NCBI GenBank assembly: GCA_910592005.1
Contig: CAJVPP010000020.1
Coordinates: 1 to 64,000, forward strand
Length of the DNA: 64,000 bases
From: Funneliformis mosseae
Taxonomy: Eukaryota; Glomeromycota; Glomeromycetes; Glomerales; Glomeraceae
Direction of reading: 5' to 3'
Positions within the stretch are counted from its first letter, which is position 1; the number at the start of each line of letters is the position of its first letter. The notes beneath the pieces were generated by a model. That model did no database searches and was not told the origin of the DNA. It saw only the letters and a program-made list of their open reading frames with translations. The position numbers were made by a program, and so were the translations under genes. This document shows, in pieces, positions 1 to 64,000 of the stretch.

Positions 1-285
1 AAGTTAAAGGTTTCTTAAAGAGAGGTGACACAAAAACAGAATGTGCTTGCGAAAGACTGTGTTCGCGAAAGAAAGGAAAGAAAAGGAAAAGTGGAAAGGC
101 AAAAAAGAAAGGAAACAGAGAAAGGAAGAAGGAAAAGGAAAAGAAAGGAAAGGGAGAGGAAGAACAGGAAAGTGGTAAAAAAAAAAATCTTTGCGAAGGC
201 GTAGCGTTATATACCTGGAAAAGAAAATATCATCTCGTGTTTGATAAAATGGATTAGATATCAAGCACGAGATTTACGATATTGA
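1..285. other. Purine-rich low-complexity edge
   Basis: The stretch is dominated by GGAAA/GAAAG runs on the plus strand. The only open frame here is a pyrimidine-strand artefact rich in Phe, Leu and Ser. No gene is supported. It has visibly more G and C than the sequence that follows, so the AT-rich compartment begins at its right edge. Confidence 0.5.
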
Positions 286-3200
286 TCTTTCTAAAAAAAG
301 TAAAAAACCATTTTTTAGATTATAAAATATTAAATCCAATCAAATTATCCAATTTTCAAGTTTGTATCACATGCATAATATTATACAATATTATAAATTT
401 TATAAATTTTAAACTATTTTAAATTTTAAATTTAATTTTAATATAAAAAATAAAAAAATTACTTATTTTTTTTATACAGGATTATTTTACTTATTTAAAA
501 TATTATATTTCTTTTAAACTTATTTAATTAAATTATTAATTGATTATAAATTTAAAATTATTTTTGAATTTTGATATATTTATAATTAAACTATATAGAC
601 ACTTTATAATAAAAGTGAGAAACTTCATAAAAAATTTTTTAAATTAATAATAAATTTTGATTTATTTTATAAAAAAATCAGATTTAAAAATTTTTTGATA
701 GTTTCTTTATTTTCTATTTATTATAAAGCATTTATATATTAATAATAAATAGAATTTTAAATTTTATTTAAATAAAAATTTAAATATATAATCTGATCTT
801 ATTTAATTTAAAATTTTATTTAAAATTTTAAATTTAATAATTAAGTAATATTATTTTAATTTTATAACTATATTTATTTATTAGAAAATATAAATAAGAA
901 TGTTAAAAGAAATCTAAAAATTTAGTAAAATTATATTATATTTTTAATAAAATCCTTGTAAAATTTAGAAAAAAAAATAAAATATTAAAATATATCAATA
1001 TTGTAAAAAATTGGTAAAATTAAAATTTATTTAGATAAATAACTTTAAAATAAATTTGATAATATTTTTAATTTTTAAATTATTTATATATTTAATTAAA
1101 AAATTTTAAAAGTTCATATAAGAGAAATTTAATAATTATAAAAAGTATTTATAATTATTAACTATTAAAATAATAAAAATTTATTTTAAATTTAAATACA
1201 ATTTTTATATAGATTTTTAAATTTAATAAAACTTAGATTTAAATAAAAAGATTTTAATTACTAAAAAATTAATCAAAACTAATATATATTAGCAAAATTT
1301 TTTTTCTTAGTCTTTTTAGAAATTTAATTTTTAAATTTTTTTAGTATAATTTTTAAATAAATTTTTTTAATAATTTAAAAACATTTATATATAAAAAGTT
1401 TACTATAATAAATCTAAAAAATTATATAAAAATATAATATATTGTGATTGGATATTGATTTTGATAATTATAGATCTGCAAATGTATAGTAAAATACAAA
1501 ATGTTAAAAATATCAAACATATTAAATATATTTAATATATTTAACATATTTATTATGTTTAATATATCAGATATATTTAATATATTTGAAATATCAAAAT
1601 ATATAATAGAATAAATATAAATACAAGCTCTTTATAAATTAGAAAAGACAAATTGATAACTGTATAAAAATGTCTCTTGTAAAAGATAATGTAATGCTAC
1701 TCTTTAACTTTGTATACTTCTCTTGTTTATTTATTGTTTATATTTTATCATCTTTTTATTTAATAAAATATTTTTATTTTCTATTATAAAACTCTTTGTG
1801 ACTACTATAAAAAGCTTAACCTAACATCAAAGTCACTTGCATTAGTAAACTTAATACAAATTAATAAAACTAATAGTAAAACAACTGAAATTGACATAAA
1901 ACTAAATAGAATTTATATATAAATATAAAAAAGTTAACTCTCAAATATTACATTTAATAGTTACAATCTAAAAAATTATATGTTAATAATATTCATAATT
2001 TATTTTATTAATAAATTTACATATTAGTATTATAATATAATTATAATATTATAAATCCTGTTAAATCTCTTTAAAATAATTTTATCATACCTTTTTTTAT
2101 ATTTTTAATATAGTTTTGATAAGTTTTAGCTTTTGTTATATTAGAAAAATCATTTTAGTTTTTTGATAGAGATATCTTTAATAGAGAATAATTATAAGTT
2201 CAACTATAATCATAAATAAATGACTATTTATAAACAATATTTGATTCACAAGTTATATGATCTTTAATTACATAAAATTCTTGATTTTTTATTTATTTAT
2301 TCAAAAAATATTATATTCTTTTCATAATATAAATATTTTTCTTGATTATAAAAGAACAGTATCTTATTTATCAAATAAGATTACTTGATCATTATAAATA
2401 CTTTAAAAAAATGTAAAATTATACTCAAAACTAATTTTTATTCTAACTCTAATGCAATCTTAAAACTACCATTTTTTACTCTAACCTACTTATCCTAACT
2501 CTAATTCTAATATAACCTCAAAACTAATACTATTTAATTCTAATTTAATATTAATACAATTATAATTCTAAATAATAAATAATATACCATCATCAATACT
2601 TTATAGCTTTCTTCTTTGTTCATATTATATATTTAATAAAAGAAATAAATTAATTTAAATATAAAATAATTAAAGTAAAATTAATTTATTGAATATTAAT
2701 AAAGATAAAGAATAATTATGATAAATCATAAAAAAAATGGTGTTAATCTAAATCTATATTATAAATAATCACATGTTAAATTAGTTAATCATATGATAAA
2801 TATAATAAGATATGTCACAAATTCATTTAGATTAGATTTAATTAATATCTTAATCTAATCCAAATTTACAAATTAAAAAATCTGATTTGAATTAGATTGA
2901 GTTGATCTAATTGATTGAATTGAATTGAATTTACTATTAAATTTTCAGTTTAAGGTAAAATTACAATTAACAATATTATGTTGCACTCTACCATCATGAC
3001 TAATATATATTATAATAATTATTTTACTATATATTAATACATTAAAGTTATCAATTAAAACTTCTTTTAATTAATTAAAAAATGAATTTATATCAGTAAT
3101 CTATATTACTTTATGAACTTAGTAGACATTTATAGTGACAAACTTAAATCAATCTAAAAAAGTATTTATTTTTTTGTATAAAATTAACTTAGAGAAATTT

Positions 3201-3349
3201 GTTAAAAATATTCTGTTTAGATTATAAATTCATATTACTTAATGAACTTCTTGATATAAATAATATTGAGTTTTTATCAAAATTCTAAAATCCAGTATCT
3301 TCTTTTTTATATAATAATATATATAATAAAAATAAATACTATATTCATT
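286..3349. other. AT-rich, CpG-poor region without a recognisable gene
   Basis: The sequence is almost entirely A and T with stops in every frame. I could recognise no protein family. It resembles the flanking transposon-filled DNA and is probably old, mutated transposon sequence. A segment near 2,810-2,900, rich in TCTAATC and its complement, recurs in inverted form near 12,830-12,895. Confidence 0.5.
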
Positions 3350-3351
3350 TA

Positions 3352-5061
3352 AAAATAAGCACTACCTATTTTACATAGAATCCGTAAATAAGCATCCTTT
3401 ACAATCAAAATTTTATAGCAATAAATTTTTATATAAATGAATTATAAAGTTCTTTATTATATATATAAATGAAAACTATAAAAAATTCACATAATATCTT
3501 CGCTAATTACTTTATTATTATCATTGATTTTATCATTATTATCAATATTATTATCATCAATATCATGAATATTAATATCATGATCAATATTATCATTAAT
3601 GCTGTAATCAAAAACCTTTGAATCTGAGCCCAAATCTTTGGAAATTTTACATTTTTTAAAGGACTCAATAATAACTTCTGTAATAATATTCTCTCAAGCT
3701 TCATTTAATCTATAAGCATACATTACTAAAGTTAGCGTAGCAAAGATTTCTAGTTGCAGTTTCTCCTGCTTTACCACTATTCATCCATTTATGCTATTTT
3801 TTATAGAGATTATCTTTGAATAGCTTATTTATTAAAATATCGAGTGGTTAATACATACTAGTCAATCTACCTAAAATTATTGCAAGATAAATACTACTTT
3901 TACAAAACTTTTCTTTAATTGATTTTTCTAAGTGTCCCCTAAAAGAATCATACACAAGCATTGACGAATTTCTCTGAATATTATTTTTAACTTGTAAATT
4001 ATTAAGATAATTAATATAACTTACCATCAGATTGCTATTCATTCAACCATTACTCTAAAACTAAATGATAACTTCATAAGAAATATTTTCTTTACATGAC
4101 ATTCATTTACTTTTAAAAATGCATATTAAAAGGAATTTGGACCTATTTATAGTAAAGTAATGAAATAAATCATCAGCTTATGAGAAATCATTAAATAAAG
4201 AATAGAATAAGATATGAATAAGATAAGAAAAGTAGTTAGAAAAATTGAAAAGAAAAGAAAAAGAAAAATAGAAAGAAAAAAATAGACAATATCTGTAACA
4301 ATCGTAAGAATAACGGTAAATTAATTTTTCTCATTTTCAGTTACTCAGACATGAATTATCCTCTCTCCTTTCAAGTTAACTGTATAAACACTGGCTATAT
4401 TGAACTACATAAGCGTCTCATTTATGTTAAAATATTTTTTGATTCTTAGGTTAGTAACGAAATTATAAAAACTTTCTAATAATTCTTGAGTTTTGTCAAG
4501 AAGATTTTAGAATATTTTAGTTCTTTTACATAGTGTAAACTTATACCTTTTCATAAAGCTACGAATCCATTTCTAAGACATTTTATATTCTTCCATTAAA
4601 TCACTATAAAGAACTAACAGCTCCAGTTCTTTTAAAATTTTAAATATTCTATTTTGTATAATTCTATAGGTAATTGCAAAACCTTGTTTTCTTTATTTTA
4701 TTATCCATATATACAGCTTTTCTTCTACTTCTAAAAAAAACTTTTCAACTGAAACTAACATGCTTACTTATTTCATTCACTTTATCTGTCTAACAAGTAC
4801 TAGCATTTACCCAATATCCTACTATAATTATATTAAGGTTAAAGTGTTTACCAGCTTCATTCTGACTATATTTCTTTATGTAATTGACTACTTCTTTTTT
4901 TTTGTTTAATAGAGTATGAGTTTCATATACATTTAAAAATTCGTGATATTATTTTTAAAAAGTAAAATTTGATCAATGTGAATTTCAGAAAATATTTCAG
5001 ACTTTTTATTTTAAACTACTTGAAAATAAGCATCCTTATAGTAAAAAGTGATGCTTATTTT
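3352..5061 (-). mobile_element. pogo/CENP-B-like DNA transposon, 1.7 kb, with TIRs
   Basis: Left end AAAATAAGC (3352-3360) and right end GCTTATTTT (5053-5061) are perfect inverted repeats, and similarity continues inwards imperfectly (CACTACCTATTTTAC against the complement of the right end). Each end is flanked by TA (3350-3351 and 5062-5063), the target duplication expected of the Tc1/mariner-pogo superfamily. A subterminal AATAAGCATCCTT motif occurs near both ends in direct orientation. The interior carries a decayed DDE transposase on the minus strand. The clean ends suggest a single undisturbed insertion, although the coding region is dead. Confidence 0.8.
3490..4975 (-). pseudogene. CENP-B/jerky-type DDE transposase, decayed
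   Basis: Read on the minus strand, the N-terminal part near 4,980-4,700 resembles an HTH of the psq/CENP-B kind, with residues such as KYSQNEAGKHFNL. The catalytic half near 4,030-3,850 has MLVYDSFRGHLEKSIKEKF, in which VYDSFRGH supplies the central Asp of a DDE_1 domain, followed by LTSMY-stop-PLDI where the family has CQPLD. Further on, a GKAGETA-like segment and an acidic Asp/Asn/Ile tail are visible (about 3,760-3,500). Several family Trp codons read TGA or TAG, one Gln reads TAA, and there are frameshifts. It cannot encode an active transposase. Confidence 0.75.
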
Positions 5062-5063
5062 TA

Positions 5064-7225
5064 GACAGATACGATAAATATAAAGTAGTTGAATTTTGTA
5101 TAATCCTTTTTTACCTTTTTACTAATATAAAAATCTCTTAACGTAAAAATATATCTGTTTGGATACCAGTCAAACAATTAAAAAAATATAATTGTACTGT
5201 AACTTTTCTAATTATTTAATGGTTAATAAAATAAGCATTATTATTATTATATTATTTTGCTGAATATACTTTTAAGATCGATATATTGACATTATATTAA
5301 ATTTCACATTTTTTTGTTAAAATTTTTAATTTTATCTTTGTTGCAGTTTAATAATAAAGAATAAAAGAAACTTCTAATCAAAAAGAGATCTTTATTAAAT
5401 TAGACAAAAATAATAAAAAAAAGTTTAGTAAAATAAAGATTCTATTAAAATATTACTTTTATTTTTAATAGAATAGAAAGTTGAAATAAATTAACTAAAT
5501 ATAAAATAAGATAGTAGTGGTAATATAAAACAAAGCTTTTGTAAGATGCATTCACTATATTTCTTAATAGTAATTATTGATACTCTGCTAAATAATGTTC
5601 AGTTAAATGGAAAAATATCAAAAAGAATTATAAGATAATAACTTTACTTTTTATTTAATACTTTAATATTTTATTAAAATATTAATTATTAATAGGATAA
5701 TATAAATTATAATAAATGAAGTAATAATAATTCAATTGAAGTTTAATATAAAAAGGAAGTAAAAAATATTTTTGATAAGAATTGTTCTAGTTTAACTTTA
5801 AAAGTAGTTTAGAATTTAATAATGCTAATATTGAAGAAGATAAGTTTCTATTTAATAAAATTACTGATTAGAATAAACAAAAAAATGAGTCTGAATTAAT
5901 CCAAGAAGAAAAGCTATAAAAAGCTAATAAATTTAAAGCACAATAGATTAAAAAGTGTATTAGAAGAATTTATCTATCTTAAAAAAGGAAAGCAAAAATA
6001 CAAAAGAGAAGAATAAAAATAAAAAGAAATTGAAAGAAAGTAAAAAGAATATCAAAGGAGATAAGAGGTTAGTTTACTAATTTTAATTTTACACTCATCA
6101 AATAATATAATATTACCTCAAACTAATAATGATAAGTACTATTTATTACTACAAAATTCACATTTTTATTTTCTAATTATTTTTTTAATTATTATATTAT
6201 AGTTTCTTTTTATTTTCAATCTACTTCAATTGATTTAATACAAAATAATATTCTGTAAATTAATACTATGTAAATTAATAATTCTGTGTAAATTAAAAGT
6301 ACTATATAAATTAATAATACTAATATTAATACTTTAAATATTAGAAGTTTTTCACTTTACATTTTTGATGAATTTTAATATTTTATAAATGACATAATAA
6401 AATAAAGTTTAAATCATAAAATTTATAAAGTGAAAATTATTTATTTTATTCTGAAATTTTGTTATCTTCTTTATCTCTTTCACTAATAAAATTATATTTA
6501 TTTCTTCTAATATCTCTTTAAATTTTTTTATTTCACAGATAATTTGCTAAATTATTTCTAATAGAATTAATTAAATAAGTTACATCATTGATATTATCAT
6601 TATTTAATAAAGTTTGAAAATTAATTTAATCATCAAAATAATTGTTACCATCTAATATATTTTTTTATTTTTTTTCATAAATATTATAAAGAATATAAGT
6701 TACTATTACAATAAGAATGGCTATTTCTATTAACATTATTAAAGGATTAATTAAACACCTAAAATTTAATTTTAATCTTCTAATTACTTGTTCTACATTT
6801 ATATAAGTTTAAAAATGTATAACATTATAATATATTTATATTGCTATTAATTTTCTATTAGAGAGGTGTCAGAAAAGACATTATTTAATTTTTAGAATTT
6901 CAAATACCCCCTCCTTCTTGTCATTAATATAAAAAAGGAAATTGTGTTTTTGATCACGTGAAATATGAAATGCTAGATTATATAATAAATTTAATCAATC
7001 AATATATATAATAATTTAATAAAATAAAATAAAAATAATAAAACTGTGATTTTTTCACAAATTTAATTAATTTTTATTTATTATAGAACAAAATTTTTGA
7101 AAATAGAACACTAAAAAATAGAATACTAAATTTGAACTTTATTTTTATCTAATATGTAAAATAACAGCATTCATCAAAAAATTATACTTCATGAAGATTA
7201 ATTTAAAATGTAAGATGATCCTGTT
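5064..7225. other. AT-rich region with an A-rich degenerate open stretch
   Basis: Mostly unreadable AT-rich sequence. Around 5,700-6,065 the plus strand becomes A-rich and reads as a broken Lys/Glu/Asn-rich, coiled-coil-like protein with many stops. I do not recognise it. A 30-base motif at 6860-6889 recurs inverted at 11781-11810 and is described separately. Confidence 0.4.
6860..6889 (+). repeat. 30-bp repeat, copy 1 of an inverted pair
   Basis: The 30 bases beginning AGAGAGGTGTCAGAAAAGAC match the reverse complement of 11781-11810 at 28 of 30 positions. The flanking sequences differ, so this looks like the terminus of a transposon family whose bodies are no longer recognisable. Confidence 0.6.
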
Positions 7226-7231
7226 CTAAGA

Positions 7232-8960
7232 TTACAATTTCTTTATTTTACTTCTTTCACATCTATTATTACCTCTTACATATCTATTATAATTTGGTGC
7301 TTTTTCTATATGATTAGTAAGCTTTTCTATTCTATTATTACTTATATATCTAACTTTAATACCATCGCATTTTTTATTTTTATACTTTTCAACTACCTGT
7401 ACTGCTCTTCTTCTTTTACTTAGATGTATTATTTTAATATGATTCTTTATAAAAACTTTTGTTGAAAAATATTTGTCACATTTTTGACATACAAATTCAT
7501 AGTACATCTTAGATAAAATACTTAGATAATGCCTATCATAACCTGAAAGCTTATTGCTAAAATATTTTAATGTGTGAAATATATTAAGAAAATATTTATC
7601 CTGCTTATATAATAGGGGAAATAAAACTATTATTTGTTAATAAAAATTCATAAATATGAGGAGCTCATAGAAGTTTACAATAATTTCTATCTTTATACTT
7701 ATGAAAATCAACAGAATGTTTATAAATTTGTGAATGATGATCAATCCAATTTCATATTTTCTTTTTAACATCTGAAAATACAGCTTGATTATATTCTTCA
7801 ATATAAGTAGTAATAACTGATTATCTATTAAAAAGATCACAATTTCAAAAGTCATATAAATGTTTACTAGTATGTTTAAAATTTTTACATTCAAGTTCTT
7901 CATTAATAACAGTAACCTGCCATTCATATTCTCCAGATGATTATTATAATTAAAAGTATTAAGCATGATGCTAGCTAGTTTATCAGAAAGTGATGCTATA
8001 CCCCATTCTACTGGATTATAAGCTGATTATTCAAGAGCATGCATTCAAATAGTAAGATAGTCTAAATCTAATTTTTTAAAAAGTAACAAATATTTTAAGA
8101 TATTAGATAAGAATTTAGGATTTTTGTCTAGACTACCATCTGTTAATAAGTATCAAAATAGTTTTACTATGCCTTCATGATGTTTATATTCATAAAAAGA
8201 CTTCTCTTTTGTAATTATAAGAAGATCTACCATATATATTTCACATGATATACCTAAAAAGAATTCAGGTCAAATAAAATTCTTAATTGACTGAAACATA
8301 GGGAATCATTTATATATTGAAATCAATTACTAAATAAATAAATGATATAAGCTTATATTTTACGTTTATTAGAAAATCATATTTAGAATAGATACTGTCT
8401 TATTTATTATTTGCATAGCCTTAAATGTTCTTCTAATAGCAACAATTCTAAGAGAAATCTAATAAAATTTTAAATTAAAATTAAAAACAAAAAAAAATAA
8501 ATAAATAAAAAATTAAATTACAATATCTTAGCTTTATTATCTTGTGAAATTAATACAACATTTTAAGAAAATATTGATGTAAATGATTTTGCACTCTTAA
8601 CTGATATTAGATAATAATGTTCATCATTATGATTATTTATTTTATTTCTTTTAACAACTGCTATATATATTTGTGCAGAATAGTGATGTCTTTTTGCTTC
8701 CTTTATTCCTAAATGCTAGGATTGCATATAATTTTGCAATGTGAATCTTGCCATATAAATATGATAATCCTCCTCCATTTTTTCATGAAAGTGTTGAATT
8801 ATATGTATTTTAATTACTTTTTTATGTCTTTTGTAATCAGCAGTTTTGAATTCAATGCTACTATGCATTTTTTTAAAAGGTCTGGATTATTATTAAATAT
8901 GATGACTGACTTGATGTATTATATATTTCTATCATGTTTTCCTTCTCTAGTATCTCTTTT
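7232..8960 (-). pseudogene. Transposase-like gene with C-terminal C2H2 finger, decayed
   Basis: On the minus strand a protein can be followed in pieces. Near 8,860-8,560 there is EDYHIYMARFTLQNYMQS and an AKRHHYSAQIYIAVV-like segment; near 8,150-7,975, TDGSLDKNPKFL and SAYNPVEWGIASLSDKLA; at 7507-7232, a C2H2 finger of pattern C-x2-C-x12-H-x4-H within YEFVCQKCDKYFS. The Asp of the DGSLDKNP segment and the Glu of NPVEW are placed like acidic residues of a DDE-type nuclease; that is inference. Stops (TGA at expected Trp, TAA at expected Gln) and frameshifts break it. I associate it with a repeated zinc-finger family of mycorrhizal fungi but cannot name the superfamily. Confidence 0.5.
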
Positions 8961-8989
8961 TTTCTTTTTTGAAATCATTGCTTAGATGC

Positions 8990-9437
8990 AACATTACCTT
9001 TTAGTTGCTTGAGTCTTCTTTCCTCTATTTTTATAATTTTCTCAAGAGTAACAAATGAATGTCTTTATGTCATTACATCTAGTGAGAGTTGAGTATTATC
9101 AAAAAAATCAGAAGGAGAATGAGAAAGTAATAGTAAAGGTAGTGGTAGTAGTAATAGTGATGGTATAGATTTAGATACAAGTTTATTTTTTGAAAAAATA
9201 TTAAAAGATGACTGAAGAGGAGTTTGTAATAGTTCAGAGATAAAATTTTAAATATCATTTTAATTTTTTGTTTTTATTTCTTGCTAATTACTCTGTGCTT
9301 CTAGTTGAAGTTCTTTTTTATTTAGTATTACATATTTTTTTTTACCATTTCAGAAAATGCAAAAGCATTTACATACTGTTCATAAAAATTTTTTAGTTTT
9401 AAAATAATATAATTCTTAAAGTATTTTGACTCAAAAC
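8990..9437. other. AT-rich spacer, no gene
   Basis: Plus-strand sequence near 9,105-9,185 has an in-frame Ser/Gly/Asn/Asp-rich stretch (SNSKGSGSSNSDGIDLD) interrupted by stops on both sides. It may be the linker of a lost gene, but no family is recognisable. Confidence 0.35.
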
Positions 9438-11470
9438 CTGTTAATTTAATCGATAAATATTTTGTCAATGATCATTTTGCCAATGATTATTTTGCCAATG
9501 ATTATTTTACTGACATGATCATTATACTGACAACTACTTTATCTACAATTACTTTACTGACATGATCATTTTACTGACATGATTAATTTATTAACATAAT
9601 TATTTTACTAATATAATTATTTTACTGATATGATCATTTTACTGACAACTAAATATTAATTATTTAAAAATAGCCCCTATTTAACGTAGATTAAACAACT
9701 CTTCTCTTTTCTATTTTTTTACTTTACTATTTTTATCTAACTTTCTCAATAAATAATATCATCTGTAAAGTTGTGCCTTCTATTCGTAATAAAGATAAAC
9801 TTAAAGTTCATGATTATCTTATGATTAAAGATAAAATTGAAGAAATTTATATTACTGGTCTTGTGTAAAACGTAATTTACTACAATGTTGTAGATGGTAA
9901 CTACTAAATTAATTAAAGATCAATATTATTTTCAACATGCTTCTGATCACAATCATGTCACAGAAGCCAGTTAGGTTAACGTTATAAAAACTATTAATAT
10001 ATTAAAAGAGTGTGTACAACAAACTAATAATAAATCTGTACAAATTATTCAATCTATAATAGCTGATACTTCACAAGAAGTATATTCATACTTTTCATTT
10101 TGCAATGCATTTCATCAATCTATTAGAAGAATTAGAAATGTGGATTTATTTGCAGTACCAGAATCTTTAAGAGATCTTGTTATTTCTGAAAATTTAAAAA
10201 AAACCTTAGATGGTTCTAATTTTTTGGTTAAAGATTCTATAGTGAGTAATAACAAAATATTGCTTTTTACAACTATTGTTAATATTAGATACTTGAAAAA
10301 GTCTTCTTTTTAGATTATGGATGGAACTTTCAAAACAGTACTAACTATTTTTAAATAATTATATATTATCTATTAATATATTAGAGGAAATGAAAATTCA
10401 CAAATTATGCCTCTTGTTTATGCATTAATGTCAAGTAAATCTGAGGAGTGTTTTAGAAAATTATTTCAGAATTTAATTGATTTTAGTGATGAACAGAATA
10501 TTGATCTGCAACCACAATTTGTTTTGATAGATTTTGAAAAGCTGCTATTAATGCTATCTATACAGAATTTTAAAGTATTCAAAATAAAGGATGCTATTTT
10601 TATTTAGCTCAAAGCATTTATCATAAAGTATAAGCTTTTGGATTTTCTACTCAATTTAGAACTAATAAAACTTTTAGTTTGTTAATTTGACATATTCCTG
10701 CACTTGTCTTTTTGCTTTCTGAAGATATTTCAGCAGCATTTAATAAATTAAAAATTAATATGCCAGTTGAAGCTTATGAAATTATAGAATAGTTTAAAAT
10801 TATTATGTTTATGATAGGATAAGACATATATTAAAAAATGGAAATATAGTTAGATCTACACCATTATTTTTACCTTTACTTTAGTCAGTTACTGATAATA
10901 TTGAATATGCCTTTTCTCAAACTCAAAATTCTGTAGAAGTTTAGCATTAAAGATGGAAAACATTAATTGGAGATGCACATATAAATGTATTTAAAATGAT
11001 GAAAAAAATGCAAAATGAACAAAAATAAATTCAACTTGATACAGAATCAATTTTATGAAAAGTGGCACAACCTTTACAAAAAAGGCAAGATCATAATTGT
11101 GAAACTCAAATTCAAATAGTGTATAATAACCGTGATAATAGATCACTTATGGATTTTCTTAGAGGGATTGCATATAATATTTTATTTAAATAATTTATTA
11201 AACTATTTTTTTTCTTTTATGTAATACATCTATTCAATATTAATAAAAATATCAATTTATATGCTTTATAAAGTTCATAAAGGTTAATAGTAATAATAAA
11301 ATAATTGTCAGAATTGGTCAAATGAATGTGTTGATCAAACAAATATATCGGTCAAATGATTGTCGATAAAGTATTTATCGATAAAATGATCATATCAGTA
11401 AGGTGTTTGTCAGTAAAGTATTTATCAATAAGATAACTGTTGGTAAAATGAGTATCAGTTAAATACATTA
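9438..11470 (+). mobile_element. MULE DNA transposon with tandem-repeat inverted ends
   Basis: The left end (about 9438-9660) is built of short repeats of the form ATTTTACTGACATGATC. The right end (about 11320-11470) holds the complementary repeats GATAAAATGATCATATCAG and CAGTAAAGTATTTATC, so the two ends form an imperfect inverted pair made of tandem repeats. Between them lies a FLYWCH plus MULE transposase remnant on the plus strand. Exact termini and the 8-11 bp target duplication expected of Mutator-like elements could not be fixed. Confidence 0.65.
9758..11193 (+). pseudogene. FLYWCH-MULE transposase, decayed
   Basis: The N-terminal part reads KVHDYLMIKDK and then YYWSCVKRN...QCC...DHNH across a frameshift, giving the C-C-H-H pattern of a FLYWCH zinc finger (about 9,810-9,955). 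The MULE catalytic domain follows: MDGTFKTV (about 10,318), ENSQIMPLVYALMSSKSEEC (10,391-10,452) and PQFVLIDFEKAA (10,516-10,551), the two Asp-containing motifs of the family. A LAQSIYHK segment near 10,605 corresponds to the C/H motif, and RWKTLIGDAHINVFKMM (about 10,952-11,000) to the C-terminal region. Stops and frameshifts are frequent. One 66-codon piece (10407-10607) stays open but shifts frame inside the domain. Confidence 0.8.
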
Positions 11471-11780
11471 GACCTTTTTGACTCTTAAAGGTATATTTAT
11501 TTCATTACGAAAAGTTACGTATTAGCAATTAATTACTACATTTTTAATATTTAAATCTTTTTAAAATGAAAGTTGATAAAGTGATAAAAATAAGGTGTTT
11601 TATAATAAAATTTTTAGCATATGTAGCATATGCTCATGCATTTGAAATTAACCTTAAATTATACGGTATGATATAGTGTTAAGAATAGTGTAGTATCAAA
11701 TATAAAATATATTATAAATTATAATTTACTTAAAATGGAAATTGTAATATCACTTTAGTTTATTTTACCCTTCTTATCCT

Positions 11781-11810
11781 ATTAAATAATGTCTTTTCTG
11801 ATACTTCTCT
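11781..11810 (-). repeat. 30-bp repeat, copy 2 of an inverted pair
   Basis: This is the reverse complement of 6860-6889 with two differences, both G in the other copy and A here on the shared strand. It abuts the point where the Harbinger nuclease remnant stops being readable, so it may mark an element terminus. Confidence 0.6.
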
Positions 11811-11814
11811 TATT

Positions 11815-12700
11815 GTGATATAATATAAATAACTAATTTTGACAAAGATAATCTATATTGTCTAAGCTATATACATTTGTATGAATAATTGAAAAACTAG
11901 AAGAACTAAATTTATGATATAATGATAAATTATGAAATATTCTACTATCATAAGTTAAATTAAGATATTTCACAAAAATATCAATAAATTTTTCGGAAGA
12001 ATTGATAACTGCTTATAGAACAATAGAATAAAAATCTTTTCTATTATAATAATTTATAGGATATTATTTAGGTACTTTAATTGGAATATGACTTCTATCA
12101 ATTGCTTTTACTACATATGAAATACTAGCTTTTTTTTTTTAATTTTCTTGCAATTTTACTGAATTCAACATGATTATTAGAAAATTTATTAAATTCAAAA
12201 GAATGTTAAAATATTTTAATTATTTGAATAATAAATTTAATTAACAATTTTCTTACCAAATTTTTGATGAAAAAATGTAATATTTAATTGTATATAAAAC
12301 TGATCTAATAATATAGCATATAGTTAATTCTTCTAATGCAAATAATTGTCTAAGTGTTCTATAACTTAAACTAGTAGCTAAAAATTATAAAATTAATAAA
12401 ACTTTATGTTTAATTAGAATTCTTAAAATGTCTCTTTAATTATTTATTTGTAATAGTAAAGATGCTATTTTAATATATATAATCATTAAATGTAGTTTTT
12501 TTTTATTTTAAAATACCACTTAAATTTTATATATTTCCAATTATTATATATGTTATTAAATCAATAAATGCTATGTATCCTTCTTGCTTGCCTATAACCT
12601 GTTCTTAAAAAACTATTTCTTTCAATAACATTTATACATTTATAAAAGATTGATAAATCAATATTATTATCAGATGTTTCTTCAGAAGATGAGTCAAATT
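11815..12700 (-). pseudogene. PIF/Harbinger (HARBI1-type) nuclease, decayed
   Basis: On the minus strand a helical N-terminal part is readable near 12,380-12,270 (RTLRQLFALEELTICYIIRS). The nuclease core near 12,115-11,930 reads VVKAIDRSHIPIKVPK, then YPINYYNRKDFYSIVL, then TYDSRIFHNLSLYHK. The Asp of AIDRSH and of TYDSRIF are the first two catalytic acids of the DDE_4 family, where the usual forms are IDGTH and HDSRxF. Several Gln/Trp positions are stops, and the C-terminal part with the third acid is missing. No flanking terminal repeats could be defined with confidence. Confidence 0.75.
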
Positions 12701-12719
12701 AGTTCAAAAAAATTAGATA

Positions 12720-15700
12720 TATAAGTGAAAGAATTATAATATATCTTTGAATATTTATTGTTCAAATTTTTATTTAATTTAAATAATGTTAACTCTTTTT
12801 TTTAATATTATATAAAAATCTATAATCTGATCCATTTATTTGTAAATACAAATTGGATTATATGAAGGTCTAATCTAATCTAAATGGTCATAAATCTCTG
12901 GATGATCACTATAAGTCATTCTCATATGGATTCGGATAGGATAAAAGTGTTGTTGAAACGCATGTTCTTTGAAATTGCTGGCCTTATGGTTCTGGGATGG
13001 AAGGATAATAATGAAGAAATATTTGATTGTTTATCTGAATTGAATATGTTTGCTTGATAAAACAACAAGAAACTGAACACTTTTATTTCAAATATAGGAA
13101 GCAGTTAAAAATGGCACAGAATATTTGAAACTAGACAATATGAAGTACAAGTTCGGGATAAACCTAGTTGGATTAATAAGGTAGCATAAAAATATTACAT
13201 GTATTTTAAAGTCTGATGAATACTGAGATAAGTAATAGAAAATCTTTGGATAGAGTAATATTTTTTTGCGCAAAGGAATAATGTGTGTGCATAAAACAAA
13301 TAAAACTCAAAATCAATATTGTATAGCGCTTTATGCATCGGGGAAAAATAAAAAAAATAAATGTATATCGGAAATTTTTATTCGGCTTATTCTTTTTTTT
13401 TCTATCTACAAAGAATATATCATGCGCAGTAAGTACGTCATCGGAGGGTTTCGACTTTATTTTAGGGAAAAAAAAAAATAATAATATTCGAAGTTGCAAC
13501 TTTTCGTTATACTAGGGCAACTTCTAAATGATATTTCAATGTATGGATTAACATCACGTTTGGATCATATGATTTCCTATGTCTTGATAGCAATGATGAA
13601 CGTCTAGGATTGAATATTTGTTTGTTCCATAGATCATCGTCAATAGAAATTTTATATTAACCCTTTTTTAAAAAAAGGGGGGGGGGGACGATTTCAAGAA
13701 TGCAAAAACATTTACCTAATCTAGTTATAATTTATATAATGAATATGGAACTCCCATGAACAGATTTTAATATCAATTATTTATCTTTGTATAATTTAAA
13801 GTACTAAAGTAGGAATAATAAAGCGTTGATTGTCACGACAAAGACCATCCGAATTGACGAATCAGGTTTCATGATGAACAACGATGACCTTGTTTTTTCG
13901 GTCTAGGCACAAATTCTTTTTAAAGAATGTATCAAATTAATTAATTATAAGCCGAATTTAGATCAAATCAATAAAACGGTTAAATTTTGAAACAATCTTT
14001 ATAAATATATCCCTTATAGTCACCGAATAAAACAAAAAGCCGAACCCTTTCACATGAAAGAAGATAAAGATGGTGGTATTGTCAAATAAATGATTTGTAT
14101 GAATGATGAGTTGGAATGTTATTCTTGAAACAATAGATTAACGGTGAACATGATATGAAACAATACGAGGAAGTCTAAAATGATTAAATGGAACCTACAT
14201 TATAAATTTTATAAAATATCGCGTCATGTGTTGATGGATTTATTTATTGTTTTGTTTTAGATTAATTGGTGTCTATTATGCGTTAATTGTTACGTATTAT
14301 GCGTCGACTTCTTACGAAAAACATGAAACGTTGTTAGTAAATATTGTATAAACGTTTCTTTTATATGTTCTTGAACATGACGAACCCATCTTGTGAACCA
14401 AAAATCTCGATCCTTTCTTTCTACACGTATGGTTGCGCAACCAGATAATCTATTTAACTCAAGACATTAACTTTTGACGTAGGTTACAATCAGTTAGGAA
14501 AAACTTAGATACTAAATTTAAATTTAACTTAGTTGAGATGTAAATTAATATATTAATATTATTAGCCTTAGCGTTAGTTTAGTTGTGCTACAGTATGTAT
14601 TAAATTTTTTTCGGTTATAAAAATCAATTATATATAATTCGATGTATGCTAGTTTTAAAATGTTTATCAATTTTTTTGAGATTATTTATTATACTTAATA
14701 ATTATATAGAAATGTGATATGAATTAGTGAAAATTATGTAATTTCTGATGTTAAATGAACTGCAATCGAAATTTAATAATTTATTTTAAAGGTGAGGTAA
14801 CATTAGGGAAATAAGAAAAAGAGGAACAATGTTAATGCTTAATGCAATATGTAACCTGCTGTACATTTGCTGTCATTTGTAATACAACGGTCTTTATATA
14901 TCATGATAATAATTGGAGAACAGACCATATATATTAATTAAAGGACAATGGATAACTCGGGAAATCAATTCTTAATATTGTTTTCAAAATAAAAAAAAGT
15001 CCAATGGATCGGGGCGTCGATTACAATTGATTGAACAAATCAAAAGTGATCGAGCGACAAAAATTGAAGGAACGTGGACTTTATTGAATGTGATCTATGA
15101 ACCAAATTAGTAAATTCGTAAATAATCTTTTATTAAATGTTAATTATTACAATTAATGAAATGTAAGATTGTTTGCCTAATAACGAGCTTATTTTTGGAA
15201 ATTTTTGAAAATCACTAACAAAAAATTTTTTATTATTGTTTTTTAAGATGAAATCTTTACACTGTCATGTTATTTTATCTAATTTATCTAATATGAATCG
15301 TCATAACAAATCTGTGAGCTCAATTGTTCATTTGCGCCCTCATGACATTTTGCGGTTAGCAAACTTGATTTTAAACATTTCATGATTGTTTTCATAAACA
15401 AACCTGTCGTAAAAATTATGGATTAACAAAGGAAAAACATTTTGTTTGACTTGACAACAATATGGGTAAAAAACTTGATACAATGCTTGGTGTGATTTCT
15501 TCAATGATAAATGTGATGACATGTTGAAACGGGTTTTTTTGAGTGATATCATCCTAAACATAACCTCAAATGTTTTGTGATTATTAGGATATATTACTAA
15601 TTTGACGTTATTTCGATATTTACCCATGGGATAATCACGTTCTTTAATGTGGGGTAAATTTTTCTGGGGTAAATCTCCAAAAAAAAAAAAAAAAACCAAA

Positions 15701-18700
15701 TTTAACAAATATGCGGGGTAATACTCCGCAAATTTCTGAATCTAAGATTTTTTTACCTGATCTACAACCGATAAAGAAGTTACTTGAACATAGTATTTGT
15801 TTGTATACCTTTTTTTTCCGCAAATGGGTTTATTCAAACAATAGTTTAAACGTGGAATCATCTGAGAAGTTCGTTGAGACTACAATAACAAAACAGTTTA
15901 TATTTTATGCAAGCGTCTTAATTTTGGATTTTCCGGGAAAAAAAAAAAAAAAAACTTTTTTAAGAAATTCATCAAATGCAAGAGGTGTGTTGGCAATCCG
16001 ACTTTATTGAATAGCTTGAAATATATAATCAGCTTAACCTCTTTTGTTTTCGATAAATGTGAGTCAATCGGTCTTCCCACACAATATTAAAGTTGACAAA
16101 CCCCGCAACAATTTATTATTATTGTTTTTGAAGGAAATGAAAAGAAAAAAAAAAAGGATGATCCGGCTATGTCGCATACGCATACATCAAATTACATACG
16201 TAGTATTCGTAAAGAATATATACACTAATGCCTTTGTACTTCAAATCCAGTTGGCTATTTGTCAAGTACATGTAATTGAGGCAATATGATAACCCCTTTG
16301 AGACCGCGACGCACAAGATGAATGGGTCAAAGCACATTCATACCGAAGTAAAATGAGTTGCATATGGGCATTTCAATGAGAATCCTATTCAACTATTTAG
16401 GTGAATTGCGCACGGACTTTTTTTTTTTTTTTTTTTCAAGTCGGGAATTATTTTTATTCATCACCTGGGAGCATCATGTGAACTATTCCTTAAACGAGAA
16501 CGTTTTCCAAATTTTCAGGTCTCGGCTAACCTTTTTAACGTTAGATTCTAAAAAAAAAAAAATCTTTACCACTCAGATAACCAAAATCATTTTTCTTTTA
16601 AAATACTTTAATAAATTCACCCTCAAAAAGATTGTTCAAACATGGGAAAAAAAATTTGACAATTTGTTTTTAGTTTTGCCAAAAGAAATCCTTTCGAGCA
16701 CTCTCATCGTATATTGATGTGACAAAATGATGTTTCGATAACATTTTACAACTGTATCAACACCATTTTAACGTGGTATTTTTTTTTTTTTTTTGAACAT
16801 GAAAGAAAAAAATTATCGCGCGAGAGCATGTAGATCGTTAATTTTGGTCAAAATGTCCATCATTTTCATATGAATTTCCCCGGTACATTTGCTTATTCAT
16901 CCAAATTCATATTTGTTTGTCATACCTTTTTTTACATTTAGGAAAAAAAAAGTTTGCAAGCTTTAGAAAAAAAAGTAAAATATTGTTCATGAAACTTTTG
17001 CACAAAAAAGTCGAATAGGATTAATTGTTAAATTAATTTTAGGTTGGGTTTATGATAATATTAACTAACGTTTTGGACGTTTGAATTGCATTTTATTGCC
17101 CATTCGAGTAAATGTGAATTACTTGATTCATCGCTGTTTATGCGTTTTGTTTTCTGATACGATAAATTGTGACCTCCTCAATTCACACAATAGATATGTA
17201 TTTTCCTTTAAAGTAACAAGACTACCATAAAGGGAAGCCTACTAGAATGTGTGGTTAGGACATAAAAGGTGATTAAATATCTATAGATTTTGGTTGGGAG
17301 AACGTTTACCTGAATAATCAAAATATTTTCACGGATTGTTAAATATCGTCATAACATTTTTTCTTTTTTATTGTCTCACCTTATTGTTTTTTTTTAATCT
17401 ACATTCGAGGATAAATTAGGAAATTGTCATTAAAAGGAATAAGCCTGATTAATAAAGGAAAATGATTTGAAGATTGTACTTATTCATCAAGGGTTTATGT
17501 GATGTCAAAATTACAAAATTAAATGATAACCATTATGCATATATTATGTTAGCTTGGAAAGGTTATTAAAACTTTCCCAAACAACGGTTGCCCAAACAAT
17601 CGGTTGTTTTTTTTATCTTGTTTTTATTTAGCGTGGAAAAACAGTCGATTCAAAATAAATAAAACATCATGGAATCCCCCGAATAAATCGATTTATTTAT
17701 TTGACATTGTTCCAATTTGAAATTTCGCTTGTTCCCAAAAAAAAAAAAAAAAAAATAAATGTACTTATTACATTGTTTAATATGTCACCGTCTATTGGCA
17801 TTACCGTACACAGCGTTTGACGTTTAAGCGAAATCGAAAAAAAAAAAAAAATAAAAAAGATTGACAGCGGAGAACATGAAACCACAATAAACAATATAAA
17901 CAATATGACTAATTTTCCATTTATTAATTTACGATTATTGTTTTAAACACAAGAAACACAGATCAACTTTATGCAAAAGATTCCCGTCAAAAGCATTCGA
18001 TCTTCCTACAATGATAGGTCAGTCGTGATATATTGAATTTCGGTTAACCGGTAAATTATCACAATTATGAAACCATTTCGATTCAGAATAATAATTACTT
18101 GGATATCAAACAATGGTTAGCAAGTTGGCTTTGTTGGGGACACTCTTTTTTTTCTTCGCTTAAATGTCTAGTAATTCTCCCCGTGATTTAAATTCGACTC
18201 ACGAGTTTTCTTATCATAATAAATTCGCAATATCGATTAAGGTTATTTGAAATATGGTATAAGTTTTTTAATTTGATTTACTTATTGTTGTGCAATTATA
18301 TCTTTGTGAATTTTTCCAAAATGGTATGGGCGTAAATTATGGGCAAACATGTCGCATATATTTTTATTGCGACAGGAGATCATGTGTTCAATCACAATAT
18401 CGCGTAAAATAGAGCAGATAATGTTTTTAAAATAATAGCGTCTATTATTTATTTATTATTATTTTGTCTTTATATGCAGGGTACCAAACAATCCATTCAT
18501 GACGATGTTTTGTTGCTTTGTTGATTGAGTGTGTCGCGTGGACGTTGGTCCAAGCTCCTCATGTACGAGCCGGTTAAACCTAAACCATACGTAACGTATC
18601 GGGTGACTACTGATTTGATAAAGGTTTGTCGGATGAAATGTTCAATCGAGTCCTTGAAAGTGGTACGACCCCCGATTGGATTGTAAATCATCACCCGTGA

Positions 18701-19304
18701 TAAGAACGGGCCGCTCATGTTTTGTTGACGCGATCCGTGAATGGAGATTGAAGAAAGAAGACCTTGTTTTAAATCAAACGGATTACATACGGGGGGCATC
18801 TTGTACGATAAACAAGGTAATCCTTAAAAAAAAAAAAAAAAAAATAATTAAAAAAGAAAAAAAATCATCACAATCATTAAGGTGAGGTGCGTCTGGTTAT
18901 CAACATTTGTAAATCAAAACCCTCATTTATCCAATAAAAAGGGATTTTCCTAGGATAAAGTCTTTGTCAACAACGGAGAGAATGACCTTTGTGTTATTAT
19001 GTATTACTAAAAAGTAAGCGTACATCGTGACACACGCCATTTCTATGAGTTTCAAAGGATTGTCATGAAATGTGTGACGTTGATAACGTTCACGATGATA
19101 AATAAAAAACTTATTTGACACATGTGAGAGAAGGGGTTACACGATGGTTCATGATATCTAGGGAACCGTTTTGCTGCGTAATGTTTTTAAATGTTCTCTC
19201 AAAGAGTACATTTATCATATTGTTAAAGATACTAACAATCGAGAAGTCCTTCTTCTTCTTCGTTCTTTCTCGTATGAATACAAAATATTAGAATCTTCAT
19301 TTGG

Positions 19305-19335
<31 letters not shown>

Positions 19336-20238
19336 TAGAATAGAGAATAAAAAAGAACAATACAATGTTATCTTTCTGATATCATCCATGCCCACCTCTG
19401 GAAATTATCATTATATTACGAGAGGTTATTAATAAAAAAAAAAATGATTGTATTGTTTTTTTTTCAAGTATAGATAGGGTATTCAACCACCTGTCTCCCA
19501 TAAATAGAGGATGGTATCACTTTAGTAAATACGAAGTTTTTTAAATCCGCCACACAAACAATAAATAAAAAAAAAACATATATGTAAACGAACTTTTTTT
19601 ACAAGAACAAAGTAACTGAATTTTTTTTTAAAAAAAAAAAAAAAAATTTTTATTTATGTGGATAATCTTAAACAAAGGGGTGATATGTAGAGTACTGTAA
19701 ATATAAGTAACGTATGTATGTGAAACCTCTTTTTTTTTTTTTATACACTCAATTACAAAAGTTTTTTTTTTAAGAAAATTTATGTCCTTTGTCTCTTTGT
19801 TTAATTGAAAAAATTCACTATAAAAAGCTTCAGATTTTTGAACGTTTCTTTCAAAAGAAGAAATATCTTTTTTATCAGGAAAAAAAAAAGGAATATTTAA
19901 GTTTTTTTTTTTTTTTAATAAAAAAATACCGAGTTTCTTTTTTAATTTTAGTTAATATAAAAAAAAACCTTAACGTGAGAGAATCTTACAATAAACCTTA
20001 AAAAATTTTTTCGTTTGAAACATAGTGAAAACGCTTTTTTTTTTTTTTTTTTTTTGCACAGACAATTTTTTTTTAACTAATTGAATTCTTTCGGAAAAAT
20101 TAAAACATTTCTGAAAGAATTTCAAACCAATATTCAAAAAAAAAAACCACCTTGTTGAAAATATTCACTTGAACTATTTACAAGCGTTTCGTTAAACTTC
20201 ACCCAATTAAACAAATTCGTCAAAGACCGAATACAAAA
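12720..20238. other. Long stretch without a supported gene
   Basis: Composition changes near 12,900 from the AT-rich transposon compartment to DNA with more CG dinucleotides, but only short Phe/Lys-rich open frames produced by homopolymers appear. Poly(A) and poly(T) runs of 10-20 bases are frequent (15,680; 15,940; 16,420; 17,740; 18,830; 19,310). A GC-richer patch at about 18,485-18,820 is open on both strands yet matches nothing I know. An 11-base G run sits at 13,677-13,687. Confidence 0.5.
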
Positions 20239-20526
20239 ATGCCTTCTGCAAACAATAACCTTCAATCCGCCTTACCAAACAACATGAAAGAATATGAACT
20301 CCTCGTTATCCCACCACCGTCTCCAAAGAGTCCCACCCAACCAGCCCTTCGAACAAAAAGAATCAGTTGCAATCAGACCAATGGATCGTTTTTCTGGATT
20401 CCCGAGGGATTTCGTCCTGTTTTGGTGCGCACTTCGGATTTGCCCTTGATTGTAGGTTCTGAATATAACCCACCGTCGCCAAGCAATTCCTCCGGATACG
20501 CAAGTGGAGATGAATCCGGTTATTAA
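20239..20526 (+). CDS. Small protein with a W-I-P-E-G motif, unknown function
   Basis: An intronless frame of 95 codons from ATG to TAA. Its even base composition stands out from the homopolymer-rich flanks, supporting a real gene. The protein has a Pro/Ser-rich region (IPPPSPKSPTQPA, residues about 24-36), a central segment NGSFFWIPEGFRPVLVR (about 49-65) and a Ser/Gly/Tyr-rich tail ending SGYASGDESGY. There is no signal peptide or membrane helix. The central segment resembles GQISWVPEGYHQ, which lies directly before the HMG box of the gene at 36588-38245, but no HMG box follows here. It could be a short regulator sharing an interaction motif with MATA-HMG proteins, or a truncated relative. 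The function is not known to me. Confidence 0.6.
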   Translation: MPSANNNLQSALPNNMKEYELLVIPPPSPKSPTQPALRTKRISCNQTNGSFFWIPEGFRPVLVRTSDLPLIVGSEYNPPSPSNSSGYASGDESGY

Positions 20527-20562
20527 ACCAAAAACTTTCTCTCTCAAAATTCGTTTCCTTTC

Positions 20563-20593
<31 letters not shown>

Positions 20594-23500
20594 ATAAATT
20601 AACCATTCATTTTAAAAAAAAAAGTATTTACAATATTAATTTTTTTTTTTTGAGATCACTTTGATAGATGATTTCTCTTATAAAAAAAATCCTTTCCTTC
20701 TTTTACAGACATTAATCCCGAATTTTTAATATAATTGTGTTTCGATTTACGTTGCTCAAAAGCTCTTATTCAAGCAATGTTCCTTTTGGTTTACTCATTG
20801 AAGAAATACAATTATATCAACTTTTATATATATTTTTCACTTTTATCATTCTTATCGTCCTTATAGAATTGTAGATAGTTTTTTTTTTTTTTTCTTTATT
20901 TTTATACCCCCTTCCCCCTTTTTTTTTAAAAAAAAAAAAAAACGAAAAAAAAAACCAAAAAAAAAAAATTTATTTGTAAATCATTTTGAACTTTAAAAAA
21001 AAAAAAAAAACCAAAAAAAAATTTCTTTGGGGGGTCCAATTCTTTTGAAATTTTCTTTGATAATCATAACCATTTATATAACCTCCGATACTTTATAACT
21101 TTTCTCCGTCTTCTTAATTCATGAAAATATTCAAAGGATATTGGATCTTTCATCATGTTTTATAAAAATCCCTTCAACCCTTTGTAATATTATTTCTCTC
21201 TTTTTTCCCTTATATATATTAAATGTTTTCTTTTCTTTTTCAAAAAATCAAAAAAAAAACCAAAAAAAAAAAAAAAATCAACAAAAGACCAAAAAAAATT
21301 TTTTAGATATATAGTAGTAGACTTCTTTTTTAAAAAAAATTCCTTTTTTTATATTTTCCATCAATTCTTTTAACGTTCTTTTTAATTCAACGAACTGAAT
21401 TCTTTGCATCCCTTATTTTATTAGAACAATCAACCAAACCATTTTTTATAAGCTTTTATTTATTTTTTTTTATAAATATTTTAACTACTAAGGAACGATT
21501 TGGCTCTTTCTTCTTTTCTTGCGTAAATCTATGGTGTTTACTCAATTCCATAATTTTTATTGAGCGAAAACAAAAAGGTATTTGGGCGAGAAAAAAAGCA
21601 GGGTCGAATCCTTTCATTTCTTTGTTCATATTTTTTTTTTTATTTTTATATTTTTTCCTTGTATTATATAAATGTCTTTTTTTTAAGCTTGTTTCTTCTT
21701 CCCGATGTCAGCATAATGATATGTATATTCTTTTTAATTTAGTTGTATATAGTTCAAATACCATAATTTCTTTGAGCTGTTTTTTTCTAAAAGAAAAAGA
21801 ATTTTTTTTTTATTATTTTTGACGGAAGGAATTATGTACCGATATATTAACGAACGGTTTTCTTGGTGATTGGTTCAAAAAAAAAAACTTTAAAAAAGTT
21901 TTTATCTATTTTATTCAGAATTTTATTATTAAAGCTTGGATTGCTTTTTTATACTGTATATTTATTTCTTTAAAGGATTGATTCAAAAGAAGAAAATCTT
22001 TTTAAACAAAAAAAAAATAAAGAATTTGGAAATTTTTTGAAATATACCTATCTCTCGTTCGTTCAATTTGTAATTTTTACGTGTTTTGATAAAAAAAAAA
22101 AAAAAAAATTACGTGTTTTAAATGACGCAACGCGAAATCTATTGCCCATTTTGATTAATTTTTGATACAACGATAAATCAATCTTTTTTTTTTTTATTTG
22201 TATGGGTGACACGGTCGCACACGGTTGTACTAATGATGAACGGTTGCAGTGGGTTTCTCACATCTTAAAAAGAGAAATCCTACGTCTCTCCTAAATCATG
22301 AATCACCCACCCCTTTTTTCTTTCCTTTTCAAAGGAAAAGATTTACTTTTCAAGTTTCCTTTTGCCAGTTTCCCCCTTCCCTTGCTCACCCTGCTTCCCC
22401 AATGTTGTTGATAGATGGCAAATCCCTTCACAAATTGACAGGATAATTGAAACGCCAGACCGATTTTGTTCTTGCTTCTAGATAACAACGTATGACTTCC
22501 TAATTCGTGTGATGTTGAAAGGGAAATGTGCTACACCGACCTTAAATGAATCTTTGATTCGTCATCATACCATTTGAAAAACCTTGTAACTTTCTTTGTC
22601 ATTGTTCTTGAGATGAAGATATGATGAACAAGGACTTGACCAAAAAGGAAATAATTAATACCTAAGCCTCACTGTTCGAATATATAATGAAAACGCGTGG
22701 AACTCATGATATCAATTATTAATATAAGCAAAATACTGTATGTCAAATAACATGCGTGGTTTTTATATATATATTAAATGTTATTAAATGTAAGATGGGT
22801 TAAACAACAACAAAAATATAACTATTTTAGATTAATTAAAAGATAACAAAGAAAAAAAAAAATTTAAACTTTGAATTCCCGCGCCCCCCAAAAAAAATAT
22901 TAATTTTAAATGTACAACAAACATACATATTTACAAACATCTCGTGATTGTTAAAAAAAAAAAAAATTTTTGTCGAAATTTTTTTTTTTATGAAAACGAT
23001 TGATTGATAAAAAAAAAAAAAAAAACACGAACTTAATTTTGGTTAAGTCATTCATTTAGAATCTTTTGTTGATTACAACGAAAGGTACAACATAAACAAA
23101 TAATATAACATAATGTGTGTATATTATGACAACAGGTAGCTGTAAATCTTAAACGGATCCTTCCGTTAAACGGTAGGTGGTTAATTTTTAAAACGCGATA
23201 CGTTACGTTTGAAAATGCATTGAGCTTTGATGTAAACATGATTTATATTGAAAAGGCTGCTTACGTTTTTTGTGTATTAGTAAAAACTCACAAACGACGT
23301 TATCGTGCGCTTTTAGGTTTTAAATATCCCGCACACTTACTTGGCAATTTGTTTTTATTTACATTTACATATTCGAAAGATTCAAGGTTCTCTCTCTCAT
23401 CTTAAGGATCATCTTTTCGTTAAAGAGAGAGGTGAAGAGATCGGAACTGCGGCACCTCTTTTTAAAAAAATGTTTATGGCGCAGCAAACCCACCCCCCCT

Positions 23501-26500
23501 CCCCCCCTTATGACCTGTCATTTTCGTTCTTTCGGGTGATAATGTAATGTCGTTACATTCCGAATTAATCCACACTGGAAAAAAAAAAAGAATTTTAGGT
23601 TTTTTTTTTAGGATTACATTTTAAAGTTTTCTGTTTCGTAAAAAATTTTTAATAAAGACGCTTTTAATAGCTTAAAGTAGATTATATAGGAAAGGATGCA
23701 CAATCTCGTGTTATAACATGCTGGTCTACATGATTTTAATAATTAAGTTGGCGTTACTGTGCTTTGCTTTGCTTTGCTTGCTTGCTTGCTTATGAATACT
23801 TTTTCATTCTGTTCTTTTTGTAATTTCGGGATAAATATATGTGTGGTTGATTATTTTGATTATTTTGAAGGAATTATGATGGATGTACGTACGGATGTGT
23901 TTATGTAATTTATTAAGTACATGTACTTTTTTTTTTTTCATAATCGATGTTTTAAAGTTGTTTATACAGTAATTAAAATTGAAGATAATAGCCTTATTGT
24001 TCTCTCCCTTCATATTTGGGAGAGGAGAGAGAAAAAAAAAATAGGTAACACTTGGCAAATGACGCGCATGGACCAATTTCAACTCGAACCCTTGCACAAA
24101 ATGGTTTAGCCCTGTTGACTCTTGTTTTAAAATGTGTTAGAAAGAAAACGCTCGCTTGCCACTTCAATTAAAAGAAAAATTAATATATCCATAAATCGGC
24201 ATATCATTTACGCATTTACCAATTTCCTATTCAGTCAATCCCATTGTTCTTTTGAATTGCTCGTGAGACATCCCAACAATTTAATTCGCGATTTTTCTGT
24301 TGTATAAACTTCCCTATACGCTAACGCTCTTTTAAAATCGTCACCTTTTTTGGGGGTATCAGATAAGAGATTGAGTACCTAAACGCTCGACAAGTTAAAC
24401 TTTTTTTAATCAAAAAAAAAAAAAATGAAAATGAAAAAACGTTTATCCAAAGCTAAACCAGAAATAAATTGACATCCAAGGTTCGAACCCCGTTTGTCCC
24501 GTTCGGCAGATATACTTACCTTGTTAAATGCCATGTTTATCATTGGGAAAGAATCGTCGGATATCAAAAAAAAAAAAAAAAATGTCACTTTCGTCGTCTT
24601 CATTGTTGTGAAAATTGAGAAAATTATTATATTTTATTTTTTTTTATTTTTTTTTTTGTTTTGTACTTTTTTTTTTTTTTTTTGCCCGAAATAAAGATAG
24701 GCTAGGTTTGAAAGATAAGAGAATGGAAGAATTCGGAAACAATTGGAAGAAATTTTCCCATAATAAAACTGTTTGTTTGTATTTCAAGGACCCTTTGGAA
24801 TGCTGCGTCTCGTCAAATATGGCATTCACCGTAGTTTAAAGCTTTAATTGGAAATTAAAATGAACTTAAAATGTAAAATACAAGGTATAATCGGTCATTT
24901 TAATAACGATTCAAGTTTAGTCTGACAGTAGAGTTAAAGTTTATGCCTCGTTAAAAAGAGACTGTTTCAAATAATTGGTCAATCATTGCCCTAAAGGATC
25001 GTTGTTTGTGGTGATACAAACCGAAATCCCGACTGGTTGCATGAAATGACAACTTCATTTTTTTCCTTACTATTGTCTTTACTCGCATAAAAACATTCTC
25101 CCTTGCATAACATGCTAAACCTACAATACTACCCCCCCTTTCAACATATAAGATGATGGTTAAATCCCGCCAAATACTTTAAATCACAAGTTTGATTATT
25201 TATTTAATAGAATTATATTTTGTTACGTAGATTGAGTCTTTATCGAGGATTTATGGCAATTATGTTAGCGCACGCGCGTCACGGCTGGGATTAAGATTCG
25301 AACCGCAGCAAACAAATGACGGACGTGATGAATAGGGCCGATGTAAGGGGAACTCTCCAAAATTTAATTTTTGTATTGTTCTCTTTTGATTTTTTAAAGA
25401 TGTATGAGATGGACATGTATGAAATGTAAATGCATGCATGTGAGAATATACCGGTCGTATGTAAGCAACTGGTATCCTTCCCTTGTGTTAAAAAAAAAAC
25501 AAATAAAGATGAAAGCATTACAAAATTAGATTGTATTGTCCCCTACCCTTCTCCATTTTTTCTATCTTCATAAAAGTCTAGAACCCATTTGTTTGTCACG
25601 TGTGTCCCATCCATCCCCAGACATTCGGTTCCGATTCCTTCTGTTGGACGATATACGCAATTTTAAGATGGAATTATGAGAAAAAAGGGGTGGATACGGG
25701 AATTTGGGAAATGAGTCGACGTAAATGTCGACAAACAAAAACACGAAAATTTTAAGGTTTTTTTTTACCCTTTTCTAAAATTCCGGTGACTCGGGTCATC
25801 GAACCTTCTCCCCAAAGAAAGGTTCATTATCCATAAGGAGTGATGATTTTGTATTGTTCTTTTTACATATCATAATCATGCCATGTATAAAAAAAAAAAA
25901 AAAAAAAAACAATTTCTTGCTAAATCCTGTTTTTTTTTTTTTTTGATCCAGTGACCCAGCATTTTCATCAATTCTCATTCGCTTTGACGTGATCGTTCAC
26001 GTGATGGAGCACGAATCTCGTGGGTTAAAAATATTATCGCGAATTTTTTGTTAAAATCATTTCACCCCATGGGAAAAAAAAAAAAGTCTGAAAATCATCA
26101 AAACGATATGTCAATAATGTCAAAAAAGGCAATCGCTTTTTGACACCGAATCAAATCTGAGGAACAAACACGACTTTTTTTTTTGTTGTTGTTAGTCTCT
26201 TTCATAAAAAAGTACATACATCTTTAAGACTAAAAAGAGTAAAAATTTATTCAGATACATAAATCCATTGTTTTAATCATGTATGAGAGATTATTTTAGG
26301 AATTCTAATTAAAATTTTTCTATTGTTCAACCAATTGAAAGGAAAATGTTGTGAAAGAAAAAATAAAAACACCTCGCGTTTTTGTTTTTATCAATATTAC
26401 TCGGTATAAATAGATAGATGTTCGCCCAATGGAAGGTGCAAGTTTCCTTTAAAGATACGTTGTGATTTGCTTGGTAAATTACGATTCAGCTTTTTTCCGA

Positions 26501-29500
26501 GGTTTACGCTTCCATTTTTTTTCGGGAGATGTGGCATGAATTTGCCTTTTTGTCGCAGGTTTGCTTAATCTCCCTCTATTTAGGAAATTCGCCTATTTTT
26601 ATTATCTTTAGTTGACCGTATCAATCGCGTATCATGAAATCCCGTCAATTACCGACCGAATATTCATTAGATAATAATGCAATCAACCATTTCATAATAA
26701 GGAAAAGTCGCTGCCCTCCCCCCCAGAAAAAAGAAAAGAAGAGTGAGAAAGAATCCAAAATAATAATACATAATAAATCCATCATTATCTCAATTAACAT
26801 TAATTTCCGATTATTCTTTGACAATAAATAATATAATGATGAAAAAATATCGAGCATATCCATTTCAATTTTCGATTGTTCTGTGATAATGGGAATAATT
26901 TTTTTATTTTTTTCTTTATTTTTTTTTTTTTTTTTTTTGATTAGATGATAATGTTTTTTGACCTAAGGGAAGGTAATTTTTTTTTTTTTTTTTTTTTTTC
27001 AAAAATTTACTGATTTTCGATAAGAAAAATAAAAAAAAAATCCAACAAAAGATTTTCAATGTTGCATTGTTCTTGTTAAATGAATTAAATTAATTTTTTC
27101 ACACGCCATCTCAAGCAAAAAGGTTTTTGCTTGTTTAAAATAAATTATCTCATAAGATTATTGTTTTCTTAATCATTTTTTTTGACTTTTAAATTAACCC
27201 GACATTTTTTTGATTGAACTGAATGAACGAGTAAATGGAAAACCATCGAAATCCAAAATACAAACAAACCTGAATAATCATAACAATAATAATCTTTCGT
27301 CATGATCTGACTCAGCGATGACCCGGGGAAAGTTGCAACCAGAATGGTGAGGGACGCTTTGAACTCGGGGATTCATGTGATTGAGAATAAAAAGGAATGA
27401 TTTTATATTTAGTCAAGTTTTACCAAAACTGAGAATATAATGATTGTTCCAAAAGACATACATGTGGCTTGACTATGACGACGATATCGAAGCCAAAATT
27501 CCTGCGGCTAAGGGTATTTACATTCATGTGATAGCGTTGGTTTAAAATATGCTAGATCCATTTTTTCACGGTCTAATGTTCAAAAAAGAAAAAAATGAAT
27601 AATCGCTCTTTATTGTTCAACACTCTGTTGTGCGAAAAGTCGTGTAACCCTTGATAAAGAATTAGTAAGTGCCCCCAGATTTTTTTTTTTTTCCTCTATT
27701 TCCCCACGTTAATATTACGAATCATGTAGATAGATATGCATATATATATATATCCCTATATATATATTTTTCTTATCTAGCATAGTTAAGGCTTAACAAT
27801 CATCCATAAGAAATGATGTATAAATATGGTTTAATTCAGAAAATATGAATTTATCATTATTTAATTTTTTTTTTGCGTTTTGGAAATCGATTTTCATCCT
27901 TTTCAACAGAGATTTATTCGTCCAAGCCCAATTTGATGATTTTTATGTGGAATCATGATACAACACCATCAATTAAAAAATAAAGAAAAATAATAATAAC
28001 AATGGTTACTTCTCAACTCCTTAATTCCTTAATGCACTTAAAACGATATCATGAGTCATCTGAAAAACCTTCTTTGATATAAAGTTTTCAAATAATATGA
28101 TGATTCGTCAACAGCATAACAATCTTTATGCACACACCATTTCTTAATATTATGAGAAGCGCACAGACCATTAGTAGCCTACGGTCTCACATCTCTCAAA
28201 ACGTAAAAAAAAAAAAAATTGAATCTGTAAGACAACATGTATCAACACCTGCGTCAATGTAAGTTACTGTAATTTAATCATAACGCGTCATCATGTCTAA
28301 GCGTATATATTACTTTGATTCGATTTGATTTTTTATTGGATGAATTAATTTAACGTTTAAAATAGGTGAGGGGGATCGTTCTTTTGATTCTTTTCACGTC
28401 GGCGTGACGCTTGTAACCTTGTATCGCGGGGATGCTGTTTGTGTGTGACTTGATGATAAAAAGGTAAGTTAGTTTATTGTTTGTATTGTCGTCTTCATTG
28501 AAAATCAATTGTTTGGATTTTCTGGTTTAAGGTTACGTTGTGCACTAATTATATTTGTTAATCTTTTTTTTTTTTTGTATGAAGCCTTTTTGGACATAAC
28601 GAGCGTAATCTTTTTTCCTTTTTTTTTTTTTTTTTCTTTTTAAAACAAAAAGAAAAAGTCATTTTCCAATGAATTCGGATTAAATAATAATGACAAAAAA
28701 GTGAGGCCATAAAAAAAAAAATGCGCTAAAACATTGAGGTAAAAAGAACAATATCATAACAGACACATATTTTATTTTATTAAAAGAATCAATCAAAGAT
28801 CGTTTCCTTCTTCTCATATTTACACATGTTGAATGAATATTATTAAAAGAGGATTCAAAACCATACCAGCAAAAATGAGTTTCATCATGAATGATTATAA
28901 TCTTGAATATTGTGCTCAATCAATTGTTTGTTATTATTCTTTTCTTTTTTAATAAAATTCAAAAAATAAACAATTACATTATTATTACCCATGAACAATT
29001 TTGATTTTTCACATTTGAGTTTAAAAAGAAAAAAAAAATCAAACGTAATTATATTTTAGCATATTTTTTTTTTCGGTTCAGCCTCAATACCACACGTAAT
29101 CATCCGACCTGTAATTAAAAACAAACAAAAGATTGATTGTTCACTGGCGTCCCTTTTTTTCTTCGACTGAATTTACTTAATCAGTGTAACATAGCGCCAC
29201 AACAATTGCCTTCGGAATAATATGTAGGGTTTAAATTCAGTTGATAGTTCTTTGAAAAAAAGAATTCCTGTCAAAATTCTGGTGCTTCATTAAACTCCGA
29301 TTGGATGTGGCCAAAAATCGTTTTCTAGAGAGCAAGCCACAATTTATGTTCATATTGTTCCCTTCTCCATTTATCAACCAGTGAAAAATAAAAAGTTATT
29401 AAACTTTCCATTAAATGGGGTCAATCTTTATTTATATTTAGCCCTTGTGATATAATAATAATATTAAAGTAGATCTATAAGATCTATTGTTTAGTTCACC

Positions 29501-30399
29501 TTATTTAGATTTAATAATCCACAAACCTTTGCAAATCAACGAACGGTAATGACCGGGTAAGTCTAATATTGTTCCATACATTTTGCATTGTCTTGGGGAT
29601 CTACTTTCTAAATGTGAATTCAATCAAAAAAAGCTTGAAGGTAACTAACTTTCTTTATAAGAGAAAGATCCTTTTTCGGCTCCACTAGTTGTATCACGAC
29701 GCAATTCAAAACTGTTGACTTATATGGAGAAATTACGCCAAGTAAGTATTATTTGCTTGCATGAAAGCGAGAATAATATAGTGATTTAACTTTTTGCTCG
29801 TGTAACGTACGTATGCTTTATAGAAAATCAAGAAAAAAAAACATGCGGAGACTTTTTTAATTCATGACGTGCCACGCGAGATTTTCCCTTTGTACTCTTT
29901 TTTGATGGATTTGAAATAAAAACTCAATCATTCTCGTGAGTATTTTCGTCAAATCTTTTCTTTTCTTTTTTTTTTCAAAGGAAGAGAAGAAAGGTCTTTT
30001 TTTTTTTTTTTTCTTGATGATAATATATGGATTTTGCTATATATGGGTGTGAAATTACGGAGATCTAACGCATATACATACGCATAATGCTGCTTAAACG
30101 ATTTTGGTAAAAATAAAATTTAGGATAGGATTTACTATGATAATTATGATAATTTTTTTTTTATTATTTTTCTATTTTTAATTTTAATTTTATTTTATTT
30201 TATTTTATTTTGATAAAGGAATTAATTTTAAGGATTGAATTAATCAATGAGTAAGAAATTATGAAGTACTTGAATGGGAAAATCCTTTTTTTTTTTTTTT
30301 TTTTACAAACAGTCACATGACTTTTTGTTCCTTTCGAAATTCAAATATCAAGTAAAAAATAAATAAATATATTTTTTTATGGGATATTCGAATCGGTGT
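20527..30399. other. Gene-poor, homopolymer-rich region
   Basis: Nothing codon-like beyond short frames is visible. There are many A and T tracts (20,563-20,590; 20,880; 21,000; 22,090; 25,890; 26,920-26,999), simple repeats such as GCTTT/GCTT units at about 23,760-23,790, and AT dinucleotides near 27,740-27,770. Isolated GC-richer patches (22,205-22,450; 23,400-23,545; 27,300-27,390) show no coding pattern I can defend. Confidence 0.5.
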
Positions 30400-30407
30400 T
30401 CAAATTG
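30400..30407. repeat. Left target-site duplication of the MITE
   Basis: TCAAATTG directly before the left terminal inverted repeat, identical to 30788-30795. Confidence 0.85.
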
Positions 30408-30787
30408 TAGGGATGTTAAGCGGTCCTAAGCGATCCTAAAAGTCCCAAGAAAATTACAAAGAATTGTTTTTACAAATTTATTATGAAACTTGTCTATTAT
30501 AATGTTTTAATGAGATACTTAATGAAAGTAAATAATAAACCCTCCCGGAATCCCAGAATTTCTTAAAGTTTAAAATTTTAGGATTTAGGACCGGGTCCCT
30601 AGAACCGGTCCTACATTTAGCGGTCCCATCAAAATTGCCAATTTTGAATATCATTTTCGCTTTTTTACAAATTAATTATAAAATTTTTATGATGGGGTTA
30701 CTTATCTTAGATAAGTGATTAGACTTCTCTAGAGTTAGTAATCTCTTAAATCATAAGGGACCGCTTAAAGACCGCTTAACATCCCTA
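30408..30787. mobile_element. hAT-type MITE, 380 bp, with 8-bp target duplication
   Basis: The left end TAGGGATGTTAAGCGGTC is repeated exactly in inverted form at the right end, which finishes CATCCCTA; similarity continues inwards (CTAAGCGATCC against TTTAAGCGGTCCC). The element is flanked by an identical 8-bp direct repeat TCAAATTG (30400-30407 and 30788-30795). An 8-bp duplication and TAGGG-type ends are typical of hAT elements. The interior has no coding capacity, so it is a non-autonomous miniature element that needs a transposase from elsewhere. The intact ends and duplication suggest fairly recent insertion. Confidence 0.88.
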
Positions 30788-30795
30788 TCAAATTG
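30788..30795. repeat. Right target-site duplication of the MITE
   Basis: TCAAATTG directly after the right terminal inverted repeat, identical to 30400-30407. Confidence 0.85.
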
Positions 30796-31168
30796 AAATT
30801 TTCGGGTCGTACTTTTCAATTTTATATCACGATTTAATGCGTGGACGACTCTTCTTTCTTCACATTGGATGAAAATTAATTGCCAATTAAGAAAAATTCA
30901 GCACGGTCCTTCGGGAAATGATCATTACGGTCGGATCGGTTTATAACGAATTTGTTGCATAATGAGTGAGACACTTTGTAGCGAATGCATACTTGCAAAA
31001 AAAAAAAAAATCTCGTTATAGTTTTATAATTGATTGTTTTTATTAAAATTTTGCTGTAACTTTATAATTTGTGAAATTTCTTTTGGCCAAAGTTGGGCGT
31101 TTTTTTTTTTTTAAAAAATTCAAATCGTGGACATAAAACGCACGAGAAAATTAATTGCTTTGGTCAAA

Positions 31169-31365
31169 ATTATGGTAAGGATTTTTGGTTTTGCTGACTT
31201 CTAAGCGACATTATAGTAAGGATTTTGGTTTTACTGACTTTAGCGGAATTATATAGTAAGGATTTTTTTGAATTTATTGACTATAGCGGAATTAAAATAA
31301 GGATTTTGGTTATGCTGACTTTAGCGGAATTATAGTAATGATTTTTTACTTTAGCGGCATTATTG
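31169..31365. repeat. Minisatellite, about 41-bp unit, five imperfect copies
   Basis: The phrase GTAAGGATTTTGGTTTTGCT followed by GACTTTAGCGGAATTATA recurs, starting near 31175, 31216, 31256, 31297 and 31335. Copies differ by substitutions and by the length of T runs. No reading frame stays open through it. Confidence 0.75.
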
Positions 31366-31369
31366 TTAC

Positions 31370-34300
31370 GTTTTGCGGGGAATTAAAAAATGACAGCATA
31401 CAATCATCATAGTTCAAATAATAAAAACATTTTGTCCTGTTGAACTTTACGATAATACCTGCACGTACCATGTACGCCCTCCTTAAATGTACACTCTCAA
31501 CCTACATTATTAATCTAAATGTACGGGGTACAGGTACATTTTAATATTATCGATATCGTTCCTTTGAAACGATATGGTCACGACCCATTTACAACACGTG
31601 TTACAAAGTAACGGTCTGACGCACGTAAAAGTTTTGCTCTCTCTCGCATTTCCATAATGAGTCATAAAATTACAGGTCAATTGGATTTATGCATATTTCA
31701 TTGATGACTTCGTGCAGTTGGATCATAATCACCCCTACATTCTTGAATTAATCTCTTGATAACACGTGAAAGATCAAAGTAATCAAAAAGGCGGACTAAT
31801 AAATAAATTTTTTTTAAAAAAAAAAAAAAAAAAATTATCGGGAAAATAATATCAAATCGATTGATTTTTGTTCATATTATTCTCATTTAATCAGAAATCA
31901 ATAAAAAATAAATAAAATAAATAAAAAGAAGTACATAAGAATAAATACATGAATTTAATAAACACCAAACCCTTTTGTAGAACATAAAAAAAAAAAAGTC
32001 TTTTTTAGGAAAAAGAGGTTCTGGCCGTTCTATTCATGCGACTAGCATTTAAAAAAGAAAAGAAAATCCGGAAATCGAAATCGAATGTTCACTAAATACA
32101 GTATATTACTTGCTTCGTCAATCTAAATATTTGTAATACTTTCCTAAAGTTGTTAACCCGTAAATAATGCTAACCTAGTGTGGAATGATCATAAATAATG
32201 GTCACCGATCGAAAATGATGTACTACCTTTTAAAAGCACACAAGAAAAGTAGCCCGAGTTCTAACAATGACTCTTGTCATTGAATTCCCTTTTGCTTTAC
32301 TTTTTGTAATATATTATTACAAGAGTTATGCTGTATCAATAAAAGTTCTTTCAAAATTGCCTATAGTATTACGGAAAAATAAAGGGGAGAATAAATAAAA
32401 GAACGAATTTAATAAGCGGGAGAGACCAATTTAGGAACGGTATCCTCGGGCTAATGAAATAAAAAAAAAATTTACCGCCTTATGAGAGAACGACAAAGAA
32501 TGCCGAGAAGGTTCTTTTATGTATGCAGCAATCATCGTTCACCCAATATAGAAATTTTTTCAACACGAAAAGTGTGAACCAAAGGACACTAGCGTACCAG
32601 TTCAAACGTTCAGAATTCATGAGGCCATACATAAAAAGCTAGGCGCAAGTTGAGAAATCCCGCTTGGCTAAAGGCTTTTGTCAATGCCAACTGTTGTAGC
32701 ACGCGAACGAGAGTTATGTAAATGTTCTTTGCCAAATATAGAAGTAAAAGCGGAAGGTTCTTTTTATACGACAAGAATTGCATCATATTAATTCTCATAT
32801 ATGTCGATTAGATATTGCATTCAATTTATAAAACAAGGGTGAATCCGTTGAAAATAAGACTTCTTTATATATATATATATTTTTTTCTGCAATAATTATA
32901 TAGCAGAATACTAGAGAGTGATGATGTTAAGGATTTGATTGATTTTATTGAATTTCGGGACTTACTGCGCCACCGCATTACATGATTTGCCGATGAAAAT
33001 CAAAAAAAAAAACGCGTTTAGCAATCTCAAACCACATACGCGTCACCAATAATCTTACTAGATGCATAATGTAGGGAAAAAGTCTTCACACATTTAACGG
33101 AGAAATCAAATTTTCCGAGGAGGAAATCATGCATTTATGTTAATTCCAGGTGAGTATGTTGATGATGTATTGTCCTTTTATTATAAAAAAAAAAAGAATA
33201 CTAATGTATTCTAATTTCAAGGTCTAGGATTTCTCGTCATCTAGAGTTTCCAAGTTTTCTTTACTAGAGAAATTATTAGAATCATAAAAGGTAATTTGTT
33301 AATTAAGCCGGGTCGTACCATTTATAGATTCTTTGTTATTTATTGTACAAGGGTTACTAGTCTATTTTCTTAAACAAATTTCCAATTAAATGGTTTCAGA
33401 TTTAAGCTTAAAATTTGAAAAATACACAACGTGCTTATTTTTAAGTGAAGCCTTTTTAACCCTAAAAATTGCTTTATTTATTTATTTATTACCCAAAATG
33501 TTCTTTAAGGAATTTAAATGGGGTAAAATATAATGCAAGTTTAAGTATAAAATTCTTTCAATTTCTAATCGGAAATTTAACTTTAATTCATGTATAACAA
33601 TGACGCACCTTTCCTCTTTTCATAATTATCACATTTATATGTGTGCGAATTATTTTAAAGCAAGAATTAAAAAGAAATGATTTTTTATTTTTATTATTTT
33701 ATTATTTTTTTTTTTCATGCATCATTCTTTCGCCCCTTTAGTACCAACCGAAGGCGCCAATAATACTTAATTTGACCATTTTTTCTTTCCTTACTTTTAC
33801 CTCCACTCCTTTAATTTGATCGCTTTAAATTTACTGAATTTACTATTACGCGTTTAGGGTGATAAGCTGATTCTGCAGATAAATTGGTGGTTCAAAGATT
33901 AAACTTTTTAACAAGTTTAAGATGTAAAATAGAGCATTTTATTTGATTGGTTTGTCAGATTGTGTAAAAATCAATTCAATGATCATAAATTATATGGTAT
34001 ATATTAATTATAACGTATATTTATCAAAGACTTGAATCACATAATTGGTTAAATGCTTCTCTTTTTGTATATAACATAAAATAATACATCTTTTTGTTTG
34101 TTTTTTTTTATTTTAATGAAAACTCTTGCCCGTCAGTATTTAACAAAGGTCAGCTTATCGTCTGTCTGTACATCTACGTCCTGTCCCGATCTAAACAAGA
34201 AAATTAGTGGTTGACGTAAAAGGAGGGGAAGACCTTAATTTTTTTTTTCAAAAAAAAAAAAATAATAAGGTACAGCATGTAAACAATAAGCGAAGAGAAA

Positions 34301-36587
34301 AAAAAAAGGGTTCATCATTTTATGATCTTTCTTCCTTCAGGAGTTTTATTCCGGTTGCTTAATTTGCTCATTACAAAGAAATAAAAGATACAGCCACTTT
34401 ATAATAAAATCTCATTTATTGTGATTCTTTATAGAATGAATGAGTAAAATGTTAATTGGTTCTTGTTTATAATGTATAATATAAATGGTAATCGAAGGAA
34501 GATGCACTGTGAGAGAGTGTGATTATTAGATCATCTTTTCATCTATTTTTTCGGTATTATTAAATTATGTTTCAACTTCCATATAAATTTATTTTTATTT
34601 TATTTTATTTTATTTTATTTTTTTTTTTTGCACTATGGATATGTTAATCACTTATTCTTTTTTGGTCAAAGAAAATGCCTACCGTATACGCAGATTTGAT
34701 TTATATACGGCGGATGCAAGAAAAAAAAAAAGAGTGATGATAAGCGTACATATGCTGTACTAGCGGAGTTTTCAGGCTTCATGAATTTGAATGAATTACT
34801 CATCTCTGGAAAGGTCATCACGTTCATTGATCGTGTTTCGTGTTTTCTGAGAAATCAGTCAGTTATTTACATGTACAAACTGCTCAAATAGGTACAAATC
34901 AAATAAATAATAAAAATAAAAATAGAGTAGAAATAAAATTCATTTCAATTGATTTGTAATTTATTTATTTATGAAAGGTATTTATTTTATTTAATTTAAT
35001 GTAATTCATGAGCAAAACGTACTTATTTGGCAATGAAAGCGATCTGATAAAACTAAAAAAAAAATTTTTCTGACGTAAAAAAAAAAAACGTTTAGGGGTG
35101 ACAAGGCGTGTAACCACCTGATTGCTTGAACGGTAGTTTTCTTACAACAGGGGTACCAATAATTGGTAAGATTTGCGTCTTTACCTAATAATGGTTGACC
35201 TCGGCAAATCGGTTCGAGTTTGATGATTGGTTCGAAATTTTTTAATTCTTATACATGTTTAGAGCTATAGTGTTCGTAAAAAAGTCATAATTGGAAGAAA
35301 TTGAAAAATCTTTTCTTTTTTTTTTAGCTTTCTAAAAAGATTTCATTTGGCAATGATTGATTAAAAAAAAAAAAAAATATTTTCCGAAAAAACCCATTGT
35401 TAACTAAGATAACTATGATTATGAATAATAAAAAAAAAACTGTAGACAAATTAGCTAAACAAAATGACCATAACCGTCTATTCCTATGTGGGCTATTTGT
35501 GATTCACCTGCTCCGTCACTACTCTAATTTTAAATAATGAGATTATCGCCAGATTTACGTCCTTTCTTCTAGAAAAAAATAATTAAATGTTTTAGGTTGC
35601 ATCAAAGCGCAAGGAGCAAATATAATCAAACGTTTAGAGGTTTGAGATGTGAAAGGTAAGGGAGGGGTAAAGGTGTAAGAGACGAAGAAAGAATTTTTCA
35701 ATAAAAAAAAAAAAATCGAATCTAACTAAACTGGTTCATATGATACAATTTCGGGGATAAATTTTTGAGGGTGCATTTTTTTTTATGATCGTCATCAAGG
35801 GTTTGGGGATAACATTCTTAGGTTTTTTATGTAAGGATATGAAAGAGGGGTGATAAAGAAAAAAAAAAAAAATTACATTAAACTAGCCTTTTAAGAAATA
35901 AGTAATTGCACAAATATATTTTTACTTTAATAATATATTTCAATTGCATTAAATAAAAATTATATAAAATGGTCGATAAATTAATCGTTCTTAATTTTTA
36001 AAAATTTTAAAAATCGAATAAAGTATTTTCTTTCGGTTTTAAAGAAAAAAAAAATTATAAAACTAAGGTAGCATTCTTTTAATTTTTTTTTTTTTCCCCT
36101 CTTTAAAAAAAAAAAAAAAAAAAAAGATAAAACGAGAAAAAAAAATTTTTTTTTTCTTTCACGTCTTTTTACTCCTTAAAAAGACCAATAACGGCAAAAA
36201 GAAAAAGGAAAAGAAGAAGGAAGATAACCCCTAATTTCACACTTCACGTCTCCATTTTATTCTCTTTTTTTGTTTTTTTTTAAAACAATCAACCCAGAAT
36301 TAGATACATTATCAAGGTTGTTTCGATGAATGCATACGATCATTTCCGCTATTAAATCTCAACAATTTGTTTCATAATTTTTTTTTTTCCTTTTTTCTTT
36401 TTTCTTTTGACTTGCTAATTTCTTTTTGAAAGAGAAACACACATTATTACATTTCTTTTTATCCTACACGAATCTCTTTTTTTTTTTCCTTCTCTCTCAT
36501 CAGTCAAATTTTATCTTATCTGAGCTTCCCCCCTGTGATTTCATCTTATTCGCGATTCCCTTTACATTCAAAAAAAAAAAAAGCATA
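31370..36587. other. Intergenic region upstream of the HMG gene
   Basis: No supported gene. It contains an imperfect inverted pair around 31,448-31,560, a minus-strand 62-codon frame near 32,610-32,798 that I cannot link to any family, TATTT repeats near 34,590-34,620, and many A/T tracts. The last 500 bases before the start codon are pyrimidine- and T-rich, as expected of a fungal promoter and leader, but no specific element could be assigned. Confidence 0.45.
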
Positions 36588-38245
36588 ATGGAAATTGATT
36601 CGTGTTCTTGGGAAATGAATCAAGACGATGAAAATAATAATTCTACACCAACAGATCCCGCTTCCAATATCACCACCACCACCACCACAACCATTACCAC
36701 TGTAAACAAATCAAAATCATCCACAACGGCAAAACCCAGTAAATCGGAAACAAAACAAAAGGTTCCTTTTACACTAAAATATCAGCTCAATATTCGTAAG
36801 ACCAACAACAACAACAACCACTTAATATCAAACGACACCCCTCCTCCAATCAATGTTCAGAATCGACTATTACAAGTCGATCAAGACAAAGGGCAAATTT
36901 CATGGGTTCCTGAAGGATATCACCAGGTGATTTTCATTATATTTTAAATAAAGAAAAAAAAAATTTTTTCAAACTCTTTTTATTTATAAATAATTTTTCT
37001 TTTATTTATTTTTGAAACAATTAGAAACGACGAATTACAAATTGCAATTCATCAAAACCTTATGACATAAAAGTACCAAGACCACCTAACGCGTTCATTA
37101 TATACCATAGGAATAAATCCAAGGAATTGGCGAAATTTAAATCCATTGGAAAAATTGAATCGAACGAGCGTCATCCATCAAAAACTGTGGCGGAGATGTG
37201 GAAGGAAGAACCCGAAGCGATCAAATTAAGATATCAAAGGGAGGCGGATTTGGCCCTTGTGGAACATAAAAAGAAATATCCCTTTTATAAATATAAACCA
37301 AAAAAAAAGGATAGTAAAAATAAAACGAGGTCACAAAGCAGTTCCAAAGAGATGATAAAGGATTTAAATAATCATAAGAATAATGAAAATGAGATAATGA
37401 ATGATGAAGTTCCTATGCAACATCGAAAACAAGCCGCAATGGAATCAGCTTTTACAGCGTTCGACATGCAAAGTTCTTCATCCTCTTCGCAGGAAGAAGA
37501 AAATTCCGCCGATAACATTTCTGTTAGTAATCACTCTCCACCGCACACTCCTCCACCGCACACCCCTACTTCGCCAAATGCTGTTGTTAACATGCCACGT
37601 TCACGAGCTCCGGCTTCACTTTGGATTGAACCCACCACAGACAAACCATTTTTTAATGAACATTTAAATTTCTCTCCTTCACAACAAAGATGTCAATGCA
37701 CGGCTCATTGTGTAAATAATAATAATAATAATAATAATCATGATGTTATGACATCTCTGGGAATATTATCTCCAGAGCAAGCAGCGTTTTCGATAATATT
37801 CAGCAACGTTTATAAACAGACCGTAGACCAACTTGTCAATTATGGGCTAATGCCAATTTCACCACATCCCATTACGGCAACGATCGCTGATGATCTTGTT
37901 ACGTCCCCCTACCCAACCACTTCTTCTTGCGCCCTGGACGAGAACACCTTCTTTCCGCCAAATTCTGCGCATGTGCCAGATTGGACATACGCGGCTGATT
38001 ACGTTGTACCTTCTCAATCTCCGACATCATCTTCATCATCACATGTTGTAACTTCACCAACTTCGACAGATTATATGCCTTGGATTACATATGATAATTC
38101 TCAATTTATTGATCCCATACAAAATATCACGAATATTCCAAATATTGTTCCAGATGAAACCAATTGTAATTTATTTACAGATACAAATAATGATGATTGT
38201 GCCTTATTTGATAATTTTGATACGAATCTTAATTTTTCACTATAA
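36588..38245 (+). CDS. MATA-HMG-box transcription factor
   Basis: Two exons, 36588-36926 and 37025-38245, encode 519 residues; the intron is GT-AG with phase 0. The first ATG of the open frame is used. The N-terminus has a Thr run and Asn runs, then ISWVPEGYHQ at the end of exon 1. The HMG box (about residues 131-205) begins VPRPPNAFIIYHRNKS, continues HPSKTVAEMWKEEPEAIKLR and ends KKYPFYKYKPKK, the MATA-HMG subclass that binds DNA in mating-type and related fungal regulators. The C-terminal 300 residues are Ser/Pro/Asn-rich, with PHTPPPHTP, an eight-Asn run (AAT repeat near 37,715-37,738) and a hydrophobic segment (EQAAFSIIFSNVYKQTVDQL). It acts in the nucleus. Glomeromycotina carry many such genes, so it need not be the mating-type determinant. 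Confidence 0.92.
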
Positions 38246-41200
38246 TATATATATATTTTAATAAAGAAAAAAAAAAAAATTTTTTTTTTCTCTTTCTCTT
38301 TTTTTTATTCTATACATATTTTTTTTTTTTGTTTATATTTTGTTTTTTATTTTTTTAATTTTTTTTTTTTTTTTGTACATTAACAAATTTTATTTATTTA
38401 TTTTTTTATTTAATTTGGAAGATAATGATATTGATAATATAATAATAAAAAAAAATAAATAAATAATAAAAATAAAAAAAAAAAAAGTGAGGGAAAATAT
38501 CTTTCTAGATTAATTTATTATATTTGAAATTCCATTATTTTCATAATTTTCATAATTTTCATAATTTTTTTTTTTTTTTGACCTATTATTGTCTTTATAA
38601 ATTTTTCTAATAAATGAAATAAATCGATTCAAATCAAAAAAATATAAAAATAAATAAATAAATAAATAAAAATAATAATAATAAAAAAAAATGACACATT
38701 TCTAAATTGCTGGTTCAAAGTTCCAAAAGAAGGCTTCGATTGCAACCACCGACTCCATTGGCGGAAAACCTTAACTAAATAAGCATGTATCGGACCTTCG
38801 ATTATGTCTTATTTTAGGTCCCAATTTGAAATTTGAATTCTTATTCTTCACGGTTAAGGTTTCACCAAAATCGTAAGTAAGAAAAACTTATTTGAGTTCA
38901 ATAATTAAGGCAGCAAATATTTCTGTTCAACAACGTGAATAAATTTGATTTTGGATGAACTTTAAGGTGAATGACCTTAGGCTAATAATCAAGATCCATA
39001 CCATGATGTATGTGAGTGGTGCTTCCAAACAATTCCTGTTGCGACCCGCTATCTGTTCTTTGCTGCTTCCTTTGCTGATAGTTATGCCTTTTTTGGGTTC
39101 ATTCATGTTTTGTTTTTTAAATTCTAACCGCTTCGACATCACCAAAAATTAAAGCAAGTCATTAAATTGCATGAGTGCACGATAAGTATTAATGTGCATC
39201 AAGTTTATCATAATATAATAATAATCAACATTTAACATCTCCATACGAGAAATCACATGAATCGATTTTTGCATAAGAACAAACCATTATTCGATCGGTT
39301 GAAAGATGCAAAGGATCATGACATAATCATCTTGAAAACCACTATCCATTATTAATCAATAATGTCAAATCCTGTAATTGTAATCCCGTTAAATCCGTTT
39401 AACCTGAGACATTTTTTTTTTTTTACCTTCTCATCTCAGTATATTTCTTTTTTTTCGTCGGCGAATCTGAGAGTATTTACATCACATAGATAGCATACAT
39501 AGGCATCTTGCATGAAAAAAAATTTTTTTTTTTTCTGTCGTAACATAAGAAATTAAGGTGTGATGTTGTTTATATTTTTATTTGTGATAAAACGATTAGG
39601 AATTAAAAATAAAATTAAAGATAAAAATAAAAAATAAAAATAAAAGAATCCAAAAGATGTTGTGCTACATGATAAAAGACCTAAAGTTCAAAAATTCAGT
39701 ACCAACCGTTATTCTCCCTTTGAAGGACACGTTTTCCCTTTATTCTTTTGACATTTTCGTTATAAAAAAACAAATAATTGGCACACAATATTAAAAAAAT
39801 TAAAAAAAGAATACTATTGTTAATAAGCAACGTACGTTTGGTACGTTTTTGGTGGTCCAAATTGATGAGATTTTTACAATAAGGGAAAAAAAAAAAAAAA
39901 AAAAGGTTTTAACTTTCAGATTTCGTAATACCTTAAAAGGCTTGCGACGAAAGATAAATAAACCCTAAACAAATAAATCTGCTAATGTTATATAATAAAG
40001 CAAACATGATAGGTTATCATCATATCACATTTATAATCACATCAAAATTAGTTTTTATGAAATGCAGCGTTTCTGTGTTGATCATACAAAATAGTCGGCT
40101 AAATTAATCATGTATGTATATCCCTAAATTTTTTCCCGCCTTTTTTTTTTTTTTTTTTAAAAAAAATATTCTTAAATCTCGGAAACCATATCCTGAATTT
40201 TTGTATTTTTGACTAATTAAATCTCATCCCTTAAATAAAGTAACATCATCTGAAAATTTTTTTAAGAAGAAAAGATCGACTATTTATTTTTATTAAAAAT
40301 ATAGGGGGAATTTTTTTTTTTTTTTTTTTTGCATTGTTTTAGGAAAAAAGAAAAAAAGAAAAAAATCTAGGTTTTCTGAAATCACCAATTTTAAACTGTT
40401 ACAAACAGTGCACATGTTTCTTTATTCTTCCTTTTTTTTTTTTAGGTTCATTAGAACAAAAAAAATTATAAGCCGTATTTCTTAAAAAAATTCAACACAC
40501 CAAATCAGGATACTATGATAATCCGATAAACAATAATATAAAAGTCGAACCCCACACATATATCTTCTGCGTAAAAGAAAGAAAGAACAAGAAAAAAAAA
40601 AATATCTTATTCGTCTTTAATTCTTTCTTTATACGGTACATCCCTTATGCAGAGTAAAAACAAACACCCTTGCTCTCCTCTTTATAAAGTCGAAAAACAT
40701 CAAATGATCCATTTTAACCGACCGATTAGGTAATCCAAAATGAAAACAATCAGTTTTTCGCCTTTGTATAAGGTCTATAAAGGAAGTATATACTTCTGTT
40801 CCTTTCTTTTGAAATCAAAATTACACAAAATTTATTAATTCATTCTTGTATTGTAAATAAAGGTTGATTTTTAAACAAGAAAATTATACGATCAACCCCC
40901 TAATTCATCCCATTAAGATTTCTGATTCATTCCAAATATGATAATAATTACGGAAAAAGACGACACTGGTGTTCAATTCCACACGAATGAAAATTTTTTT
41001 TCTAAATAATAAAAGTATTTGATTGTTATTAATATATTAATGAACAAGTATCCATTAAAAATGAACGAACTTTTTTTTTTTTATTTCTTTATCACAACAC
41101 AAGGTAATCCATATGATCAAAGAATTCAACAAGATGCGATAAATTATTGTCGTGTTTGCATAAAGTGCTATTCCAAATAAGATTTTCTGCATGTTGTAAG

Positions 41201-41836
41201 GTCTCGTATTTGTTGACCTTTGTGATCTTTAACGTTTCGCTACATGTTTTTAAATGTTCCGCGATATTTTTATCACAAGTCACTTATCATACATGGTTCA
41301 TATCACGCCATTAGAGATTTCATCATAGGTAGGATAAAAAAGTTGTTGTGCGCCCGTAATACCTTGAGCAAAAATTGACCCTAAATCCATGAATCACACC
41401 CTAATCCATTTATTTATTATAATAATAATAATAATAACAGAAACAAATTAAAAATTTTTTTTTGTATCTTGTTGCTCAACATTCGCGTAAGTATATATTT
41501 CGGAAATTATCAGAGATTTTTCATATCTATTTATATTGTCAAATGCGGATCTCATAATGACCATTTAATAATCGTTAGAACCTATGACCGTCCGTTCTTC
41601 TCATTTGGATATACATTGGAGCCGGGCGCTCTCGGATTTAGCTATCGAGGGGGAGTGAGAAGGATTAGGGATCATAATAACGCGTTGTGATGGTATGACT
41701 TTAAAAGAAATTAACGTTAATTTTGCTGTGTTATCTTGGTCGTGTTTGGGAAAAAAAAGAAGGAAATTAACGACGTTAAATAGACTTAATGCAGTATGTC
41801 AAAAGTACTTAATTTCAGTTTTTGTTTTTTATTGGT
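38246..41836. other. Intergenic region downstream of the HMG gene
   Basis: The first 450 bases are T/A tracts and AATAA-like motifs suited to 3' end formation. After that only short frames occur. One (41469-41690, plus) has even composition but no recognisable domain. Nothing further is supported. Confidence 0.45.
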
Positions 41837-44736
41837 TCTTGCGTCGGAAAATCATCTTTGAATAAGCTATGTTGTCTTTCCCATTTACCACATGTAAATA
41901 AAGGTCGATCTCTATTAACTCGCTACTTTTGAAATTTTCGTCAATCAAATTAGTAATCTCTAGTTCCTTACATGGTAATGCGGACCGGAGCTATTTCAAC
42001 AGTTAATTTTCCATTTTGCATCTGCGTTACTATTGGATGTTGATCCACTAGGACAAAAAGTTCAAACTTGCATAGGTTGATTCCCCCCCGAATTTAATTT
42101 GTACGTCTTTTGGACTATTAAAAAAGTAATTTGAGACCTTTTACTTTTTTTTTTTTTACATTTTCAAACGTCGTTAAACATTGCGTATCACATTTTTCCC
42201 AGTTTACGTTTAAAAAAAAGAAAATATTTGTTATTATTATTATATATGCATCATCTGTCCAATGTATTCTTTCGTTTCACACCTTTTTTATTTTACTCAT
42301 ATCCCTGAACCTTCTTATTATCGAATTTATCAATTAAAATGACAGTTTTGAATGAACAAAGTTCCGTCAATTATACAAATGCTTCCTGATGGCTTCATTG
42401 TTTAGGAAAAAAAAAATTTTTTTGGCCCCGAAGAAAAAACGCGAGATATGATACACCTTATCCCTTATCTTATGTTTATTTCCACTTTTCAAAAAGGAAT
42501 CCTCTTATCGCTTATTTATTTGTGTATTTACCATTTAACAAATTTTTTTTTTTTTTTAAAAAAAAAGCCACACCTTCTTGATCAGTATCCTGTGCGCACA
42601 TTTTACCTATTATTATTTATTATTATTATTGTTGTTGTTGTTGTTATCAAATTTCTCATCAAATGGTATCATCCTGTTTCGTAAAAATAATAAGGGTTCA
42701 TGTGTCTGCTCATTGTTTATTGAACTCTTGAATTTTCCACCCTAACGCGATCCCCCTTTACGAATGAAATTTTTTAAGCAATTAACTCACGGCATGGCAA
42801 ATTGAATTTTTTTTTTTTGGCGGGAACATGATGGTTACAATGTTTTGCATGAAACATAATTTTTCTTGTGTGTTTGTTTTTTACTTTAAAAAAATAGTTT
42901 TTTTTTTTTTTTTTATCCAATCCAATAAAACCAATTAATTTTGTATATTCGGATGTGTATATATGTAGTAGATTGATTAATTAATTACCCTTGATATCAC
43001 ATTTCTTGATCATCGGATATTTTTTTGGCGATTGACCTTTTTTTTTTAGCATTTTTTTTTTTTGATCTTCGGGTAAATGAGGTAAATTCTTGAAATATGC
43101 TTGGTACCTTGGCGCGACAAAAACAATAATAATTACCCTGCATATTTATTACTACTAATAATACGCGAGAGTGAGATGTTATAGGGTCATATTTATCGAA
43201 TCTACCGTGTATCAAAAAAAAAAAAAAATTTGTAAAACTTGATCCCGAATTAAATAAGCAAATTAATCATTTCAACCTCCGTCGTTTAAAAAAGAAAAAA
43301 AAAATCAAAAGAAAGTATATACACACGCATACACACACCGGTTGTTATGTTATGATATGCGTCCGTATTTTTTTTAAAAAAATGATTCGCCTTTGGCGTG
43401 AGGCGGCGATTCGAACGAGAGAGCGGTGATAACGAGATTCGTCAACCCTTAAACGCACATCACGAACTTATGAGGTTTATCTATTTTTTTTTCCTATTAA
43501 GATGGTGCCTTTTGACAAGGGTGAGCCGACATCCAATATTTTTAGGGGTCAGGGAAATTCCATGTCTTACCTGGGGTGGTACCCTCGGAAAAGTATCCGG
43601 TGAAGGAAATTATTTTTTTTTTTTTTTAATGTTTCTCAGGATTTGTAATATAATTGACATGTTCATATAAATTAACATAATGATTTACATAATTTAAAAA
43701 AAAAATAAACCCTGAATTCCGAAGATTTAATCGTTATAGATTTTATTGTTGTGTGACGACAATTAGTTCAGTTTAGGTAAGAAAATAAATAACAATGATC
43801 GATTTTATTATACAATCAATATAAATTTTATTATAGCACAAAATCTGAAACCTATCTATATTCGTATGAATAAACATATATACATACGTAACGTTACAGG
43901 TTGTAAATAAAATTTATTAATTGACTGGGTACGTTTTACTATTTTTCCAAGGGTTGGTGCATATATTATTAACCTAGTACCCTAGTGAAGATTTACATAT
44001 AAAAAAAAGCCATGATTTCATTACCTTTTTTTGTTAAATCAAAATTATTATACCGCATCTTACAATTCCACTTTTTTTATATCGCTATTATTCAACTTAA
44101 GTACCGTGATATATATTTTCTTAGTCAAAGGGTTGAAATACAAGAATATGTTCATGATAATGATATTATTCTACTAAGAAGCTCCAGTGGTGTAGTGGTT
44201 ATCACGCGTGCTTCACACGCACGAGGCCCTCGGTTCGATCCCGAGCTGGAGCAACTTGTTATTTTAAAAAATCGACCATATGATATTTACGATCTTTTTC
44301 TAATTTTTTATTTTGCATGTGACTTTTCATAACATAAAAAAAAAAATAAAAATTGATTTAATTTTTTTATTTTAATCTTAATGGATTTATTTTATCTTAA
44401 AAAAAAAAAAATTTTACATTATCAATTCGCATAAAAAAAAAGAATACCCGATCACCTTTTTACCTTTTTTATTTAATCTAATTTTTTAAATTAATCGATA
44501 CGCATAAAAAAAATATATCATGAAATCCATCATTTGACAAGGAAAGAAAAAAGAATCGAGGTGATCGGGGAAAAAAACAAATTTACAATTGTTCATTTTG
44601 TTATAAATCCTCCGAAAAAAAAAAGGGGGAAGAAAAACGTATCAAAAAGGATGAAAAAAGAAAAAAAAAAGAAAGGATAAAAACCCCAATGTCCGTCTAA
44701 TTTTTGTGGTGTTATAAATTTACAAAGAGGAGAGTT

Positions 44737-44768
<32 letters not shown>

Positions 44769-44854
44769 TCGTGCGCCCTCAAAAGCAAAATAGTTACTAA
44801 CTAAGCAGGGAACACTATTGTCTAAGGAAGCTGGAGACTAGAAATTTAAAGATT

Positions 44855-44888
<34 letters not shown>

Positions 44889-46112
44889 GTTTCTATTTTG
44901 CAATCAATATATATATTTGTTGAAAGTAGGTACCATCATCTTTCGTTTGATGCTTTATATGTTTTGTCTATAAGGACGCTAATGTAATTTAGATAATCTT
45001 AGGTTTAATATCAAATGATATTATCTATATTAAAAATGATATTAGGTAATGTATGTCAGAGCCCTAAAATGTAGTAAGTAGTATGTATTGATACTGTATT
45101 TATTGTGAGTCTATGTCTGGTTCCTGACGCCATTCGATATATATCTCTTAACCAGGAATTCTAAAATCTTTTTATCAAGGTCTATGGCCACCTTCTCTAC
45201 TTCTCTGATTTGGTTCTCGTCCAAAAATATCAACGAATCCTTCACGACCACTGTGTCTCATCACATCAAATATGTCTCTCGCGTTAACAGGTGTACCGAG
45301 TGGATCAAAATCTTCATTCATATCATCACTGCTCCCAATTTCATGATGACGATTACTTCGAATGTCATCTTGAAGGAACATATGACGACGATGATTATGA
45401 AAGTGTGAATGATGATGATAATGTAGATGATGATGATGATGCCTGTCATCATTATCATCGATACTACTATCAAGAATTTCATAATCCTCATCGGGAGGAG
45501 TTGGCGTCGACGGAAACGGTGGAGGAAGAGCTATAAAACGTAAATGACCCCCATCATGAACGTTTAAGGGTGGACTTGGCTGTGGGAATACACGAGCGGG
45601 AATATTACCAAACTGAAAGTGATTATCTGTCATGGGGAAATGATGATTTAAAGGGTTGTCGGATAACCTGCATATCTGAACGGGTTGATTATTTTGATGT
45701 TGTATTTGAACCTGATAACGAGGTTGATTTGGTTGTCCGTCCTATTAACTCAAAGAAATTTGAGTCTGTAAATTCATTAAAGTACAAGAGAAAGAATTGA
45801 AAAACACAAGCTTAATTCGTAAAGAAAAAGTTTGAATAATAAATTTTACCTCAATGGGTTCAGGAATGTTTGGTGTCATCCCTGACACGGACTTTACGGC
45901 GATTAGGATACCACCCCGATATGAATTAAGGTTCTCGATTTCTGATTGATAAACGAACGCCAACCTATTAATGGTTAAAAAATGTACGCATTGAGTGGGT
46001 GGGTAAACGGGAGATTTGGATGAAATTTTTAAACACGACTGACCTTGAACTTTCTTCGGATTCATATATATTTTTAATACTGGTGTCAACCTCTTGTTCA
46101 GCCCTTTCTAAC
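41837..46112. repeat. Tandem duplication, unit 1 (4,276 bp)
   Basis: Every block compared with 46113-50388 is identical at an offset of 4,276, including a 13-T run, a 25-A run and a 29-T run. The unit contains an intergenic stretch, tRNA-Val(CAC) and the 3' exons of an E2F gene. The pentamer TCTTG lies at the left edge (41837-41841), at the unit junction (46113-46117) and at the right edge (50389-50393), which marks the breakpoint. The unit ends inside an E2F exon, so this copy of that gene lacks its 5' part. Confidence 0.95.
44181..44253 (+). tRNA. tRNA-Val (anticodon CAC), copy 1
   Basis: The acceptor arm GCTCCAG pairs with CTGGAGC, followed by discriminator A. The anticodon stem CGTGC/GCACG encloses the loop TTCACAC with anticodon CAC, which reads GUG (Val). 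The T arm contains GGTTCGATCC. The cloverleaf is complete in 73 nt with no intron, and CCA is not encoded, as usual in eukaryotes. A T-rich stretch follows within 60 bases and could end RNA polymerase III transcription. Confidence 0.95.
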
Positions 46113-46117
46113 TCTTG
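45175..46117 (-). pseudogene. E2F gene fragment lacking its 5' half (duplicate)
   Basis: This repeats the 3' part of the E2F gene at 49451-51144. Corresponding exons are 46044-46117 (only 74 of 168 bases of the coiled-coil exon), 45850-45964 and 45175-45741. The first exons and the whole DNA-binding domain are missing, because the upstream sequence is the start of unit 2 rather than the rest of the gene. It has no mutations relative to the intact copy. If transcribed, it could encode only the marked-box remainder and the His-rich C-terminus. Confidence 0.9.
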
Positions 46118-49012
46118 CGTCGGAAAATCATCTTTGAATAAGCTATGTTGTCTTTCCCATTTACCACATGTAAATAAAGGTCGATCTCTATTAACTCGCT
46201 ACTTTTGAAATTTTCGTCAATCAAATTAGTAATCTCTAGTTCCTTACATGGTAATGCGGACCGGAGCTATTTCAACAGTTAATTTTCCATTTTGCATCTG
46301 CGTTACTATTGGATGTTGATCCACTAGGACAAAAAGTTCAAACTTGCATAGGTTGATTCCCCCCCGAATTTAATTTGTACGTCTTTTGGACTATTAAAAA
46401 AGTAATTTGAGACCTTTTACTTTTTTTTTTTTTACATTTTCAAACGTCGTTAAACATTGCGTATCACATTTTTCCCAGTTTACGTTTAAAAAAAAGAAAA
46501 TATTTGTTATTATTATTATATATGCATCATCTGTCCAATGTATTCTTTCGTTTCACACCTTTTTTATTTTACTCATATCCCTGAACCTTCTTATTATCGA
46601 ATTTATCAATTAAAATGACAGTTTTGAATGAACAAAGTTCCGTCAATTATACAAATGCTTCCTGATGGCTTCATTGTTTAGGAAAAAAAAAATTTTTTTG
46701 GCCCCGAAGAAAAAACGCGAGATATGATACACCTTATCCCTTATCTTATGTTTATTTCCACTTTTCAAAAAGGAATCCTCTTATCGCTTATTTATTTGTG
46801 TATTTACCATTTAACAAATTTTTTTTTTTTTTTAAAAAAAAAGCCACACCTTCTTGATCAGTATCCTGTGCGCACATTTTACCTATTATTATTTATTATT
46901 ATTATTGTTGTTGTTGTTGTTATCAAATTTCTCATCAAATGGTATCATCCTGTTTCGTAAAAATAATAAGGGTTCATGTGTCTGCTCATTGTTTATTGAA
47001 CTCTTGAATTTTCCACCCTAACGCGATCCCCCTTTACGAATGAAATTTTTTAAGCAATTAACTCACGGCATGGCAAATTGAATTTTTTTTTTTTGGCGGG
47101 AACATGATGGTTACAATGTTTTGCATGAAACATAATTTTTCTTGTGTGTTTGTTTTTTACTTTAAAAAAATAGTTTTTTTTTTTTTTTTTATCCAATCCA
47201 ATAAAACCAATTAATTTTGTATATTCGGATGTGTATATATGTAGTAGATTGATTAATTAATTACCCTTGATATCACATTTCTTGATCATCGGATATTTTT
47301 TTGGCGATTGACCTTTTTTTTTTAGCATTTTTTTTTTTTGATCTTCGGGTAAATGAGGTAAATTCTTGAAATATGCTTGGTACCTTGGCGCGACAAAAAC
47401 AATAATAATTACCCTGCATATTTATTACTACTAATAATACGCGAGAGTGAGATGTTATAGGGTCATATTTATCGAATCTACCGTGTATCAAAAAAAAAAA
47501 AAAATTTGTAAAACTTGATCCCGAATTAAATAAGCAAATTAATCATTTCAACCTCCGTCGTTTAAAAAAGAAAAAAAAAATCAAAAGAAAGTATATACAC
47601 ACGCATACACACACCGGTTGTTATGTTATGATATGCGTCCGTATTTTTTTTAAAAAAATGATTCGCCTTTGGCGTGAGGCGGCGATTCGAACGAGAGAGC
47701 GGTGATAACGAGATTCGTCAACCCTTAAACGCACATCACGAACTTATGAGGTTTATCTATTTTTTTTTCCTATTAAGATGGTGCCTTTTGACAAGGGTGA
47801 GCCGACATCCAATATTTTTAGGGGTCAGGGAAATTCCATGTCTTACCTGGGGTGGTACCCTCGGAAAAGTATCCGGTGAAGGAAATTATTTTTTTTTTTT
47901 TTTAATGTTTCTCAGGATTTGTAATATAATTGACATGTTCATATAAATTAACATAATGATTTACATAATTTAAAAAAAAAATAAACCCTGAATTCCGAAG
48001 ATTTAATCGTTATAGATTTTATTGTTGTGTGACGACAATTAGTTCAGTTTAGGTAAGAAAATAAATAACAATGATCGATTTTATTATACAATCAATATAA
48101 ATTTTATTATAGCACAAAATCTGAAACCTATCTATATTCGTATGAATAAACATATATACATACGTAACGTTACAGGTTGTAAATAAAATTTATTAATTGA
48201 CTGGGTACGTTTTACTATTTTTCCAAGGGTTGGTGCATATATTATTAACCTAGTACCCTAGTGAAGATTTACATATAAAAAAAAGCCATGATTTCATTAC
48301 CTTTTTTTGTTAAATCAAAATTATTATACCGCATCTTACAATTCCACTTTTTTTATATCGCTATTATTCAACTTAAGTACCGTGATATATATTTTCTTAG
48401 TCAAAGGGTTGAAATACAAGAATATGTTCATGATAATGATATTATTCTACTAAGAAGCTCCAGTGGTGTAGTGGTTATCACGCGTGCTTCACACGCACGA
48501 GGCCCTCGGTTCGATCCCGAGCTGGAGCAACTTGTTATTTTAAAAAATCGACCATATGATATTTACGATCTTTTTCTAATTTTTTATTTTGCATGTGACT
48601 TTTCATAACATAAAAAAAAAAATAAAAATTGATTTAATTTTTTTATTTTAATCTTAATGGATTTATTTTATCTTAAAAAAAAAAAAATTTTACATTATCA
48701 ATTCGCATAAAAAAAAAGAATACCCGATCACCTTTTTACCTTTTTTATTTAATCTAATTTTTTAAATTAATCGATACGCATAAAAAAAATATATCATGAA
48801 ATCCATCATTTGACAAGGAAAGAAAAAAGAATCGAGGTGATCGGGGAAAAAAACAAATTTACAATTGTTCATTTTGTTATAAATCCTCCGAAAAAAAAAA
48901 GGGGGAAGAAAAACGTATCAAAAAGGATGAAAAAAGAAAAAAAAAAGAAAGGATAAAAACCCCAATGTCCGTCTAATTTTTGTGGTGTTATAAATTTACA
49001 AAGAGGAGAGTT

Positions 49013-49044
<32 letters not shown>

Positions 49045-49130
49045 TCGTGCGCCCTCAAAAGCAAAATAGTTACTAACTAAGCAGGGAACACTATTGTCTA
49101 AGGAAGCTGGAGACTAGAAATTTAAAGATT

Positions 49131-49164
<34 letters not shown>

Positions 49165-50388
49165 GTTTCTATTTTGCAATCAATATATATATTTGTTGAA
49201 AGTAGGTACCATCATCTTTCGTTTGATGCTTTATATGTTTTGTCTATAAGGACGCTAATGTAATTTAGATAATCTTAGGTTTAATATCAAATGATATTAT
49301 CTATATTAAAAATGATATTAGGTAATGTATGTCAGAGCCCTAAAATGTAGTAAGTAGTATGTATTGATACTGTATTTATTGTGAGTCTATGTCTGGTTCC
49401 TGACGCCATTCGATATATATCTCTTAACCAGGAATTCTAAAATCTTTTTATCAAGGTCTATGGCCACCTTCTCTACTTCTCTGATTTGGTTCTCGTCCAA
49501 AAATATCAACGAATCCTTCACGACCACTGTGTCTCATCACATCAAATATGTCTCTCGCGTTAACAGGTGTACCGAGTGGATCAAAATCTTCATTCATATC
49601 ATCACTGCTCCCAATTTCATGATGACGATTACTTCGAATGTCATCTTGAAGGAACATATGACGACGATGATTATGAAAGTGTGAATGATGATGATAATGT
49701 AGATGATGATGATGATGCCTGTCATCATTATCATCGATACTACTATCAAGAATTTCATAATCCTCATCGGGAGGAGTTGGCGTCGACGGAAACGGTGGAG
49801 GAAGAGCTATAAAACGTAAATGACCCCCATCATGAACGTTTAAGGGTGGACTTGGCTGTGGGAATACACGAGCGGGAATATTACCAAACTGAAAGTGATT
49901 ATCTGTCATGGGGAAATGATGATTTAAAGGGTTGTCGGATAACCTGCATATCTGAACGGGTTGATTATTTTGATGTTGTATTTGAACCTGATAACGAGGT
50001 TGATTTGGTTGTCCGTCCTATTAACTCAAAGAAATTTGAGTCTGTAAATTCATTAAAGTACAAGAGAAAGAATTGAAAAACACAAGCTTAATTCGTAAAG
50101 AAAAAGTTTGAATAATAAATTTTACCTCAATGGGTTCAGGAATGTTTGGTGTCATCCCTGACACGGACTTTACGGCGATTAGGATACCACCCCGATATGA
50201 ATTAAGGTTCTCGATTTCTGATTGATAAACGAACGCCAACCTATTAATGGTTAAAAAATGTACGCATTGAGTGGGTGGGTAAACGGGAGATTTGGATGAA
50301 ATTTTTAAACACGACTGACCTTGAACTTTCTTCGGATTCATATATATTTTTAATACTGGTGTCAACCTCTTGTTCAGCCCTTTCTAAC
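46113..50388. repeat. Tandem duplication, unit 2 (4,276 bp)
   Basis: This copy remains joined to the 5' exons of the E2F gene at 50389-51144, so it contains the functional 3' end of that gene. It has the same content as unit 1. The lack of differences even in long homopolymers means the event is very recent, is kept identical by conversion, or is an assembly duplication. Confidence 0.95.
48457..48529 (+). tRNA. tRNA-Val (anticodon CAC), copy 2
   Basis: Identical to the tRNA at 44181-44253, offset by exactly 4,276 bases, with the same flanks on both sides. The internal A and B box regions are carried within the duplicated gene, so both copies should be equally transcribable if the duplication is real. 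Confidence 0.95.
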
Positions 50389-51144
50389 TCTTGACGTTCG
50401 GATTCCAAATTTTCATTTGCAGCCCTGAGTTCTTCAATTCTCCGTTTATAGTCTTGGCGTATAGCTGGTTGTTGCTGTTGTGTACCCCTGTAAGAATTAT
50501 CATTGGTGATGATTGTGAAAATTATTTACGCGATTATATCACCAATGGGCAAGGAGAATGCGCATTTCTGTTGTACAAAGCAAAACCATAAAATTACAAG
50601 AGCTTTGCTCAACTAAAAAACAAATATAACACACACACTTACTTCCAACGAACATGATTCTTTGAATTTTTTTCAATTAAACCAATTCCTTCCAACACGT
50701 TTGTAATATCGTAAATTCTTCGCTTTTGAACTTCTAAGGCGGTTGCTGCTGTGTTTAGGTCCAAGTCACCATCCTTTGCTCCCATAAGTAGATTCACAAA
50801 CTTTTTGGTAAGTAGACCGAGAGAACTGTCATAACGACATGAGCCGGCGACGACAGCACCGGAGGTGTCTTTAACATACAAAAAAAAAAATATATATATA
50901 TATTTATAAAATACTTTAGAAGGTACAGTTCAGACATCATAGCTCATTTCAAGAGAAAGGCGGAAGAGTTGTTGTTACCGTTCGTCGGAGATTCCAACGG
51001 AGTTTGCTTTTTAGGTGTACTTTTCCTCCGAGCTTGTCGAGGTGGTTGTGTGAATGGATTTGACCTTGTTGAAGATGAGGGAGGATTGAGCCTTTGTGAA
51101 GCGGTACCTCGACGGGAGTTGGCGGAAGGAGAGTTCAATGACAT
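49451..51144 (-). CDS. E2F transcription factor
   Basis: Five exons on the minus strand: 50979-51144, 50643-50868, 50320-50487, 50126-50240 and 49451-50017. All introns are GT-AG and phases join without a break to give 413 residues. After a Ser/Pro/Arg-rich N-terminus, the winged-helix DNA-binding domain (about 66-131) has [14 protein letters not shown] and the signature [18 protein letters not shown] (105-122), which separates E2F from DP proteins. A coiled coil (about 135-185, [20 protein letters not shown]) and marked box (about 188-240, [12 protein letters not shown]...QPRYQVQI) serve dimerisation with DP. The C-terminus has a His-rich run (326-344) and acidic DFDPL...ARDIFDV (about 369-385), resembling a retinoblastoma-binding segment. 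It should control G1/S genes. The 3' exons lie inside duplication unit 2. Confidence 0.93.
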
Positions 51145-51521
51145 ATCTTGTAGAAGGTTTTTTTTTTTTTTTTTTTCTATTTTTCCTTTCCGCTTGTAGG
51201 TTGACCGAAATAAAAATAAAAAAAAATGAATCTAATGATATGCGGTGCAATAAGATATTGATGAGACGTCACCGAGCGTTTTTTTTTCCCTTAATGAAAG
51301 AACCCTAAAAAAGCTCGTTATGTGATCATTAGCCAATAACATATTGTTAAAAATAATATGCATTGGATAATTTTAATCTATCCGCGTAAATGGCGCGCGG
51401 GGAATAGTTCTAACTGGTGCGGGACCATTGTAGGTACTTAGAAACCTTCTAAATGAAGCATAATTGCTGTGGTAAATTTTACCAAATGAGTGAAGAATGG
51501 CCGAAGAGTTTTTGTTTAATT

Positions 51522-51558
<37 letters not shown>

Positions 51559-52277
51559 ATGATAATGATAATAATGACATGGTTCGTTAAATATTAAAAA
51601 TCGAGTAATTCACAAACCCTAATGCTAATAAAATTATCATCTTTGTTCTCTTAATTTGGGGATTTTTCAACAAAATTTGATAAAATTGCTCTTTTTGGTT
51701 TGGAATACGCGCAAAGGGAACCTTTCTTCCTCATTGTGGCATTGTTTTCTGAATGACAACTAATACAACCTTTAATGTTGCACCATTGTTTTGAAGAGTG
51801 CACAAAATTACACCAAAATAACAATGAAATTTGGAAATACAATGAACAATATTTTTAATTTTACGATCAACAGTCAGTTTGATCGAATGCGGTAAATTGT
51901 ATATTCGGAATTCCCGATGGTGATACCGAATAAGAAATGGTGTTATCGATTTCCTAATTTTTCATCTAGGCTTTTGCATAATTCGGCGCTAAAGTGAAGT
52001 ATGCAATTTGCCGCAAGATTAGAATAAAGAACTGTTGAACCTGCATTTAAAGTGTTTCGAATTTATGAAGTGAGGTAGATAAAAAAAAAAAAAAATCTAA
52101 AAATAAGCAAAGTGTCGTAATGAATTTACTAAAGTAGTTTTAAGCCACCGAATTTTAAAGAATTCACTTATTAAAATCACATTGTTCTAAATTTATTTAC
52201 TATCCTTATAATGGAAAGATTAAATTTCTTTATATAAATATAATTCTGGCCGGAATTGTTTAATTTATTAAAATTTA
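51145..52277. other. Intergenic: E2F promoter side and DHODH 3' flank
   Basis: No gene is seen. A 16-T run lies directly upstream of the E2F start on the plus strand. A TTTTTGGCGC-type E2F self-site was not found; the GGCGCGCGGGG patch near 51,390-51,402 is the most GC-rich spot and could be a promoter element, though that is speculative. An A run of 29 lies near 51,523-51,551, followed by GATAAT repeats. Confidence 0.4.
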
Positions 52278-52571
52278 CTATTGCTCACCAATAATATCAG
52301 ACCATCTTTTATCTTTTAATTCCCCAAGGATACCATCTTTAAGTTCTCTTGCTTTACCAACACCATCATACACAAAACTGGTGTATAATTGTACTAAAGT
52401 TGCACCTGCTCTTGCATATTCAATTGCATCTTGAGCATTTGAAATTCCCCCACAACCAATCAATAAAAGTTTTCCATTTGTATGTTGGTATATTTTACGT
52501 AATGCTTTTAACGATAATGGTTTAACTGGTGGTCCCGATAAGCCTCCGGTTTCAGATATTAAAGAAGGATC

Positions 52572-52624
<53 letters not shown>

Positions 52625-54118
52625 TGTAATTTCAAATCAAAAAGGATTAAAAAAAATTTTTTTTTTTATACAAACCACTTTGTAATATGTCTGGTCTTGA
52701 TATGGTCGTATTGGACACAATAACGCCATCCACGCCAATATTCAAAGCTGCATCTGCAATGTCTTCTAATTCTTCATCGGAAAGATCAGGTGCAATTTTA
52801 ACCAATATGGCCGGACGCGGTTCATGTAACGAATTACGTGCATCCGTGACCTAAAAAGAAATTGACGATAAAGAGAATCTTTGTTCAGTAAAGCAAAAAC
52901 AGAAATGACGAGTTCATGAGTTTTCTGCCGTACTTGCCTCTTTTAACAATTTCTCAAAGATCCCTTTCCTTTGTAATCCTCTTAATCCAGGGGTATTGGG
53001 ACTACTGACATTTATCACCAGTACATCGGCATAACTTCCAAGGGTCTTTACTCCTTTAACATAATCCTGAATATCTTCAGCGTCCTTCCATTTGTTTTTT
53101 CCTAAATTAATTCCCAGCAATTTTCCCTCTTTTAAACTTCTATTTGTTCCCAACGCATCAGACAATGACACACCATCTGGTGATGAGGCAAGCAGTGCCG
53201 CAGTCGTCCTAGGATGAAGTTTCGCTGAATGATAAAGGTAACGTCTTACGCGATCACGTAGTCTTAATTCCACCTGGTTGTGACCATCAGAATTGAAACC
53301 ATAACGATTTATCACGGCCTTGTCTTCGGGAAGACGGAAAATTCGTGGTTTTGGATTTCCAGGCTTTGAACATTATTGACAAGTTATCGGAGACAAATTA
53401 ATTTTTTTTTTTAGAAATAGATGAGAAATGATTTATGAAATGAATGATACCTGAGGTTCGGGAGTTACACTTCCTATTTCAACATATCCAAATCCAAGGT
53501 CAAACAAACCATCAATGGCTTCCCCATGTTTATCAAATCCTGCTGCTAAACATATCGGATTAGATATCTTTTTACCCCATACCTAATCAAAAAATTTAAT
53601 GAAATTTTCACAAATAAAGATTTTAAAATACTAACCAAAATAATTATCGAATTAAAAAAACTCGCGATTATGCTTTTACACAAATCATAAAGTTAATAAT
53701 GAAAAAACGGTATGAAATGTATAAAATTCTGGTTTACCTCAACAGAAAGCCTTTCATCGTCAGGTAATCTATCTTTAGCATTTAAGCCCCATTTGGAAAT
53801 CCATATGGCAAATTTATGACTTGATTCTGGAGTAGTTACATTTCTCAACAAGGGCGTAAAAAGATATCTGTGAATTGCTGCTCTAGAATCAAAATAATAT
53901 TCTATAAAGAAAATCGAGGCAAAGACACTAGTTGTTCCAATAAGGAAATTCTTTAATTTATAAGTAGGTGTCGGGGCTTTAATTGAAGTAGTTGTGAGAG
54001 TTCGCTGAAAAGTAGGTGGAATTTTATAAGCATTGCGTGAAGAGTAGATAATAGAGTAAGATACTCGCGATGATAATAGTTCCCTAGTTGTATAGGATAA
54101 AATCCGAGAGGAATTCAT
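52278..54118 (-). CDS. Dihydroorotate dehydrogenase, class 2, mitochondrial
   Basis: Five exons (53738-54118, 53451-53582, 52938-53363, 52676-52850, 52278-52570) encode 468 residues. The enzyme oxidises dihydroorotate to orotate in pyrimidine synthesis and passes electrons to ubiquinone at the inner mitochondrial membrane. The Ser/Arg/Tyr-rich N-terminus looks like a mitochondrial presequence, followed by one membrane segment (about 57-77). Family motifs are [52 protein letters not shown] (catalytic Ser near 292), [17 protein letters not shown] and [13 protein letters not shown]. The third intron begins GC rather than GT (GAG|GCAAGT), because a GT site two codons later leads to a stop. The fourth intron is largely a T/A tract. 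It belongs to the human-like class 2, unlike cytosolic Ura1 of baker's yeast. Confidence 0.95.
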
Positions 54119-54406
54119 TATAATAATTGACTACATATATTCGAAAAACTTAAAACCTTTTTTTTTTTTGGATCAAAAAAAAAAAAAAAATTTGAATTAA
54201 GGTTTCAAAAGTGGACTAGCCAAATAAAATATGAAAGTGATCTTGCTTTAGCGCCGGTAAAAATTTCTCTAAACGGCAATTGATCAGGTGATTATTACAA
54301 AAAATTACATTTTTACATTTAATGTGACATAAATATTTGTATTATGTATTCGAATTTTTTTCTTTCAAAAAATTTTTTCTTTCCCATTTGAACAAAACGT
54401 TCAAAT
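54119..54406. promoter_or_regulatory. Shared divergent promoter region of DHODH and thioredoxin
   Basis: Only 288 bases separate the two start codons, which face away from each other, so both promoters must lie here or overlap the neighbouring gene. It holds a T run and A run near 54,160-54,190 and a GCGCCGG patch at 54,252-54,258. No clear TATA box could be assigned to either gene. Confidence 0.55.
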
Positions 54407-54909
54407 ATGCCTATCATAGTCGACAGTCAAGAACAGTTCGATAAATTTATCAGTAATGGAAAATTAGTATGTTAAATGAATAAAATTTTTAAATTTAATT
54501 CATTCTATTACGATAACTTTAATAAATTGGTCTTTTTTAATGAAATGTACAAAGGTTATCGTTGATTTTTGGGCAGATTGGTGCGGTCCATGTAGAATGA
54601 TTACCCCCAAATTTGATGAACTCTCAAAGACTTACCCAGAAGTTATCTTTCTAAAAGTCAATACAGATGAACATGAAGTATACAAATCTCTTTTTTATTG
54701 GTTTTTGAAATTTTAATTTTTTAAAAAAATTTAAAAAATGTTTATTTATATTTCAATAATAATAGAAATTAATGCATGAACAAGAAATTAAATCGTTGCC
54801 AACTTTTCGCTTTTTCAAAGATGGCAAAACTATCAAAGATGCTGACGTTATTGGAGCCGATCCGAGAAAATTGGAAAAAATGATTAAGGATCAACTTGGT
54901 TTATCATAA
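54407..54909 (+). CDS. Thioredoxin
   Basis: Three exons (54407-54466, 54555-54677, 54766-54909) encode 108 residues, the usual length of a single-domain thioredoxin; both introns are GT-AG with phase 0. The redox site WCGPC lies at residues 29-33, after VIVDFWAD, and the cis-proline loop SLPTF is at about 71-75. There is no targeting sequence, so it is likely cytosolic or nuclear, reducing protein disulfides such as those of ribonucleotide reductase and peroxiredoxins with electrons from thioredoxin reductase. It is transcribed divergently from DHODH. The introns are 88 bases each. Confidence 0.95.
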
Positions 54910-55924
54910 TTTTTTTTTTATTAATTATAGGTCATCTGATAATCTAATTTAATAAAATATCAAATTAATAATTACTTTAATTACTGTGAAAAAGGATACT
55001 TGGACTCATTTACGTAGAATTGAAAAAACCAATTACCAATAAGTAAATTCTTACTAGTTTACAATTTTAAAGATCATGAAATTATCTAATAACTTTCCGT
55101 ATGTTAGACCACCCTTCCGAAAAATTAAGTGAAAATACCCCAAGTTAGATAATTAGAGAGATTTACGAGAAAAAGAAATGTTTGGACTCGAATACTCATC
55201 CAGAAGTCAAAACATATCAACCTTTCTTGTTGAACAATAAACAAAATCTAGAAATACTTGAAGCAAATTGATTGGTTTCGATAAGATAATGAACTTAAAT
55301 GAAGAAAATTAAGGAATCGAAACATTAAAGTACATCATTATGGTTACAGAGTGAATTGCTTACCACGAATTCATTTGCATCGTCAATTAAATGCTGGTAC
55401 ATGAACGGGCAAACCAGAGTCTTGGATTCTCAGATGCTATAAATTTGAGAAATTGAATACTTCATCAAAGCCATACAAAATTATAAACAAGAGATTAATA
55501 ACAACCAAAAAATAATGAAAGTCAATACAAATTCAGATTATTAATCACATGATAAACGCGTTCCAATAGCATGTGATCTCAGGGCTAAAGATAATTTAAA
55601 AAACATCTCGCGTTGTACCCAAATTGAAAGAAAAATTTATAAGCACAAGTTGAAGTTTGAATATTTCAAAACAAATCGGAACTTAAATTTGCCATGATCT
55701 GCTACGATATTCTGGATGGTTCGTTCAACATTCTAAAAAAAGATCTGATTAATTTTTATTACACAATAAAAAATTACCCTAGTACAAAAAAAAGTTGCAT
55801 AAATATTGTCACGAATTTAATCACGTGCACCACTTAAAAGAAATATGTCTTGTTTATTTCTCATTCGCGTTTCTCCTATAGTTTATTAGAAAGAATTCGT
55901 ACCAATTAACTATTTTAAGTAAAA
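54910..55924. other. Intergenic between thioredoxin and ASF1, no gene
   Basis: The sequence has balanced composition and few homopolymers but no open frame longer than about 60 codons and no recognisable domain. It may be a decayed gene. The last 100 bases lead into the ASF1 start. Confidence 0.45.
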
Positions 55925-56875
55925 ATGAGCGTTGTCAACATTATAAACATTAAAGTTATCAATAACCCTACTTTGTTCACAGCGGACTACCAGTTTGAAA
56001 TTACCTTTGAGTGTATTTCCGAACTTGTAGACGGTATGTGCTTTCATTTACATAAAGTTGTTTGATTTTAGTTAATTAAAAGTAATAGTGTAGAAATTCA
56101 GCAACGATCTCTTTTATAGTCTGATAAAACTTACATTTTTTTTTGTTTGAAGAGCATATTTAAGCTTTTGCTCACGAATTGACGTTAGGGAAGCGTAATT
56201 TATACGCGTTTCACACATATAAGAATATTATTGATAATTTTAAATACGTTAAATAGTTTGTATATTACTTTTAAAAAAAGTACTTGATATTAACTTGTTT
56301 TTTATTTTTTTCTTTTTTCTCCTATTAGATTTGGAATGGAAAATAATTTACGTAGGATCCTCGGAAAGTAAAGAATATGATCAGGTTCTTGACAGCATTA
56401 TGGTTGGACCTGTACCTCCTGGTGTGAATCAATTCATATTTCAGGTATTGAACACAATATATTTTACTTTAACAAAGGGTTTTAATTGTCAAGGAAACTT
56501 AATAATGAATTTACAGGCGCCGGCACCTAACCCTGATCGTATACCCCCTAGCGATCTCTTGGATGTCACTGTAATCATTATTACGTGTTCTTACAGAGAT
56601 CAAGAATTCGTTCGTGTAGGGTATTATGTTAATAATGAGTACATCGAAGAAGAATTGAGAGAGAATCCGCCGGATAAAGTTATATTCGATAAACTTTATC
56701 GAAACATTTTGGCGGATAAACCTAGGGTGACTCGGATGCCTATCAAATGGTTAGTTTGTTTATTATTTTTATTTTGTAAATTATGTATTTAATAAGAAGT
56801 GATATGAATACCAATTTGTTCAACTTAAGGGATGACTTAAGGGATAGTCAAGGCCTAATATGTAGTGATGTGTAG
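55925..56875 (+). CDS. Histone chaperone ASF1
   Basis: Four exons (55925-56033, 56329-56444, 56517-56749, 56830-56875) encode 167 residues; all introns are GT-AG and phases agree. ASF1 binds the histone H3-H4 dimer and hands it to CAF-1 and HIRA for nucleosome assembly during replication and transcription. Visible family segments are [75 protein letters not shown] (Val at 94, a known H3 contact in yeast Asf1) and [10 protein letters not shown], ending [11 protein letters not shown]. The last exon adds only 15 codons including the stop, giving a short tail in place of the long acidic tail of the budding yeast protein. The first intron (295 bp) is the longest in these genes. Confidence 0.95.
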
Positions 56876-58220
56876 TTATTTTTTGAACTTTCTCCCAAAT
56901 AACGACCTAGATTCTCATGATGCGATCATATCCATCAATAAAGTATTCGATTCTTGGCATCTTGATACAGTTTTACCTCTCATGCAATTCCGCGATTATT
57001 CTAATTTTTTTTTTTCTTTATTGTATAAGTACCCAATATAATGAATAAAATTTACTCACATTCCGAGCTTTATATATATATATATGCGAAATACATGATC
57101 AATATTTTTGGCAAATTTGTATGAGTACGTGATATAAAGTCACGCAGTGAAAAATTTAAATAAATTAGCGGATTATATAAAAGTTATTACCAATTTGTTG
57201 AGACAAAGAGGAATGTTAAGCTCCTGGCTGAGAATGATAAAAAATTCAAAATTAAGACATGCTACGGAGAGAATGCTATCGGACTCGCAAAACTAGAGCA
57301 GAGCGACAAAGATCATTGCAAAACTAATAAATATTTGGGAAAATCCAGTAGGTGCGAATTGTTATTGATGTTTCTGCAAAAGCCAGCAAATCTTCAATAA
57401 ATCTCCCATTTATTTAGAAATACAGGTACAGTAACTTTGAAATCATTTTGTTCCATAAAAACCGTTTGGTAATCACGTCTAAATTAAAAACCAGCTGCTT
57501 GGCGTTAGCGAATTCAGTATTACGTATAAGTTATGATTTCATGCTTTTCCCTTTTTTTTTGCGATATAGCATTCATTTACATGATGAATTTCCGAAATGA
57601 AGAAAATTCTTTCGTTGATCAGTTTGTCATAAAACGTTAATTTCATTGGATTTACTTTAAACGGTGATAGTTAAAACGCGATGCATTTATTTGGATAAAA
57701 TGAGATAACTAAGTTTCCCCAAAATGTTTATTCCACAAATCGATTCTTAGAGCTTGTGCGAGTAAAAACCAAAACAAAAATTTCATTATCAATTCATTAA
57801 TCAAACGACCGACCCAAAGAACGTGAGAAAGTTATGTCGATTTTGATTCAAAGTCTGATCTACTGTCTCAGATTTCATGACGTAACGTGCATAAAAAAAT
57901 CAGTGACCTAATCCCGACAGCATAATGCTGGTCAATTTATCACATGCACGTGCATAACTCAAACTGTCGGCTATCCTTATAAAACACGCGAAACGAAAAA
58001 CATATTTTTTCCAGACCAAAAAAATAATACACGTCCTATATTTCCTATAAGTTGTCCAAAAGTAAAATGCCTTACTATGAAAATATACTATATTACCAGA
58101 AAAAGATCTCTAGCATAAAATCATTCTCATCTGAAAGAAACATAGTGATTTTTTTAAGGAGCTATGCGTTGCTTCTGAGTCCGCAAAGATACTGACGAAG
58201 ACGTGAATGTAAATGAATAC
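56876..58220. other. ASF1 3' flank and unassigned sequence
   Basis: The ASF1 3' region includes a T run near 57,006 and TATA repeats near 57,072. From about 57,180 to 58,200 the DNA is of balanced composition with scattered short frames, resembling an old, unrecognised gene or element. Nothing can be named. Confidence 0.4.
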
Positions 58221-58224
58221 TTTA

Positions 58225-59037
58225 AAAAAGGCGAGGCTCAAAACTGGAAAGTTGGAACAACTAAAGTCTGCCAATATTCGATATGACGATAATATTTTAT
58301 TTCCCACCATAAATATGGATATAACGATATTTTCTTATAAATCCAGCAACATCATTATATCGAGTGATGCCTAAGGCTTACTCTTAAATAATTTGTCAAT
58401 CGACATAGATGGCAAGTTATTATTTGATGCACAGTTTTTGACTGCTATCGTGAAGAATGAAAGCATAATTCCACCTGGGCAAAAATCATGAAGACATCAT
58501 TATATCAAGTAACGCCCAAGGCTTGCTCTTAAATAATTTGTCAATCGAAACAGATGGAAAATAGTTATGTCGTATAAATATATAAAAATATGTAAACGTC
58601 GTGTCTTTTTTTCACACTTTCAAAAACAACTCTTTAAAGTCATCTTTTACATTATTATTTGATGCATAGGCTTTGACTAAGTAATCCTGAAGAATGAAAA
58701 CATAATCTCACCCTGGGAATAAATTTATGAAGACATCATTATTTCGAGTAGCGCCAAAGGTTCGCTGTTGAATAATGTGTCAGTCGACATGGATAGCAAA
58801 ATAATATTTGGTGCACGAGTTTTGACTGTTATCTTGAAAAAGTTGAGGCTCAAACTGGACAACTGGAGTGATTTAATTGCTTATAGGGATTTATTTAATC
58901 TTTTAGTGGCAATAGAGCTATTGACATCTTCTTACAGAAAGTTGATTTCACGTCAAAGCGGAAATGCTGATCGAGCCGATGGAATTGCATACACCACAAA
59001 TTCAAATTCTGATATACAAACTAAAAAATATATATAA
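58225..59037 (+). pseudogene. Decayed gene made of repeated protein units, unknown family
   Basis: Three tandem DNA units start with ACATCATTAT-like sequence at 58349, 58494 and 58733. In one frame each reads a common protein unit: SSDA-stop-GLLLNNLSIDIDGK, SSNAQGLLLNNLSIETDGK and SSSAKGSLLNNVSVDMDSK, followed in units 1 and 3 by LLFDAQFLTAIV or IIFGARVLTVIL. Unit 2 carries an extra 85-base insertion. A KKGEAQNWK-like stretch at about 58,225 recurs as KKLRLKLDNW after unit 3. The last unit stays open to 59037 (DNWSDLIAYRDLFNLLVAIE and beyond). Conservation at the protein level with stops in early units suggests a once-coding repeat now decaying. I do not recognise the family. Confidence 0.5.
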
Positions 59038-59164
59038 TATATTTCATTGAAAATAATTTCGATAATAAAATAAAATAAATAAAATATTTTACCAAACGAT
59101 AATTTATTGTTACATGAAAGAAGACATGGATGATGATGATCTTACGAGATTTGTGTGGTAGAAG

Positions 59165-59450
59165 GTAGCAAACACTAAAGTCTGACCTCAATATACCGAT
59201 ATTCGATATACCGATATAGATTAAAAATTTGATACTACCATCACTACTATCACCATCATTACCATCACCACCGCCAACAACACAATTACAACCACCATAT
59301 TTTACATCGGAAGGTGTAAGATTATCAATTGATCATAACTGGTTCGTTTCAACAGGATCCTACATAGCCCCATGTTACATATGTAATTATTTTGGACATT
59401 ATAACGATAATTTTTTATTTCCTCACCATATATAACATATGAATGAATAT
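59165..59450. repeat. Diverged copy of sequence at about 58,255-58,320
   Basis: CACTAAAGTCTGAC...CGATATTCGATAT at 59,173-59,208 and CGATAATTTTTTATTTCC at about 59,405-59,422 match AACTAAAGTCTGCC and CGATAATATTTTATTTCC in the upstream segment. In between lies a run of TCA/ACC triplets (about 59,236-59,300). It is probably another piece of the decayed repeat gene or of a transposon carrying it. Confidence 0.45.
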
Positions 59451-61920
59451 TGGTATAATTTGGATTTATTGTGATATTAACCGAATACGCTTCTAAAAAA
59501 ATGGATCTAATCATCTTATTGCGAAATGAAATCCTCTCACTAGGACTCACGGATAAAACCAATTATCGAAAGGATCATTCAAATCTTAAGGTAGTAATGA
59601 AAGGTTTTTAGATACATTGCGAACAAAATTACATTTCAAAGGCAGAATTTCGTTCTTGGCATCCAAATTACTACCGATCATATTACTTGATTTTATGTAA
59701 ATATTAAAAATTATTTTATTTAAATAACTATTTATGTATATCCTTATTTATTTTTAATTAATAATAAAATAATAAAAAGTTGTTTAAATTATTTATCAAT
59801 CTATTTTAGAAAGATTGTTATAGTAATTATAAAACATAATAATTTAGTATAGCATTGGCATTAAAGCTTTATATAAATCAAACTGTTTACAAATCAAATA
59901 AGCTACTTCGTTTAGGATTAGTTCAAGTCATTAAAAAAAGCACATAATCTAATAAACCAATCTGTATTATAAGCAGGTTATATATAGCATAAGCTAATTT
60001 ATCTGATATTTTCTTTAAAATAAACTAACTCTATAAGTTTTTTTCTTTGAAAAAAAAAAAAAAAACATTAGAAATATTTTCTTTAAAAAAAATATTTTAA
60101 TAGTATTTTCTTTGAAGAAATATGATATCAAAGTATTTATTTTAAAGAAATATAACTTTAGTATTAATTTTTTAATGAAAAATACTATTAATATTATTAA
60201 TATTAGAATACATTTTTAAAGAATACAATTCCAAATATTTTCTTTAAAAATAATACATTTTCTTTAAAAAATATCTCTAAAATTGTTTTTTAAGTATTTT
60301 AATGACTTACTGTATAATTACATAATAAATGTTTAATGAAGATTAAATGTTTGTTCTTCTTAAACTAATAAATTGAATTATAAAATCTCAGCTCTGATAT
60401 ACAGTATATAAACAACATTTTTTGGATGACTAGATCCTAATAAAATCTATCAAATATCACTACATTATTAACAGTTTTTACAAGTTTAATGACATTCAAA
60501 TCAATTGGTCTAAATCTGAATTACTAGTTAATAACTAATAATTAGAACATTTTATCATTCACTTATGTTACATTATTCAAAAGATAACATATAATATTTA
60601 GGTGTCTAGATCTTATTATAATCAAATAATACTTATAAATATAGATAACTACAATTAAAAATGAAAAATAATATAACTATCATGAAAAATAAATATCTGA
60701 TAGATTTATAATTAATATATATTATAACATAGTTTTTCTTATTTATATGGAATACAAGTTGCAGTTCACTTTATCTTCTACTGTCTAATGTAAAAAAGTC
60801 ATAGCTATAAACTTAATTTTTATTAAAAAACTGAAATTCTTATAATACATGTCATTAAACCTTCTTTACTTGTATTACTTTTATAATTTAATCCTTTATA
60901 CTAATGGCTTTTATAAAATTTTATTATTGCATTATTATAAATAATAAATAAAATAGTATTTTTAGTTTATTCTTTTAAGTTAGAATTAAACAACTTTAAT
61001 TTAAAGAGTAGTTATTTAAAAGCCTTTTAGTTTATTATCTATATACCAAATCTAATAAAAATGATTATTAATTTCTGTCACTTTTATGTATACTTAAAAT
61101 GTGTGAATATCTTTAATAATATCTAAAAATATATACTATTTCATTTTTAAAAGAATGTATATGATCTCTAACCTAATTTTTAATTAATACAGAACTTTTG
61201 TATAAGATTTGAGAAAATGCTCTATTTTCAATGTAAAATAATTATTTAGCTGTTATAGAAATTAAATATTCATATATAATGACCTTTACTCTATCATTAA
61301 TGCAGAAAAATATTTTTACAAAATATCTAAATAATTTATAGTAATAGAGTAAGTACTTTTTCAATTTAAACAATAATCACCTTTTGCATTCTTTTACTTC
61401 ATATAAATATAATTACTACTATAGTTATAAAACATGTCTTATTAATCATACTTTAGATTAAAAAACTTTATTATTAGTTAGAATACAGTTGACAATCCTT
61501 TCATTATAAGTAGAGCTATCAGGTTTGATGATAATACTATATATATTAAACATTACTTACCATTAATTGATCCCTAATATTATACTATTTTTTAAAATTA
61601 TAACTATTACTCTTACTATCAGAATAATACATATAAGATAAATTACAATCAATAAAATGCTTTCTCATAATTTTAAGTAGATTGTACATCTTCATTTTAA
61701 TCAAGTTCAGAAATCATTATTATAATTTCTTATACATAATACTTTCTTTAAATATTTTACATAAACTTACATTAACTTATTTTTTTCTAATTTTAATTCA
61801 GTATTTTTAATTATTCCTTAGACTTTTATTCTAATAACCTTTTCTAATCTTATTAATAAATATATACCCCCTTTACATAACATACAATTACTAATCATTA
61901 CATATCTTTTTATTAATTCA
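59451..61920. other. Second AT-rich compartment, no readable gene in this part
   Basis: From about 59,620 the composition becomes as AT-rich and CpG-poor as the left compartment. Frames are broken throughout. Upstream parts of the LINE remnant at 61921-62345 may lie here but are too mutated for me to read. Confidence 0.45.
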
Positions 61921-62345
61921 TCTATTTTAGAATTTTATACAGATGGTTTATTATAAAATATTAATATTTCATCTTTAAAAATTAATTTAGCGTAATAACA
62001 GATATATATTTTAATTCACTTATAAATTTATTTATGATTACTTTCGCTACTGGCTTTCTATCCTCTTCAATATTTGAATTTGCTATAATTTTTACTGCTA
62101 TATTAACTGATCTACCTCATTATAAAATTAACATTTTACTAATTTAACGATCTTTATCTTCTAATTTATATAATTCAAATCCCTTTTTCTCTTATTACCT
62201 ATCTTTTGACCTTTTCTTAAATCAACAATTATATATATTAATACTACCTTTTGAAGTTATTTCTTACAATTACCTTGATGTCTTTTTAGTCAAAGTCAAA
62301 GTACATTCAAATAACTTCAATAATAATAAAGCTAATATTATTATC
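61921..62345 (+). pseudogene. LINE-type RNase H domain, decayed
   Basis: On the plus strand FYTDG (about 61,933-61,947) matches the first catalytic Asp motif of retrotransposon RNase H, SSIFEFAIIFTAIL (about 62,066-62,107) the Glu motif (usually SSTRAE), and VKVKVHSNN (about 62,289-62,315) the KAH(S/T)G-like His motif. The third-Asp segment (INILLI) has lost its acid, and stops occur every 10-30 codons. Order and spacing fit a LINE C-terminal RNase H. The reverse transcriptase upstream is not readable. Confidence 0.5.
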
Positions 62346-63689
62346 AGGAATTATACTAATACAGCATGCTTTATACTTTAACTCTTTTAATGCTTCTAAA
62401 GAATTTTTCATGTATCAGAATTCACTTATTTTTATTTTGATATAACAATTTGTAAAGAATTCTACTAAGAGTATTTGTTTCAAAACTTATTAGACTAGAT
62501 GTTCTTTTAAGAAATATCTTAATCATTCATCTGCATTAGCTTGTTATTTTTTTTTCTTAAATAATAATATTACTACTAATTATATCAATTACGTTATCTT
62601 ATTCTTATAAAAAGTAAAATACTAATAACTTTTAAAAATACAGGAGGGTGATAAAAGTATTGTATGATTAAGAATTAGACAATTTTGTAAATTTTTAATA
62701 AGTAACTGAACTATATTTTTTAATAACATATTAGTTAACTATTATCTAATAAAATATTTTATTCATTATTTGGTTTAGAGTAATGCATAGTGTAAAATCT
62801 AATTTTAAAAAAATCTCTACTTTTCAATACTTTGCATTTTATATATTTTTGCTAAAGGATCAGCTTTTAGCTTTTTTTATATTTTTACTAATTAATAAGC
62901 TGCAAGTATTCATATAAGATCAGTCAATGACATCTTATAAAATTTATGATTTTTGAGTTGCTAAACCTATTTTTTTTTGCTTTAATAATAGTATTTTAGT
63001 CTTTTAATGAAAATATAATATGCAATGTTAAAAAATAAAGATTTTTTAAATTTTGATTTTAAGAATTATAACATATTAAATTAAATAATTTATAAAAATA
63101 TTTCATTAATACAATAGATATCCAAAATGATTCTAATAAAATATGGCTCAATTATTAATAAAAATTTACTCAATATCTTATTTTCGATCATACAATATTT
63201 TTGTCATTCTAGTACCTAATAGTTAATTATGAAATAACAAATATTATCTAATAGTTAAAAGATTATTTAAAATTTATCATTAACATAAATAACTTTAAAA
63301 TTGAGCAACTGAAATATTAGATCCTCTTTACCTATAATACCTTTTTCTTTTTATGCTTATTAAAGGGATTATTTTACTTAACTTCATTTATAAAAAACTT
63401 AATAATGTCTTATTGGTAAATACAATATTCTTTTTATATATTTTATCTTTAAATGCATTTAGAAAATATGAATAAATTGATGTATCTTCTAAATAGCTTT
63501 AGAAAAATCTATAAATATTATCTTAGATATAAAATAAATTAATTTTGTTATATCAGATTATGACTTCTCTTTTTATTTTTCAGCTAGTATTAATAGAATA
63601 GATTCTATCAATATTATACTACCCTTAGATAAGTATCTGGTCAGCTAAAAAATTATTTATTTATTTAAAAATTTTGAATATAATTATAT
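62346..63689. other. AT-rich stretch, no readable gene
   Basis: Near 62,640-62,670 the sequence ACAGGAGGGTGATAAAAGTA resembles a Tc1-type terminus, but I found no inverted partner within the window. Otherwise no feature is supported. Confidence 0.4.
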
Positions 63690-64000
63690 GATTAAATATT
63701 CAGTAGGCCATCCTTAATTCTTAATACATGCTTCAATTCTATTTGGCATGCTTTCTATAAGTTTGATGTAAGTTTCAGATAGAATTTTTCTTCACTTTTC
63801 TTGTAATATTTCTTCAAGTTCATGAAGATTTTTCAGATATATAGAACGTTTAATACGCTTTCATTTAAGTTCATTCCATAAATTCTTAATTGGATTAAGG
63901 TCTGAAGATTGAGAAGGCTAATCAGTGAGTAGCTTAACCTGTTTTTGAATAATCCAATTTTTGATATCCTTTGCTTTATGAACTAGAGTATTATCATCTT
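63690..64000 (-). pseudogene. Tc1-type transposase C-terminus, decayed, cut by window edge
   Basis: Reading inwards from the right edge on the minus strand: DDNTLVHKAKDIKNWI, VKLLTD-stop-PSQSSDLNPIKNLWNELK, then KNLHELEEILQEK and LIESMPNRIEACIK. This is the second half of the DDE catalytic region of Tc1-like transposases: QDNxxxH, WPSQSPDLNPIE, LWxxLK. The final acid of the family sits in SPDLNPIE; here that Glu is replaced by Lys (DLNPIK). Trp positions in LL-x-WPSQ, ELK-W and EK-W are TAG or TGA. The N-terminal half lies beyond the window. No terminal repeat was identified. Confidence 0.8.

Follow-up and report, generated by a model that had tools for sequence, protein, structure and literature searches.

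Does the perfect 4,276-bp head-to-tail repeat in a contig of Funneliformis mosseae record a recent event in this fungus, or the way in which its sequence was made? The window, that is the whole stretch of DNA analysed, covers the first 64,000 bases of a contig of 64,137 bp; it has 27% G+C and contains no N. When it was compared with itself, positions 41,837-46,117 proved identical to 46,113-50,393 over 4,281 bp, with 0 mismatches at an offset of 4,276; at this offset 4,276 of 4,276 positions agreed, and at the remaining offsets from 4,270 to 4,282 between 1,331 and 1,542 did so. In short form the window reads L + U + U + R (L, 41,836 bases; U, 4,276; R, 13,612), and the assembly holds two copies of segment U, head to tail: a left unit at 41,837-46,112, whose exact match extends to 46,117, and a right unit, identical to it, at 46,113-50,388, whose match extends to 50,393. 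The pentamer TCTTG (5 bp, plus strand) is common to both outer edges and the junction, at 41,837-41,841, 46,113-46,117 and 50,389-50,393. Each unit also carries two long homopolymers (plus strand), A25 at 44,744-44,768 and T29 at 44,857-44,885 in the left copy, and A25 at 49,020-49,044 and T29 at 49,133-49,161 in the right. The preliminary description had given coordinates, unit length, junction and homopolymers correctly, and the duplicated stretch itself is far beyond chance.

Genome-wide comparisons covered 4,154 contigs (81.97 Mb), of which this contig is number 20 and the smallest measures 10,003 bp, the search for alleles extending to contigs of at least that size. Over the 81.97 Mb, with simple repeats and very common words skipped, the whole unit occurred nowhere but in this pair; of 30 matches, the remaining 28 were short and partial. 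That the unit has no dispersed copies among the compared contigs argues against transposition and against recombination between repeats; as the edges, moreover, share only 5 bp, an origin through a transposon or other repeat was rejected. A haplotig laid down in tandem was likewise rejected, given no second allele in contigs of at least 10,003 bp and no divergence. Among words with all four letters (k = 40), the window held no further exact direct repeats of at least 40 bp. Contamination is unlikely in view of the fungal genes and the protein matches to F. mosseae; an HMG-box open reading frame at 37,025-38,245, for instance, matches F. mosseae protein 7495_t.

Some features of the rest of the window may be recorded here. 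Both contig ends (1-12,500 and 59,500-64,000) are poorer in G+C than the middle (about 15-24% versus about 25-35%, in 2-kb steps), with shifts near 12.5 and 59.5 kb, and are perhaps AT-rich blocks where assembly stops. The AT-rich left end contains a dispersed repeat at 7,235-8,026 with at least 30 non-self matches in the genome (66-85% identical), the longest of which covers nearly the whole query at 77% identity; one of its open reading frames gave a weak C2H2 zinc-finger match, below the cut-off. At 58,349-58,807, a 75-nt unit is present three times; its second copy has 85% and its third 77% identity with the first, and the spacings are 145 and 239.

On its right side the duplication ends inside a gene for E2F, a transcription factor that regulates the cell cycle. 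According to our gene model, this gene lies on the minus strand from 51,144 to 49,451 and encodes 413 aa in five exons, with a winged-helix domain (PF02319) and a CC-MB domain (PF16421), each above its cut-off. Exon 1 (50,979-51,144, in agreement with F. caledonium protein P0025) and exon 2 (50,643-50,868, the winged-helix DNA-binding domain PF02319) stand outside the unit; exon 3 (50,320-50,487) is interrupted at 50,393, where the duplication ends; exon 4 (50,126-50,240) lies within the PF16421 match; and exon 5 with the stop occupies 49,451-50,017, a stretch containing a His-rich piece that is missing from the deposited proteins and is presumably spliced out. Since the edge is within exon 3, the right copy keeps E2F whole, and the left retains just the last part of exon 3 (46,044-46,117) with exons 4 (45,850-45,964) and 5 (45,175-45,741), a headless gene on the minus strand at 45,175-46,117 whose cut exon 3 joins the opposite end of the unit at the junction. 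The E2F neighbours are exons for a dihydroorotate dehydrogenase (52,914-53,372), a thioredoxin (54,480-54,713) and an ASF1 histone chaperone (56,253-56,789).

The headless E2F has been deposited as a protein of its own, F. mosseae 7496_t (P0026; 276 aa; window 45,175-46,877), and its presence in the public database is due only to the joint. Its 57 N-terminal residues derive from unit sequence downstream of E2F, after which the reading crosses the joint into the remainder of E2F; PF16421 is present in it and the DNA-binding domain absent. A profile search of the genome contigs with PF02319 returned the exon described here and one partial match on contig C530, and nothing in the left copy. Residues 1-62 of 7496_t matched only 7496_t itself (three candidates, all proteins of comparable length), and on these comparable-length candidates the idea that a genuine gene lies at the unit's left edge was rejected. 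The headless protein forms a cluster with one member. From F. caledonium a full-length E2F has been deposited, which departs from 7496_t at 1 of the 219 residues that the two have in common; no headless form from that species appeared among the best 120 of 5,359 matches (candidates of at least 0.55 of the query length), which speaks against a real duplication, though weakly, since annotation and assembly differ between the two. The gene calls were made with GeneMark-ES guided by aligned Swiss-Prot proteins, according to the available text of the source project (PMC10512289), and since the genes were predicted in this way, 7496_t is no evidence of expression. Most likely, the headless fragment is untranscribed or a spurious gene call. 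In addition, the unit carries a tRNA-Val(CAC) gene on the plus strand, at 44,181-44,253 and 48,457-48,529, with no other close copy in the compared contigs (the third match, 80% identical, is a tRNA-Val(TAC) according to ARAGORN); the longest other open reading frame of the unit, 109 aa, overlaps this tRNA.

How the sequence was made bears directly on the question. From the protein naming style and the species we infer that the contig stems from the single-nucleus project of Montoliu-Nerin et al. 2021 (PMC10512289), whose main text, as available to us, names F. mosseae only twice, in a passage on strain identity. In that text, phi29 MDA started from individual nuclei or from small pools of them, with 7-24 nuclei per isolate; the products were sequenced on HiSeq-X and pooled, the reads were brought to a mean depth of 100x by normalisation, SPAdes 3.12.0 served for assembly, and no long reads are described there for these assemblies (PMC10512289). 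The raw reads are deposited under ENA project PRJEB45340, and the F. caledonium isolate UK204 clusters with F. mosseae (PMC10512289). Depth after MDA is uneven, and the reads were normalised before assembly. Contig merging by Lingon was rejected as a cause: workflows 1 and 2 of the group used it, and the 2021 paper, by its available text, used workflow 3, without Lingon (PMC10512289).

Illumina reads are unable to span a 4.3-kb unit, and a short-read graph cannot separate two exact copies. We compared k-mer sets at k = 21, 33, 55, 77, 99 and 127. At all six k, a single locus plus a circle of U, and likewise three units in a row, gave the same k-mer set as the doubled locus, which adds to the single locus only the k-6 k-mers across the joint. 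Small differences between true copies are expected to be smoothed away by such assemblers. The two copies thus most likely stem from one path through the graph that was written out two times, in which case they agree by construction and the agreement of A25 and T29 is no evidence of youth. The identity, homopolymers included, and the copy number of two are probably properties of the assembly, not measurements. Consequently, the proposal in the preliminary description that the perfect identity marks an extremely young event lacks support, a short-read de Bruijn assembly most likely spelling one path twice.

The joint is a separate matter, and it may well be real. Among 200,000 random pairs of breakpoints placed 1.0-5.5 kb apart in the window, microhomology of at least 5 bp arose by chance at a rate of 0.0145. 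Comparison by BLAST of 3-kb stretches around both breakpoints revealed no longer stretch common to the two edges; there were 8 short matches (16-27 bp, best E 1.8e-4), none linking the edges. The breakpoints therefore show short microhomology, the 5 bp of TCTTG, without longer homology. Joins at a few bp of microhomology are typical of microhomology-mediated end joining and of replication template switching. The best reading, which we favour with moderate confidence, is a real tandem duplication mediated by microhomology: a 4,276-bp chromosomal segment, running from the region downstream of the E2F gene into its exon 3, would have been joined head to tail at TCTTG by one of these two routes. 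The joint would then exist in the organism and occur among its reads, and the short-read assembler would have spelled a single collapsed unit twice. Such a duplication should be near neutral, with E2F whole in the right copy and tRNA-Val(CAC) doubled. In its head-to-tail copies, few shared bases at the joint, lack of longer homology and edge inside a gene, the locus resembles known microhomology-mediated tandem duplications; it differs from them in that the exact identity here is likely imposed by assembly. The mechanism put forward in the preliminary description is partly supported, by TCTTG at three edges and the absence of longer homology, and loses force in that MDA makes like junctions: it joins segments less than 10 kb apart at short complementarity, so that microhomology does not separate a genomic event from an amplification event.

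Such an amplification event would be a phi29 chimera, in which a displaced 3' end primed anew at TCTTG, 4.3 kb upstream and in direct orientation, and the loop so closed was walked once by the assembler. The source project did amplify by MDA, from single nuclei or small pools (PMC10512289, available text). The joint resembles the direct-orientation chimeras described in E. coli by Lasken and Stockwell 2007 (PMC1855051) in the distance between its segments, below 10 kb, in its short complementarity and in being a possible phi29 product; of the 475 chimeras in the part of that paper available to us, 11 were in direct orientation with less than 10 kb between the segments; 90.9% of this class showed complementarity, and about half had the segments in reversed order. 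By our arithmetic, the 495 chimeras per 10.88 Mb reported there (PMC1855051) correspond to about 0.5 back-jump junctions per Mb, and these, at 100x over 82 Mb, to about 4,300 junction reads. Within a molecule, however, inverted chimeras outweigh direct ones by a factor of about 26, again by the accessible part of that work (PMC1855051), and neither the window nor a small outside sample, 50 kb of contig C1, yielded any exact inverted repeat of at least 40 bp (k = 40, words with all four letters). A poorly supported loop beside a true exit should go unwalked by an assembler, which counts against a chimera. Junction reads would mostly occur singly and be drowned out by the 7-24 separately amplified nuclei that the project text describes, and a chimera would need to hold out against the pooled nuclei in order to be walked at all. 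We consider this origin rather unlikely.

It is also unlikely, in our judgement, that the joint occurs in no read and that graph or scaffold joining simply laid the unit down twice, an assembly duplication of the kind that the preliminary description named as its alternative. This would fit a unit of 4.3 kb, beyond short-read resolution, with a k-mer content that leaves the number of units unfixed, and the authors did report duplicated genes for their workflow 2; yet the workflow used here is a different one, which by the same available text gave few duplicated core genes in their first species. Against it stand, furthermore, the 5-bp coincidence at the joint (0.0145), the absence of N in the window and the survey of protein domains, in which, by eye and with the best candidates scored, 0 equal-score pairs on one contig were seen among the 418 matches listed (150 matches with 145 of 1,118 candidates scored, 150 with 150 of 379, and 118 with 150 of 154). 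Near-equal pairs do occur, e.g., on contig C1061 with 40.3 versus 40.0 bits, 4,027 bp apart. The corresponding tRNA survey, also by eye, showed 2 equal-score same-contig pairs among the 51 matches listed (63 of 4,777 candidates scored), namely that of this unit and a tRNA-Gly pair on contig C3107 with an exact run of only 71 bp. The latter consists of two tRNA-Gly(GCC) genes (L030 692-934) that lie 172 bp apart with different flanks around the 71-bp run. The rarity of identical-score pairs on the same contig gives no sign of a systematic doubling fault, as a weak bound. Finally, there may have been one chromosomal copy together with a 4,276-bp extrachromosomal circle closed at TCTTG and enriched by the rolling-circle copying of phi29. 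Extrachromosomal circles often close at microhomology. Locus plus circle gives the k-mers of the doubled locus at the six k from 21 to 127, and the amplification was indeed by phi29 (PMC10512289, available text); in likeness to extrachromosomal circular DNA, such k-mers are indistinguishable, and the difference is that the assembled sequence alone offers no evidence of a circle here, nothing positive going beyond this equivalence. Titles and the beginnings of abstracts brought up no literature on extrachromosomal circular DNA in arbuscular mycorrhizal fungi, and we regard the circle as very improbable.

If the microhomology-mediated tandem duplication is real, the event is biologically ordinary, and its interest is low unless the joint differs between nuclei. 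The preliminary description had also raised segregation between nuclei or strains; that the joint is carried by only some nuclei of one fungus, whether as a tandem duplication or in the form of a 4,276-bp circle with tRNA-Val(CAC), seems to us quite improbable. Judged by titles and the beginnings of abstracts, the literature on a long-read F. mosseae genome or on tandem duplication in Rhizophagus held nothing on point. SNPs among nuclei and MDA errors are treated in PMC11152072, where 'chimer', 'copy number' and 'structural' are absent from the main text as available. The locus nevertheless carries a caution for short-read single-nucleus assemblies: the perfect identity of long tandem copies is no clock, and such copies can place doubtful proteins in public databases, as here the headless E2F. 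Separately amplified nuclei, moreover, are replicates, and variants between the nuclei of one fungus can be separated from amplification chimeras by counting the nuclei that carry the joint; were it present in only some of them, it would be a structural difference between coexisting nuclei.
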